Both the position numbers and the translations under genes were made by a program. DNA of 49,048 nucleotides from an uncultured Synechococcales cyanobacterium (GTDB lineage Bacteria > Cyanobacteriota > Cyanobacteriia > Thermosynechococcales > Thermosynechococcaceae). Numbering within the stretch: the first letter of the stretch is position 1; the number at the start of each line of letters is the position of its first letter. Location: contig CADCWO010000151.1 of NCBI GenBank assembly GCA_902806435.1, positions 1-49,048 on the forward strand, read 5' to 3'. Below are positions 1 through 49,048 of the stretch, in pieces. The notes beneath the pieces were generated by a model, which worked only from the letters and a program-made list of their open reading frames with translations, searched no databases and was not told the origin of the DNA.

Positions 1-81
1 GCCATTTTTCACAACATTCGTGCTGCTACAGTTTGGGCAGCAAATCGGTTCAAGTACCATGATCTGAACCAGACTAGCTAA
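1..81 (+). CDS. 3' end of an unidentified gene (partial)
   Basis: The first 81 bases are open in frame 1 and end at TAA (79-81). They encode 26 residues ending in FKYHDLNQTS. The codons look normal for this genome, so this is probably the C-terminus of a gene beginning before the window. The fragment is too short to assign a family, and a chance open frame of this length cannot be excluded. Confidence 0.35.
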   Translation, partial: AIFHNIRAATVWAANRFKYHDLNQTS

Positions 82-451
82 GGACTGCTCCATTCTCTCA
101 CGAAATACACAGGTCTAGAACACTACCAACACCATAATGCCTGCCATCCTGAGGTGATGTTGAACTGCTCAGATTAAGCACCTCAAGAATGGTCAGGAGC
201 TACCAGTTTGAGAATAAATGAATGGATTCTGGGTATACAACTCGTTCGTCTTGGCATTGAAGCTAGACCATGCTCCTAGTCTCATTACTAAGAAAGTGAA
301 TTAAAACCAGCAGGTGCAAGGCTGGTTGAGATACTTCCTCCATACACATTTTGAACAGTTTGCAGGCTGTACTACAAGCTCTAGCACAGCCGTTTACCTA
401 TTGTGATGACAGTGTCAAAACCGTAGTCCTCAAGATTAACAAATACTGTGA
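82..451. other. intergenic stretch with one inverted repeat
   Basis: No convincing coding frame. The only structure I see is a perfect 7-bp inverted repeat, AACCAGC (305-311) and GCTGGTT (321-327), with a 9-nt loop. Read on the minus strand it is followed by TTAATT, so it could be a weak terminator for gnd, although it lies about 125 nt past the gnd stop. Confidence 0.4.
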
Positions 452-1897
<1,446 letters not shown>

Positions 1898-2090
1898 AAA
1901 ACTCTCTGCTTACTGTGCATCGTCTGAGAACGGTTTATCCTCCTCCAGGTTAGATCGATCCCCTCAGCTTGTCGAAGAAAGAGAAGAAAGATTTGAAGGA
2001 CTGCTAACAACTCAACCCAGATGGGACGATCTTAAAGACAATAAACTGTAGAGTTGTATTAATCTTGACAAAGTAGGGAGCACCAGTGAC

Positions 2091-3359
2091 ATGCTTGCAT
2101 ACGTCCTGGCCTGGGTTGTCGGCCTTGGTAGCCTTAGCATTTATCTAACCGCGTTCTTTTTTCCGGAAGTTCATCGCAAAAATGACTTTATCTGGAGCGG
2201 TATCGGATTTTTCTATGCCTTAGTTTTGTGGGTTTATGCTGATCGCTTCCGGGGGGGCATTCTTTTAGGACAAATGGCTAGTGTTGCCTTACTTGTTGGG
2301 TTTGGTTGGCAAATGCTCAAACTCCGACGGCAGCTAACTCCATCACAGCAACAGACAGCGTTCCCTGATACTAGGGCTGTGCCGACGAAGCTTGGGGGAA
2401 TTAAAAGTAACCTCCAAAACAGGCTGGCGAATTTACCGATCCGTAGGAGACCATCAAAACAGCCGCAACAGGTTTCTCAGCCCCAACCACTCAACACTGT
2501 TGAGCCGCGTCAGACCACTCCTAGTCAATCACCTGGAATTGAGCAGCCGTCTCCCATTCTTGACGATACTTCGTTGTCTGCTGGCTCCAGCGACGAGACG
2601 GTTATCCGACAACAAAGGGTTTCTCCGGCAGTCAAAACTAGTGAAGTAAGCTCTGTTCAAAGCACACCAGCGACTAAAGCTACTGCACCGGAAGCCGCAG
2701 AAGTAAAACTAGCCCCACTGCAAGCGGTGACTAGTATCCTGACCAACGCTAGAGATTGGGTTCAGACAACATTTCGCAAGAAGCAATCGACTAACGTAAC
2801 TATTCAGCCCAAAGCTCAGCCTAGTCATAAAACCTCGGAACCAGGGCAAGTATCCGCACCAGATGCACGGGCTGCCAAAGAAGTTATGACCTCAGGTCTG
2901 CCTCCGGCGATCGCTGAGCCTACTGCAGTTCCTGACGTGGTGTCTGATGATCCTATACCACCTGCTAGCGGCACTGCACCAGAGGATACCAACGTTGAGC
3001 AAGGGGTTATTGAGCCAGATACATCGGAGGCCGTTACCAATATCGGAACTGTCGGCGAACTTGAAAATACAGCACCCGCAGTCGAAGAACTCACGATTGC
3101 AGAATTAGCTTCTGAGGTTGAGCTGACGCCTTCTGAGCCAACCCCATCTGATGAACCGCAATCTGCACTGGAAGCAACCTCAGGGGAAGCGACTGCTACA
3201 ACTTCCCCAGACTCAGAAACTGCTCCCAAGGAACCTAAACTAGTTCGACCCAATGCACCAGATCCTGAGCTTATAGATGCCGCCAGACACAATGCGGGAG
3301 CTAACTCTGATTCGCTTGCGGATGGCCCTCGATCACCAGAAATAACCTCTGAGCAGTAG
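2091..3359 (+). CDS. ycf66: Ycf66 family membrane protein
   Basis: 422 residues. The first ~80 residues match the Ycf66 family of cyanobacteria and plastids: three hydrophobic segments (about 1-22, 33-52 and 58-76) with the family signature FFPEVHRKNDFIWSG. The exact function is unknown. Everything after residue ~85 is low-complexity, rich in Pro, Ser, Thr, Ala, Glu and Gln, and probably disordered. Such long variable tails occur in cyanobacterial members but not in the short plastid form. The start is supported by GGGAG upstream of the ATG, and a TTGACA hexamer lies at about 2064. ileS follows about 100 bp downstream on the same strand, so co-transcription is possible. Confidence 0.9.
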   Translation: MLAYVLAWVVGLGSLSIYLTAFFFPEVHRKNDFIWSGIGFFYALVLWVYADRFRGGILLGQMASVALLVGFGWQMLKLRRQLTPSQQQTAFPDTRAVPTKLGGIKSNLQNRLANLPIRRRPSKQPQQVSQPQPLNTVEPRQTTPSQSPGIEQPSPILDDTSLSAGSSDETVIRQQRVSPAVKTSEVSSVQSTPATKATAPEAAEVKLAPLQAVTSILTNARDWVQTTFRKKQSTNVTIQPKAQPSHKTSEPGQVSAPDARAAKEVMTSGLPPAIAEPTAVPDVVSDDPIPPASGTAPEDTNVEQGVIEPDTSEAVTNIGTVGELENTAPAVEELTIAELASEVELTPSEPTPSDEPQSALEATSGEATATTSPDSETAPKEPKLVRPNAPDPELIDAARHNAGANSDSLADGPRSPEITSEQ

Positions 3360-3456
3360 CCACCCGCAGCAGACTCCTCTAGCTCAACTTGAACCTGAAG
3401 GAACTTCTAGCTGATAATGGTTGAAATATCCTTCTCTAATCTGCCAACCTTTGACT

Positions 3457-6342
3457 GTGACAGAACCAGGCACCTATAAAAATACTGTCAATTTGCCTCA
3501 AACCAAATTTGACATGCGGGCAAACGCGAAAGCGCGCGAACCAGAGTTACAGCAATTTTGGGCAGAATCTCAAATTTACGAGAAACAGGCACAGAATAAT
3601 CCTGGTGAGCCTTTTGTGCTGCACGATGGGCCGCCTTACGCCAATGGCGATCTGCACATTGGTCATGCCCTCAACAAAATTTTGAAGGATATCATCAACA
3701 AGTTTCAACTTCTCCAGGGACGGAAAGTTCGGTACGTTCCAGGTTGGGACTGTCATGGGCTACCGATTGAATTGAAGGTGCTGCAAAACATGCGGCCAGA
3801 GGAGCGCCAAAAGTTAACACCATTGAAGCTGCGTTGGAAGGCGCGTGACTTTGCACTTCATACGGTAGACAAGCAACGCAATGGTTTCAAACGCTATGGC
3901 ATCTGGGGGGACTGGGAGCGTCCCTACCTAACCATGAGCCCTGAGTATGAAGCGGCTCAAATCGAAGTTTTCGGCCAGATGGTTCTTAAGGGCTACATTT
4001 ACCGGGGGCTGAAGCCTGTTTACTGGAGCCCCAGTTCTCAAACGGCCTTAGCAGAGGCAGAACTGGAATATCCTGAGGGCCATACCTCGCGCAGTATCTA
4101 TGCTGCCTTTCCGATGGCTTCTGCCTCCCCGGCTAGTCAAGAGGTGCTGGCGCCGTACCTACCGCACTTGAAAGTGGCAGTTTGGACTACGACTCCCTGG
4201 ACAATTCCTGGAAACTTGGCGGTGAGCCTCAATCCTGATTTGACCTATGCTGTGGTTGAGTCGGGGGCTCAAATTGCTAGAACGAAGTACTTGCTAGTCG
4301 CAGCAGATCTAGTAGAGCGATTGTCAGCCGTTTTGGATACGTCACTAACGGTAAAAGCTACGCTGCCGGGTAAAGCGTTAGAGCATTCTACTTATCGTCA
4401 CCCGCTATTTGAGCGGGAGAGCCCAATCGTGATTGGCGGCGATTACGTCACTACAGAATCTGGTACAGGGCTGGTGCATACAGCGCCAGGGCACGGTCAA
4501 GAAGATTATCTGGTAGGCCAACGCTACGGGTTGCCCATCCTCACACCGGTGGATGGGGATGGCAACTTTACAGCAGGGGCGGGCGTTTTTGCCGGCTTAA
4601 ATGTGTTGGGTGAAGGAAATCAGGCCGTCATCACCGCCTTGGCGGAAGCTGGATCCTTACTTAAAGAAGAACCATACCAGCATAAATATCCCTACGACTG
4701 GCGAACCAAAAAACCTGTGATTTTAAGGGCAACGGAGCAGTGGTTTGCTTCCGTGGAAGGGTTCCGGGATGAAGCGCTCAAGGCGATCGCGACGGTAGAG
4801 TGGATTCCGGCTCAGGGCGAAAACCGGATCACAGCAATGGTGCAAGAGCGCTCCGATTGGTGTATCTCGCGCCAGCGTAGTTGGGGTGTGCCCATCCCCA
4901 CTTTCTACGACGAAGAAACTGGGGAAGCGCTGCTGAATGCAGAGACTATTGCCCACGTGCAAGCCATTATTGCAGCAAAAGGGTCTGATGCCTGGTGGGA
5001 GTTGCCTGTAGAAGACCTATTGCCAGAACAATACCGCAATAATGGCCGTACCTACCGCAAGGGTACAGACACGATGGATGTGTGGTTTGATTCAGGCTCT
5101 TCCTGGGCAGCCGTAGTAAAGCAGCGCCAGTTGCACTATCCCGCTCATCTGTACCTAGAAGGCTCAGACCAACACCGAGGTTGGTTTCAGTCCAGTTTAT
5201 TGACTAGTGTGGCAACCAATGACCGTGGCCCCTATCAAAAAGTTCTCACCCACGGCTTTGTGCTGGATGAGCAGGGTCACAAGATGAGCAAATCTCTGGG
5301 TAATGTGGTTGACCCTGCAATTGTGATTGAAGGTGGCAAGAACCAAAAAGCTGATCCCCCTTACGGAGCGGATGTACTGAGACTTTGGGTTTCTTCAGTA
5401 GATTATGCTTCTGATGTCCCTTTGGGGCAAAATATCCTGAAGCAGATGGCGGATGTCTATCGCAAGATTCGCAATACTGCTCGCTTTTTGCTGGGCAATC
5501 TGCACGACTTTGATCCTACTCAGGATGCAGTACCCTACGAGCAATTACCGCAGCTAGACCGCTATATGCTGCACCGGATCGGCGAAGTGTTTACGGAAGT
5601 GACAGCAGCTTTTGAAAGCTTCCAGTTTTTCCGCTTCTTTCAGACTGTCCAAAATTTCTGTGTGGTGGATCTGTCTAACTTTTACTTGGATATCGCTAAG
5701 GACCGGCTGTATATTAGTGCCCCGGCTGGCTTGCGCCGACGCAGTTGCCAAACTGTACTAGCGATCGCTCTGGAAAATTTAGCCCATGCGATCGCTCCTG
5801 TTTTGGCGCACATGGCAGAAGATATCTGGCAGTCTCTACCCTATTCCACACCCTACCAGTCAGTATTTGAAGCAGGTTGGGTGCAACTAGAACCCCAATG
5901 GCAAGTTCCAGAACTCGCTGAATTTTGGCAAAAAGTTCGGCAGATCCGAACTGAAGTCAATCGGGTGCTAGAAAAAGCGCGAGCTGAAAAGGCAGTGGGC
6001 TCTTCTCTCGAAGCGAAGGTATTACTTTACATCCCCCAACAATCGTTACGCCAGCAACTAAGGGCCTTTGCGCCTGAAATAGATGCTTCAACCAATGGAG
6101 TTGACGAGTTGCGTTACCTATTTTTAGCTTCGCAAGTCGAGCTGTTAGAGTCTTGCCAGCCGTTGTCGGGGTTGCAGTACAGCTTCCAATCCGAGGCGAT
6201 GGGCATTGGCGTGGTTGATGCCGATGGAAAAAAATGCGATCGCTGCTGGAACTACTCAGTTCAGGTTAGTGAAAACCAGGAACATCCCCTACTTTGCGAA
6301 CGCTGCGTTCCAGTCGTTGAAAAACTTTGCCATAACAGCTAA
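3457..6342 (+). CDS. ileS: isoleucyl-tRNA synthetase
   Basis: Charges tRNA-Ile with isoleucine in the cytosol, with editing of misactivated valine. It is a class I synthetase with the HIGH motif in GDLHIGHAL, the KMSKS loop in GHKMSKSLGNVVDP, the CP1 editing region between them, and a C-terminal zinc knuckle with cysteine pairs KKCDRCWNY and LLCERC. I take GTG 3457 as the start because the family begins about 10 residues before TVNLPQTKFDMRANA. An in-frame TTG at 3421 would add 12 residues unlike the family, and no strong ribosome binding site decides between them. Length is about 961 residues, normal for cyanobacteria. Confidence 0.96.
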   Translation: MTEPGTYKNTVNLPQTKFDMRANAKAREPELQQFWAESQIYEKQAQNNPGEPFVLHDGPPYANGDLHIGHALNKILKDIINKFQLLQGRKVRYVPGWDCHGLPIELKVLQNMRPEERQKLTPLKLRWKARDFALHTVDKQRNGFKRYGIWGDWERPYLTMSPEYEAAQIEVFGQMVLKGYIYRGLKPVYWSPSSQTALAEAELEYPEGHTSRSIYAAFPMASASPASQEVLAPYLPHLKVAVWTTTPWTIPGNLAVSLNPDLTYAVVESGAQIARTKYLLVAADLVERLSAVLDTSLTVKATLPGKALEHSTYRHPLFERESPIVIGGDYVTTESGTGLVHTAPGHGQEDYLVGQRYGLPILTPVDGDGNFTAGAGVFAGLNVLGEGNQAVITALAEAGSLLKEEPYQHKYPYDWRTKKPVILRATEQWFASVEGFRDEALKAIATVEWIPAQGENRITAMVQERSDWCISRQRSWGVPIPTFYDEETGEALLNAETIAHVQAIIAAKGSDAWWELPVEDLLPEQYRNNGRTYRKGTDTMDVWFDSGSSWAAVVKQRQLHYPAHLYLEGSDQHRGWFQSSLLTSVATNDRGPYQKVLTHGFVLDEQGHKMSKSLGNVVDPAIVIEGGKNQKADPPYGADVLRLWVSSVDYASDVPLGQNILKQMADVYRKIRNTARFLLGNLHDFDPTQDAVPYEQLPQLDRYMLHRIGEVFTEVTAAFESFQFFRFFQTVQNFCVVDLSNFYLDIAKDRLYISAPAGLRRRSCQTVLAIALENLAHAIAPVLAHMAEDIWQSLPYSTPYQSVFEAGWVQLEPQWQVPELAEFWQKVRQIRTEVNRVLEKARAEKAVGSSLEAKVLLYIPQQSLRQQLRAFAPEIDASTNGVDELRYLFLASQVELLESCQPLSGLQYSFQSEAMGIGVVDADGKKCDRCWNYSVQVSENQEHPLLCERCVPVVEKLCHNS

Positions 6343-6427
6343 GGCTCTAAGAAAGTATTCTTAATTTCTCTCCTGGACTGAGTCAGCGCTCAAGGCGCCT
6401 CAGCTGTTCGCCTTCTGTTAAAGATTA

Positions 6428-6456
6428 ACTACCGACTGGTAGTAGCCGAGATTTTT
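6428..6456 (+). terminator. possible terminator after ileS
   Basis: A 6-bp perfect hairpin, ACTACC (6428-6433) GACT GGTAGT (6438-6443), is followed by ATTTTT at 6451. It sits where ileS and the convergent cupin gene meet. The stem is short and a gap separates it from the T run, so the call is weak. Confidence 0.35.
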
Positions 6457-6919
6457 AGTTGAGGGAGACATCGCTCAGTCCAGCCCTTAGCGGCGCCTCG
6501 AGCTGTGCCAATGCTGTTTGAGCGGTTGTCAAGTTATAGGGCAAGGGTGGCTTTACCGGATGGTAGTCCCGTTCATCGGCTGGTCCATGGCGCAACACCG
6601 CATTCACCAACAAACAAGGCTCTGCACTCAGGTTAATTGCCCCGTGCAGCACGCAGCGAGGAATCTTGGCCACAGCAGGCTGGTATTCACTCAGGGGAAT
6701 GTATTGATAAGACCGATTTTGCAAGACCACCAACACAAAAGTACCCCTTACGACTAACAGTTGATCTGTTTGAAAGCGATGCACAAACAGTTCATCCACT
6801 GCTCCGGGTGGGATCTGCACCAATACAGTCTCGTGACTAGCTTGCGGTGTATAGAATTCAGCCATCCCTCCTTTAACCGAAGTAAGAGGACGGATCTCAA
6901 CTTTTCTCGCTAGACTCAT
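6455..6919 (-). CDS. cupin-fold protein, unknown substrate
   Basis: 154 residues from ATG 6919, preceded by GAGG about 9 nt upstream. An in-frame GTG at 6934 would add five residues. The sequence reads as a single small beta-barrel (cupin, RmlC-like). Segments such as HETVLVQIPPGAVDELFVH, then VVRGTFVLVVL and PRCVLHGAINLS, fit the strand-turn pattern of sugar-epimerase-like cupins. Metal ligands are not clearly conserved, so enzymatic activity is uncertain. The gene is convergent with ileS and stands alone. I recognise it as a fold, not as a defined function. Confidence 0.6.
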   Translation of the reverse strand: MSLARKVEIRPLTSVKGGMAEFYTPQASHETVLVQIPPGAVDELFVHRFQTDQLLVVRGTFVLVVLQNRSYQYIPLSEYQPAVAKIPRCVLHGAINLSAEPCLLVNAVLRHGPADERDYHPVKPPLPYNLTTAQTALAQLEAPLRAGLSDVSLN

Positions 6920-7156
6920 CCTAAGGATCCTCACCTTCAGAAGGGATGATCCTAATTTAACCAGTCAGTCTCTAAAAGTTTGTGACGTAAACTACCCTAG
7001 TTACCCAAGATGTGGTATAGCTGCGAGTCGAGATCAAACTTGAATACAGTATTTTGATTAGATAAACTGCACATTTTCACCCAGATTTTGGGTTGATACA
7101 GGTTTCTGGTATACCCTACGCAATAGAGAACCGCTCTGAATTGAAATATTTACTGC

Positions 7157-7936
7157 ATGTTGCCCAAAGAAGAATTACTAAAGGGGATCGACAACCTAGC
7201 TAGTGCAACGCGGGTACTAGATGGAGCTGACCGGGCACTTAAAACCTGGGAAGTTGTGTTGACAGACTTTTTACCTCCCCCAGAACTACTGGAAGTGCAG
7301 CAGGTGTTAAGCCAGCTCACAGAAATTCAACACCTAGCAAGCGGAGGTTATCCACAAGCAGAACGACAGCGAGTAGCGATCGCCCGTACGGAACTGCCGC
7401 TTACTTCTGAGCAAGTGGAAGTTACAGCTTTGGATATTGCCGGTAATTTTCTTTTTGACCCGGCAACTCACCGCGATTTTTTGGGTGCAGTGCTCGGCAC
7501 CGGCATTGTCCGGGAGAAGGTTGGAGACATCATCGTGCTGGGAGAGCGGGGTGCCCAAGTGATTGTTGTTCCAGAACTGGTGGAGTTCCTGGAGCTGAAC
7601 CTTATCCAAGTCCGCTCGGTCCCCGTTAAAACTCAACGGATTGACCTAAGCCAGCTCAAAGTCAGAGAACCGAAAAAGAAAGAGCTCACTACTGTAGAAG
7701 CTTCCCTCCGATTGGACGCGGTTGCCTCGGCTGGATTTGGGATGTCCCGCAGTAAAATGGCGGATTTAATCACCAGTGGGGATGTACGAGTTAACTGGAA
7801 AGAAATCACTCAAGCCAGTCATTCCTTGAAAGCGGGGGACCTAGTTGCCATTCGTGGCAAAGGCCGCCTGGAAATTGGCGAAATTATGGTTACAAAGAAG
7901 GACCGTTACCGGGTGCAACTCACTCGTCTAGTGTGA
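7157..7936 (+). CDS. photosystem II S4 domain (YlmH-like) RNA-binding protein
   Basis: 259 residues. It matches the cyanobacterial and plant family annotated as photosystem II S4 domain protein, related to firmicute YlmH. The N-terminal ~165 residues form the family-specific part. The S4 RNA-binding module follows at about 175-240, recognisable from LRLDAVASAGFGMSRSKMADLI and the SGDVRVNW turn typical of S4 folds. It probably binds ribosomal RNA or tRNA; YlmH relatives act in rescue of stalled ribosomes. The link to photosystem II rests on the family name only. It is the last gene before tRNA-Val and the accessory island. Confidence 0.85.
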   Translation: MLPKEELLKGIDNLASATRVLDGADRALKTWEVVLTDFLPPPELLEVQQVLSQLTEIQHLASGGYPQAERQRVAIARTELPLTSEQVEVTALDIAGNFLFDPATHRDFLGAVLGTGIVREKVGDIIVLGERGAQVIVVPELVEFLELNLIQVRSVPVKTQRIDLSQLKVREPKKKELTTVEASLRLDAVASAGFGMSRSKMADLITSGDVRVNWKEITQASHSLKAGDLVAIRGKGRLEIGEIMVTKKDRYRVQLTRLV

Positions 7937-8010
7937 GGCTTGACAATTTGGTCATAAGAGTGCTGCTGACGCAAGTTTTGCGAGTAGTCAAACGATCAGA
8001 TCTTTAACAA

Positions 8011-8040
8011 TTGCAAGCCAGGCTAGACCTGTGTTACTGT
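8011..8040 (+). promoter_or_regulatory. likely promoter of tRNA-Val
   Basis: TTGCAA (8011-8016), an 18-bp spacer and TACTGT (8035-8040) place transcription start a few bases before the mature tRNA 5' end at 8053. Found by eye only. Confidence 0.5.
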
Positions 8041-8052
8041 AGATTACTGTTC

Positions 8053-8126
8053 GGACGCATAGCTCAGTTGGTTAGAGCACCACGTTGACATCGTGGGGGT
8101 CACTGGTTCGAGTCCAGTTGTGTCCA
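8053..8126 (+). tRNA. tRNA-Val (anticodon GAC)
   Basis: A complete cloverleaf of 74 nt. The acceptor stem pairs GGACGCA with TGTGTCC with discriminator A at 8126. The D arm is GCTC/GAGC. The anticodon stem is CCACG/CGTGG with loop TTGACAT, giving anticodon GAC at 8087-8089. The T arm is ACTGG/CCAGT around TTCGAGT. CCA is not encoded. Its 3' part is repeated at 16994-17052, and its 3' end faces the mycosporine island, as expected for an integration target. Confidence 0.97.
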
Positions 8127-8159
8127 TTCCTGTTGCACTGTGACTAATTATTTGTCGCT
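8101..8159 (+). repeat. direct repeat, left copy (attL-like)
   Basis: The T arm, the 3' acceptor strand and 33 bases of downstream flank of tRNA-Val. It matches 16994-17052 at 57 of 59 positions, with differences at 8136 and 8145. The first 35 bases (8101-8135) are identical. Confidence 0.85.
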
Positions 8160-8199
8160 GATGACAGGATTAATCTCATCGATCAAAAAACAGTATCAT

Positions 8200-9417
8200 C
8201 TAAGCCGATTGAGGTTCAAGGTTTGCCGCTTGACCCTTTAGGGAAAGGTTTATTGTTAATTCCTCAGTACTCGGCCAAGTTGCTCGAAAGGTTGGGGAAA
8301 CTGCTAGTGTATGGAGTCTATGGTACCAACCATAAGGCATGAGCTTTTCTGGCTCAGTAGAGACTTGCAGCAGGTTAGTTCCATACATTCCCGTTTTTTC
8401 ACTCCCTGCCACAATCGATTCATTATGACAGGCAGGCTGAAATGGGCCCGTAATTGTGTCGGAAACATACCAATACAGGGACGAGGTCGTAATTCGTTTG
8501 GAATTAACCTTCTGTAACCATCTAGGATTTAGAAACATCCGGAAGCAGGAAAAGAACAGATGATACTTGTCATCTTTGAAGATCACTTGCGGTCGTTCCG
8601 TGTGGTAGTACGGCCAGTCTGCTGCGCTATCTGTGGAGGTGGAGAGCACCGGGGGAAGTAGCTGGTAGGGCCCAGCAATTTTGTCTGCGACTGCTAGGCC
8701 AACACATCCTTGAAAGTTACCAGGAGTCTTAGAACTGGCACAGGTAAACATATAATAACGATCTGTTTTCGGATCGCTGAAGATGTAGGGATCACGCCAG
8801 TGAAAATGTCCAGTCCAGTTAGATCGTCCGTACCAGAGGTTATTCTCTGGTGGCTGCACTAAGTAGTGGTTAGAGTAACGCTGCCAGTGTAAACCGTCTG
8901 ATGAGGTTGCCAGCGCGATCGCTTCATTTTTGAGGTCTAGTCCTTGGCCACTCGCCGGATAAAACAGGTAGTAAAGGCCATTTTCTTTATAGGTACAGCC
9001 TGCCAGAATTCTGCCAGATTCCCAGGGATTGCCGGGGTCAGCCTCAAGAACGGTCCCCAAATCCTGCCATTGTCGTAGGTCGGTAGAAACAGCACCGCAA
9101 ATTCTACTGACGGTCCACCAAGGGGTTTGTCCTTCTAGCCCACGTAAATAAAAGAGACGGTAAACATTTTCATCTTTCAAAATCCAAGGGTCCCAATTCA
9201 TGGGTTCCCTGCGGCGTAGCGATCGCAAAATTGCGGTAACCGACTTACCGAGGCGAACTTGACTTCGCTCTAAGACGCTAGCCGTTGTTAACTCCGACAG
9301 GTCTGTGGGAATAGGTTCAAGCTGGCTGATGATTCGTTGTTGTAGGGGATGAAGGTTCATCCAATCATTAGAACTTTTGCTATTTGGATTTTTAGAGCGA
9401 ACAACTAAGATGTCCAC
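8200..9417 (-). CDS. beta-propeller glycoside hydrolase-like protein A (GH43/GH32/GH68 type)
   Basis: 405 residues. The motifs fit a five-bladed beta-propeller glycosidase or transglycosidase of the GH32/43/62/68 group. NWDPW carries a nucleophile-type Asp (D76), HWRDPYIF the transition-state Asp (D209), and TERPQVIF the acid/base Glu (E274). All three catalytic residues are present. There is no signal peptide, so it should act in the cytosol. About 70 residues precede the first propeller motif. Its start overlaps the end of the upstream paralogue by 13 bp, which suggests translational coupling. It is the last gene of the minus-strand mycosporine cluster. Substrate unknown; hydrolysis or sugar transfer to a mycosporine are both possible, and the second is my inference. 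Confidence 0.7.
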   Translation of the reverse strand: MDILVVRSKNPNSKSSNDWMNLHPLQQRIISQLEPIPTDLSELTTASVLERSQVRLGKSVTAILRSLRRREPMNWDPWILKDENVYRLFYLRGLEGQTPWWTVSRICGAVSTDLRQWQDLGTVLEADPGNPWESGRILAGCTYKENGLYYLFYPASGQGLDLKNEAIALATSSDGLHWQRYSNHYLVQPPENNLWYGRSNWTGHFHWRDPYIFSDPKTDRYYMFTCASSKTPGNFQGCVGLAVADKIAGPYQLLPPVLSTSTDSAADWPYYHTERPQVIFKDDKYHLFFSCFRMFLNPRWLQKVNSKRITTSSLYWYVSDTITGPFQPACHNESIVAGSEKTGMYGTNLLQVSTEPEKLMPYGWYHRLHTLAVSPTFRATWPSTEELTINLSLKGQAANLEPQSA

Positions 9418-10433
9418 GCTGCAAGTGGCTTAGACTGAGACAAGCGAATCCTGCCATTAAAGAAAATTGCCCACTGCGGATCTGATATGCCGCCGACAAA
9501 GTGTCCCCCTTCATCTTCAAGCTGAAAGCCAAAGAACACTGGGGCATCGTCCTCCAGGTTCACAAGCCTTCCCCCATAGAGACCGTGACTTAGCAGGTTA
9601 GCTGGCTCATCCTCCCAAGGAATGCAGTCGTAACTGACCTGTTTTGGGTCTTTTATGGGACGTGAGCGAACGTAATAGGTACCTTTAGGTTCTCGGCGCT
9701 CGAAGAATCTATTCCAGTAAGGACTAAATAGGAGGTATAGGCGCCAGCACTCAGGCAGCTTTCGCCAAAAAACTTGGGGAACCTCCAAATAATGAAATTC
9801 TGGAGATTGGTACAAAATTTGACAAGGCTTGGTCTGCCAATTCTCTAAGTCTACGGAGTTCGCATAAGCTACAACACCACCCGTATCGGTTGGCACGTCA
9901 ATGGGGCAGGCAGTGATGAAAGCATAGAATTGCTGATCTTTATTGTCTTTAATCACATAGGGATCACGCCAACTAACGCCATCAAATCCACTACTGAGTC
10001 CAGGATTCGGAATCACAGGGTTTTCTCTTGATGCGGTTGTCCGCTGCCAAGTGATCAGATCGGAGGATTCAGCAACGCCTATATTTTGCGGTTGCCGTCG
10101 CTCATGAGCCGTGAGCACGAGTGGGTCTTCAGAGCATCGGGCCGTGTAAAACATGTAGTAGCGGCCCTCCTTTTCGATGATGCTGCCGGTCCAAATTGAA
10201 AGATTGTCCCAGTAGCTTCCCTGTCGTGCCGCCAAAGCAGGTAGGCCGGGCGAGATTTCCTGCCAGCCAAAATCGGTGAGAATAGCATGACCAACTGAGG
10301 AGAGATTATGGCGTCGCTCGGCGTTATAGGCACAAGCCAGTCGGGCCGCCTGCAGGTAGAAAATGTGCAGGGTTTGTGCTTGATAGACAAACCAGAAGTC
10401 CCAGCAATACTTGTTCAGAGGCTGCCAAGGCAT
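9405..10433 (-). CDS. beta-propeller glycoside hydrolase-like protein B (GH43/GH32/GH68 type)
   Basis: 342 residues of the same superfamily as its neighbour A but clearly divergent from it. The catalytic set is WDFW (D12), SWRDPYVI (D157) and LEVPQVFW (E217). The propeller begins almost at residue 1 and there is no export signal. WDNLSIWTGSIIEKEGRYY and the terminal GGISDPQWAIF segment are typical of a bacterial group annotated as GH32 or GH43-like. The C-terminal ~70 residues closely resemble the relic at 11676-11915, so at least three members once sat here. It follows the second methyltransferase gene by 72 bp. The biochemical role cannot be read from the sequence. Confidence 0.7.
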   Translation of the reverse strand: MPWQPLNKYCWDFWFVYQAQTLHIFYLQAARLACAYNAERRHNLSSVGHAILTDFGWQEISPGLPALAARQGSYWDNLSIWTGSIIEKEGRYYMFYTARCSEDPLVLTAHERRQPQNIGVAESSDLITWQRTTASRENPVIPNPGLSSGFDGVSWRDPYVIKDNKDQQFYAFITACPIDVPTDTGGVVAYANSVDLENWQTKPCQILYQSPEFHYLEVPQVFWRKLPECWRLYLLFSPYWNRFFERREPKGTYYVRSRPIKDPKQVSYDCIPWEDEPANLLSHGLYGGRLVNLEDDAPVFFGFQLEDEGGHFVGGISDPQWAIFFNGRIRLSQSKPLAAWTS

Positions 10434-10505
10434 AGTTTTTAGTTATAGCGATCGCTATGAGTGACCCGTTAAAAGAAGATTGAGCGGTCAAGTTTCCCCG
10501 TAGCC

Positions 10506-11558
10506 TTAGGGCGCTAAACCAAATTCCATTGCCGAGAGGTTAGTTCCCGTGTGAACGACCTTTTCGAGTCGAAACCCACTCTTCTCAAACAGCTCCTTAA
10601 ATTGTTGTTTTGTCCGCCAGGCGCCCCCCGGAACTGCCACCATGATCTGCACGGCAAAAAGCCCGGGTAAGATGCCATCTGCACTCTCTGGTGGCTCGCC
10701 TAAATCCGGCACAAAAGCCTGCAGAAGAATTATTTTTCCGTGCTCTGGCAGAGCTTTCTTACAATTACTCAATATCTTCATCGCATCTTCGTCATTCCAG
10801 GCGGAGATGAAGTACTTCATGACGATCGCATCAGCACCCTGAGGCACGGACTCAAAAACATCCCCAGAAATAATTTCTACCGCTTGCTCCACTCCTTGCT
10901 TTGCCAAAAAGGCAGGGGCTGTCTCCGTCACGTAAGGGACGTCAAACAATATTCCCTTACCCCCCGACTTCTGGACAATCCTAGAAATTAGTCCTCCCTG
11001 GCCCCCGCCAACATCCATGACTGTATCAAAGCGGCTGAAGTCATAGATATCCAGCAGGGCATCTACACTGTGATCCGTTAAGAAGCTCATGGCATTGATA
11101 AACACATCGCCACTCCAGGAGTTGTCCCGCGTAAACTCATAGACCGTTTTGCCGTTCGCCCGCTCAAACGGCACTTCGCCAGTCTTTAAACAGGCTTCAA
11201 GCTGGTTCCAAGCATCCCACTGAGAAGGTTCTGTAATGTGCATCGCAAAATGTCCCATGGAGGGTCCAGCGTTAGTGACTAAGAGGGCGGACAGCTCAGT
11301 GGAACCAAAAATCCGCCCTGGCTTCTCAACCAACACGTCCAGGTGAGCGAGCGCTCGCAGAATGACATAGAGCTTTTCTACTTGGGTAGAGGTGGTTGCG
11401 GCTAGACTCTCGACACTCTGGGGCCCCGATTGGAGTAGGTTGGGAATCCCTAAACGGGTTGCCACATAGAGGCATTGGCTCTCCCAGAAAGCCTGGATCA
11501 TGCCAAAAACCTTTCGCTTAGATTCCATCGGTGCTGTATCAGAAAATGTTGTTTGCAT
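10506..11558 (-). CDS. O-methyltransferase-fold protein, plant-type, catalytic His replaced
   Basis: 350 residues. An N-terminal dimerisation and winged-helix region (about 15-95) is followed by a class I SAM-binding Rossmann domain with DVGGGQGGL (182-190) and acidic motif FDVP. This is the architecture of caffeate/hydroxyneurosporene-type O-methyltransferases. The usual LHDWxDE catalytic loop reads ISAWNDEDAMKIL here, with Ser252 where the catalytic His normally lies. It may use another base, or do non-methyl chemistry as some SAM-binding relatives such as RdmB do. It sits downstream of mysC and is not part of the canonical mysABC set. A role in tailoring the mycosporine is inferred from position only. 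Confidence 0.8.
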   Translation of the reverse strand: MQTTFSDTAPMESKRKVFGMIQAFWESQCLYVATRLGIPNLLQSGPQSVESLAATTSTQVEKLYVILRALAHLDVLVEKPGRIFGSTELSALLVTNAGPSMGHFAMHITEPSQWDAWNQLEACLKTGEVPFERANGKTVYEFTRDNSWSGDVFINAMSFLTDHSVDALLDIYDFSRFDTVMDVGGGQGGLISRIVQKSGGKGILFDVPYVTETAPAFLAKQGVEQAVEIISGDVFESVPQGADAIVMKYFISAWNDEDAMKILSNCKKALPEHGKIILLQAFVPDLGEPPESADGILPGLFAVQIMVAVPGGAWRTKQQFKELFEKSGFRLEKVVHTGTNLSAMEFGLAP

Positions 11559-11675
11559 CGGGTTATTCTGGGTGGGTTGTTTGGTGTCAGATATCAGATA
11601 GAAGAAGATATTGATACTTCTTTGGGTGTAGTGAAGTCAGTCTTACTTCAATCAGGGGACTTTCAACGTGGGTAA

Positions 11676-11915
11676 TTAAATGGCGGTTTTAACAGAGGCA
11701 GGCAATGACTGAGGTTGAGATAAGTGAATCGTGCTGTTATCAGCGAAAGTTGCCAATCGTGGATCTGTTAACCCACCGACAGATTCTAGGTTTCGTCTTC
11801 ATTCTGGAATGTAAAAAAATACAGGATTAGAAGCATCTGGCTCAATAAAATTCCCTGTAGGTAAACTCATTGCAAGAACAGCCGCGGATTCCGATTCCTG
11901 AAGAATGTCTGCGAG
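11676..11915 (-). pseudogene. relic of a third glycoside hydrolase-like gene (C-terminus only)
   Basis: The spacer between mysC and the second methyltransferase encodes, on the minus strand, fragments in two frames that align to the last ~70 residues of protein B. One frame gives SNPVFF and FQNEDET; after a frameshift the other gives VGGLTDPRLATF and IHLSQPQSLPAS, ending at TAA 11676-11678. The counterparts in B are APVFFGFQLEDEG, VGGISDPQWAIF and IRLSQSKPLAAW. The N-terminal four fifths are missing. It is a dead copy of the same family, presumably left by duplication and deletion. Confidence 0.75.
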
Positions 11916-11928
11916 CTTGAATCAATTG

Positions 11929-13284
11929 CTAGTCCCCTCCCGACTCCACTAGTTTGCCGATGTTGAAATCAATCCTCACCCACCCTCTAAGTTTCCGCAG
12001 ATTGTCAAGCAGCAGCAAGGGAATGTGCCAGTGGTGCACCATAAGGAATGGCAGGGGATCACGGACATCAAAAATTGCCTCTTTCCCACGCAAAACGTTT
12101 TTGACCCAGGTCTGTAATTGCTTCCAGGATCTAATTTCGTTAAGCCGCCAAACTTCGTGGTAGAGCCAGTAGGTTGGCCTGCTATCGGGAAGCGGCTGCA
12201 TCGGTTCAACTAAAGGCTGTTGAGCGAGATAGGCAGCCGCTACCCCGGGGTGGTTGTAAAACATCGTTATAGCCGAATGAGTGCGGGGGTTACATTCGAT
12301 CGCGTAAACTGCACCGTCCTCTGCCTGGATGAAGTCAAAGGAAGCCTGCCCGGTTCCCAGTTCTTTGACAAAACGACTGACCCACTGCTCAATCTCCGGC
12401 TGATCAACGTTTTCGTAGTTGACCTGGAAAGCCGACGACTCACAGCAGCAGTGCAGCCTTAACTCGCCGTCTCTCACGGTGCTGTGAGTGCAGTATTCTT
12501 TTCCGGGGATGAATTCCTGCATGATCCAAGGCTTTTCCTGACTGATCGGTAGGCTCTTGACAAATGCCGCCGTTGCTTCAGGCGTCTCGCAGGGTAGCTT
12601 GGTTAGATTCAAGCGCCTTATAGAGTCGTAGGCAATGCTTTTGAGAATGTACTTGCGAGTCTCGTTGTCAAAGTTGAAGCTTAGGACTTGTTCAGGGTCG
12701 GTAATTCTAAAGGATTTAGGGACAGATAACGACAGCGATCGCGCTTTCTCGCTGAAGGCGAACTTGTCATCGAGCATTTTCGTGATCTCTGCATCAAAGT
12801 GGAACACTTCGCAACAGCTTGACAACACTGGCTTGGCTAGGGAGTCATAGTAGCTAGAGACAGGACTACAGATAGGGATATAAATGTCAATATTTTCTGC
12901 TTTGGCAATGTTTAGTAGGGCTTGAATGTAGCTGTCAGGGTCTTTCTCAGGTGCCGGTACGGTATAGAAGCGCTCCACAGCATTAGAAAACCGGTGGCCG
13001 GATAGCCAATACTTCTGGGTTTCTACTAAAAATACCTTGTGTCCAGCTGCATGCAAGGAGCGGGCGAGCTGGAGTGCCTTGGTCATCTTGCCACCCGTAA
13101 GCAGGATATTTCTGGGCGTCTCGGCCTCAGCCAGTTGCTGTCGGGAGCCTCGGAACCGGTTCCACAGCAGAGAGGCCAGAACAAGACTAAGGTTCAGGGG
13201 AAAGGCGATCGCAAGCAGCGCCAGAGTACCGAGGTTTTGCACCACGGCAAAAACAGATGCCTTTATCCGTTGTGTGTGCGCCAT
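11929..13284 (-). CDS. mysC: mycosporine-glycine synthetase, ATP-grasp
   Basis: 451 residues, the family length. In characterised cyanobacterial clusters MysC (Ava_3856 type) couples glycine to 4-deoxygadusol with ATP to give mycosporine-glycine. A hydrophobic N-terminal segment (about 11-41) precedes the pre-ATP-grasp fold (ILLTGGKMTKALQLARSLH) and the ATP-grasp domain. WIMQEFIPGKEYCTHS is in the central sheet, and the metal and phosphate residues sit in QASFDFIQ and AIECNPRTHSAITMF. The C-terminal ~90 residues (YWLYHEVWRLNE and onward) are family-specific. A 91-bp gap separates it from mysB, and it is on the same strand. Confidence 0.93.
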   Translation of the reverse strand: MAHTQRIKASVFAVVQNLGTLALLAIAFPLNLSLVLASLLWNRFRGSRQQLAEAETPRNILLTGGKMTKALQLARSLHAAGHKVFLVETQKYWLSGHRFSNAVERFYTVPAPEKDPDSYIQALLNIAKAENIDIYIPICSPVSSYYDSLAKPVLSSCCEVFHFDAEITKMLDDKFAFSEKARSLSLSVPKSFRITDPEQVLSFNFDNETRKYILKSIAYDSIRRLNLTKLPCETPEATAAFVKSLPISQEKPWIMQEFIPGKEYCTHSTVRDGELRLHCCCESSAFQVNYENVDQPEIEQWVSRFVKELGTGQASFDFIQAEDGAVYAIECNPRTHSAITMFYNHPGVAAAYLAQQPLVEPMQPLPDSRPTYWLYHEVWRLNEIRSWKQLQTWVKNVLRGKEAIFDVRDPLPFLMVHHWHIPLLLLDNLRKLRGWVRIDFNIGKLVESGGD

Positions 13285-13318
13285 TCGTTTTTTAAAGTTC
13301 AGAAGGTCAAGTCGTGCC

Positions 13319-13371
13319 GAGGATTAAGGACTAAGCGTCCGGGCAAGGTGCGCTTCATCCCTAATCCCTCA
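13319..13371 (-). promoter_or_regulatory. imperfect inverted repeat between mysB and mysC
   Basis: GAGGATTAAGGAC (13319-13331) faces ATCCCTAATCCCTC (13358-13371) across a GC-rich loop. It could fold in the mRNA between mysB and mysC and affect stability or translation of mysC. The complementarity is imperfect. Confidence 0.35.
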
Positions 13372-13375
13372 GCAC

Positions 13376-14203
13376 TTACAGCCGCCGGATCACGGTCAAG
13401 CCATCTCGCACAGGCAGTAGCACTTGCTCAACCCGGCTGTCATTAGTAACCACACGATTGAACTCAGCGATCGCCTGTCCGTTGGGCGATCGCTCGTCCT
13501 CCGGCAGATAAGGCTGTCCTTGAAGTAGCGTGTTATCCACACAGATAAACCCGTGGGGATTTAGCAAGTCAGAGTCCAGGAGGTTCCGGAAATACTGCAC
13601 GTACTCCTTTTTATCAGCATCGATAAACACGAAGTCGAAGGACACCTGAGCCGCCACCAGTTTGTCCAGGGTTTCCAGCGCTGGACCGACTTCCACCCGG
13701 ATTTTTTCACCATGAGAAGACTGCTGGAACAAAGCTTGGGCGAAGTTAGCCACGTACTGATCGACCTCACAGGCTACTAAGTGTCCGTCCATTGGCAGCG
13801 CCTCTGCCATTGCTAAGGCAGAGTACCCGGTGAACATGCCGATATCCAGTACGCTACGGGCACGGGTCATGTGGACAAACATCTTGAGTGTCTGCCCCTC
13901 AACGTGCCCGGACAACATCTCTTGTTCCAACTCTCGCCCGGTAGCACCTTCCGAGAATCGCTGGTCCCAGGATTCCTCAGCCGTTTTTTGGGCGATCGCG
14001 CTTAGGATTGGAGACTCAGCGGAGGTACATTTATCCAGGTAAGGCTCTAAGCCTGCGGCCAGACGCAGCGCCTTTTGCAGTGCTTCTAAGCCAGCAGTCA
14101 TACCCGGTTCCTGCTCCACCCTCTGAACGGCGGTTTTGAGATGGTCAACCAGGATACCCAACGGTGTTACCGGACGAGAGCCCACACTTGCAGCCCTAGA
14201 CAT
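13376..14203 (-). CDS. mysB: O-methyltransferase making 4-deoxygadusol
   Basis: 275 residues. MysB (Ava_3857 type) methylates the cyclised product of MysA with SAM to give 4-deoxygadusol, the common core of mycosporines. It is a metal-dependent class I methyltransferase of the CCoAOMT type. SAM motif I is [19 protein letters not shown], the metal-binding region is [15 protein letters not shown], and a later Asp-Asn pair lies in CVDNTLLQG. Its ATG overlaps the mysA stop by 8 nt, so the two are probably translationally coupled. Confidence 0.94.
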
Positions 14204-15440
14204 TGGCGATACCTTCGATCAAATTTTGCTGCTGATAACTCCCCACATAAGCATCCACACCGGCACCTGCACGTGGGTACTGGGCACAAGCGTGTTTGTG
14301 TTCAGCCAAAGCGGCATCGAGTTCTTCCCGAGTCAAATCGTTCACGAAGAAGCATTTGCCAATCGGCCTTGGCATTGCTGCCCGCTGTAACCCATCTCGC
14401 GTCAGGGTGATGGACTGGGTCGCAGACCACAACAGGTCGATGTCGAGCAGAGGATGATCCAAGGCTAAGCCCAGTTGGCTCATCAGTCCTAGGATACGAT
14501 CGCGCTCCTCAACTGTGATATAACCTCGTTTCTCGGCGATCGTTGCTGACAGTGCCATATCGATGTTGACCGCATGCCCATGCAGCAGTGGTACGGATGG
14601 AGCTAGTTCCAGCGTAGGGCTCCAGGTATGACCGTAGGCAATCACACGGTCTAGATCCAGCTCGTGCAAATTAGGAGTCTCCAGTGCCAGCATCGTCTTG
14701 ATTGACTCGTAATTTATTCGGTGAGCAACTTCTTTTAGCAGTGGAGTGCCACCGTCGAAACCAAAGTGCGTTGTCAGTAAATCTGCCCCGTACTCACACA
14801 ACAGTTCGAACACTTCGACATTGGAGACGACTGCAATTTTCACCAGTTCTGCCATGCCATTACGAACTTCGGGCGTGGGAAGTGTCCGTAAAAACGAGAA
14901 GTCAAGCATCACCTTCTTTGGCGCGTGGTAGGCACCTAAGCGATTTTTGAGCTTTCCGTGGTTGACTGCTACCTTAATTGCAATGCCAGCATCAACCAAA
15001 CTGATTAGGGTTGTGGGAATGCGGATGTAGTTCGTGCTCCGGCGATAAGCAGCACAAGCAAAACCTGCGACATCCGTTACTAATCCGCCACCCACAATTA
15101 AAACTGGTTCTTTGCGAACCAAGCCGAAGTCTGCGAAAGCATCTACGATTGACTGAAATGTATCTAAGTTCTTTGTCGGCTCGCTAATAGTGACAGGAAA
15201 GAGGTTGAGATCAATGTTGTAGTACTTGAAGTATTCACAGATCTGGGACCCGTAAAGCCGGTTCACGTTGGCATCGACAACAGCAAGGCAGCGCCCAAAG
15301 TTCCTGTAGCTGTCTGCAAGCTCTCTGTTCTTGGTATCGAAAGCCCCGTTTACAAAGACGAGGCTAAAGTCAATCTTCTCGTAACCTTCTACATGGAAGG
15401 CAGTTTCGGTTGCTTCAAATTTTGCTTGGACGGTACTCAT
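14196..15440 (-). CDS. mysA: desmethyl-4-deoxygadusol synthase (sugar-phosphate cyclase)
   Basis: 414 residues. It belongs to the 3-dehydroquinate synthase superfamily and cyclises sedoheptulose 7-phosphate, the first step to mycosporines. Visible motifs are the NAD-binding [14 protein letters not shown], the AYHAPKKV and [11 protein letters not shown] active-site segments, and metal ligands in the Glu of [14 protein letters not shown] and LHGHAV. The [12 protein letters not shown] form fits the DDGS branch better than 2-epi-5-epi-valiolone synthase. I choose ATG 15440 because AAGGAAAGAAG lies directly upstream and the length then fits the family. An upstream in-frame ATG (15482) adds 14 atypical residues. 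First gene of the cluster. Confidence 0.93.
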
Positions 15441-15465
15441 TCTTCTTTCCTTTGCATAGTACAAG

Positions 15466-15523
15466 TTGCGGCAATGGTTCACAGACCTCAGCTTTTACGC
15501 AATGAGCCATTTCGTTGCCGCAA
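15466..15523 (-). promoter_or_regulatory. inverted repeat in the mysA leader
   Basis: A perfect 9-bp inverted repeat, TTGCGGCAA (15466-15474) and TTGCCGCAA (15515-15523), encloses 40 nt. A nested ATGG/CCAT pair lies inside. It starts about 25 nt upstream of the mysA ATG and just above its ribosome binding site, so it may form a leader stem or an operator. Confidence 0.5.
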
Positions 15524-15710
15524 ATCGTGAACAGACAAAGACGGTGAGCCTGATAGATTTTTCAAACGAAAAATACGCAACCAGCCCAAAAATCCCCTTA
15601 ACTTGAGCCATTGAAGCCAACCCCAATAAACTATCCGTAGAATAAGGGCCTACTCAGTTGCCCCGCTTGTGTCTAAAGTAGTAGAAAAGTAAAGAATTAT
15701 AAATATTTAT
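15524..15710. other. non-coding leader/upstream region of mysA
   Basis: No gene. It contains a perfect hairpin ATTTTTC-AAAC-GAAAAAT (15557-15574) and a very AT-rich tract at about 15685-15725, as expected near a promoter. No clear -35/-10 pair stands out on the minus strand. Confidence 0.4.
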
Positions 15711-15990
15711 TTATTTTCTCATCAATTTAGCAAAGTAGATAGGTTGATTTTCTGGTAGGAACGCTGAAACTTGCTTACCCTCAGGCTCTGGAAGCCATCT
15801 AATGTACCCCAGACTGGCAGCTCTACACCATCCATTTGGAGTTTTCGTCGATGTGAACTAATGAGCAGTATTTCGGACTGGGCTGGGTGTTGTTATTCGC
15901 CTTGAAGGTCCTGGCCAAGCAAGTCGGCAACGGCTTGCTAGATACTCCAGTCGTGGGCTATCAAGCAAGGACTTAGGCCCAGCAATTGTA
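15711..15990 (-). pseudogene. decayed coding remnant, family not recognised
   Basis: On the minus strand, protein-like segments appear in different frames separated by stops. HDWSI and QAVADLLGQDLQGE are upstream; YIRWLPEPEGKQVSAFLPEN then leads to a terminal FAKLMRK and TAA at 15711-15713. The residue patterns look like former coding sequence, but I cannot name the family. This may be noise, so the confidence is low. Confidence 0.25.
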
Positions 15991-16065
15991 AGTCTGAGTT
16001 TGTTTCCAAGATTTACAAAGCTCTAAAAGGCTTGTTGTGACCGTCCTGTAGCTGGTGGGATATGA

Positions 16066-16795
16066 TCAGTGTTGCCCCTCTAGATCTTCCCGGACAACCC
16101 TCTCAATCTCCAGAATATAATCTGCTCCATAGGCTAAAGAGGGAGTAAAGAGGAAGTTTGAAAACCAGTACGAATTTATCCGGCAAGCACCTTTTTCATT
16201 GCCGCCAGAGCCGTTAATGCTGTCAAAGTATACTCTTCAGAGCACTTTATCCGAGACACAAATCGCTTGCTGGAGTGATCATCTACCTTTCCCCATAGCT
16301 GAGTTATCCTCTGCGATCGCGCTACGCGTCAGTGGGGCCAGGAGGTTGAGATTGGATGAAGCGCTTCTGCAAGTGTTGTAGGCCTAGCAAGCAGGGCTCG
16401 GTACATCGACTGAGGAACCGCAGCATAAACCTCAATGTCGGGAATCCCAGTGCTGTAGAAAGTGGTAGACACATCTCCTCAGGGAATTATCGTAGCTAAG
16501 ACTGGACCTTGACCAAAGTCGATGCTCCGGCTCTTCCAGGCTGCTGAAGCCGGAGTGAGAGCTCCGTCTCGGCGGACCAAACCTCCATGAGCCTAGTTAT
16601 CTACCATCGTCGTTGCAGTACCACGGGACAACTGGTTCTCAAGTAAATCAATCCCCAGCGCCAGCTGGGTCGCTGGCGGCAATCGTGCTTTGAGATGGGT
16701 AGTTAAACACTCAGAAGGGACGACATCAAAGATTGCCCAAAGTATCCCAAGACTTGTGATTTGAGCTTCAGGCTGGTCGGCCTGCAGAAGAAGTC
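16066..16795 (-). pseudogene. saccharopine dehydrogenase-family NADP-binding protein, pseudogene
   Basis: One minus-strand frame retains strong family similarity through several in-frame stops. FDVVPSECLTTHLKARLP, SRGTATTMVDN, stop, GGLVRRDGALTP, IDFGQGPVLATIIP, stop, GDVSTTFYSTGIPDIEVYAA, then a degraded part with further stops, YTLTALTALAAMKKVLAG, and after a frameshift YGADYILEIE before the TGA at 16066-16068. These match the C-terminal half to two thirds of the family annotated as saccharopine dehydrogenase NADP-binding or trans-acting enoyl reductase. The N-terminal Rossmann part is absent, cut off near the right-hand tRNA repeat. No function remains. Confidence 0.85.
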
Positions 16796-16960
16796 GTGGA
16801 AAATGTGCTTAGCGCTTACTAAGCAGAGTAATAAAGTCACTCAAAGAAATTAGCGCTTCCAGATAGCTTTGGTAATCAACTTCTCATATACAGAGTTGTG
16901 CCTATTAATCTAGTTCAAGAGAAGTGATAACACCTTCCATCGTTTTCCAACGGGCGTTAT

Positions 16961-17019
16961 GAGCACTGTACGTCCAGGTTGACAGCATGGGGCCACTGGT
17001 TCGAGTCCAGTTGTGTCCA
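16961..17019 (+). pseudogene. degenerate 3' fragment of tRNA-Val
   Basis: GAGCAC (16961-16966) and GTTGACA (16978-16984) correspond to the D-stem 3' strand and anticodon loop of tRNA-Val but are spaced by an insertion. From 16994 to 17019 the T arm and acceptor 3' strand are identical to the intact gene. The 5' acceptor strand and D loop are missing, so no functional tRNA can form. Confidence 0.85.
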
Positions 17020-17052
17020 TTCCTGTTGTACTGTGACCAATTATTTGTCGCT
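16994..17052 (+). repeat. direct repeat, right copy (attR-like)
   Basis: Matches 8101-8159 at 57 of 59 bases, including 33 bases beyond the tRNA 3' end. It lies immediately before the core mnmG promoter region. Confidence 0.85.
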
Positions 17053-17142
17053 ATCCCTCTTTTGTCATTCTCGAAAGGTCGGAATTCAGCATGCTTGCTA
17101 TATAAGGGTTGTAAGCTTTAAACTTTTCTATCACTTTTGGAC

Positions 17143-17170
17143 TTGACGAATGAGTATGAAGCATTACTGT
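17143..17170 (+). promoter_or_regulatory. possible mnmG promoter
   Basis: TTGACG (17143-17148), a 16-bp spacer and TACTGT (17165-17170) lie about 120 bp before the mnmG start and outside the island repeat. Found by eye. Confidence 0.4.
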
Positions 17171-17286
17171 ATAAGCATCTTAGCTAGTTTACTTTTCCCA
17201 ATCTGACAGAAGAGGGATAATGGGCAAAACTCGCTTAACCGCTAAGATCAAACATGAGTCCTTGCTGCTTAGGTTCAAGCGTGACC

Positions 17287-19185
17287 ATGTCAACCGTAGA
17301 ATTTTTAGATGCCTTTGATGTGATTGTCGTTGGCGCTGGGCACTCAGGCTGTGAGGCTGCTCTGGCATCAGCGCGCCTAGGCTGCCGTACTTTGCTACTG
17401 ACGCTCAACCTGGACAAAATTGCTTGGCAACCTTGTAATCCAGCGGTCGGGGGCCCAGCCAAGTCGCAATTGACCCATGAAGTCGATGCTTTGGGCGGTG
17501 AAATTGGCAAGGTGGCCGATCGCACCTACTTGCAGAAGCGGCTACTAAATAACTCCAGGGGGCCAGCGGTTTGGGCACTACGAGCGCAGACAGACAAACG
17601 GGAATACGCGGCGATCATGAAGGGGATCGTGGAGACGCAAGAGAATCTTAGCTTACGCGAGGCTATGGTCACTGATTTAGTCTTAGGCGCAAACGATGAG
17701 GTGATTGGAGTTGAAACTTATTTCGGCGTGGCTTTCGCCTGTAAAGCCTTAATTTTAACTACCGGCACTTTTTTGGGGGGACGGATTTGGGTTGGCTCTA
17801 AGTCTATGCCTGCTGGACGCGCTGGTGAGTTTGCCGCCGAAGGGTTAACCGAAACCCTCAACCGCCTCGGTTTTGAAACTGGACGTTTAAAGACGGGCAC
17901 CCCAGCCCGAGTGGATAAGCGGTCTGTGGATTATAGCCAGTTGGAACCTCAGCCCCCTGATCAGCAAGTGCGCTGGTTTAGTTTTGACCCAGAAGCTTGG
18001 GTAGAACGGGAACAGATGAATTGCTATTTGACGCGCACTACCCCTGCAACCCATGCCTTAATCCGGGAAAACTTACACCTTTCCCCAGTCTATGGTGGCT
18101 GGGTGGACGCCAAAGGTCCCCGCTACTGCCCCAGTATTGAAGATAAAATTGTTCGCTTTGCCGATAAAGAAAGCCACCAGATCTTCATTGAGCCAGAGGG
18201 CCGGGATAGTCCAGAACTATACATCCAAGGATTTTCTACTGGATTGCCGGAAACATTGCAGTTGCAGATGCTGCGATCGCTCCCTGGTTTAGAGAGCTGT
18301 GCCATGCTGCGGCCCGCCTACGCCGTAGAGTACGACTACCTGCCAGCCACCCAGTGTTATCCCACCTTGATGACCAAGCGAATTGCCGGGCTATTTTGTG
18401 CTGGCCAGATCAATGGCACCACCGGCTATGAAGAAGCGGCAGCTCAAGGAATTGTCGCCGGGATCAATGCGGCTCGCTACGCCCGCAACCAGGAGATGGT
18501 GATCTTCTCCCGCGAGCAAAGTTACCTCGGCACCTTAATCGATGACCTGTGTACCAAAGATCTGCGGGAGCCTTACCGGATGCTCACCAGCCGCTCGGAG
18601 TACCGCTTGCTGCTGCGCTCTGACAATGCGGATCAGCGACTAACGCCTTTGGGCCGAGAGGTAGGGCTGATTGGCGATCGCCGCTGGCAGCTATTTACTC
18701 AGAAACAAGCCAATATTGCTGCAGAAAAAGAACGGCTGCACACAAGACGGCTCAAAGAGCACGATCCGATTGGGCAAACGGTGATGGCTGAAACTCAGCA
18801 AGCGATCAAAGGCTCAATTACCTTAGCCGATCTACTGCGGCGACCTGGCCTGCACTATCCAGACCTGGATCGCTACGGCTTGGGCGATTCCACTTTGAAT
18901 CCAGCGGAAAAAGAAGGGGCAGAAATTGATATCAAGTACTCCGGCTATATCCAGCGGCAGCAGCACCAGATTGACCAGATTCTGCGGCAGGAGCACCGGA
19001 AGCTATCGCCGGATGTCAACTACGCTAGTATTGACACCCTATCCCTGGAAGCCCGGGAAAAACTGACTAAGGTCAAACCCTTAACTATTGGGCAAGCCAG
19101 CCGAATTGGGGGCGTGAATCCTGCCGACATTAATGCTCTACTGGTTTACCTGGAAATCACTGCCCGGCTAGAGCTGGTCAGATGA
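17287..19185 (+). CDS. mnmG: tRNA uridine-5-carboxymethylaminomethyl synthesis enzyme MnmG (GidA)
   Basis: About 632 residues. With MnmE it installs the cmnm5 group at the wobble uridine of certain tRNAs, using FAD and methylene-tetrahydrofolate. The N-terminal FAD-binding [21 protein letters not shown] is followed by [40 protein letters not shown] and the [20 protein letters not shown] segment. The C-terminal helical MnmE-binding part is present. ATG 17287 places the start about nine residues before the FAD motif, as in relatives. An in-frame ATG at 17254 would add 11 residues, and neither has a clear ribosome binding site. It borders the right end of the island. Confidence 0.95.
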
Positions 19186-19459
19186 GCCTGTTATCTTTGC
19201 AGAAGTATTTAACACATGGTTTTCCTGGAACTCAGACAAAAGCGGAAACACTGACTGAGTTAAACGCGTAACCTTCGAAAAGCTATCGAAATGCTGCTTG
19301 AAGATCAGAAATAAAGCTAGTAACAGATGTCAATACTCAACCAGTTATCGTAGCTTGGCGATGTTAGACCTGAAGCTAGTTGAATGTCAGTACATTACTA
19401 ACCAAGCTGAAGATAAAACGGCAGTCACTCTGTCAATAGAACAGTTCAAGTGAAATAGA
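19186..19459. other. intergenic, nothing recognised
   Basis: 274 bases between mnmG and the next small gene. I see no gene, strong hairpin or repeat. Confidence 0.5.
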
Positions 19460-19768
19460 GTGAATTTTGTGAGAGCGAGAATTGACAACCAAGTATTATT
19501 CCTCAATCACGAGGATGTGCCTGTGTTCAAAAAGAGCGGCTCAGTGGTCCGTAATAACTACTTCTGGGCCCTGCGATCAATCGCAGCCCAAGCAGGCTAT
19601 CGCGACTGGGAGTATGAGTCAGAAGTTTGGTTAGCCTTACAAAGAATGCTGCTATCTTTTACCGAGTCTGGCTATCTAGGCCTGAAGGAAACCCAGTTGG
19701 AGTTTCCAGTTGATCAAGGGGAAATTCCCCCAGTCCTGCGGCCTGTTTCCACTTGGGAAGATCAGTAG
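19460..19768 (+). CDS. small hypothetical protein
   Basis: 102 residues from a GTG start at 19460; another GTG at 19469 is equally possible. The protein is soluble, with no signal or membrane segment. It has an aromatic-rich middle (NNYFWALRSIAAQAGYRDWEYE) and an acidic, Pro-rich end. It overlaps no other gene and its codon use is normal, so it is probably real. I do not recognise a domain. It stands alone between mnmG and the convergent truB. Confidence 0.6.
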   Translation: MNFVRARIDNQVLFLNHEDVPVFKKSGSVVRNNYFWALRSIAAQAGYRDWEYESEVWLALQRMLLSFTESGYLGLKETQLEFPVDQGEIPPVLRPVSTWEDQ

Positions 19769-19834
19769 GAGCCTGTTACGCTTGTGCTTCAAGCTCGGAA
19801 CATGAAACTTGTAGCATTTTATAAGATTCCATTT

Positions 19835-20728
19835 CTAAAGACTTGGGGCAAAAACCATCTTAGGAATCAAGACTGAGCCATCGGTTGATACGCTCGGTTG
19901 AGCCACACCCAGAAAGCGGCCATCTTCATGGTGAACTCGTAGCATTTCAAACTGTTCCGACAAATCTATGGATATCTTCTGGCCCCAACACCAGCGCTGT
20001 GCTAACTCCGCTGGCAGGACCAGCTCTTTGAGATGCTTCAGAGCTACTTCAGGGGGAATGGGACAAAAACTTTTCGCCTGAACTTGAGCTTCTAGTTCAG
20101 CAAACGTCAAACTGCCTGCAAGCCCAAAGCCGTTACTTTCCGTTCGTTTGAGGGCTGCCAAGGTGCCGCCCGTTTGCAGCATTTCTCCCAAGTCACGCGC
20201 GATCGCCCGGATGTAAGTACCGGGGCCACAGGCGATCACCACATCCAATTCCGGGAAATCTCCCGATCGCCAGTCTATAAGTTCCAGCTTAAAAATTTCA
20301 ACGAGTCGCGCTGCCACCTCAATCGGCTTCCCAGCTCGTGCCAGGTCGTAAAGGCGTTTTCCCTCAACTTGCACTGCACTGTAATCTGGGGGAACCTGCT
20401 GAATTTGCCCTTGAAAGTGCTGAAGCGCTGCTTGCACTGATTCCAGGCTCAATCCAGAGATCGGCTGGGTAGTGATGAATTCCCCCGCCAGATCATTGGT
20501 GGTTGTCCTGATACCCAAGCGAATAGTTGCCTGGTAAGCTTTGCCCTGAGACAAAAATTGGAGTAACCGGGTTGCTGGACCCAGGGCGATCGGTAGCACT
20601 CCCGTTGCCAATGGATCTAGTGTGCCGCCGTGACCAACTCGCTTTAAGCCGAGAAGCCGCCGGGTCTTACTTACACAGTCATGAGAAGTAATTCCTGAAG
20701 GCTTGTTAAGGTTCAAAAATCCCTGCAC
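19835..20728 (-). CDS. truB: tRNA pseudouridine-55 synthase
   Basis: Converts U55 in the T loop of tRNAs to pseudouridine. The catalytic motif is GGTLDPLATGVLPIALGPATR, with the nucleophilic Asp in TLDP; the first position is Gly where many have Ala (HAGTLDP). Next come QVPPDYSAVQVEGKRLYDLAR and VIACGPGTYIRAIARDLGE, also diagnostic, and a C-terminal PUA-like part. The open frame reaches back to 20785, but the family starts at xQGFLNLNKPxGxTSHD, so I choose GTG 20728. That gives about 297 residues. Confidence 0.94.
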   Translation of the reverse strand: MQGFLNLNKPSGITSHDCVSKTRRLLGLKRVGHGGTLDPLATGVLPIALGPATRLLQFLSQGKAYQATIRLGIRTTTNDLAGEFITTQPISGLSLESVQAALQHFQGQIQQVPPDYSAVQVEGKRLYDLARAGKPIEVAARLVEIFKLELIDWRSGDFPELDVVIACGPGTYIRAIARDLGEMLQTGGTLAALKRTESNGFGLAGSLTFAELEAQVQAKSFCPIPPEVALKHLKELVLPAELAQRWCWGQKISIDLSEQFEMLRVHHEDGRFLGVAQPSVSTDGSVLIPKMVFAPSL

Positions 20729-20855
20729 AACAAAGCTCACTAAAATGAACGGTTTTTTGTAGCTGGAGGAGGAGGGTCCCCTCATGGTAAAGCAGAAGGT
20801 TAGGGGTAAGTTCCCTTGATAAGCTTACGAGAGCCAGGGGGTAACTACCTCTCCC

Positions 20856-22181
20856 TTAGCGATCGCCTAGCCCCAGAGCGTGACGCGTTTGGGCAGGAGT
20901 ATCTCCCAACCAGTATCCAGTAAAGACTAGGGCTGCTAACAAAATGAGCAGGCTACTAGCAAGAAACGCCAACCGCACCCCCAGGGGATTCGTTGCTGTG
21001 TAGCCATAATGCTGCAGTAGCAGGGGCAAAATCAACACAGCTAGCGAATGTCCAACGCCTGCAGTGAAAGAGAAGGTGCTGTAGTAGACAGCTTCTCGGC
21101 GACAGTGGGTAAACATTTCGTCGTAATCGACCACGCTGCCCATCATGGCGTAGGCCAGCACAAAGTAACCGCCGAGAAAAGGTCCAATAAAGGCTATTGT
21201 GCTGATCGCGTAGGGTAGGACTAAAAAACCGGGAACTAGCCCGGCAGTAGCATTCAAGCTACAAGCTAAACTCATTCCTAACAGGGAAATCATCAGCAAC
21301 TTGCGGTTGGCATGACGTTGCCCTAACCAGGCCCATAATGGTGCAGACCCAACCATCAGCGCGACTACGACTACCTGAAATAAGCTTACGCTGCCTGCAT
21401 CTGCGCCTACGACCAAAGTGACAAAGTAGGGTAGATTTGCCAACAGCATCGCATAGGCTACTTGCATACAAAGAGTGGACGTAAATAAAATCAAAAACTG
21501 TTGATTCCGCAAAACAGCGCCGAAGTTTTCCCTCAGTCCGACCAAAGGCTCGATTGGTCGGATCGTCTCAGAAAGTCCTCCCAGGGTCAGCCAAATACTG
21601 ATCAAACTCGCGGTAGCTACCATCCAGCCCATAGCAAGGGGACCAAGGGTGCTAAACAGTAGCGACCCCGTTACCGAACCGACCAATATCCCAATCAAGC
21701 CAAGAATGTTCTTCCACATGCTGAGCGTAACCCGCATTTGAGGAATGGGAGCCATCTCAGGTAACGAGGCATCATAAGGAATTCCAACTAGGCTAAAGGC
21801 AGTATAGAAAGTAAGCGTAACCAGCAAAAAGTAGCTGGCATTCAGGGGACTACTTGCTTTCACCGGAGGAGTCCAAAGCATGACCAAGGCGATCGCCGCC
21901 ACAGGGGCAGCAAATAGTAGAAAAGGGCGTCGTCGCCCCCAGCGGCTGCGAGTAATATCACTCCAGTAGCCGATCAAAGGGTCAATAAAAGCGTTCCATA
22001 AGCTTCCTATCATCATTAGAATCCCCACCCAAGTTACAGGGAGGTACTGAATCCGGCCTAAATCTGCAGGCGGGGAGTAGAAATAAAGCAGCCAAGTCGC
22101 TACCGTGACGTTCATCATATTCAGCCCGGCGGAAGCACCACTGTAGAGCAGAATGTGGCGTAGGGAGAGGGCAGGTTTCAT
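20856..22181 (-). CDS. GPH-family (MelB-like) sugar/cation symporter
   Basis: 441 residues with about 12 predicted membrane helices, located in the plasma membrane. The N-terminal half carries the GPH/MFS_2 signature with WNAFIDPLIGYWSDITRSRWGRRRP, close to the DPxxGxxxDRTRSRWGRRRP consensus, and later FYTAFSLVGIPYDASLPEM. The substrate cannot be told from the sequence; characterised members carry glycosides or related compounds with Na+ or H+. The gene stands alone, divergent from the M28 peptidase gene, with truB downstream on the same strand about 130 bp away. Confidence 0.85.
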   Translation of the reverse strand: MKPALSLRHILLYSGASAGLNMMNVTVATWLLYFYSPPADLGRIQYLPVTWVGILMMIGSLWNAFIDPLIGYWSDITRSRWGRRRPFLLFAAPVAAIALVMLWTPPVKASSPLNASYFLLVTLTFYTAFSLVGIPYDASLPEMAPIPQMRVTLSMWKNILGLIGILVGSVTGSLLFSTLGPLAMGWMVATASLISIWLTLGGLSETIRPIEPLVGLRENFGAVLRNQQFLILFTSTLCMQVAYAMLLANLPYFVTLVVGADAGSVSLFQVVVVALMVGSAPLWAWLGQRHANRKLLMISLLGMSLACSLNATAGLVPGFLVLPYAISTIAFIGPFLGGYFVLAYAMMGSVVDYDEMFTHCRREAVYYSTFSFTAGVGHSLAVLILPLLLQHYGYTATNPLGVRLAFLASSLLILLAALVFTGYWLGDTPAQTRHALGLGDR

Positions 22182-22375
22182 TTTGGTAGTCTAACTATTG
22201 CTTTTCACTTGACACCTTTGTGTCACAGCACTCCGTCAAACTAATAGTAGTCATGTAGGCAGCTAAGACCAAGGCAGCATAAACAAGTACTCAGGCAGCC
22301 TGAACTATCTAGCACTTATCGCCAATGAACTACTGCCTAGGCTGCCAAAGCGGAGAAAAACTAGAGGGAACTGTG

Positions 22376-23638
22376 ATGCGATTGCAACCGACGATTCAAT
22401 TACTGATTGCCAGTGTGGGGATTGCCAGTTTTGGAATTATAGGGTGTGCTCAGGAACGCAAAGAGGTGAAAGCCCAGGAACCCCTACCTATAACCGTCGC
22501 AAGTGCTGATGCAGACGTAAAAGCACTAGTTAGGCTTGGTCCTCGCGTGGCAGGAACACCCGTGATGGGCAAGGCGAGTGCCCATCTAATTGAGGCGTAC
22601 CGTAGAGCTGGCTACGAGGCAAAAATTCAGACCTTCACCTACTCAAAGTTTGAAGATTTAGGCTCAAACCTCACGATTGCTGGCCAGCAGATTGCAGCTC
22701 AGGCTTTAAACGGTTCCGTAGCAGGCCGCCCAACCGCCCCTCTGGTTGCCGTGCCGAACGTTGGACGCGCGGCTGACTTTGCCGCCGTGAATGTGAAGGG
22801 GGCGATCGCTTTGGTCCGCCGAGGGGAGATCCGCTTCTTAGAAAAAGCTCAAAATGCTGCCGCTGCTGGCGCAGTTGGCTTGATTGTCGTCAATACTGAA
22901 CCCGGTAATGTCTCCGGTACCCTGGGTGGTGCGGTGAATATTCCAGTGCTAGCGTTGGCGGGGCAACAAGGCAAGCCTCTGCTGGACCAATTTCAGCCAG
23001 GACAGCAACGAGCAACCCTGGTGGTCAATACCCGCCAGCGCTCAGTCAAAGGTCGCAATGTCGTAGCTCACCGACCAGGAGTCATCCAACCAAAGGTGCT
23101 TTTGGGGGCTCATTACGACTCAGTCGTAGGCTCACCGGGTGCAAACGATAATGCTTCCGGAACAGCAGTAGTCCTGGCGATCGCACGCACGGCTGCCAAC
23201 ACACCTCTAGCTCGTCAAGCCTGGTTTGTCGCTTTCGATGGTGAGGAGGATGGTCTGCACGGCTCTAGGGCCTTTGTCAGATCAGCAGAACCGCAGTTTT
23301 TGCGGGGGCTTCAGGCAATGATGAATTTTGATATGGTTGGTGTCAACCCGCAGCTGCACGTTGGAGGTACACAGTCACTCACCCGGCTGGTTCAATTGGC
23401 TGCTCCTGGGGTTTCAATTTTCGGTAGTTATAGCGGTAGTGATCATGCTTCCTTTGCCAGTGCAGGGGTGCCAGTGCTGTTTTTCTACCGGGGCCAAGAG
23501 CCCAATTACCACTCACCCCAGGATAGAGCCGTAAACCCAAAGCTACTCAATGAAACGACTCAGGTCGGGCTCAATATCATCCAGCGGCTGCTTACGTCTG
23601 ACGCTAGTTCCACAAGTGAAACCAATAGAAGGCTATAG
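22376..23638 (+). CDS. M28-family zinc aminopeptidase, predicted lipoprotein
   Basis: About 420 residues from ATG 22376, preceded by GAGGGAACT. An upstream in-frame ATG (22325) would put 17 polar residues before the signal peptide. The N-terminus is a lipoprotein-type signal ending in FGIIGCAQE, so it should be exported and lipid-anchored. A protease-associated (PA) domain covers about 100-210. The peptidase domain has the co-catalytic zinc ligands in LLGAHYDSV, GANDNASGTAVVLAIAR, FDGEEDGLHGS, NFDMVG and NYHSPQDR. It probably trims peptides in the periplasm or outside the cell. Monocistronic. Confidence 0.88.
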   Translation: MRLQPTIQLLIASVGIASFGIIGCAQERKEVKAQEPLPITVASADADVKALVRLGPRVAGTPVMGKASAHLIEAYRRAGYEAKIQTFTYSKFEDLGSNLTIAGQQIAAQALNGSVAGRPTAPLVAVPNVGRAADFAAVNVKGAIALVRRGEIRFLEKAQNAAAAGAVGLIVVNTEPGNVSGTLGGAVNIPVLALAGQQGKPLLDQFQPGQQRATLVVNTRQRSVKGRNVVAHRPGVIQPKVLLGAHYDSVVGSPGANDNASGTAVVLAIARTAANTPLARQAWFVAFDGEEDGLHGSRAFVRSAEPQFLRGLQAMMNFDMVGVNPQLHVGGTQSLTRLVQLAAPGVSIFGSYSGSDHASFASAGVPVLFFYRGQEPNYHSPQDRAVNPKLLNETTQVGLNIIQRLLTSDASSTSETNRRL

Positions 23639-23658
23639 AGCTCCGCACCCAAAGGCTT

Positions 23659-24063
23659 TTAGTCTGCAATTTGATAATGGATTAATCTTCTCACTACCGC
23701 CGGCGCTAAATCCAGTTCACGTGCGATCGCGGCTTCAACTTGACTGGCTTCTGTAGTCGGAAACTCAAAGGTTAGCTCCTTGAGAGCTGAATGGGTAGGG
23801 TTGATCTTAACTTGGGAAATTCCTTGTGGCCTGTTAATCAGCACCCGAATGGATAGTACTGTTGTTGAGGGCAACAGCAGTGACCGCCGCCTCAGGTTAG
23901 GTTGATTAACTTGCAGGTGCACTCCAGGATTGTAAGCGCGACTCAATACCTGATCTGTCGCTACCCCTCCTACAATCCAGAAGCCAAGCCCTAAAAGCGG
24001 CAAGGGCAACCAAAGTTCTAGTCCTAGCCTAGACAAGGCGAGTAGCCAACGGGGTTTAAACAT
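23659..24063 (-). CDS. small membrane-anchored hypothetical protein
   Basis: 134 residues. One hydrophobic segment (about 15-37) is followed by a soluble domain of about 95 residues, probably periplasmic. The domain ends in a helical stretch (ASQVEAAIARELDLAPAVVRRLIHYQ) resembling a small peptide- or nucleic-acid-binding helix pair. I do not recognise the family. The gene is convergent with the M28 peptidase gene and divergent from the response regulator gene about 150 bp away. Confidence 0.65.
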   Translation of the reverse strand: MFKPRWLLALSRLGLELWLPLPLLGLGFWIVGGVATDQVLSRAYNPGVHLQVNQPNLRRRSLLLPSTTVLSIRVLINRPQGISQVKINPTHSALKELTFEFPTTEASQVEAAIARELDLAPAVVRRLIHYQIAD

Positions 24064-24211
24064 CTAGCCTTTTGCTACAATCATCCCTTGGCATCAGGTG
24101 TAACTTGCACAAGCAGTTTCAAGCAAACCAACAAGTCCAGCGGTTTAAGTGACGATACAACACCAGCAAGTTACCGAGTCCAAGTGAAACCCGCTGTAAT
24201 AGCTGCTGGCC

Positions 24212-24910
24212 ATGAGAATCTTACTCGTTGAAGACGATCCAGCACAATTAGAACCCATACATACCGTTCTATCCCAAGCTGGGCACATAGTCGACGGCGT
24301 GGAAGACGGAACCACTGCCCAGTGGTTGCTGACGCAAAGAGATTACGACTTGCTGATTTTAGACTGGATGTTGCCTAACATCAGTGGTCTGAGCCTGTGC
24401 CGCCAGTACCGCCAGTCTGGTAAAACAGCTCCCGTGCTGATGCTAACGGCTAAAGACACGACACCTGATAAAGTTGCCGGTTTAGATGCGGGGGCAGATG
24501 ACTATCTAGTCAAGCCAGTTGACCTGGTGGAACTACTGGCGCGGGTGCGAGCCTTGGGGCGACGATCGCCCCTTTGGCAAGGGGATAGCCTCACCCTGGG
24601 GGATTTACACCTGCACCTTGCAGACCTCACAGTGCAACGGGGGCAAGCCAGCGCTCAACTATCCGCCCGCGAGTTTCAATTGCTTGAATACTTCCTGCGC
24701 CATCCCCGCCAGGTGTTGACCCGCGATCAAATTGAACAGGCACTGTGGCAGTGGGGTACAGAACCAGAAAGTAACGCTGTAACAACCTTGATCCGGCGGT
24801 TGCGGCAACGGCTGCAAGCTGTTAGTGCTGAGCATTGGGTAGAGACGGTCTACGGCATGGGTTACCGTCTTAACCCGGTGGATAAACCCTCAGGTTCGAG
24901 TCATGTTTAG
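24212..24910 (+). CDS. OmpR-family response regulator
   Basis: 232 residues. The receiver domain (1-115) has acidic pocket EDD (7-9), phospho-acceptor Asp51 in LILDWMLP and the conserved Lys in YLVKPVD. The C-terminal winged-helix DNA-binding domain (about 130-225) ends with the typical [13 protein letters not shown]. It closely resembles cyanobacterial RppA/NrsR-type regulators, but the stimulus is not readable. It overlaps the downstream kinase gene by 8 nt, so the pair is co-translated. The following genes (Spy-like and HtrA-like) suggest an envelope-stress role. Confidence 0.93.
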
Positions 24911-26162
24911 CCGTAGTCGCCGCAATTTAGCTCGCTGGTTCACTCTATCGATGGGCAGTGTGCTTGTCATTTTTGCGGGCATCGTCTATTACCTGGAAGT
25001 ACAAAAGCAAATTCAAGCATTTGATCAAGAGCTTTATCAAAAAAGCAAAGCGATCGCCACTGGTGGTATTTATCGCTATCACCTCAGGCAACGGCGGCTG
25101 CAGCTAGACACACTGCCTCAGTTGGGCAGTAACCCCCTCTCCTTGGGTAGCGAACTGGCATACGTTCGCTGGTATACCTCGCACGGTAATCTGGTGCAGT
25201 TTGTTGGTGTCCCTCCACGCAAGCCCTTCAAGAGGACACCAGAATTTGAAACCATCAAGCCTGGTAATACAGCAACTCCCAATGTATGGCTGCGTCAGTT
25301 AACACTACCGGTTCTGCGACGTAACCGACTTGTTGGTTATCTGCAAGTGGCAACGCCCTTAACGCCAATGCAGCAAAGGCTAGACCAATTGCGGCTACTC
25401 CTAGCGCTGAGTGTGCCTGTTTCCTTGGGAGTGATTGGCTTGACGGGTTGGTTCCTAGGAGGGCTGGCAATGCGACCGATTCGTCAATCCTATGAAGGGT
25501 TACAACGATTTACAGCAGACGCTTCCCATGAATTACGAGCTCCCCTGGCCGTAATTTTGAGTAATGCTCAAGTTGGCCTCCTCACTCCTGGCGGAGATAG
25601 TTCACAACAGCGCCAGCGCTTAGAAAATATCGCGGTAACGGCAAAATCTATGAGCGTTTTGGTAAATAACCTGCTGTTTCTGGCGCGGCATGAAGGATTG
25701 TTGTCTCCAAAGGTCTTAGCAGTAGTTGACCTAGTTCAGCTACTGCGGGAATTGGTCAACAATCAAGCACAAATGAGCGTCCAGCAGCTCACCTATGATT
25801 TGCCAGAACAGGCAGTCCTGGTGCGCGCGGAACCCGATCTACTGCGTCAGGCTCTGTTCAACCTGCTGGATAATGCCTGTAAGTATACGCCAGCAGCAGG
25901 CACCATCCAGGTGCGCTTGTTGACTCAAGCGCGCTGTGCCGTGATTCAAGTCATTGATGATGGAGTTGGCATTCCTGCCGCTGACTTGCCCCACATTTTT
26001 GAGCGCTTCTACCGGGTGGATGTGGCGCGATCGCGCTCTACGGGTGGATTTGGGCTAGGGCTGGCGATCGCCCAGCAGATCGTTCAAGCCCATGGCGGCC
26101 AGATCACGGCTACTAGCACAGTTGATAAAGGGTCAACCTTTCAAATTGAACTGCCCCTTTAG
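24903..26162 (+). CDS. sensor histidine kinase, partner of the upstream regulator
   Basis: 419 residues. TM helices at about 12-34 and 165-190 flank a periplasmic sensor region of ~130 residues. No separate HAMP domain is obvious. The phospho-acceptor is His209 in [14 protein letters not shown]. The ATPase domain shows the N box [12 protein letters not shown]1 VIDDGVGIP, the F box and G2 [13 protein letters not shown]. It sits in the plasma membrane and should phosphorylate the regulator encoded just upstream. Its signal may be periplasmic, such as misfolded protein or metal. Confidence 0.93.
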
Positions 26163-26331
26163 CTTTTAGATGCAAGGTGCAGCCCTTAAATCTAGACAGC
26201 CGATTGAGAGTCTGCAGCACAGGCCAAACTAAACCTGCCCAGAGGCGATCGCGCCTGCTGTCATCTTCTTGTCACATTCTCTGTTGACACTGAAAATAAC
26301 CTGATCAATCAGTCACAAAGAGGTACGTTCT

Positions 26332-26826
26332 ATGTCTTGGCGTCGAATTTCTATTTTGACAGCCTTAATGTTATCCCTGGGTGGCGCTGCGAGCTTTCTG
26401 CATTCAAATTCCCTACTCCCGCAAGCCATCGCCCAAAATACGGAGGCTCAACCTCGCCCTGAATGGGGCAAGACTCGCCTCATTCAAGAGTTAAATCTTA
26501 CCTCAGCCCAAACCCAGCAGCTTCAGACAATTCAAAACCAGTATCAAGCCCAAATTGCTCCACGTCAGCAAGCAGTGCGGCAAGCGCGGCAAGAGTTGTT
26601 TGAGCTAATGGCAGGCACCGCTTCTCAGAGCCAAATTCAAGAAAAACACCGCCAGGTTGAAACCTTACAACAGCAAGCAGCAGAGGTTCGGTTTAACCGG
26701 CTACTGGCAATGCGAGAAGTACTCACACCTCAGCAGCGTCGCCAGTTTGCTGAACGGATGCAAAACCGTTGGCAAAATCACAAGAACCGTGGCCAAGGGG
26801 AGCGCCAAAGTTATATCGGTCTCTAA
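26332..26826 (+). CDS. Spy/CpxP-like periplasmic LTXXQ protein
   Basis: 164 residues. It starts with a Sec signal peptide (about 1-34, ending near QAIAQ). The mature part is helical, Gln- and Arg-rich, with two LTxxQ-like motifs: LTSAQTQQLQ and LTPQQRRQF. This is the pattern of the Spy/CpxP family, cradle-shaped periplasmic chaperones or kinase modulators. GAGG lies upstream of the ATG. Following a two-component pair and preceding an HtrA protease gene, it fits an envelope-stress response or a feedback inhibitor of the kinase (inferred). Confidence 0.85.
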   Translation: MSWRRISILTALMLSLGGAASFLHSNSLLPQAIAQNTEAQPRPEWGKTRLIQELNLTSAQTQQLQTIQNQYQAQIAPRQQAVRQARQELFELMAGTASQSQIQEKHRQVETLQQQAAEVRFNRLLAMREVLTPQQRRQFAERMQNRWQNHKNRGQGERQSYIGL

Positions 26827-26931
26827 GCCTCCAAGAGGATCGAGGATTTTGCAACAACCTCTTTCGTCTGGTGTGGGGACTAGCCACCCGCTTTATCTTT
26901 TTTACCTGCACTCGATAGGTCTCATAAATTC

Positions 26932-28083
26932 ATGCTGCAAAAATCAGTTACTTACTTATCGTTGCTAATGGTTGGGGCCACGGGGAGTTTACTAGGAACT
27001 CAATTCCTTAATCCAGAAGTGCAACGGCCCCAGCCAGCAGTCGCTCAGCTACCGGTTACCTTACCGGGCACCACCAGTTCTAGCTTCATTGCCACAGTCG
27101 TAGACGAAACGGGACCGGCGGTCGTGCGGATTGATTCTGCGCGGACGGTTAGACGGGCTAATAGATTCAATGACCCCTCCCTACGCCAACTTCCTGGCAA
27201 TAGTCCATCTCCCAATAGCCGCGTGGTTCGAGGGACAGGTTCTGGGTTCATTTTTAAGTCGGATGGTCTGGTGCTCACCAATGCCCATGTGGTAGATGGT
27301 GCAGATACAGTTACTGTGACCTTAAAAGATGGCCGTGAGTTCACAGGTCAGGTATTAGGTGAAGATACGCTGACGGATGTGGCCGTTGTGAAAATTCAGG
27401 CCACCGGTTTGCCCGTTGTAAAGGTGGGTAATTCAGAGCAGTTGCGGCCGGGAGAGTGGGCAATTGCGATTGGTAACCCTTTGGGACTGGACAACACCGT
27501 GACCGCAGGTATTATCAGTGGAACAGGCCGCTCTAGTGCTGATGTGGGCGTACCAGATAAGCGGATTAATTTTATTCAGACTGATGCCGCAATTAATCCC
27601 GGAAATTCTGGGGGACCACTGTTGAATCAACAAGGCCAGGTGATCGGTATCAACACTGCGATCATTGGTGGTGCTCAAGGATTAGGGTTTGCGATTCCGA
27701 TCAATCGTGCCCAGGCGATCGCTAACCAGTTAATTGCTGATGGCCGGGTCGAGCATCCCTACTTAGGGATTCAGATGGCGACTCTTACCCCGACGTTGAA
27801 AGAGACGCTTAGCCGTGACTCCAGTAATGGTGTGCGCGTAGAGGCTGATGCTGGTGTGGTGATTGTTGGGGTTGCCCGCAACTCTCCAGCCGCTCAGGCT
27901 GGTCTTCGTCCAGGTGATGTGATTCAGCAAATCAGTGGTCAAACCGTTAAAACGGCTGATCAGGTCCAGCAGGTAGTAGACAGTAGCTCCATTGGGGGCC
28001 GCCTACCCCTAGAGGTTAGCCGCAATGGTCGCAGCCTCAACCTATCTGTCCAGCCAGGAGAGTTCCCAGCCCAAACAAGTTAA
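26932..28083 (+). CDS. HtrA/Deg-family serine protease with one PDZ domain
   Basis: 383 residues, matching the HhoA/HhoB/HtrA group of cyanobacteria. An N-terminal signal or anchor (1-24) directs it to the periplasm or thylakoid lumen. The trypsin-like domain has His119 in LTNAHVVDG, Asp149 in TLTDVAVVK and Ser226 in NPGNSGGPL, a complete triad. A single PDZ domain follows (about 270-375), with [17 protein letters not shown]. It degrades or refolds damaged exported proteins. It starts 105 bp after the Spy-like gene and may be read from the same promoter. Confidence 0.93.
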
Positions 28084-28302
28084 GGTTAAGGACTTCTATT
28101 CCCTGATCTTTCCTGTGCTACACCCTGGAAGTGCTAATCAAGCTACACCAGCCTGATTAGCTCAAGTTGGAGGTGAAGAAAGCAACTGGCAGGCGATTTA
28201 GATGGCGATCGCCCGTCAGGGTTATGGCGACAAGCGGCCAATTCCGAGGCTATCTAAGGCATGATAGATAGGTCTATCGATGTGCCTATTGGAGAAAACG
28301 GA

Positions 28303-28635
28303 ATGAACGTTTTTGGCATTGGTCTCCCGGAAATGGCTTTGATTATGGTTTTAGCACTGCTTATTTTCGGACCGAAGAAGTTACCCGAAATCGGTCGCAG
28401 CATGGGTAAGGCAATTCGTAGCTTTCAGGAAGCCTCTAAAGAGTTTGAATCAGAATTTAAGCAGGAGGCAGAGCAACTCGGCAGGCCCAACGCCGAACCT
28501 TTGGAAGCAACTTTAGAGCCACCTTCCCAGCAAGCGCTACAGCCAGGAGTTACGGATTCTCTAGAGCAGACTAATGATCGACAAGCTGAGTCTGAAGTTG
28601 TTGCTAGCAAGGGCAACACCGTAGCTGAGCAATGA
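28303..28635 (+). CDS. tatA: Tat translocase subunit, TatA/E/B type
   Basis: 110 residues from ATG 28303, supported by GGAGA 7 nt upstream. A longer frame from 28261 adds 14 residues without a ribosome binding site. The single N-terminal membrane helix (MNVFGIGLPEMALIMVLALL), the FGPKKLPEIGRSMGKAIRSF hinge and the amphipathic helix are diagnostic of TatA. A long charged tail follows. The protein forms the pore of twin-arginine export of folded proteins in plasma and thylakoid membranes. pth follows 9 nt after the stop, so the two are probably co-transcribed. Confidence 0.92.
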   Translation: MNVFGIGLPEMALIMVLALLIFGPKKLPEIGRSMGKAIRSFQEASKEFESEFKQEAEQLGRPNAEPLEATLEPPSQQALQPGVTDSLEQTNDRQAESEVVASKGNTVAEQ

Positions 28636-28644
28636 GGCAGGGTT

Positions 28645-29274
28645 ATGGTATCAAAACCAAATCTAGTGATTCCGGCCTTGATTGTGGGGCTGGGCAATCC
28701 GGGAGAGAAATATGACCAGACACGGCATAATGTTGGATTCACTGCTGTTGATGTCCTAGCACGGCGCTGGCAGCTTGCTTTAGCTGCAGAACGAAAGTTT
28801 AAGGGGGAATTTGGGCAAGGGCTAGGCGGCCCATCTGGGCAACGAGTCCGGCTACTCAAACCGTCAACTTACATGAACCTCTCTGGGCAGTCGATTCGTG
28901 CTGTTGTAGATTGGTACAATCTGCCTGTGAGTTCCGTGCTGGTGCTCTCCGACGATCTAGATCTTCCCTTGGGCAAGATTCGTCTCCGCCTCTGCGGCTC
29001 GGCCGGGGGGCATAACGGTCTACGTTCCGCGATCGCCCACCTGGGAACCCAAGATTTCCCTCGGTTACGCATTGGTATTGGTCAGCCCGCTTCGCCTGGG
29101 CAGCAGCGAGATACAATTACGCATGTCCTAGGACGGTTATCTGCTCAAGAAGCAAAGGTCCTAGAAGCGGTACTTGGTGTGGTGGTTGAAGCAGTAGAGT
29201 GCAGCCTGAACCAGGGTGTTGAAAAAGCGATGAGCCTCTACAATGGTCGAACAGTAGCAACTGCTCCCCTATAA
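28645..29274 (+). CDS. pth: peptidyl-tRNA hydrolase
   Basis: 209 residues. It cleaves peptidyl-tRNAs released from stalled ribosomes. The family motifs are clear: IVGLGNPGEKYDQTRHNVGF with the catalytic His in RHNVGF, LLKPSTYMNLSGQS, LVLSDDLDLPLGKIRLR and GSAGGHNGLRSAIAHLGTQ. GAGGCAGGG lies just before the ATG. It is packed between tatA (9-nt gap) and a DUF3146 gene (7-nt gap), forming a small operon. Confidence 0.96.
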   Translation: MVSKPNLVIPALIVGLGNPGEKYDQTRHNVGFTAVDVLARRWQLALAAERKFKGEFGQGLGGPSGQRVRLLKPSTYMNLSGQSIRAVVDWYNLPVSSVLVLSDDLDLPLGKIRLRLCGSAGGHNGLRSAIAHLGTQDFPRLRIGIGQPASPGQQRDTITHVLGRLSAQEAKVLEAVLGVVVEAVECSLNQGVEKAMSLYNGRTVATAPL

Positions 29275-29281
29275 GCCGCCA

Positions 29282-29551
29282 GTGCCTATGGCCTCTCAAC
29301 GTTTGCCGGAAACTACTGCCTACGTCCACATCACTCGCCAGTCCTGGCAGCAGGGGCAAATTGAGGGGGAAGTGAACGCCGCCCAGTTTGTCTGGCAGTT
29401 TCAATGGTGCTTTAAGCAAGGGGAGCTACTAGTCTGGCCAGCCCTCGGTCGGGCCTTGATTCAAGAACCCTTAGGCCGATTTCTGGAACAGTCGGATTAC
29501 CAACTAGAACCAGGTGGGGCTTACTCCTTTAAAATCCGAGCGGGACTTTAG
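29282..29551 (+). CDS. DUF3146-like small cyanobacterial protein
   Basis: 89 residues from GTG 29282; ATG 29288 is equally likely and neither has a clear ribosome binding site. It is soluble and matches my recollection of the cyanobacterial family DUF3146 (LPETTAYVHIT, GRALIQEPLGRFLEQSDY, LEPGGAYSFKIRA). Function unknown. It is seven bases behind pth and convergent with the YqgF-like gene four bases away. Confidence 0.75.
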   Translation: MPMASQRLPETTAYVHITRQSWQQGQIEGEVNAAQFVWQFQWCFKQGELLVWPALGRALIQEPLGRFLEQSDYQLEPGGAYSFKIRAGL

Positions 29552-29555
29552 CTGC

Positions 29556-30011
29556 TCAGCCAATTAGCCGCTCCAGGTAACGCTCAATCAGGACGATCGC
29601 CACAATATCGTCGAGCTGGCGAGGGGGGGTACGCATCCCCTGGGGAATCAATCGTCGAAAACCTTGAGGAGGGTACATTTGCCAGTAGCGATCGCGCGCT
29701 TCTAGGGTGCTGTAACGCTCGTCCACCAGAATGATTCGGAGGGGCTGGGGAAGTTCCTGCGTTAGCTTCGCTGACCAAGTCTTGGCAGTGGTTTGGTCTC
29801 CCATCACCAGCAAAGAAATAGGTAATACCTGGCGCAACTGTTGAATCGTTGCAATTACCTGATCTGCGACAACCACCTGTTGGTAGTGAATGCTGCGATC
29901 AACCCCCATCACGGCCACGCCACACTTTTGCCGACCCGGATCAAACCCTAGGATCATTGGTTGGCCTGGAGGGGAAAAGCTGTCAGGACCAGGAGCAGCA
30001 CTAGGAAACAT
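29556..30011 (-). CDS. YqgF/RuvX-like RNase H-fold nuclease
   Basis: 151 residues, or 133 if translation starts at ATG 29957, just before the domain (MILGFDPGRQKCGVAVM). The RNase H-fold core has the first acidic residue in GFDPGRQKCG, VDERYST containing the conserved Glu, and a terminal LDDIVAIVLIERYL with the last acidic pair. This fits the YqgF group, thought to process pre-16S rRNA or act like a Holliday junction resolvase. Relatives with this layout are common in cyanobacteria alongside a canonical RuvX, so the exact role is open. Confidence 0.8.
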   Translation of the reverse strand: MFPSAAPGPDSFSPPGQPMILGFDPGRQKCGVAVMGVDRSIHYQQVVVADQVIATIQQLRQVLPISLLVMGDQTTAKTWSAKLTQELPQPLRIILVDERYSTLEARDRYWQMYPPQGFRRLIPQGMRTPPRQLDDIVAIVLIERYLERLIG

Positions 30012-30142
30012 AATGCGGGTGCAGCGGTGTATAAGAGATGAAGGCAGGGAATTTAGCTTGCGGCAATTTGCGCTTCACTACTCTAGGGTAACCACAACTG
30101 GCAATCATGCAGAATTCAATGCGATCGTAATTTAGACGGTGC

Positions 30143-31714
30143 TTAACGACTCCGAAAGATTACCTCTTGATTTTGGAGGGCGACAAGTTCAAGTTTCAAA
30201 GGCCCGGAGGTATAAATTGTTTCAGCGCTAACAGCGGCAACGTTGATCCTTCCTTGGTAGCGCTTCAGTTGCAGGATAAATTTGATTAAATCTGCTTGAC
30301 GAAACGACCCGACTGTCCCAGTGAGGGGGTCGCGCAAAATCCCTGACTCTACCGCCCGCCGGTTAGAAACAGTGAACAGATAATCTAAGCGTTCCAAAAT
30401 TTGGTCATCGCTCATCTGCGTGGGATTGACTTCAACCGTTGCAACTCGCTGCCCAGTTGGAAACACAACTCGGTTGGGGGCTATCTGGGCAATCACTTGA
30501 ATGCCATAATCGCGAAACGTTTCCTGCTCCAGGTAGTTAAAGGCAGCCAGCAGACGAACGGCATAGACTTGGCCGTCATCCATTTGTCTGGTCAGTTCGT
30601 CTAAGTTAACAATTTGAACAGGGACTTGATTCGCTGCTAATTGCTGAGGTTTAGTGAGAGTAATCGCCGCCCGCCGCGCCTCTTGCCGCAGCTGTTCAAT
30701 CGCTTGACGGGCGGATGCAGATGTGGTGGTATTCTGAATCACTCCGGACGCCAGTACTTGTCCGGCCCGAATCGCAATATTCCCACGCCGTAACCCCAGA
30801 AGAAGGGCTTGGACACTCCGTTCTAGGCGCTGGCGATTAACCCCTAGGGCTGCGACCTCTAGCTCCAACTTTTTTTGCTGGTTCAGCAGGTTAGCCCGTT
30901 GTGCGTTGGCCTGCCGCAAACTAATTTCAGCTTCAGCTACCGCCTGTTCTAGTTGCTGCTGGTCTGCTGCCGCTTGCTTCAGTTGGGCTTGAGTTTGCAT
31001 TAGTTGAGCTTGGGTTTGCTTGATTGAGCGCTCTAGCTCGTCCCTTTGGTTCCTGACGGCGCTGAGACTTGCTTGGGCTGCGGTGACAGAACGCTCCAAT
31101 TGCCTTTGTTCCATTTCTGCCTGTTGCAGCCGTGCTTGGGCTTGATTCCGTTGAACTAGTAACCGCTGCCGCTCCGCTTGCAGTTGTTTCTCGTCAGCCA
31201 GCAAACGGTTAATTTCAGAACGCAGTACCTGTGCCTGTTGCGAAAATTTCTTTAGGTCAGATTGAGCAGTTTGGAACTTCCCTTGAACTTTTTCTAATTG
31301 GGCCTGGGTAAGGTTTTGCCTGACAATCGCTTTTTTAAGGGAACGATTAATCGTCTCCAGGCGTTTTTGAACACCTGTTAGCTCTCGCTTGGCTTGTGCT
31401 AAATCGTCTTGAATGGCGTTTTTTTCAGTTTGAGCCGCCTTTAGCTCCGCCTCGGCTTGCCGTCGCTGCTTTTGGATCGATTCCAGGTTGAATACCCCTT
31501 CGCGCAACTGATCGCTCAAGCCAAATAAAATTGCCAGAGTTAGCAATGAGATAATACTTCCGGTCAGTACGGTGACCAGGGTGGCTGTTTTGCGGGGACG
31601 GAGGTTGAATAACCTAAGACGAGCTTTGCCCACTCGCGATCCGAGGCGATCGCCGAGCGTAGCAATCGCTCCTCCTAAAATTAGAATCGCTAAAATCAGG
31701 ATGTATCCAGCCAT
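30143..31714 (-). CDS. DUF3084 coiled-coil membrane protein
   Basis: 523 residues. Two N-terminal hydrophobic segments (about 1-20 and 45-67) flank a basic loop (RVGKARLRLFNLRPRKTAT). A long Gln/Glu/Ala-rich coiled coil follows (about 75-300), then a globular C-terminal domain. This is the DUF3084 architecture, widespread in cyanobacteria and of unknown function. An envelope or scaffold role is plausible but unproven. The gene is monocistronic. Confidence 0.85.
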   Translation of the reverse strand: MAGYILILAILILGGAIATLGDRLGSRVGKARLRLFNLRPRKTATLVTVLTGSIISLLTLAILFGLSDQLREGVFNLESIQKQRRQAEAELKAAQTEKNAIQDDLAQAKRELTGVQKRLETINRSLKKAIVRQNLTQAQLEKVQGKFQTAQSDLKKFSQQAQVLRSEINRLLADEKQLQAERQRLLVQRNQAQARLQQAEMEQRQLERSVTAAQASLSAVRNQRDELERSIKQTQAQLMQTQAQLKQAAADQQQLEQAVAEAEISLRQANAQRANLLNQQKKLELEVAALGVNRQRLERSVQALLLGLRRGNIAIRAGQVLASGVIQNTTTSASARQAIEQLRQEARRAAITLTKPQQLAANQVPVQIVNLDELTRQMDDGQVYAVRLLAAFNYLEQETFRDYGIQVIAQIAPNRVVFPTGQRVATVEVNPTQMSDDQILERLDYLFTVSNRRAVESGILRDPLTGTVGSFRQADLIKFILQLKRYQGRINVAAVSAETIYTSGPLKLELVALQNQEVIFRSR

Positions 31715-32008
31715 TGCGTTACTAAAGACAGCCTAATTCTTGAGGAAGCACCTTTAACAGTAACCGCTACAAACCTAAGTCAAAAACAGTAGCAGTTCAA
31801 CAATGTCAATGATGAATAGCTATTTAGTAGATTGCCGTCAACGCATAAACTAGATGCAAATAAGCTTTAAGCCATCAATCGGCAGAATATTTGTGAGGAC
31901 GGTGCAGCTCACCCGTGATTCTACCATTGTGTAATGTTACACGGCGTCTGCTATTACAGAATCCAAACTCAACTGGATGATACCTGAGGTGGAACTGAAA
32001 AATGTTCT
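31715..32008. other. intergenic, nothing recognised
   Basis: 294 bases between the DUF3084 and DUF3110 genes, both on the minus strand. AT-rich; I see no gene or strong hairpin. Presumably it contains the DUF3084 promoter. Confidence 0.5.
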
Positions 32009-32410
32009 CTAGAGTAAGCCTTCTAACTGGCGACGGATGCGATCTATCTCAGGATTGGCTGGAACTTGGGGTGTGCCCTGTTCGTCAGCTTCTTCATCGG
32101 ACTGCCAGTCCGTCTTGGCTAGGTTCTTTTCTGGTGGAACTTCTAAAGTGCCCTCAGGGACAAACTGGAGCTCCAAACCAGCGCCTTGACAGAATTCTTC
32201 AATTTCTAAGCGATCAATACTTTCAACTGTGGCTGTTGGAAAATCTTGAGCTTCTAGGAGGATAGCGTAGCGAGTGGCATCATCCTCTGCCTCAAACGCC
32301 AGGACAACGTCCTGAGCTAAGTCACTATCGTTGTTGGCATGATTGACTTTCAACGTATGAATTCCCTCATTATCAGTGCGGGCATTGAACAACAAGATGA
32401 ACACTTGCAT
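32009..32410 (-). CDS. DUF3110 domain protein
   Basis: 133 residues. The N-terminal ~85 residues (MQVFILLFNARTDNEGIHTL, VLAFEAEDDATRYAILLEAQDFP) match the cyanobacterial and plant DUF3110 family, a small alpha/beta domain of unknown function. The rest is acidic and probably flexible, ending in EIDRIRRQLEGLL. The protein is soluble. It is divergent from tamB across about 190 bp. Confidence 0.85.
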   Translation of the reverse strand: MQVFILLFNARTDNEGIHTLKVNHANNDSDLAQDVVLAFEAEDDATRYAILLEAQDFPTATVESIDRLEIEEFCQGAGLELQFVPEGTLEVPPEKNLAKTDWQSDEEADEQGTPQVPANPEIDRIRRQLEGLL

Positions 32411-32601
32411 GGGTTTATTTACTTCTGTTAACGGTTGTTTCTTATCTTAAAAGGCTGGCAGGTCATTGACTAAACTGATTAGTTGCTAGACAAAACAATT
32501 TTTAAAACTTTGAAGTCTTACGCTAGGCTCTTGATGGCTTTCTTGAATTCACTTTCCATCCGGCTTCTGCTAGAGCACGCTCAAAAGTCACAGACAATAC
32601 C

Positions 32602-35600
32602 ATGGCTAATTTCAACTTAGGCAGCGGTCCTCCAAAACGTGATCAACGGTTTTGGCTAATGTTGCTTACCCGTCCGGTTGCTGGCATATTGCTCGGCTTT
32701 TTGATCGCTTTAGGATGGAGTGGCTGGCGACTTTGGACCTTTATCCACCAGGAACTAGCGCCTCTGATCGAGAAAAATCTCAGTCAAACGCTGAATCGGC
32801 CCGTTGAGTTAGGAGCGATTCAACGGTTTTCACCAATTGGGCTACGGTTTGGTCCCTCGTCTATTCCCGCCTTCACTAAACAAGTTGGGAATCGGCAGGT
32901 CAAGGACCCCGATCGCGTGATCACAGCTGGGGTCGATGTGGTATTTAATCCGATTGATTTGCTCCTAGAGCGCACCCTGAAGTTAGATGTCACTTTAGAT
33001 CGACCAGAGCTTTATCTAGAGCAAGCAGCTGACGGGCGATGGCTTGACACTGCGATTGCCGCTAAAGAGAAAGAGGGCTGGATTGAAACGAAGTTGCAGG
33101 CTATCCGGTTTCGCCAGGCAACAGCGGTAGTCGTACCTAAGGATGGTTCGCGCCGCGCCTTTAAGAATGTCAAGGGCAATGCCATTTTTGTTGGTCAGTC
33201 GCAGCAGATCAAGTTTGATATTGCCGCACAAGCGGTAACCGGTGGTCAAGTGCAGGTACAAGGACAGCGCCACTCGACCTCTGGGGTGGTGGTGATGGCC
33301 CAGGCTCAAAACCTACCAGCTCAAGCGTTAAAGGGACTGATTGCACTACCGTTTAAGCTGCAAGCCGGCTTGATTGATGGCAATATTAAAGCTGACTTTC
33401 GACCTAGGCAACAGCCGAGTATTGAAGGCACAACCCAGATTAGAGCGGCAACGGTGGTTGTGCCTGAGCAATATCTATTGCGGCGTCCCGGCACTAGCTA
33501 TCGTACTTTTCGGCGGGTCAATGGTACGGTTCAGCTTTTTGATCGCTCGCGGCGGATTGCCTTTAACCTTAACGGCAGTGTGATCGCCGGAGGTAATGTG
33601 AATGTGCAAGGAGAATGGCTGCGGCCAAGCCAGCAGATCAACCTACTGGTCCGGGCTCAGAACCTACCGGCAAAGTTGCTAGATCGACTATTCAAGCTAC
33701 CGATCGCGGTTAGCGCGGGTGAAGTTGACGGGGCTCTCAAAATTCAACTGCGCTCTAATCAGCTAGTAAACCTTCAGGGCAGTGCTCGGCTTCAGGCAGT
33801 AACTAGCAGGATTGCCAATTTGCCCTTGCCCTTCACAGGCACGACAGGCCAGATCAGCTTTCAGGGACTAACCACTAAGCTAGAAAATGTGCGTGCTTTG
33901 TACGGTAGAATTCCGGTGCAAGCTAGTGGTTCCGTTGATCCCAAGCGGGGCTACAATCTCTCTGGGCAGAGCAGCCAAGTGGCGGTTGCCCAGGTACTAG
34001 ATACCTTCCAGCTCCAACTACCCTTCAGTACCGCTGGACAAGTGCAAGGTCAAGCCTTTCGTCTGACTGGAGCCCTTGCTCAACCTTTACTCACCGGGCA
34101 GGTTACAACCACCTCAACAGCCCAAATTGATCGGGTGAACTTTAGCCAGATCACCGGTAAAGTACAACTGCGGGGACCATCCCTCACCATTTCCCAGATC
34201 CGGGGAGTTCCGGTTGCCGGGGGTGTTGTGGATGGGGATGCTTCGTTCAACCTCCAAACGCGAGAGCGATTTGTGCTGAATCTGCAAGCGAGGGAAGTCC
34301 CAGGAGACGAGATCGCCAGGGCTTACGGTGTCTCTCCCGCAATTCAGGTGGGCATGGTTTCTGCTCAAGCCCAAATTGCCGGTCCTCCCAGCAACCTGAC
34401 CACGGCTGTCCAGTTCCAGGCTCCGGCAGCCACCTATCCGGGAACGGGAACCCTTGTGGTTAGTAATGGCAGTACCCGCCTGCAGAATATCAACCTGCGT
34501 GTGGCATCAGGTAACGTTAAGCTGAATGGTCAAGTGACCAACGGCCAACTGCAAGCAACCGTTCAGGGGGCTGGTATTCAGCTGCGGCGCTTTTCGCCTG
34601 ACTTGCGAGGCCTGTTCAGTAGCCGTCTTAATCTCTCTGTACCTGTAGCTAACTTCAACCCGGCAGCCCTGCGTGCTCAAGGCCAAGTGCACTTCTCCGA
34701 AGGTTTATCGCTGGTACAGCAGCCACTAACGGCCCAGGTACGCTGGGATGGACAAAAGATTTTGGTTGATCAAGCTGTAGCAACTGGATTCAGTGCTAAC
34801 GGGGCAGTTTTTGCTCGCTTCCCCAGGTCCCAGGCTCCCCAAATTTCCGGCTTTAACCTGGATGTTCAGGCTCAGGACTATCCACTGACAGCTTTACCAG
34901 TCGGTTCTGCTCGGGGAATCAAGTTGGCAGGGGTTGCTGATGTCCAGGGGCGGCTGACGGGTACCCCTTTAGTTCCCAACTTCCAGGGTACCCTCCAAAC
35001 CCAAAACCTAGTTGTGAACGCCCTAGCCTTTGAACCAGCGCTGACGGGCAGCCTCAGCTATGGCGGCCGGGGATTAACGTTGCAAGTTACAGGGAGGCAG
35101 GACCGGATTAGCCTGGTGCTGGATCAAAACTTCCGCCCTAATAGTTTCTATGTCCAACGGGAGCAGGCTATAGCTCAGGGCCGCCGGTTAGGGGAAGGGT
35201 TAGAGATCGCACTTCAGCGCTTTCCTTTGACAGCTTTTAATCTCACTCCTAGACCTGGCCTGGGTCCGGTCAGGGGATTGGCCTCAGGGAACTTTAACCT
35301 GAATCTGCGCACCTCCGCGCTGCAAGGAGAGCTGGCGATCGCCCGACCACAACTGGGTAGCTTTACCGCCGAACAGTTTGCTGGCAGCGTGCGCTTTGCC
35401 AACGGGGTCGCTACCCTGAATAACGGAGAGCTGCAAGCGGGGACTAGTCGCTATGGTGTTTCCGCAACCTACGTCCCGGGCAGCAACCCTCAGTTTCGGG
35501 CCCAGGTGAAGGTTGCCCAAGCAGAAATCCAAGATATTTTAAAGGGCTTACAGTGGTTCAAGCTGGAGGATATCCGGCGAGGACTACAGCCCCCCACCTA

Positions 35601-37686
35601 TGCGAAAGCGGCCACAGTACAGCCGCTGGCAGTAGGGGCACCCGGCGCACCTTTGGAAATGCAATTGCGCCGTTTGTCTGAAATTGAGGTACTGCTGGCT
35701 CAGCAAGTTGCTCAACGACAGGATGCTTCCCGGTTGCCGGATTTAGCCGAGCTAGAAGGAAAGTTTGATGGGACGATTGATGTGGCTGGCTCCCAGCGCT
35801 CCGGCATTGCTACCAACTTTAACCTGCAAGGTAACGCATTTGAATGGGGACCCTACAGCATTAACCAGATCACCGCTAAAGGCCGGTTCGCCAATGGGGT
35901 GCTGAATTTACAACCGCTTCGTCTCCAATCAGGACAAAGTTTACTCGCCTTTACCGGGCAACTGGGAGGGCCGCAACAGTTAGGTCAGTTGCAGGTCGCT
36001 AATGTGCCCGTCGATGCAGTGCGCGACTTGGCTGATCTGCCGATTGATGTGGCTGGCGATTTGAATGCCACGGCCACCATCTCTGGAAGTTCAACCAATC
36101 CCCAAGTTCAGGGGGCAGTCAATCTGACAGAAGCCACCTTAAACAAGACACCAGTTCAGACAGCTCAGGCTAATTTCCGCTATGCTAACGCCCGCTTGAA
36201 CTTTGACAGCACTGTGGTGGCCTCGGAACCGGAGCCGTTGGAAATCACGGGAAGTATTCCCTACCAACTTCCTTTCGCCTCAGTACCACCAGCCAGCCAG
36301 CAAATCAGCCTGAATGTGAACGTGCAGAATGCCGGTATATCCTTACTCAATCTACTCACCCGGCAAGTCGCCTGGGTGGATGGTGAAGGTCGGGTGAATC
36401 TTCAGGTTCGCGGTACCTTGGATCGGCCCTTAGTAAATGGTACTGCCACCGTTGCCAATGCTGCTATTCAAGCCCAGACCCTACCCGGCCCCCTGACGGG
36501 TGTGACGGGGACTGCCCGCTTCAACCGCGATCGCATCCTCATAGAGCAATTAACGGGCCAATTCAGCGAAGGCCAAGTCGCCGCTGCTGGGGTAATTCCG
36601 ATTTTTGCTGAGGCGTCATCTGAAGAAACACCCCTCAGGGTGAGTTTGGAAAATCTGGCCCTACGGCTGAAAGGACTGTACACTGGCGGCGTTAATGGCA
36701 ATGCGATTATTACGGGTAGTGTCTTAAAACCAAAAATTGGTGGCACTATCCAACTGTCGCAAGGCCAGGTGTTGCTGGGCCAATCCTCAGCCTCAACCAA
36801 TTCAACACCGTCTCAAGCCGCCTCTAATAGTGCTTTGACAGCCTCGCCTTTAGAATTTAATAACTTGCAAGTAACCTTGGGCGATCGCATCCAAGTTACT
36901 CGTCCCCTACTACTGAACTTCTTGGCCTCTGGTGACTTAACCGTTAACGGCCCGATCAATAATCTGCGTCCCCAAGGCACCATTCAATTCCAGCGTGGTC
37001 AGGTCAATTTATTTACCACCCGTTTCCGGGTTGATCCCAGAGAATCTAATTATGCTCAGTTCAGACCAAGCCAGGGGTTAGACCCGGACTTAAACGTCAA
37101 CCTAGTTAGTACCATCACAGAAGTTACACGCAGCCGGATTAACTCTCTGACGGGTAGCGAGGCGGAAGTATCTGCTAGCGCTTTAGGCTCGTTGGAGTCA
37201 GTGCGAATCCGAGCCAAAGTGAATGGTCGCGCCAGTCAATTAGCCAATAATTTTGAGAACGTCGTTGACCTTAGTAGCAGCCCGGCGCGCAACCAAAATG
37301 AAATTATTGCCCTGATTGGCGGAGGAATTGGGGACAGGCTAGGAGAAGAAGAAAGTACCCTCGCACTGGCAAACTTGGCCGGCTCCGCTTTCTTTAGCAA
37401 TATTCAAGGGTTGTTTGACAACGTCTTGAACCAAAGAGTTGATTTTCGTCTATTTCCCACCCTGACTCCTCAGCGGTCCGGCAGCTCTACCCTCAACCTG
37501 GGGGCAGAAGTTGAATACGATGTCACTGACAAGCTCTCGGCATCTGTACTGCAAGTCTTAACTGATCCAGATGAGCCGACGCAGTTGAGTACTCGCTACC
37601 AACTCAGCGATAAAATTAACTTGCGTAGTTCAATTAACTTAGAAGGAGATACTAGAGCCCTAGTGGAGTATCGCACCCGCTTTTAA
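32602..37686 (+). CDS. tamB: TamB/TIC236-like inter-membrane protein
   Basis: 1694 residues. An N-terminal membrane anchor (about 17-47) is followed by a very long repetitive beta-rich region of AsmA/TamB type. The C-terminal DUF490 (TamB) domain ends in LSTRYQLSDKINLRSSINLE and a terminal aromatic residue (YRTRF). TamB relatives span the periplasm as a hydrophobic groove. They work with Omp85 proteins in outer-membrane biogenesis and with lipid transfer; the plastid homologue TIC236 links the two envelopes. The gene is intact, with no internal stops. pgsA begins 1 nt after its stop. Confidence 0.92.
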   Translation: MANFNLGSGPPKRDQRFWLMLLTRPVAGILLGFLIALGWSGWRLWTFIHQELAPLIEKNLSQTLNRPVELGAIQRFSPIGLRFGPSSIPAFTKQVGNRQVKDPDRVITAGVDVVFNPIDLLLERTLKLDVTLDRPELYLEQAADGRWLDTAIAAKEKEGWIETKLQAIRFRQATAVVVPKDGSRRAFKNVKGNAIFVGQSQQIKFDIAAQAVTGGQVQVQGQRHSTSGVVVMAQAQNLPAQALKGLIALPFKLQAGLIDGNIKADFRPRQQPSIEGTTQIRAATVVVPEQYLLRRPGTSYRTFRRVNGTVQLFDRSRRIAFNLNGSVIAGGNVNVQGEWLRPSQQINLLVRAQNLPAKLLDRLFKLPIAVSAGEVDGALKIQLRSNQLVNLQGSARLQAVTSRIANLPLPFTGTTGQISFQGLTTKLENVRALYGRIPVQASGSVDPKRGYNLSGQSSQVAVAQVLDTFQLQLPFSTAGQVQGQAFRLTGALAQPLLTGQVTTTSTAQIDRVNFSQITGKVQLRGPSLTISQIRGVPVAGGVVDGDASFNLQTRERFVLNLQAREVPGDEIARAYGVSPAIQVGMVSAQAQIAGPPSNLTTAVQFQAPAATYPGTGTLVVSNGSTRLQNINLRVASGNVKLNGQVTNGQLQATVQGAGIQLRRFSPDLRGLFSSRLNLSVPVANFNPAALRAQGQVHFSEGLSLVQQPLTAQVRWDGQKILVDQAVATGFSANGAVFARFPRSQAPQISGFNLDVQAQDYPLTALPVGSARGIKLAGVADVQGRLTGTPLVPNFQGTLQTQNLVVNALAFEPALTGSLSYGGRGLTLQVTGRQDRISLVLDQNFRPNSFYVQREQAIAQGRRLGEGLEIALQRFPLTAFNLTPRPGLGPVRGLASGNFNLNLRTSALQGELAIARPQLGSFTAEQFAGSVRFANGVATLNNGELQAGTSRYGVSATYVPGSNPQFRAQVKVAQAEIQDILKGLQWFKLEDIRRGLQPPTYAKAATVQPLAVGAPGAPLEMQLRRLSEIEVLLAQQVAQRQDASRLPDLAELEGKFDGTIDVAGSQRSGIATNFNLQGNAFEWGPYSINQITAKGRFANGVLNLQPLRLQSGQSLLAFTGQLGGPQQLGQLQVANVPVDAVRDLADLPIDVAGDLNATATISGSSTNPQVQGAVNLTEATLNKTPVQTAQANFRYANARLNFDSTVVASEPEPLEITGSIPYQLPFASVPPASQQISLNVNVQNAGISLLNLLTRQVAWVDGEGRVNLQVRGTLDRPLVNGTATVANAAIQAQTLPGPLTGVTGTARFNRDRILIEQLTGQFSEGQVAAAGVIPIFAEASSEETPLRVSLENLALRLKGLYTGGVNGNAIITGSVLKPKIGGTIQLSQGQVLLGQSSASTNSTPSQAASNSALTASPLEFNNLQVTLGDRIQVTRPLLLNFLASGDLTVNGPINNLRPQGTIQFQRGQVNLFTTRFRVDPRESNYAQFRPSQGLDPDLNVNLVSTITEVTRSRINSLTGSEAEVSASALGSLESVRIRAKVNGRASQLANNFENVVDLSSSPARNQNEIIALIGGGIGDRLGEEESTLALANLAGSAFFSNIQGLFDNVLNQRVDFRLFPTLTPQRSGSSTLNLGAEVEYDVTDKLSASVLQVLTDPDEPTQLSTRYQLSDKINLRSSINLEGDTRALVEYRTRF

Positions 37687-37687
37687 C

Positions 37688-38230
37688 ATGAATCTTGCAA
37701 ACTGGATCACTGTTTCTCGCCTGGCCGGGATTCCCTTTATCCTCTACGGTTTGTACTTGCACACCCCGGAAGCCCGTTGGGTCAGCCTGGGCATCTTTTG
37801 GGTTGCTGCTGCTACGGATTGGTTGGATGGTTACCTGGCGCGCCGGCTAAATCAAGTAACGGACCTAGGTAAATTCCTCGATCCTTTGGTAGACAAATTG
37901 CTGGTTTTGGCTCCACTACTAGTGCTAATTGAACTTCAGCAAGTTCCAGCCTGGGGGGTATTCTTAATTTTGCTGCGGGAGCTGGCGATCGCGGGCTGGC
38001 GCGTCAATCAAACTAAAATTACTGGTGCCAATTTCTGGGGTAAGCTCAAAACTGTCAGCCAAATTCTAGCCATTTCTTTGCTGATCGCTCCCCTTCCTAA
38101 TTCCTGGCATTTCATTTCGTTGGCAATGTTCTGGATGACGGTAGCCCTTACTTTAGTCTCTGGGGGAATCTACGTTTGGCCCCAGACCACGCCGCCCCAA
38201 ACTTCCAGAATTCATTCAAATTTGTCCTAA
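37688..38230 (+). CDS. pgsA: CDP-diacylglycerol-glycerol-3-phosphate 3-phosphatidyltransferase
   Basis: 180 residues with about four to five membrane helices in the plasma membrane. It makes phosphatidylglycerol phosphate from CDP-diacylglycerol. The CDP-alcohol phosphotransferase motif D-x2-DG-x2-AR-x8-G-x3-D-x3-D is complete in DWLDGYLARRLNQV followed by TDLGKFLDPLVDK. The start lies 1 nt after the tamB stop and has no separate ribosome binding site of note, so translation is probably coupled to tamB. Phosphatidylglycerol is essential for cyanobacterial photosystems. Confidence 0.94.
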   Translation: MNLANWITVSRLAGIPFILYGLYLHTPEARWVSLGIFWVAAATDWLDGYLARRLNQVTDLGKFLDPLVDKLLVLAPLLVLIELQQVPAWGVFLILLRELAIAGWRVNQTKITGANFWGKLKTVSQILAISLLIAPLPNSWHFISLAMFWMTVALTLVSGGIYVWPQTTPPQTSRIHSNLS

Positions 38231-38533
38231 TAGTTAGTGCGAAAGGACAACTAATTAAGCATAAGTTCGAGAGAAGGACGTAAGTAACTTCTTGAGGTAC
38301 GGGTTCGCCGCGACTCTATCCAAAGTTACAGCGGCTTCAACAACGCTCTCAAGTAACAAGTTACCCCATGTAACTGTACAAGCAGTTTGACCACTAAAGT
38401 TGTACTTCATGTCAGTGAAAATTGCTCTAGCAGACATGAAATCTTGAGTTTAAGATTTACCCTATGGCAAGCCCATCTGTGAAATGGTCTAGTTACTCAT
38501 TTATCTCTGGTTCAGAATAGTGCCAACCTATTC
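38231..38533. other. intergenic stretch with one doubtful small ORF
   Basis: 303 bases between pgsA and the LCP gene. Apart from the small minus-strand ORF listed separately, I see nothing convincing. Confidence 0.5.
38255..38437 (-). CDS. doubtful small ORF, 60 residues
   Basis: Encodes a possibly amphipathic C-terminal helix pair (LLLESVVEAAVTLDRVAANP). It is not antisense to another gene, but there is no good ribosome binding site before the ATG. No domain recognised. It may be a real small protein or chance. Confidence 0.3.
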   Translation of the reverse strand: MSARAIFTDMKYNFSGQTACTVTWGNLLLESVVEAAVTLDRVAANPYLKKLLTSFSRTYA

Positions 38534-39886
38534 TTGCTAAACATCATTTCTAAAACCAAGTTGCAGTTGTTCCTGCGATTAGTCGGCCTTGCCCTAATCT
38601 CAGCTAGTACTGGCACCTTCTTAGCGGCCGGCTTTACTAGTACACCGCTACTACAACGTCAATTGAGTGCTGCTGAAGCTGCTGTCTTTGGTCCTGGCGG
38701 CTTTTCGACCCAGTTAGGTTTTCAAACACCAACTTTGAGCCGTCCTGTTAATATTTTAGTTTTGGGAACCAAAGTTTTAGAAGTAGATTTACCCGACACC
38801 CCAAGGAAAGACCCTAATTATCATGCTTTAGTTAACTCTTTGGATGGCTTATCCGACACGCTACTGTTGCTGCGGTTTGATCCGACAACTCAGCAAATAT
38901 CCGTCCTTTCAATTCCGCGAGACACGCGCACGTGGGTGGAGGGGCAGGGTGAGTCCAAGGTTAATGAAGCAAACGCTCTCGGAGGTCCTGCTCTGAGTGC
39001 GAAAGCGGTGAGTGAGCTGCTTGCAGGGGTCGGGATTGATCGCTATATCCGGGTGAATGTGCAGGGTGTTCAGAACTTAGTCGATGCTTTAGGCGGAGTC
39101 ACGGTCTATGTCCCTAAAGAGATGAAGTACCAGGATGACAGCCAGCACTTGTACATTAATTTACAGGCAGGGAAGCAACACTTGAACGGTGAGCAGGTCC
39201 TGCAATTTCTTCGCTATCGCTACGATGAGTGGGGAGATATTGGCCGCATTCAGCGTCAGCAGCTTCTGATGCGGGCTTTGGTAGAGCAAACTCTCAGCCC
39301 GACGACGATTACGCGGCTGCCAGAAATATTGGCTGTCATTCAATCTCATCTAGACACTAATTTGAGTGTGGCAGAGCTGATATCTTTGGTCAGCTTTGCT
39401 GCTAAAACTAATCGCTCTGATATCCAGATGTTGATGCTACCAGGACGATTTAGCACCCCGGAGGAGTATGAGGCCAGCTACTGGTTGCCTGATCCTGAGG
39501 GGATCGCAACAATGAGCGCTCGCTACTTTTATCATGGTAAGAAGGCCGACTCAAACCCTGCTCCCGAATTGCTGCGAATTGCAATTCAAAATAGTACAGA
39601 TCAAGCAAAGGCGGTTGAAGCGGTAACCACCACTTTGAAGGCCAGTGGATACCGCAATGTTTATCAAGCATCTCCATGGAGTGAACCTCTAAGCGTGACC
39701 CGGATTGTCGTCCAGCAGGGAGATATTACCAGTGCCAAGGCAGTGCGCCAAAAACTCGGATTTGGTGAAATTCAAGTGGAGAGTACTGGCATTTTAGACT
39801 CAGATATTACGATTCAAGTGGGTCAAGACTGGCTGAGCCACAATTCAAACATACCTACTCCAGTACCGCTTTCTAATCAGAATTGA
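38534..39886 (+). CDS. LytR-CpsA-Psr (LCP) family protein with LytR_C domain
   Basis: 450 residues from a TTG start; no ATG precedes the membrane segment, and the ribosome binding site is weak, so the exact start is uncertain. A signal anchor (about 8-32) exports the rest. The LCP domain has DTLLLLRFDPTTQQISVLSIPRDTRTW, KVNEANALGG and RYRYDEWGDIGRIQRQQLL with its conserved Arg/Asp residues. A C-terminal LytR_C domain covers about 340-430. LCP proteins attach polysaccharides or other polymers to peptidoglycan. The gene overlaps the convergent DUF948-like gene by 14 bp at the 3' ends. Confidence 0.9.
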   Translation: MLNIISKTKLQLFLRLVGLALISASTGTFLAAGFTSTPLLQRQLSAAEAAVFGPGGFSTQLGFQTPTLSRPVNILVLGTKVLEVDLPDTPRKDPNYHALVNSLDGLSDTLLLLRFDPTTQQISVLSIPRDTRTWVEGQGESKVNEANALGGPALSAKAVSELLAGVGIDRYIRVNVQGVQNLVDALGGVTVYVPKEMKYQDDSQHLYINLQAGKQHLNGEQVLQFLRYRYDEWGDIGRIQRQQLLMRALVEQTLSPTTITRLPEILAVIQSHLDTNLSVAELISLVSFAAKTNRSDIQMLMLPGRFSTPEEYEASYWLPDPEGIATMSARYFYHGKKADSNPAPELLRIAIQNSTDQAKAVEAVTTTLKASGYRNVYQASPWSEPLSVTRIVVQQGDITSAKAVRQKLGFGEIQVESTGILDSDITIQVGQDWLSHNSNIPTPVPLSNQN

Positions 39887-40424
39887 TATCTTCTTCAGTC
39901 CGGCTATCCAGTCTCAGCCGGGCTGGTTCAGAGGCTCGCTCTGGCGAGAATGCCTCACCCGGAGTTTCAATCCGAGGTTGGGCAACAACAGTAACCCGTT
40001 GGCTGGGAGCTAAGCGATCGCTGCGTCTAGAGGTTTGTTTGCCTAATCCAGGTTCAACAGCGGGTCGCCGGAACGTTTTCCAGGCTGCTTTGATCCCTGT
40101 AAAGACACTGCGAGTTGTAATACTAGCAGCTTCAGCTTGCTGTTTTGCTCCTGCCACACTTCGATCCACTTGTTTGGCAACATTGCCGGCACTCTGCACA
40201 CCCTCAGTGACCTCATCTGTAAGGTCACTGATTTCTAAGCCAGTTAGTCGGATTGCTTCTAAAGTTGGGGGTAGCTCACGCCTGAGGGTATCAAACAGTT
40301 TTTCGGCACTTCGAGCAGCACGAGCCAATTCTTGAAAAGCGGGTAGTGCCGCTACGAGAATAGCCGTTAAGCTCACGGCCACCAACAGAATTGATAATCC
40401 TAGCCAAAAAATGGGTTCAGTCAC
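39873..40424 (-). CDS. DUF948-like single-pass membrane protein
   Basis: 183 residues. One N-terminal membrane helix (about 5-28) precedes an amphipathic helical region (ARAARSAEKLFDTLRRELPP and onward), then a basic, Pro-rich tail. This resembles the DUF948 family found with YtxH proteins. Function unknown; firmicute relatives are general-stress proteins. It starts 9 nt after the upstream YtxH-like gene, so the two form an operon. Confidence 0.75.
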   Translation of the reverse strand: MTEPIFWLGLSILLVAVSLTAILVAALPAFQELARAARSAEKLFDTLRRELPPTLEAIRLTGLEISDLTDEVTEGVQSAGNVAKQVDRSVAGAKQQAEAASITTRSVFTGIKAAWKTFRRPAVEPGLGKQTSRRSDRLAPSQRVTVVAQPRIETPGEAFSPERASEPARLRLDSRTEEDINSD

Positions 40425-40433
40425 TGGTTTACT

Positions 40434-40892
40434 TTAATGCGGCCCACTGTTATCAATTCTGCGCACCTGTCCATAGGGAAGCTCGTCAAGACTGGTTCTA
40501 GGTTGCTTCTGACCGTTAGCTGAGCCTTCAGAGGGATTGAACTCTACCCTTGAGCGCAGAGATCGCGTCGGCCTGGCATTCTTGGCATGTGGGTTTTGCT
40601 CAAGCTGTTGACGCGTTTGCTGAGTAGCTTCTAGACCAGCTGCGATCGCAGTTTGCAGGCGAACTAAGGTTCCATCCCAACTCCGAATTGCTGATTCAGA
40701 CAAGCGATCGGCTTGCAACTGTAGACTGGTGGATAGATCCTCGGCCAACTCCGGCAAGGCATCCGCAGACTTGCGGATAAAATATCTTGTCTCACGACCA
40801 GAGCGAGGTGCAGCCAGTAAGCCTGCTACAGCGCCTAGGGTTCCTCCTACCAGCAGGCCTCCCAAAAAGGAGCCGGAGCGATTATTTGCCAT
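40434..40892 (-). CDS. YtxH-domain protein
   Basis: 152 residues from ATG 40892, chosen because GAGGAAG lies directly upstream. A frame extending to 40949 has no such site. The Gly-rich hydrophobic N-terminus (FLGGLLVGGTLGAVAGLLAAP followed by RSGRETR) is the hallmark of YtxH proteins. The rest is helical and charged. It is small and membrane-associated, of unknown role, and sits in an operon with the DUF948-like gene. Confidence 0.85.
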   Translation of the reverse strand: MANNRSGSFLGGLLVGGTLGAVAGLLAAPRSGRETRYFIRKSADALPELAEDLSTSLQLQADRLSESAIRSWDGTLVRLQTAIAAGLEATQQTRQQLEQNPHAKNARPTRSLRSRVEFNPSEGSANGQKQPRTSLDELPYGQVRRIDNSGPH

Positions 40893-41250
40893 TTTGGTAC
40901 TTCCTCTATCTTTATGTTGGAACAATTTGCTTCCAACCCTTTGTTTCAAGGTTAGCTTGGTCGTTTTTATTTCGCCTTCTCTACCTCGCTATTCTACTGG
41001 CCTCAGCTAGAAATCTGTTCAAGTTGCCCGTTGAGTTTGCCTTTCAGTCGAAAAATATCTCTAAGTTTTTTGCTTCTATTGATGTAGGGCTAGCTCCAGG
41101 CTCAAAATTACCTAGTCTCTGCTCCCCGACTGGGAAGATGAGATATGTCCCAGAGCATCCCTCGGCTGGTAGCATTTCTTTGAATGGCGATCGTATTTTT
41201 GTAAAGATCGTAGGGCAGTGTTGAGGTAAATTCAGCGAGGCATTGAATTC
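40893..41250. other. intergenic region with an inverted repeat
   Basis: About 360 bases between divergent genes. A perfect 7-bp inverted repeat GTTGGAA-N8-TTCCAAC (40916-40937) lies 24 nt upstream of the YtxH start and could be an operator or leader hairpin. Open frames on both strands here have atypical composition and I do not call them. Confidence 0.4.
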
Positions 41251-42057
41251 ATGCTGTGGATTGGCACAAGCGGCTATAGCTACGCAGACTGGAAAGGTTT
41301 GTACTATCCAACCGGTATTAAACAAGCTGACCTACTAAGCTTCTATGCCAAGGAGTTTGATGCTGTGGAGCTCAACTACACCTACTACCGAATGCCCGCT
41401 GCCCGCACTCTCGCTGCAATGGCTCAAAAAGTTCCAGCTCACTTTCGGTTTACGATCAAAGCCCATCAAATGATGACCCATGAGCGCAGCGCTAGCCCAG
41501 AAATGTTCCAAGAATTTTGCACGGCTTTAGCTCCCTTGCAAGCAGCGGGAAAATTAGGATGTGTGTTAGCGCAGTTCCCAACCTCATTTCATTACAATGA
41601 CCAGAACTATGCCTACCTGAGAAGCTTCCGACAACAAATGGGAGACATTCCTACCGTGGTTGAGTTTCGCCATTGCAGCTGGGTGCAAAATGCCGTATTT
41701 CAGGGTTTATCAGACTTAGAACTGGGGTTTTGCTGTGTTGACCAGCCCCAGCTTGCAGTTTTGATTCCGCCAGTTGCAGTTGCTACCGCTCCCGTTGCCT
41801 ATATTCGGTTGCATGGCCGCAACGCCGCGAAGTGGTGGCAGCATGAACAAGCTTATGAGCGCTACGACTACAGCTATACCCAGTTAGAATTATCCGAGTG
41901 GATACCCAAGCTGCAAAAACTTCAGCAACAGGCCCAGCAAGTGTACATCTTTGCTAACAACTGCTACAAGAGCCAATCAATCACCACTGCTCGCCACCTG
42001 AAGGCAATGCTAGGCATTCAGACAACTGAGTTTCCTGTTCAACTAAGCTTTTTATAA
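41251..42057 (+). CDS. DUF72 (YecE-like) TIM-barrel protein
   Basis: 268 residues. It begins with the family signature LWIGTSGYSYADWKGLYYP and continues with DAVELNYTYYRMPA, FRFTIKAHQMMTHE, VLAQFPTSFHYN, VVEFRHCSWV and YIRLHGRN. This is DUF72, a TIM-barrel family related to sugar isomerase or endonuclease barrels, of unknown activity. It is cytosolic, full length and monocistronic. Confidence 0.92.
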   Translation: MLWIGTSGYSYADWKGLYYPTGIKQADLLSFYAKEFDAVELNYTYYRMPAARTLAAMAQKVPAHFRFTIKAHQMMTHERSASPEMFQEFCTALAPLQAAGKLGCVLAQFPTSFHYNDQNYAYLRSFRQQMGDIPTVVEFRHCSWVQNAVFQGLSDLELGFCCVDQPQLAVLIPPVAVATAPVAYIRLHGRNAAKWWQHEQAYERYDYSYTQLELSEWIPKLQKLQQQAQQVYIFANNCYKSQSITTARHLKAMLGIQTTEFPVQLSFL

Positions 42058-42229
42058 GTCTCTTGATGGTTATTGTTAAGCCCTGAGCTTTGTAATTTAC
42101 TTCCCTTGGGGGAGTGATGGGAGTTCTCATAAAGATAGGTTAATAAAAATATCAGACAGATCAGCAATTGAAGGTTAAGTCAATCTAAACCTTAACGGTG
42201 ATTTGCACTAGCATTTGGGAGAAAAATCC

Positions 42230-42508
42230 ATGACTAACGAACCGAAGCCAACCGATGCTCAACCGGGGAAAGGTGCAGCCGGAGATCAGTGGGCTGTCCA
42301 AACAGCTCAAGCAACCGACGTTAACGACCCGGAGGAGCGGATTCCCTCTGGAGCCGATGCTGGACTGAATGCGGCACAAGTCAAGGCAAACGGCGAGCAG
42401 GAGTTAGCGGAGAGTGGCGATTTTGAAACGGCTGATGGTTATACCTTAGATGAAGCGGGCCAACTAAACAATTTTGCAGTTGAGCCACCAATGTACGTTG
42501 AAGAATAA
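42230..42508 (+). CDS. small acidic hydrophilic protein
   Basis: 92 residues from ATG 42230, with GGGAG about 8 nt upstream. It is very acidic and hydrophilic, rich in Ala, Glu, Asp and Gly, with no signal or membrane segment. It is probably largely disordered. I do not recognise the family. A terminator-like hairpin lies about 70 bp downstream. Confidence 0.65.
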   Translation: MTNEPKPTDAQPGKGAAGDQWAVQTAQATDVNDPEERIPSGADAGLNAAQVKANGEQELAESGDFETADGYTLDEAGQLNNFAVEPPMYVEE

Positions 42509-42575
42509 CAATGAATTCTACCATGCTAGGAGTGGTTAGACAAAACTAGACTTCTAGCCTCATCCAAATCTTTCT

Positions 42576-42613
42576 AAAAGCCCAGCAGTAAACCTTTTGC
42601 TGCTGGCTTTTTT
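42576..42613 (+). terminator. rho-independent terminator
   Basis: AGCCCAGCAG pairs with CTGCTGGCT (one bulge) around a TAAACCTTTTG loop and is followed by a run of six T. It ends the small acidic gene's transcript and lies before the TrmH-family gene. Confidence 0.7.
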
Positions 42614-42670
42614 ATCGTAGGCTCAAGAGCAGAGGTTTTATGAATACTAATTGCTTGATCTGAGGAACTT

Positions 42671-43480
42671 GTGGCTGTAACTGCTCTGGCTCCGGTCCGA
42701 ATCGTCTTAGTTGAACCAGCAGGACCTCTGAATGTCGGTGCGATCGCTCGCGTAATGAAGAATATGGGGCTGCACCACCTAGTACTGGTCAACCCGCAGT
42801 GTGATCCCCTAGATGGAGAAGCGCGACAGATGGCGGTGCATGCAGGGGATATTCTAGAAGCGGCCCAGCAAGTATCAACCCTTCCTTTAGCTTTACAGGG
42901 GTGCCAGCGAGCGATCGCCACAACCGTGCGGGCTAGGACGACAGAAACTCGCCTTGAATCCCCCAGCAGTGGATTGCCTTGGTTGTTGGAGCCTTCCTCA
43001 AAGTTAGCCTCGTTGCCCTATTGCTCAGCTTTAATTTTTGGTCCAGAGGACCGGGGGCTGAGCAATGCTGAGCTGAATTATGCCCAACGGTTTGTTCGTA
43101 TCCCTTCTAGTCCTGTCTACCCTTCCTTAAACCTGGCTCAGGCTGTGGCAATTTGTTGCTATGAACTGTATCAAAGTGCTCACCTAGAGCCCATAACTGC
43201 TCCGTTAGATGCCAGCCAAGGTTTACGTCCTTTAATGCCACCAGACTTAGAACCCCCTGCTTCTCTAGATGCTCTGGAAGGGTACTATCAACAGTTAGAA
43301 GCTCTATTGTTAAAAATTGGTTACCTGTATCCTCATACTACTGCCAGCCGCATGGAAAAGTTCCGACGACTCTTCAACCGGACTCAACTGTCCGATGCTG
43401 AAATTAGAATGTTACGAGGTATCTTAACTCAGGTAACATGGGCACTTCAGGCAGAGTCAAGATCTAACCAGTCGAGTTGA
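42671..43480 (+). CDS. TrmH-family (SPOUT) RNA methyltransferase, TrmJ-like
   Basis: 269 residues from GTG 42671, with GAGGA five bases upstream. The SPOUT signatures are VRIVLVEPAGPLNVGAIARVMKNMG (with the conserved Asn and Arg), LIFGPEDRGLSNAEL and PSLNLAQAVAICCYEL, which form the SAM-binding knot. The length and helical tail fit the TrmJ group, which 2'-O-methylates position 32 of tRNAs. The exact target is inferred from family resemblance. Confidence 0.88.
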   Translation: MAVTALAPVRIVLVEPAGPLNVGAIARVMKNMGLHHLVLVNPQCDPLDGEARQMAVHAGDILEAAQQVSTLPLALQGCQRAIATTVRARTTETRLESPSSGLPWLLEPSSKLASLPYCSALIFGPEDRGLSNAELNYAQRFVRIPSSPVYPSLNLAQAVAICCYELYQSAHLEPITAPLDASQGLRPLMPPDLEPPASLDALEGYYQQLEALLLKIGYLYPHTTASRMEKFRRLFNRTQLSDAEIRMLRGILTQVTWALQAESRSNQSS

Positions 43481-43608
43481 GTGCATCCTAGGAACTTGGT
43501 CGATGAGCTTGGGTTGATTGCTCATTGTTCGGCTAGTCTTTAAGTCCAATCAATAGTTTGAGATTTAGTTAAAGATTTGCAACTAATTGATGTTTGGTGG
43601 AGGCCATT

Positions 43609-45054
43609 GTGACGCGAAAATTTGAGCACCCGGATCGACGACGTCGTCGTCAACAGCTTACACAACAGAAGAAGCAGCTGTCCCGCTCAAGCGCCTTACC
43701 CGTGGCAAATCATGACCGGCTTCCACTATCTAAAACAGGCCAATTTAACCTAGAGCCTGAGCACAAGCTAAGTCAAGCTAGATCTACAGATGAACGCAAA
43801 CGTCGTTCTAAAACTGGCGCTACGCTCACGAACTTACCTGCTGCCTCTGCAGCTAGTAACAGGCAAATAGCCTCTACTAAATCACCGGAAAAGGCATCTA
43901 GAGCAGTAGGTTCTGGCTTATTACTCTCAATGATTCGTTTAGTGATCTTAGGGGTGGGAGTTGGAGCGATCGCGGGAGCCGCCTTTACCGTTCACAATCT
44001 GGCCAGTAGAAGCACAGCAGCAGATTCTCGCCCAGGAAAATTACCAGCAACCCCCAAGCCATCACCCGCTAATTCCTTTGATGCCACACTGAAGCGTAAT
44101 CTAGAAATGGTGTTGCTCAAGCAACAGATCCAGGCTCTGGCTGCCGCTCAACCCGGTCTGACACCGGGGTTGTTCTTTCTCAACCTTAATACAGGTTCCT
44201 ATCTTGATCTGGCTGGCACATCGACTTTTGCAGCGGCCAGCACGATCAAAGTGCCTGTACTAGTAGCTTTTTTCCAAGCGGTGGATGAAGGTAAAATCCG
44301 CTTAGATGAACAGCTAGTCATGCGTCCAGATTTAATTGCCGAAGGTTCTGGTGATATGCAGTACCAGCCGCCCGGAAGCAAGTACAGCGCTTTAGAAACT
44401 GCCACCCAAATGATTGTGATCAGTGATAACACTGCCACAAACATGCTGATGGATCGTTTAGGCGGAGCCACAGCCCTTAACCCGCGCTTTCAGTCCTGGG
44501 GGTTGGCCAAGACAGTAATTCGCAACCCGCTAGCAGATTTAGAGGGTACGAACACCACTAGCCCCCAAGACTTAACTAAGTTACTAACCTTGGTCAGTAA
44601 AGGTAAGCTATTGTCGTTGGAGAGCCGCGATCGCCTGCTGGACATTATGCGGCAGACCGTCACCGATACCCTGCTGCCCCAAGGCTTAGGCAAGGGAGCC
44701 ACGATTGCCCATAAAACTGGAGATATTGGTTCCATGGTCGGCGATACTGGCTTGATTGATATGCCGAACGGCCAACGCTACATTGCCACCGTCATGGTCA
44801 AGCGCCCCCACAACGACCCCAGGGCTCAAGAGCTGATCCGGCAAATTTCTCGTCTGGTCTACAATCACCTGAATCAACCCCTACTCAATCCCCAGATATC
44901 TGTTACCAGCCCAACTACAGGGGTGGCAAGCCCAACCGCACCACCTCTAGTTACCAACTCAACCCCAGAGGCGGCAAACCCAACTGCACCGCCTCCTGTT
45001 AACAACTCAACTCCAGAGGCGGTAAACCCAGCTGCACCACCTCTATTAGATTAG
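43609..45054 (+). CDS. class A beta-lactamase-fold serine hydrolase with repeat tail
   Basis: 481 residues. I choose GTG 43609 because GGAGG lies five bases upstream; TTG 43594 and GTG 43597 are in frame. A basic cytosolic head and a membrane helix (about 105-130) anchor it. The penicillin-binding fold follows, with SxxK in AASTIKVPV (Ser211, Lys214), SDN at about 272 and KTG in AHKTGDIGS. A deacylating Glu is not obvious, so it may be a peptidoglycan-active DD-peptidase relative rather than a true lactamase. The C-terminus carries a 16-residue Pro/Thr-rich repeat (44926-45051). Confidence 0.88.
   Translation: MTRKFEHPDRRRRRQQLTQQKKQLSRSSALPVANHDRLPLSKTGQFNLEPEHKLSQARSTDERKRRSKTGATLTNLPAASAASNRQIASTKSPEKASRAVGSGLLLSMIRLVILGVGVGAIAGAAFTVHNLASRSTAADSRPGKLPATPKPSPANSFDATLKRNLEMVLLKQQIQALAAAQPGLTPGLFFLNLNTGSYLDLAGTSTFAAASTIKVPVLVAFFQAVDEGKIRLDEQLVMRPDLIAEGSGDMQYQPPGSKYSALETATQMIVISDNTATNMLMDRLGGATALNPRFQSWGLAKTVIRNPLADLEGTNTTSPQDLTKLLTLVSKGKLLSLESRDRLLDIMRQTVTDTLLPQGLGKGATIAHKTGDIGSMVGDTGLIDMPNGQRYIATVMVKRPHNDPRAQELIRQISRLVYNHLNQPLLNPQISVTSPTTGVASPTAPPLVTNSTPEAANPTAPPPVNNSTPEAVNPAAPPLLD
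44926..45051 (+). repeat. tandem 48-bp (16-residue) repeats in the hydrolase tail
   Basis: About 2.6 imperfect copies of 48 bp, encoding ASPTAPPLVTNSTPEA, ANPTAPPPVNNSTPEA and a partial VNPAAPPLLD. In-frame, so copy number can change without breaking the gene. Confidence 0.85.
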
Positions 45055-45103
45055 GAAGACTAAACAGTAGACTGACAAGCGGCACTTTTTTGCTCTCCCC
45101 CAG

Positions 45104-46120
45104 TTAATAAGCGCTAATCGTCCTCTCTGACGGAACTTGGTCTAGTACTTCCCAGAGATGGTTAAGCAAAGGCTCCAGGCCAGAACGCGTGACAGCAGAA
45201 ATGGCAAAAACTGGCTTGCCTGTTAGCTGGAACTGCTCGATCAACGCTGCGAGAGCATCAGGTTCCAGAGCGTCTATTTTGTTTAAAGCTAAGACCTGCG
45301 ATCGCTCTGCTAGACCATGCCCATAGGCTGTTAACTCCTGTTGAATCACCTGGTAATCACTAACGGGATCCGCAGCAGTAGCGTCGATTAAATGCAAAAG
45401 AAGCCGAGTCCGCTCAATATGGCGCAGAAAGTCATGGCCTAAGCCGCTCCCCCTATGTGCCCCGGCAATCAAGCCGGGGATATCCGCAAACACAGTGCCA
45501 TCGCCATTCGGCCGGCGTACTACCCCAAGGTTGGGGACCAGGGTGGTGAAGGGGTAGTTAGCAATTTTGGGCCGTGCCGCTGAAAGGACAGAGATCAGGG
45601 TTGATTTTCCGGCATTGGGGAGGCCAATAATCCCGACTTCCGCCAGCAGCTTTAGCTCTAGCCGCAGTAATCGCTCCTCCCCAGGCAGGCCAGGTAAAGC
45701 ATGCTCCGGCGCCCGGTTGCGATTGCTAAGAAAGTGCTTATTGCCCAGACCACCTTTGCCACCTTTGGCAGCACATAACGTCTGTCCCAGTTCGGTCATG
45801 TCTGCCAAGACTTCCCCAGTCACAGCATCGTAGACTAGGGTGCCGCAGGGAACTTCGATCAGGAGATCGCCTCCCGATGCACCAGTTAGGTTCTTAGGAC
45901 CTCCCCGCTGGCCGTTCTCGGCTTGAAATAAATGAGTGTACTTAAAATCCAACAAGGTCTGGAGCTGGGGATTCGCCCTCAAGAGCACTGAACCTCCTTG
46001 ACCGCCATTACCTCCGGCAGGCCCTCCAGCAGGGACATACTTTTCTCGCCGGAAGGCAACCATACCGTCACCGCCCGATCCGGCTTTTACTTGAATTTCT
46101 GCCTGATCGATAAACTGCAT
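45104..46120 (-). CDS. obg: Obg/CgtA ribosome-associated GTPase
   Basis: 338 residues. The Gly-rich N-terminal Obg fold ([35 protein letters not shown]) precedes the GTPase domain with G1 [10 protein letters not shown]3 DIPGLI and G4 NKID. It acts in large ribosomal subunit assembly. It lacks the extra C-terminal OCT domain, as is usual in cyanobacteria. The gene is convergent with the hydrolase gene. Its start region (35 bp) is repeated 63 bp further upstream. Confidence 0.95.
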
Positions 46121-46206
46121 AGTACTACTCGGGTGAGAAACTGGATTTTCAGGTGAGCAGTTTGTCGATTAGATAAACTGCATGATACTACTAGGGTGAG
46201 AAACTG
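46109..46206. repeat. 35-bp imperfect direct repeat at the obg start
   Basis: Copies at 46109-46143 and 46172-46206 differ at three positions. Each contains the minus-strand sequence ATGCAGTTTATC. The left copy is the real start of obg. The right copy gives ATG CAG TTT ATC TAA, a four-codon reading frame. Confidence 0.8.
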
Positions 46207-46456
46207 ACTAAGTCAAAGTAGAGACGAGGATAGTGATTGAACTATCTGTTCGGAACCTAGACAAGAGGATCAGGGTCAGTCAGATAATAAGCTTTGTCCA
46301 AAAAAAATCGCCAAGCTAAACTAGATTCTGGCTTAGTGCTAATGATTCAGACGTATTTGGGTGCTACTTACCTAATGGTAAAGTCTAAAGTCTGGATATA
46401 ATCTCTCACTTGGGCGATTAGGAACGAAGAATTCGAAAATAAAGAGTATTAATCTT
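46207..46456. other. divergent promoter region, obg and alpha-glucan phosphorylase
   Basis: No gene. AT-rich, presumably with promoters for both neighbours. I cannot place either promoter confidently. Confidence 0.5.
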
Positions 46457-48661
46457 ATGACAAACCCTCTCCCATCCACTGCTGATAGGCTGAAGCAGAA
46501 GTTGCCTCACCCTTTGAAGCGGTTGGCAGACCTAGCTCAGAACTACTGGTGGTGCTGGGCAGACGGTCGCCTGTCTCTGTTTCGAGACATCAACCCGGAT
46601 GAATGGCACCGCTGTAATCACAACCCCGTTAGCATGCTGGAGTCTGCTTCCTACGAGCGGTTAACGCAGCTTGCAATTAACCCGGCCTACATCCAGCAGG
46701 TCAAGAGTCTAGCTGAGCAGTTTGACCATTACATGGCAGGGCAAAATACCTGGGCCAGTCAGGCTGCGCCTCAACTTTCTAAGGAACATCCTGTTGCCTA
46801 CTTTTGTGCAGAGTTTGGTATCCACGAATCTTTGCCCATCTACTCTGGGGGTTTAGGGGTACTAGCAGGGGATCACCTAAAGTCAGCTTCTGACCTAGGG
46901 ATACCGCTGGTAGGCATTGGTTTACTTTACCGGCAGGGTTACTTTCGTCAACGCTTGAATCGCCACGGTTGGCAGGAAGATTACTACGTAGACAGCCCGT
47001 TTGAGAACATGCCGCTGGAGTTAGTCCAATCCCAGGGGAGGCCACTGACTGTTGAGGTCGAAATTCGGCAAAGAGTTATTCGAGCCCAAGTTTGGCAGGT
47101 ACGTGTGGGCCGGGTGAATTTGTACTTGCTAGACACCAATCGCGAAGACAACGATCCGATTGACCGCTGGCTAACGGGTCATCTTTATGGTGGTAACCAA
47201 GATACTCGGATTGCCCAGGAGGTACTGCTGGGGATTGGTGGAGTGCGGGTGCTAGAAGCTCTGCGCTTAAGTCCTAGTGTCTATCACCTCAATGAAGGCC
47301 ATGCTGCGTTTGCCCTCCTGGAACTGGCTCGTCTGGAAGTTCAACGCACAGGTAAATCCTTCTACGACATTGAAGCCAGTGTGCGCGATCGTTGTGTATT
47401 CACAACCCATACTCCGGTTCCAGCCGGACATGATGCTTTTTCCCCCGATCTAATGGACTCCAATTTTGCCCATTACTGGCCGCAAATGGGCTTATCACGA
47501 GAGCAATTTCTGGCGATTGGAGCCCGGCGGGTGGGTGACCCTTGGGAACCATTTAGTATGACAGTGCTGGCCTTGCGATTATGCCGGACAGCCAATGGTG
47601 TGAGTGAGCTGCACGGCCAAGTGTCTCGCAAAATGTGGAGCATTCTTTACCCACAACACGAACTAGAGAACGTACCAATTGGACATATTACTAACGGTGT
47701 CCATACCCGCACCTGGACTGCTCCCCTAATGGCAGACCTTTATACTCAATACCTAGGCGAAGATTGGGCAAACTACCTGAATAACTCCGGATGGGACAAA
47801 GTAGACCAAATCCCGGCTGAGGAGCTTTGGTGGCGGCACCAAGTTCTAAAAGACCGTCTTGTCGCTTTTACTCGTTCTCAGCTCAAGCAGGCTCGTCAAG
47901 ATCGAGGAGAAGATCCCGGCTCCATTGCAGCCGCCGAACAACTTTTAGACCCCAAAGCCCTAACCATTGGCTTTGCCCGACGGTTTAGCTCCTACAAAAG
48001 GGGTAACTTGCTACTGCACAACCCAGAACGAGCTCTACAAATTTTTGGCAATTCTCAACGGCCTGTGCAAATTTTGTTTGCCGGTAAAGCCCATCCTGCC
48101 GATGAAGAGGGTAAACGCATTATTCAACGGCTGATCGAGTGGTGTCGAAACTCAGCCGTGCGCCACCGGATCGCCTTTATTGAAAACTACGATATGTTTA
48201 CTGCCCGCAAACTCGTTCAGGGTGTAGATGTCTGGTTGAACAACCCCCGCCGTCCCTTAGAGGCTTCTGGCACCAGTGGTCAGAAAGTTTGCTTCAACGG
48301 CGGTATCAACTGTAGTGTTCTAGACGGTTGGTGGTGCGAAGGCTATCAAGTTGGTCCTGATGGTAAGGGACTGAATGGGTGGGCGATTGGTGAAGATGCT
48401 CACACAAGCAACCAAGAGTTACAAGACAAAATTGATGCTGAATCGCTTTATCGCTTATTAGAGCAGGAAATTATTCCTCTCTATTACGATCAGGACGCTA
48501 ATGGTGTGCCCCACGGCTGGGTGCAAAAGATGAAGGCATCTATCAGAACTAACGCCCCTGCTTTCAATACGGATCGAATGTTGGCTGATTATGTGGCTCA
48601 ACTTTACCTCCGTAAAGCAACGACTGGTCTTCAGCCTGTTTCAGCCGGGTTCCCTTCGTAA
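46457..48661 (+). CDS. glgP: alpha-glucan (glycogen) phosphorylase
   Basis: 734 residues. It belongs to the shorter GT35 class that lacks the N-terminal regulatory part of animal and E. coli phosphorylases. It releases glucose 1-phosphate from glycogen with a PLP cofactor. Visible motifs are AYFCAEFGIHESLPIYSGGLGVLAGDHLKSASDLG, GHITNGVHTRTW, FARRFSSYKRGNL and the PLP-Lys segment EASGTSGQKVCFNGGINCSVLDGWW. In cyanobacteria it mobilises glycogen in the dark. An intrinsic terminator follows the stop by about 30 nt. Confidence 0.92.
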   Translation: MTNPLPSTADRLKQKLPHPLKRLADLAQNYWWCWADGRLSLFRDINPDEWHRCNHNPVSMLESASYERLTQLAINPAYIQQVKSLAEQFDHYMAGQNTWASQAAPQLSKEHPVAYFCAEFGIHESLPIYSGGLGVLAGDHLKSASDLGIPLVGIGLLYRQGYFRQRLNRHGWQEDYYVDSPFENMPLELVQSQGRPLTVEVEIRQRVIRAQVWQVRVGRVNLYLLDTNREDNDPIDRWLTGHLYGGNQDTRIAQEVLLGIGGVRVLEALRLSPSVYHLNEGHAAFALLELARLEVQRTGKSFYDIEASVRDRCVFTTHTPVPAGHDAFSPDLMDSNFAHYWPQMGLSREQFLAIGARRVGDPWEPFSMTVLALRLCRTANGVSELHGQVSRKMWSILYPQHELENVPIGHITNGVHTRTWTAPLMADLYTQYLGEDWANYLNNSGWDKVDQIPAEELWWRHQVLKDRLVAFTRSQLKQARQDRGEDPGSIAAAEQLLDPKALTIGFARRFSSYKRGNLLLHNPERALQIFGNSQRPVQILFAGKAHPADEEGKRIIQRLIEWCRNSAVRHRIAFIENYDMFTARKLVQGVDVWLNNPRRPLEASGTSGQKVCFNGGINCSVLDGWWCEGYQVGPDGKGLNGWAIGEDAHTSNQELQDKIDAESLYRLLEQEIIPLYYDQDANGVPHGWVQKMKASIRTNAPAFNTDRMLADYVAQLYLRKATTGLQPVSAGFPS

Positions 48662-48688
48662 CAAGCTTATGCTTGCTCAATCGAGACT

Positions 48689-48721
48689 CTCAGGTTTTCT
48701 AGCAAGACCTGAGTTTTTTTT
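48689..48721 (+). terminator. rho-independent terminator of the phosphorylase gene
   Basis: CTCAGGT (48689-48695) pairs with ACCTGAG (48707-48713) across an 11-nt loop and is followed by eight T. Confidence 0.85.
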
Positions 48722-48995
48722 GCTCACAATCTGGGCCGTGAAGTAAAAACGCTCTAGTTATTGAATGATTTTTCAGCCCCAACTTAGAAAGTTAATACAC
48801 GGCAAAGTTTAGGGAGTAGCAGTTCACTGCCTTGGACAAACATCCACTAGCTTCTAGAGCGCTGTCTGAGTACTCTGCATTTTCGCGTTGCCCAGGCTCT
48901 ATGTCTCTACTGACATCTCTACTGACGGGTAAGCTACTAAGTACACACAAATCATTGTGCAGTAGTATGGCGTCAATACCCCCCTGGAGATGCTG
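48722..48995. other. upstream region of the last gene
   Basis: No gene I trust. It contains a 12-bp tandem repeat TCTCTACTGACA/TCTCTACTGACG (48904-48927) and a small palindrome GCAGTTCACTGC (48819-48830), either of which might be regulatory. Confidence 0.4.
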
Positions 48996-49048
48996 ATGGA
49001 AAATCCCATTCTGATTCATGCTGAAGCTGCCTTTGGTAAAGCTTTTGG
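48996..49048 (+). CDS. start of an unidentified gene (partial)
   Basis: ATG 48996 has GGAGA five bases upstream and remains open to the window end (MENPILIHAEAAFGKAF). The site and codons suggest a real gene truncated by the window. The family cannot be told from 17 residues. Confidence 0.55.
   Translation, partial: MENPILIHAEAAFGKAF

Follow-up and report, generated by a model that had tools for sequence, protein, structure and literature searches.

The segment at positions 8127-17052 of the window (the whole stretch of DNA analyzed, 49,048 nucleotides from an uncultured Synechococcales cyanobacterium) is best explained as a fossil island at a tRNA that serves as an integration hotspot; its mycosporine cassette would have been acquired horizontally and as a unit. 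We give this reading a probability of about two in three. The direction of transfer, the order of events and the recombinase involved are those that we infer from the comparisons below.

MAA clusters are patchily distributed across cyanobacteria, and no account of the route by which they are transferred between cyanobacteria was found in the literature searched. That one cassette lies behind one tRNA gene in the window genome and behind another in a relative, with both kinds of site in use by integrases and CRISPR-associated transposons and with a transposon end left behind, offers a concrete route by which UV protection could spread and which can be tested. The island would also be an example of natural att sites of CRISPR-associated transposons (CAST) serving as accretion points for metabolic genes.

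A Mycosporine Cassette Between Core Genes

Between the two copies of a repeat described below lie mysA-mysB-mysC, an O-methyltransferase gene and two GH32/43/68-like genes, all on the reverse strand. The mysA-like gene (14196-15482) encodes a sugar-phosphate cyclase of the DHQ-synthase superfamily according to Pfam and NCBIfam, with 5tpr as the best PDB match (E 8e-203). It is followed by a mysB-like O-methyltransferase gene (13376-14203; Methyltransf_3 in Pfam) and a mysC-like ATP-grasp ligase gene (11929-13284), the product of which scored 543 bits against NF005315 (cut-off 406). The second O-methyltransferase (10506-11558; Methyltransf_2 with a dimerisation domain in Pfam) is conserved and found next to mysC in several loci. 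GH_b (9405-10433) is GH32-like by Pfam and 94% identical in the closest relative, G003; a low-confidence model of the protein gave Foldseek matches to GH32 and related propellers. GH_a (8200-9417) is GH43/GH68/GH32-like by Pfam and by similarity to levansucrase in the PDB, and is conserved beside mys genes.

MysA, MysB and MysC are encoded together, and the order and homology of their genes are those of cyanobacterial mysABC clusters. Unlike these, the cluster in the window has an additional O-methyltransferase and two GH32/43/68-like genes, lies behind a tRNA, and has neither a mysD nor a mysE that could be recognized in the island. Judged by sequence similarity, the six-gene cluster is a cassette with a mycosporine (UV sunscreen) as its predicted product.

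At the DNA level, the region upstream of mysA (15483-15745, reverse strand) is weakly similar to its counterpart in G003; in translation, a stretch of 61 amino acids is similar to locus L101. The following ~1.2 kb (15746-16973) contain no long ORF or Pfam match and are probably decayed sequence. A decayed saccharopine-dehydrogenase-like gene was suspected by eye in 15746-16960 and discarded, having no Pfam support.

The island is flanked on the left by ileS and by its native neighbor PS_II_S4 (Sll1252 family; 7157-7936, forward strand; TIGR03069, 352 bits), and on the right by mnmG (17254-19185, forward strand; TIGR00136, 902 bits) and truB. The MAA genes are missing from nearly all relatives in the family, and the description of the locus in the earlier note as accessory inside and core outside was therefore borne out. 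The same note had proposed a comparison of base composition and codon usage inside and outside the island. GC content was the same (0.494 inside vs. 0.495 and 0.508 outside), whereas codon usage inside differed mildly from that of random six-gene sets from the window (P 0.0055). Base composition was consequently rejected as a sign of foreign origin, and the equal GC content is a point against the fossil island.

The Closest Relative Carries the Cassette Behind Another tRNA

In G003, a MAG that is 74% complete, contains frameshifts and may include a scaffold misjoin, the same six genes were found in unchanged orientation directly behind tRNA-Pro(CGG). The other neighbor of this copy, M50, departs from the conserved M50-lplA order. 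In the window genome (G000) glgB-tRNA-Pro is conserved without the cassette and represents an empty tRNA-Pro site; in G006 it is kept as well, with an integrase. None of 40 other MAA loci was flanked by a believable tRNA or TnsB motif. Because of the location in G003, the empty site in G000 and the absence of a tRNA at the other loci, we consider that the cassette was probably both acquired and placed at a tRNA. The quality of the G003 assembly is a further point against the island reading.

MysC was present in only two genomes of the family. In a MysABC tree the window and G003 grouped with Chroococcidiopsidaceae and G180, the genes being missing from family relatives. A search for a plasmid copy of the MAA cluster gave nothing beyond a mysC homologue (72%) on a Nostoc plasmid.

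The Tail of tRNA-Val(GAC) Is Repeated at the Far End

The intact tRNA-Val(GAC) is located at 8053-8126 on the forward strand; it was the sole tRNA that ARAGORN found in the window, and its CCA is not encoded. A genome-wide search identified a second copy of its tail at 16974-17052 (91% over 80 bases, E 4.7e-25) and no further comparable copy. The ungapped repeat comprises 64 nt (8096-8159 and 16989-17052; 95%). Within it, 8101-8159 and 16994-17052 differ by exactly two mismatches, as the earlier note had stated, both of them in the flank.

The second copy carries a 3' fragment of the tRNA (tRNA positions 28-74; 16974-17019, forward strand) with a T arm and acceptor strand identical to those of the intact gene and a degenerate anticodon arm. 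By alignment it reaches back to the anticodon stem (16974). The traces of the anticodon region noted earlier were recovered for the anticodon arm, which scored 34, where shuffled sequences reached 20 at most, but a D-arm-like GTTAtGAGCAC farther upstream was no better than chance as a surviving tRNA 5' half (P 0.19). The arrangement is that of a genomic island, with a direct repeat of the tRNA 3' end at one end and the intact tRNA at the opposite end.

A Transposon Left End Follows Both tRNA Copies

The repeat continues past the tRNA, and 29 of its 33 flanking bases belong to a left end of the type V-K CAST. Both tRNA copies are followed by TTCC and this left end, and the flank described in the earlier note is not ordinary sequence of the island or of the host. 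Copy 1, TGTTGCACTG (8131-8195, forward strand), is a decayed left end with putative TnsB sites, one exact (8141-8156), a degenerate second (8162-8177) and a possible third (~8180-8195). Copy 2, TGTTGTACTGTGACCAATTATTTGTCGCT (17024-17052, forward strand), is a fragment with one TnsB-like site (17034-17049). The motif TGACNAATTATTTGTCGC has exactly three exact matches in the 4.79-Mb genome (window 8141, window 17034 and C213:16061), all of them preceded, at a distance of 14 nt, by a tRNA or a fragment of one. No exact match was found in 38 relatives, and the reversed motif used as a control gave none in the window genome.

Left ends of V-K elements are located behind tRNAs, with the tRNA pointing at the element (PMC9938897). 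Intact Cas12k elements of this class were found to have TnsB-site arrays of a like kind behind tRNAs, and living V-K CASTs at tRNA-Val(GAC) were found in four other genomes. In three of these four the first TnsB site starts at position +15 or +16, counted from the end of the tRNA (+15 in both window copies), and one left end agrees with copy 1 in 26 of 34 positions. The window resembles these elements in having a left-end TnsB-site array, decayed yet recognizable, a few nucleotides behind the 3' end of a tRNA that serves living elements as att site. Since the left end stands behind both tRNA copies, a simple duplication of an integrase att site does not account for the repeat.

The cassette could itself have been cargo of a V-K CAST, placed behind tRNA-Val by RNA-guided transposition before Cas12k, the guide, the tns genes and the right end were deleted. 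We consider this rather unlikely. The left end lies within ~70 bp of the cassette and is oriented as in living elements, and V-K elements, which lack TnsA, use both tRNA-Val(GAC) and tRNA-Pro(CGG). The second copy would then be a second insertion or the remnant of a cointegrate, a product that V-K elements form (PMC11406308). However, unlike a living element, the window has its left end doubled along with a tRNA fragment and is devoid of the remaining parts. Cas12k had no match in the whole genome, ORFs of CAST loci including tnsB, tnsC and tniQ had no tblastn match in 8001-17260, and neither a CRISPR nor a guide was found in the window. No 11-mer is common to tRNA-Val and 8161-16960, a test for an anchor spacer that recovered the spacers of seven of seven intact elements; there was none behind tRNA-Asp either. 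The right end and a 5-bp target-site duplication were not found at the island. Beside the G003 cassette there was neither the repeat nor a left end, the 40 other MAA loci lacked TnsB motifs, and comparison by eye gave no close mysC-Cas12k pair on one contig among 390 genomes. Quite unlikely is the wider proposal that Cas12k-guided transposition into tRNA genes delivered the complete sunscreen pathway between cyanobacteria, with a cassette moving between tRNA sites and the window as a CAST reduced to its left end and domesticated cargo.

A similarity search found no integrase or integrase remnant in the island, as the earlier note had said. With integrase, Cas12k, tns genes, guide and right end all missing from the window, the island is therefore fixed, as the note had thought probable. 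The missing right end, target-site duplication, anchor spacer and mobility genes also count against the fossil island as such.

Relatives Reuse the tRNA-Val(GAC) Site

In relatives, tRNA-Val(GAC) is a reused integration site that holds other cargo and tRNA fragments. Seven other genomes have 3' fragments of it starting at tRNA positions 23-31 (28 in the window), and in three of them (G002, G006, and G034) integrases lie 120-145 bp behind tRNA-Val. This recurrent use, the patchy distribution of the cassette in the family and the other tRNA in G003 support the earlier note insofar as the sunscreen cluster behaves as a unit acquired at a tRNA.

As in the tyrosine-integrase islands of these three genomes, the tRNA at one end of the island in the window is intact and its 3' part is directly repeated at the opposite end, with the 5' limit at the same place in the anticodon arm. 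The cassette might thus have been brought into tRNA-Val by such an island, with the tRNA fragment as attR and a CAST landing independently behind the tail or tails before or after. This is quite doubtful. Unlike those islands, the window lacks an integrase or remnant of one, and its repeat continues into a transposon end. The anchor of two living V-K elements at tRNA-Val (positions 22-38) is incompletely present in the window fragment, which makes a guided hit there less likely.

A local duplication that involved just the tRNA tail and left end, independent of the arrival of the mys genes, has a precedent in G008, where a tRNA fragment with ~370 nt of flank was duplicated 1.8 kb away. It would require that the flanking of the cassette by the two copies be due to chance, and leaves the cassette of G003 also behind a tRNA, vs. 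none of the 40 other loci; we regard it as improbable.

Under the preferred fossil-island reading, mysA-mysB-mysC-OMT-GHb-GHa would have arrived horizontally as one unit and settled behind tRNA-Val(GAC), with the GH_a end facing the 3' end of this tRNA, to which a type V-K CAST or close Tn7-like relative would also have homed. The second copy (tRNA positions 28-74 and left end) would be the far junction, most likely produced by tandem or circular (Campbell-like) integration at the tRNA-tail/left-end sequence. In that case the incoming DNA would have contributed its left part and the resident locus its right part, in keeping with its mosaic structure, in which the anticodon arm is degenerate and the tail nearly identical. 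The mobility genes would all have been lost since.

The earlier note had named an empty site in related genomes as possible support. Such a site was found at tRNA-Pro in G000 but not at S4/tRNA-Val/mnmG, a neighborhood that no other genome searched has kept, with or without the cassette; that this locus was seen without the cassette in no genome is another point against the island. S4 and tRNA-Val(GAC) are likewise adjacent in G023, a distant genome (L094; S4 at 5964-6755 and tRNA-Val at 6806-6877).

A Conserved Mycosporine Cassette Between Two tRNA-Val Ends

The only tRNA in the window, tRNA-Val(GAC) (8053-8126), was found to have its 3' part repeated at 16974-17052 (91% identity over 80 bases, E 4.7e-25), and a search of the whole 4.79-Mb genome gave no third copy of tail plus flank of a comparable kind. 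The repeat of 8101-8159 with two mismatches described in an earlier note was recovered with the same count. That note also reported anticodon traces ahead of the second copy; degenerate similarity does extend upstream as far as tRNA position 28, where the anticodon stem begins, and no recognisable tRNA sequence beyond chance was present further upstream.

The interval between the copies holds six minus-strand genes: mysA-like (best solved structure 5tpr), mysB-like and mysC-like (NF005315, 543 bits) genes, an O-methyltransferase (Methyltransf_2) and two genes with similarity to GH32/43/68, GH_a (8200-9417) nearest the tRNA and GH_b beside it. The ~1.2 kb ahead of the second copy contained no recognisable gene. 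The identical six-gene order was found in the closest relative G003, a Thermosynechococcaceae MAG (GH_b 94% and MysA 83% identical to the window), in a Chroococcidiopsidaceae MAG, Microcoleus FACHB-1515, a Leptolyngbyaceae MAG and another member of the class, G055, and is therefore a genuine cassette. The two GH32/43/68-like genes and the extra O-methyltransferase (8200-11558) are kept beside mysABC at five loci (L096, L101, L102, L103, and L213). PMC10510106 describes the enzymes glycosylating mycosporine-type sunscreens (MAAs) as unknown, and these three genes are candidates for MAA sugar chemistry. Upstream of mysA, the minus-strand stretch 15504-15686 shares 51% identity across 61 translated residues with the region preceding mysA in L101, and is possibly a leader, a promoter region or a fragment of an older gene.

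The Cassette Was Probably Placed at tRNA-Val

Distribution, location in G003, other MAA loci and the MysABC tree all say that the cassette was placed at tRNA-Val. Of 390 genomes of the class, 62 have a mysC above the family cut-off; among members of the window's family the gene was present only in the window genome itself and, as a frameshifted copy, in G003. In G003 the cassette is immediately behind tRNA-Pro(CGG). Its GH_a end faces the 3' end of the tRNA, which is also the arrangement in the window, and the stop codon of GH_a falls within tRNA-Pro. glgB and tRNA-Pro(CGG) form a conserved pair. The window genome has this pair without the cassette, followed by another tRNA-Pro and a nadE-like gene, and in G006 the site holds an integrase. 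The G003 MAG is incomplete and contains frameshifts. At the far junction of its cassette mysA adjoins M50, whereas the window genome and eight relatives all have the order M50-lplA, which makes a scaffolding error possible there. Both MAA loci of the window's family are directly behind a tRNA. The 15-20 kb read for each of 40 other MAA loci contained no believable tRNA and no TnsB motif, a single ARAGORN prediction that falls inside mysC being discounted. In the MysABC tree, which holds no other host-family relatives because these lack the genes, the window and G003 fall into one group with Chroococcidiopsidaceae and G180 (100% bootstrap). As to the proposed comparison of inside with outside, GC content gave no support and codon usage mild support, nothing stronger.

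The Flank Resembles a CAST Left End

Both tRNA ends are followed by TTCC-TGTTG(C/T)ACTGTGAC(T/C)AATTATTTGTCGCT. A similar sequence with three intact repeats (TGACTAATTATTTGTC, TGACAGATTAATGTC, and TGACAAATTAATGTC) lies behind tRNA-Asp(GTC) on contig C213 of the window genome. Exactly three copies of the motif are present in this genome, all of them 14 nt behind a tRNA or a fragment of one, and its exact form was absent from 38 relatives. As references we used type V-K CRISPR-associated transposons (CASTs) of the class that carry Cas12k. Most of those with a recognisable adjacent tRNA have TnsB-site-type arrays directly behind it. All seven first-set elements with a clear tRNA carry, 127-402 nt inside, a 14-18-nt reverse-oriented tRNA match adjoining a GT-type PAM, the known anchor spacer of V-K elements (PMC9938897). 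tRNA-Val(GAC) is occupied by four living V-K elements. Two of these have AGAGCACCACGTTGACA as anchor, corresponding to tRNA positions 22-38. Counted from the end of the tRNA, the first TnsB site begins at +15 or +16 in three of the four, and at +15 in both window copies. The left end of one element, L241, matches the first copy at 26 of 34 positions. Because the arrays of living elements, the spacing at tRNA-Val(GAC) and the L241 match agree, the 33-base flank is assigned, by its ends, which other Tn7-like elements may share, to the left end of a V-K-type CAST, which is decayed in each of the two copies. No Cas12k was found in the window genome, and no tns gene, anchor spacer or right end in the island (8127-17052).

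The left end behind tRNA-Asp(GTC) (L106:1973-2116; C213:15973-16116), likewise V-K-type with its three TnsB repeats, is better preserved than the window copies; it has no anchor spacer, and an invertase-like gene comes next.

tRNA-Val(GAC) Is Used Repeatedly

tRNA-Val(GAC) is a repeatedly used site. Fragments starting at tRNA positions 23-31 were found in G002, G006, G008, G009, G017, G031, and G034, the same place as the start in the window (position 28). In the five cases with fragment and intact tRNA on a shared contig, the fragment lies 1.1 to 49 kb downstream of the tRNA as a direct repeat. G002, G006, and G034 each have a homologous tyrosine integrase that begins 120-145 bp past tRNA-Val. 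The doubled tail of the window could be the attR of such an integrase, with the CAST hits separate.

In G008 (contig C21, L067:4512-6766), the fragment is doubled 1.8 kb away, behind the intact tRNA, along with the coiled-coil-like coding stretch of roughly 370 nt that follows it, which is a precedent for a tRNA tail being doubled with its flank. The G017 fragment (contig C15, L077:9771-9819) has its anticodon loop inverted: it reads CCACG-ATGTCAA-CGTGG, exactly the reverse complement of CCACG-TTGACAT-CGTGG, which looks as though the 7 bases of the loop had served as a recombination overlap and been flipped. A truncated integrase (145 aa) in G009 (contig C1, L069:3867-4301), ~0.6 kb past the fragment and outside the 45-kb interval, suggests stacked islands. 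In this cyanobacterial group, various tRNA genes (Val, Cys, Thr, and Pro) have related tyrosine integrases immediately behind them (L080 6976-8100, L076 10247-11413, L074 13935-15119, L084 about 6577, L090 about 5189, and L193 5060-6352); the L193 open frame starts within tRNA-Pro.

Origin of the Doubled Tail

The tRNA tail and CAST left end occur twice with a conserved cassette between them, the cassette lies behind a different tRNA in a relative, and the island carries no mobility genes. The cassette was probably acquired horizontally and would have integrated at the tRNA-tail/left-end sequence, the machinery being lost afterwards. Tandem or circular integration is the favoured route to the doubled tail, since it would explain both the degenerate left part and the near-identical right part of the second copy. 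A less favoured route is a remnant of a V-K cointegrate, which fits V-K elements being without TnsA (PMC11406308). These two routes and the integrase attR are variants of one history, so their probabilities overlap.

The left neighbour, PS_II_S4, is probably native, since PS_II_S4 followed by tRNA-Val(GAC) was also found in the small, distant genome G023 (L094:5964-6877), which suggests an old gene pair.
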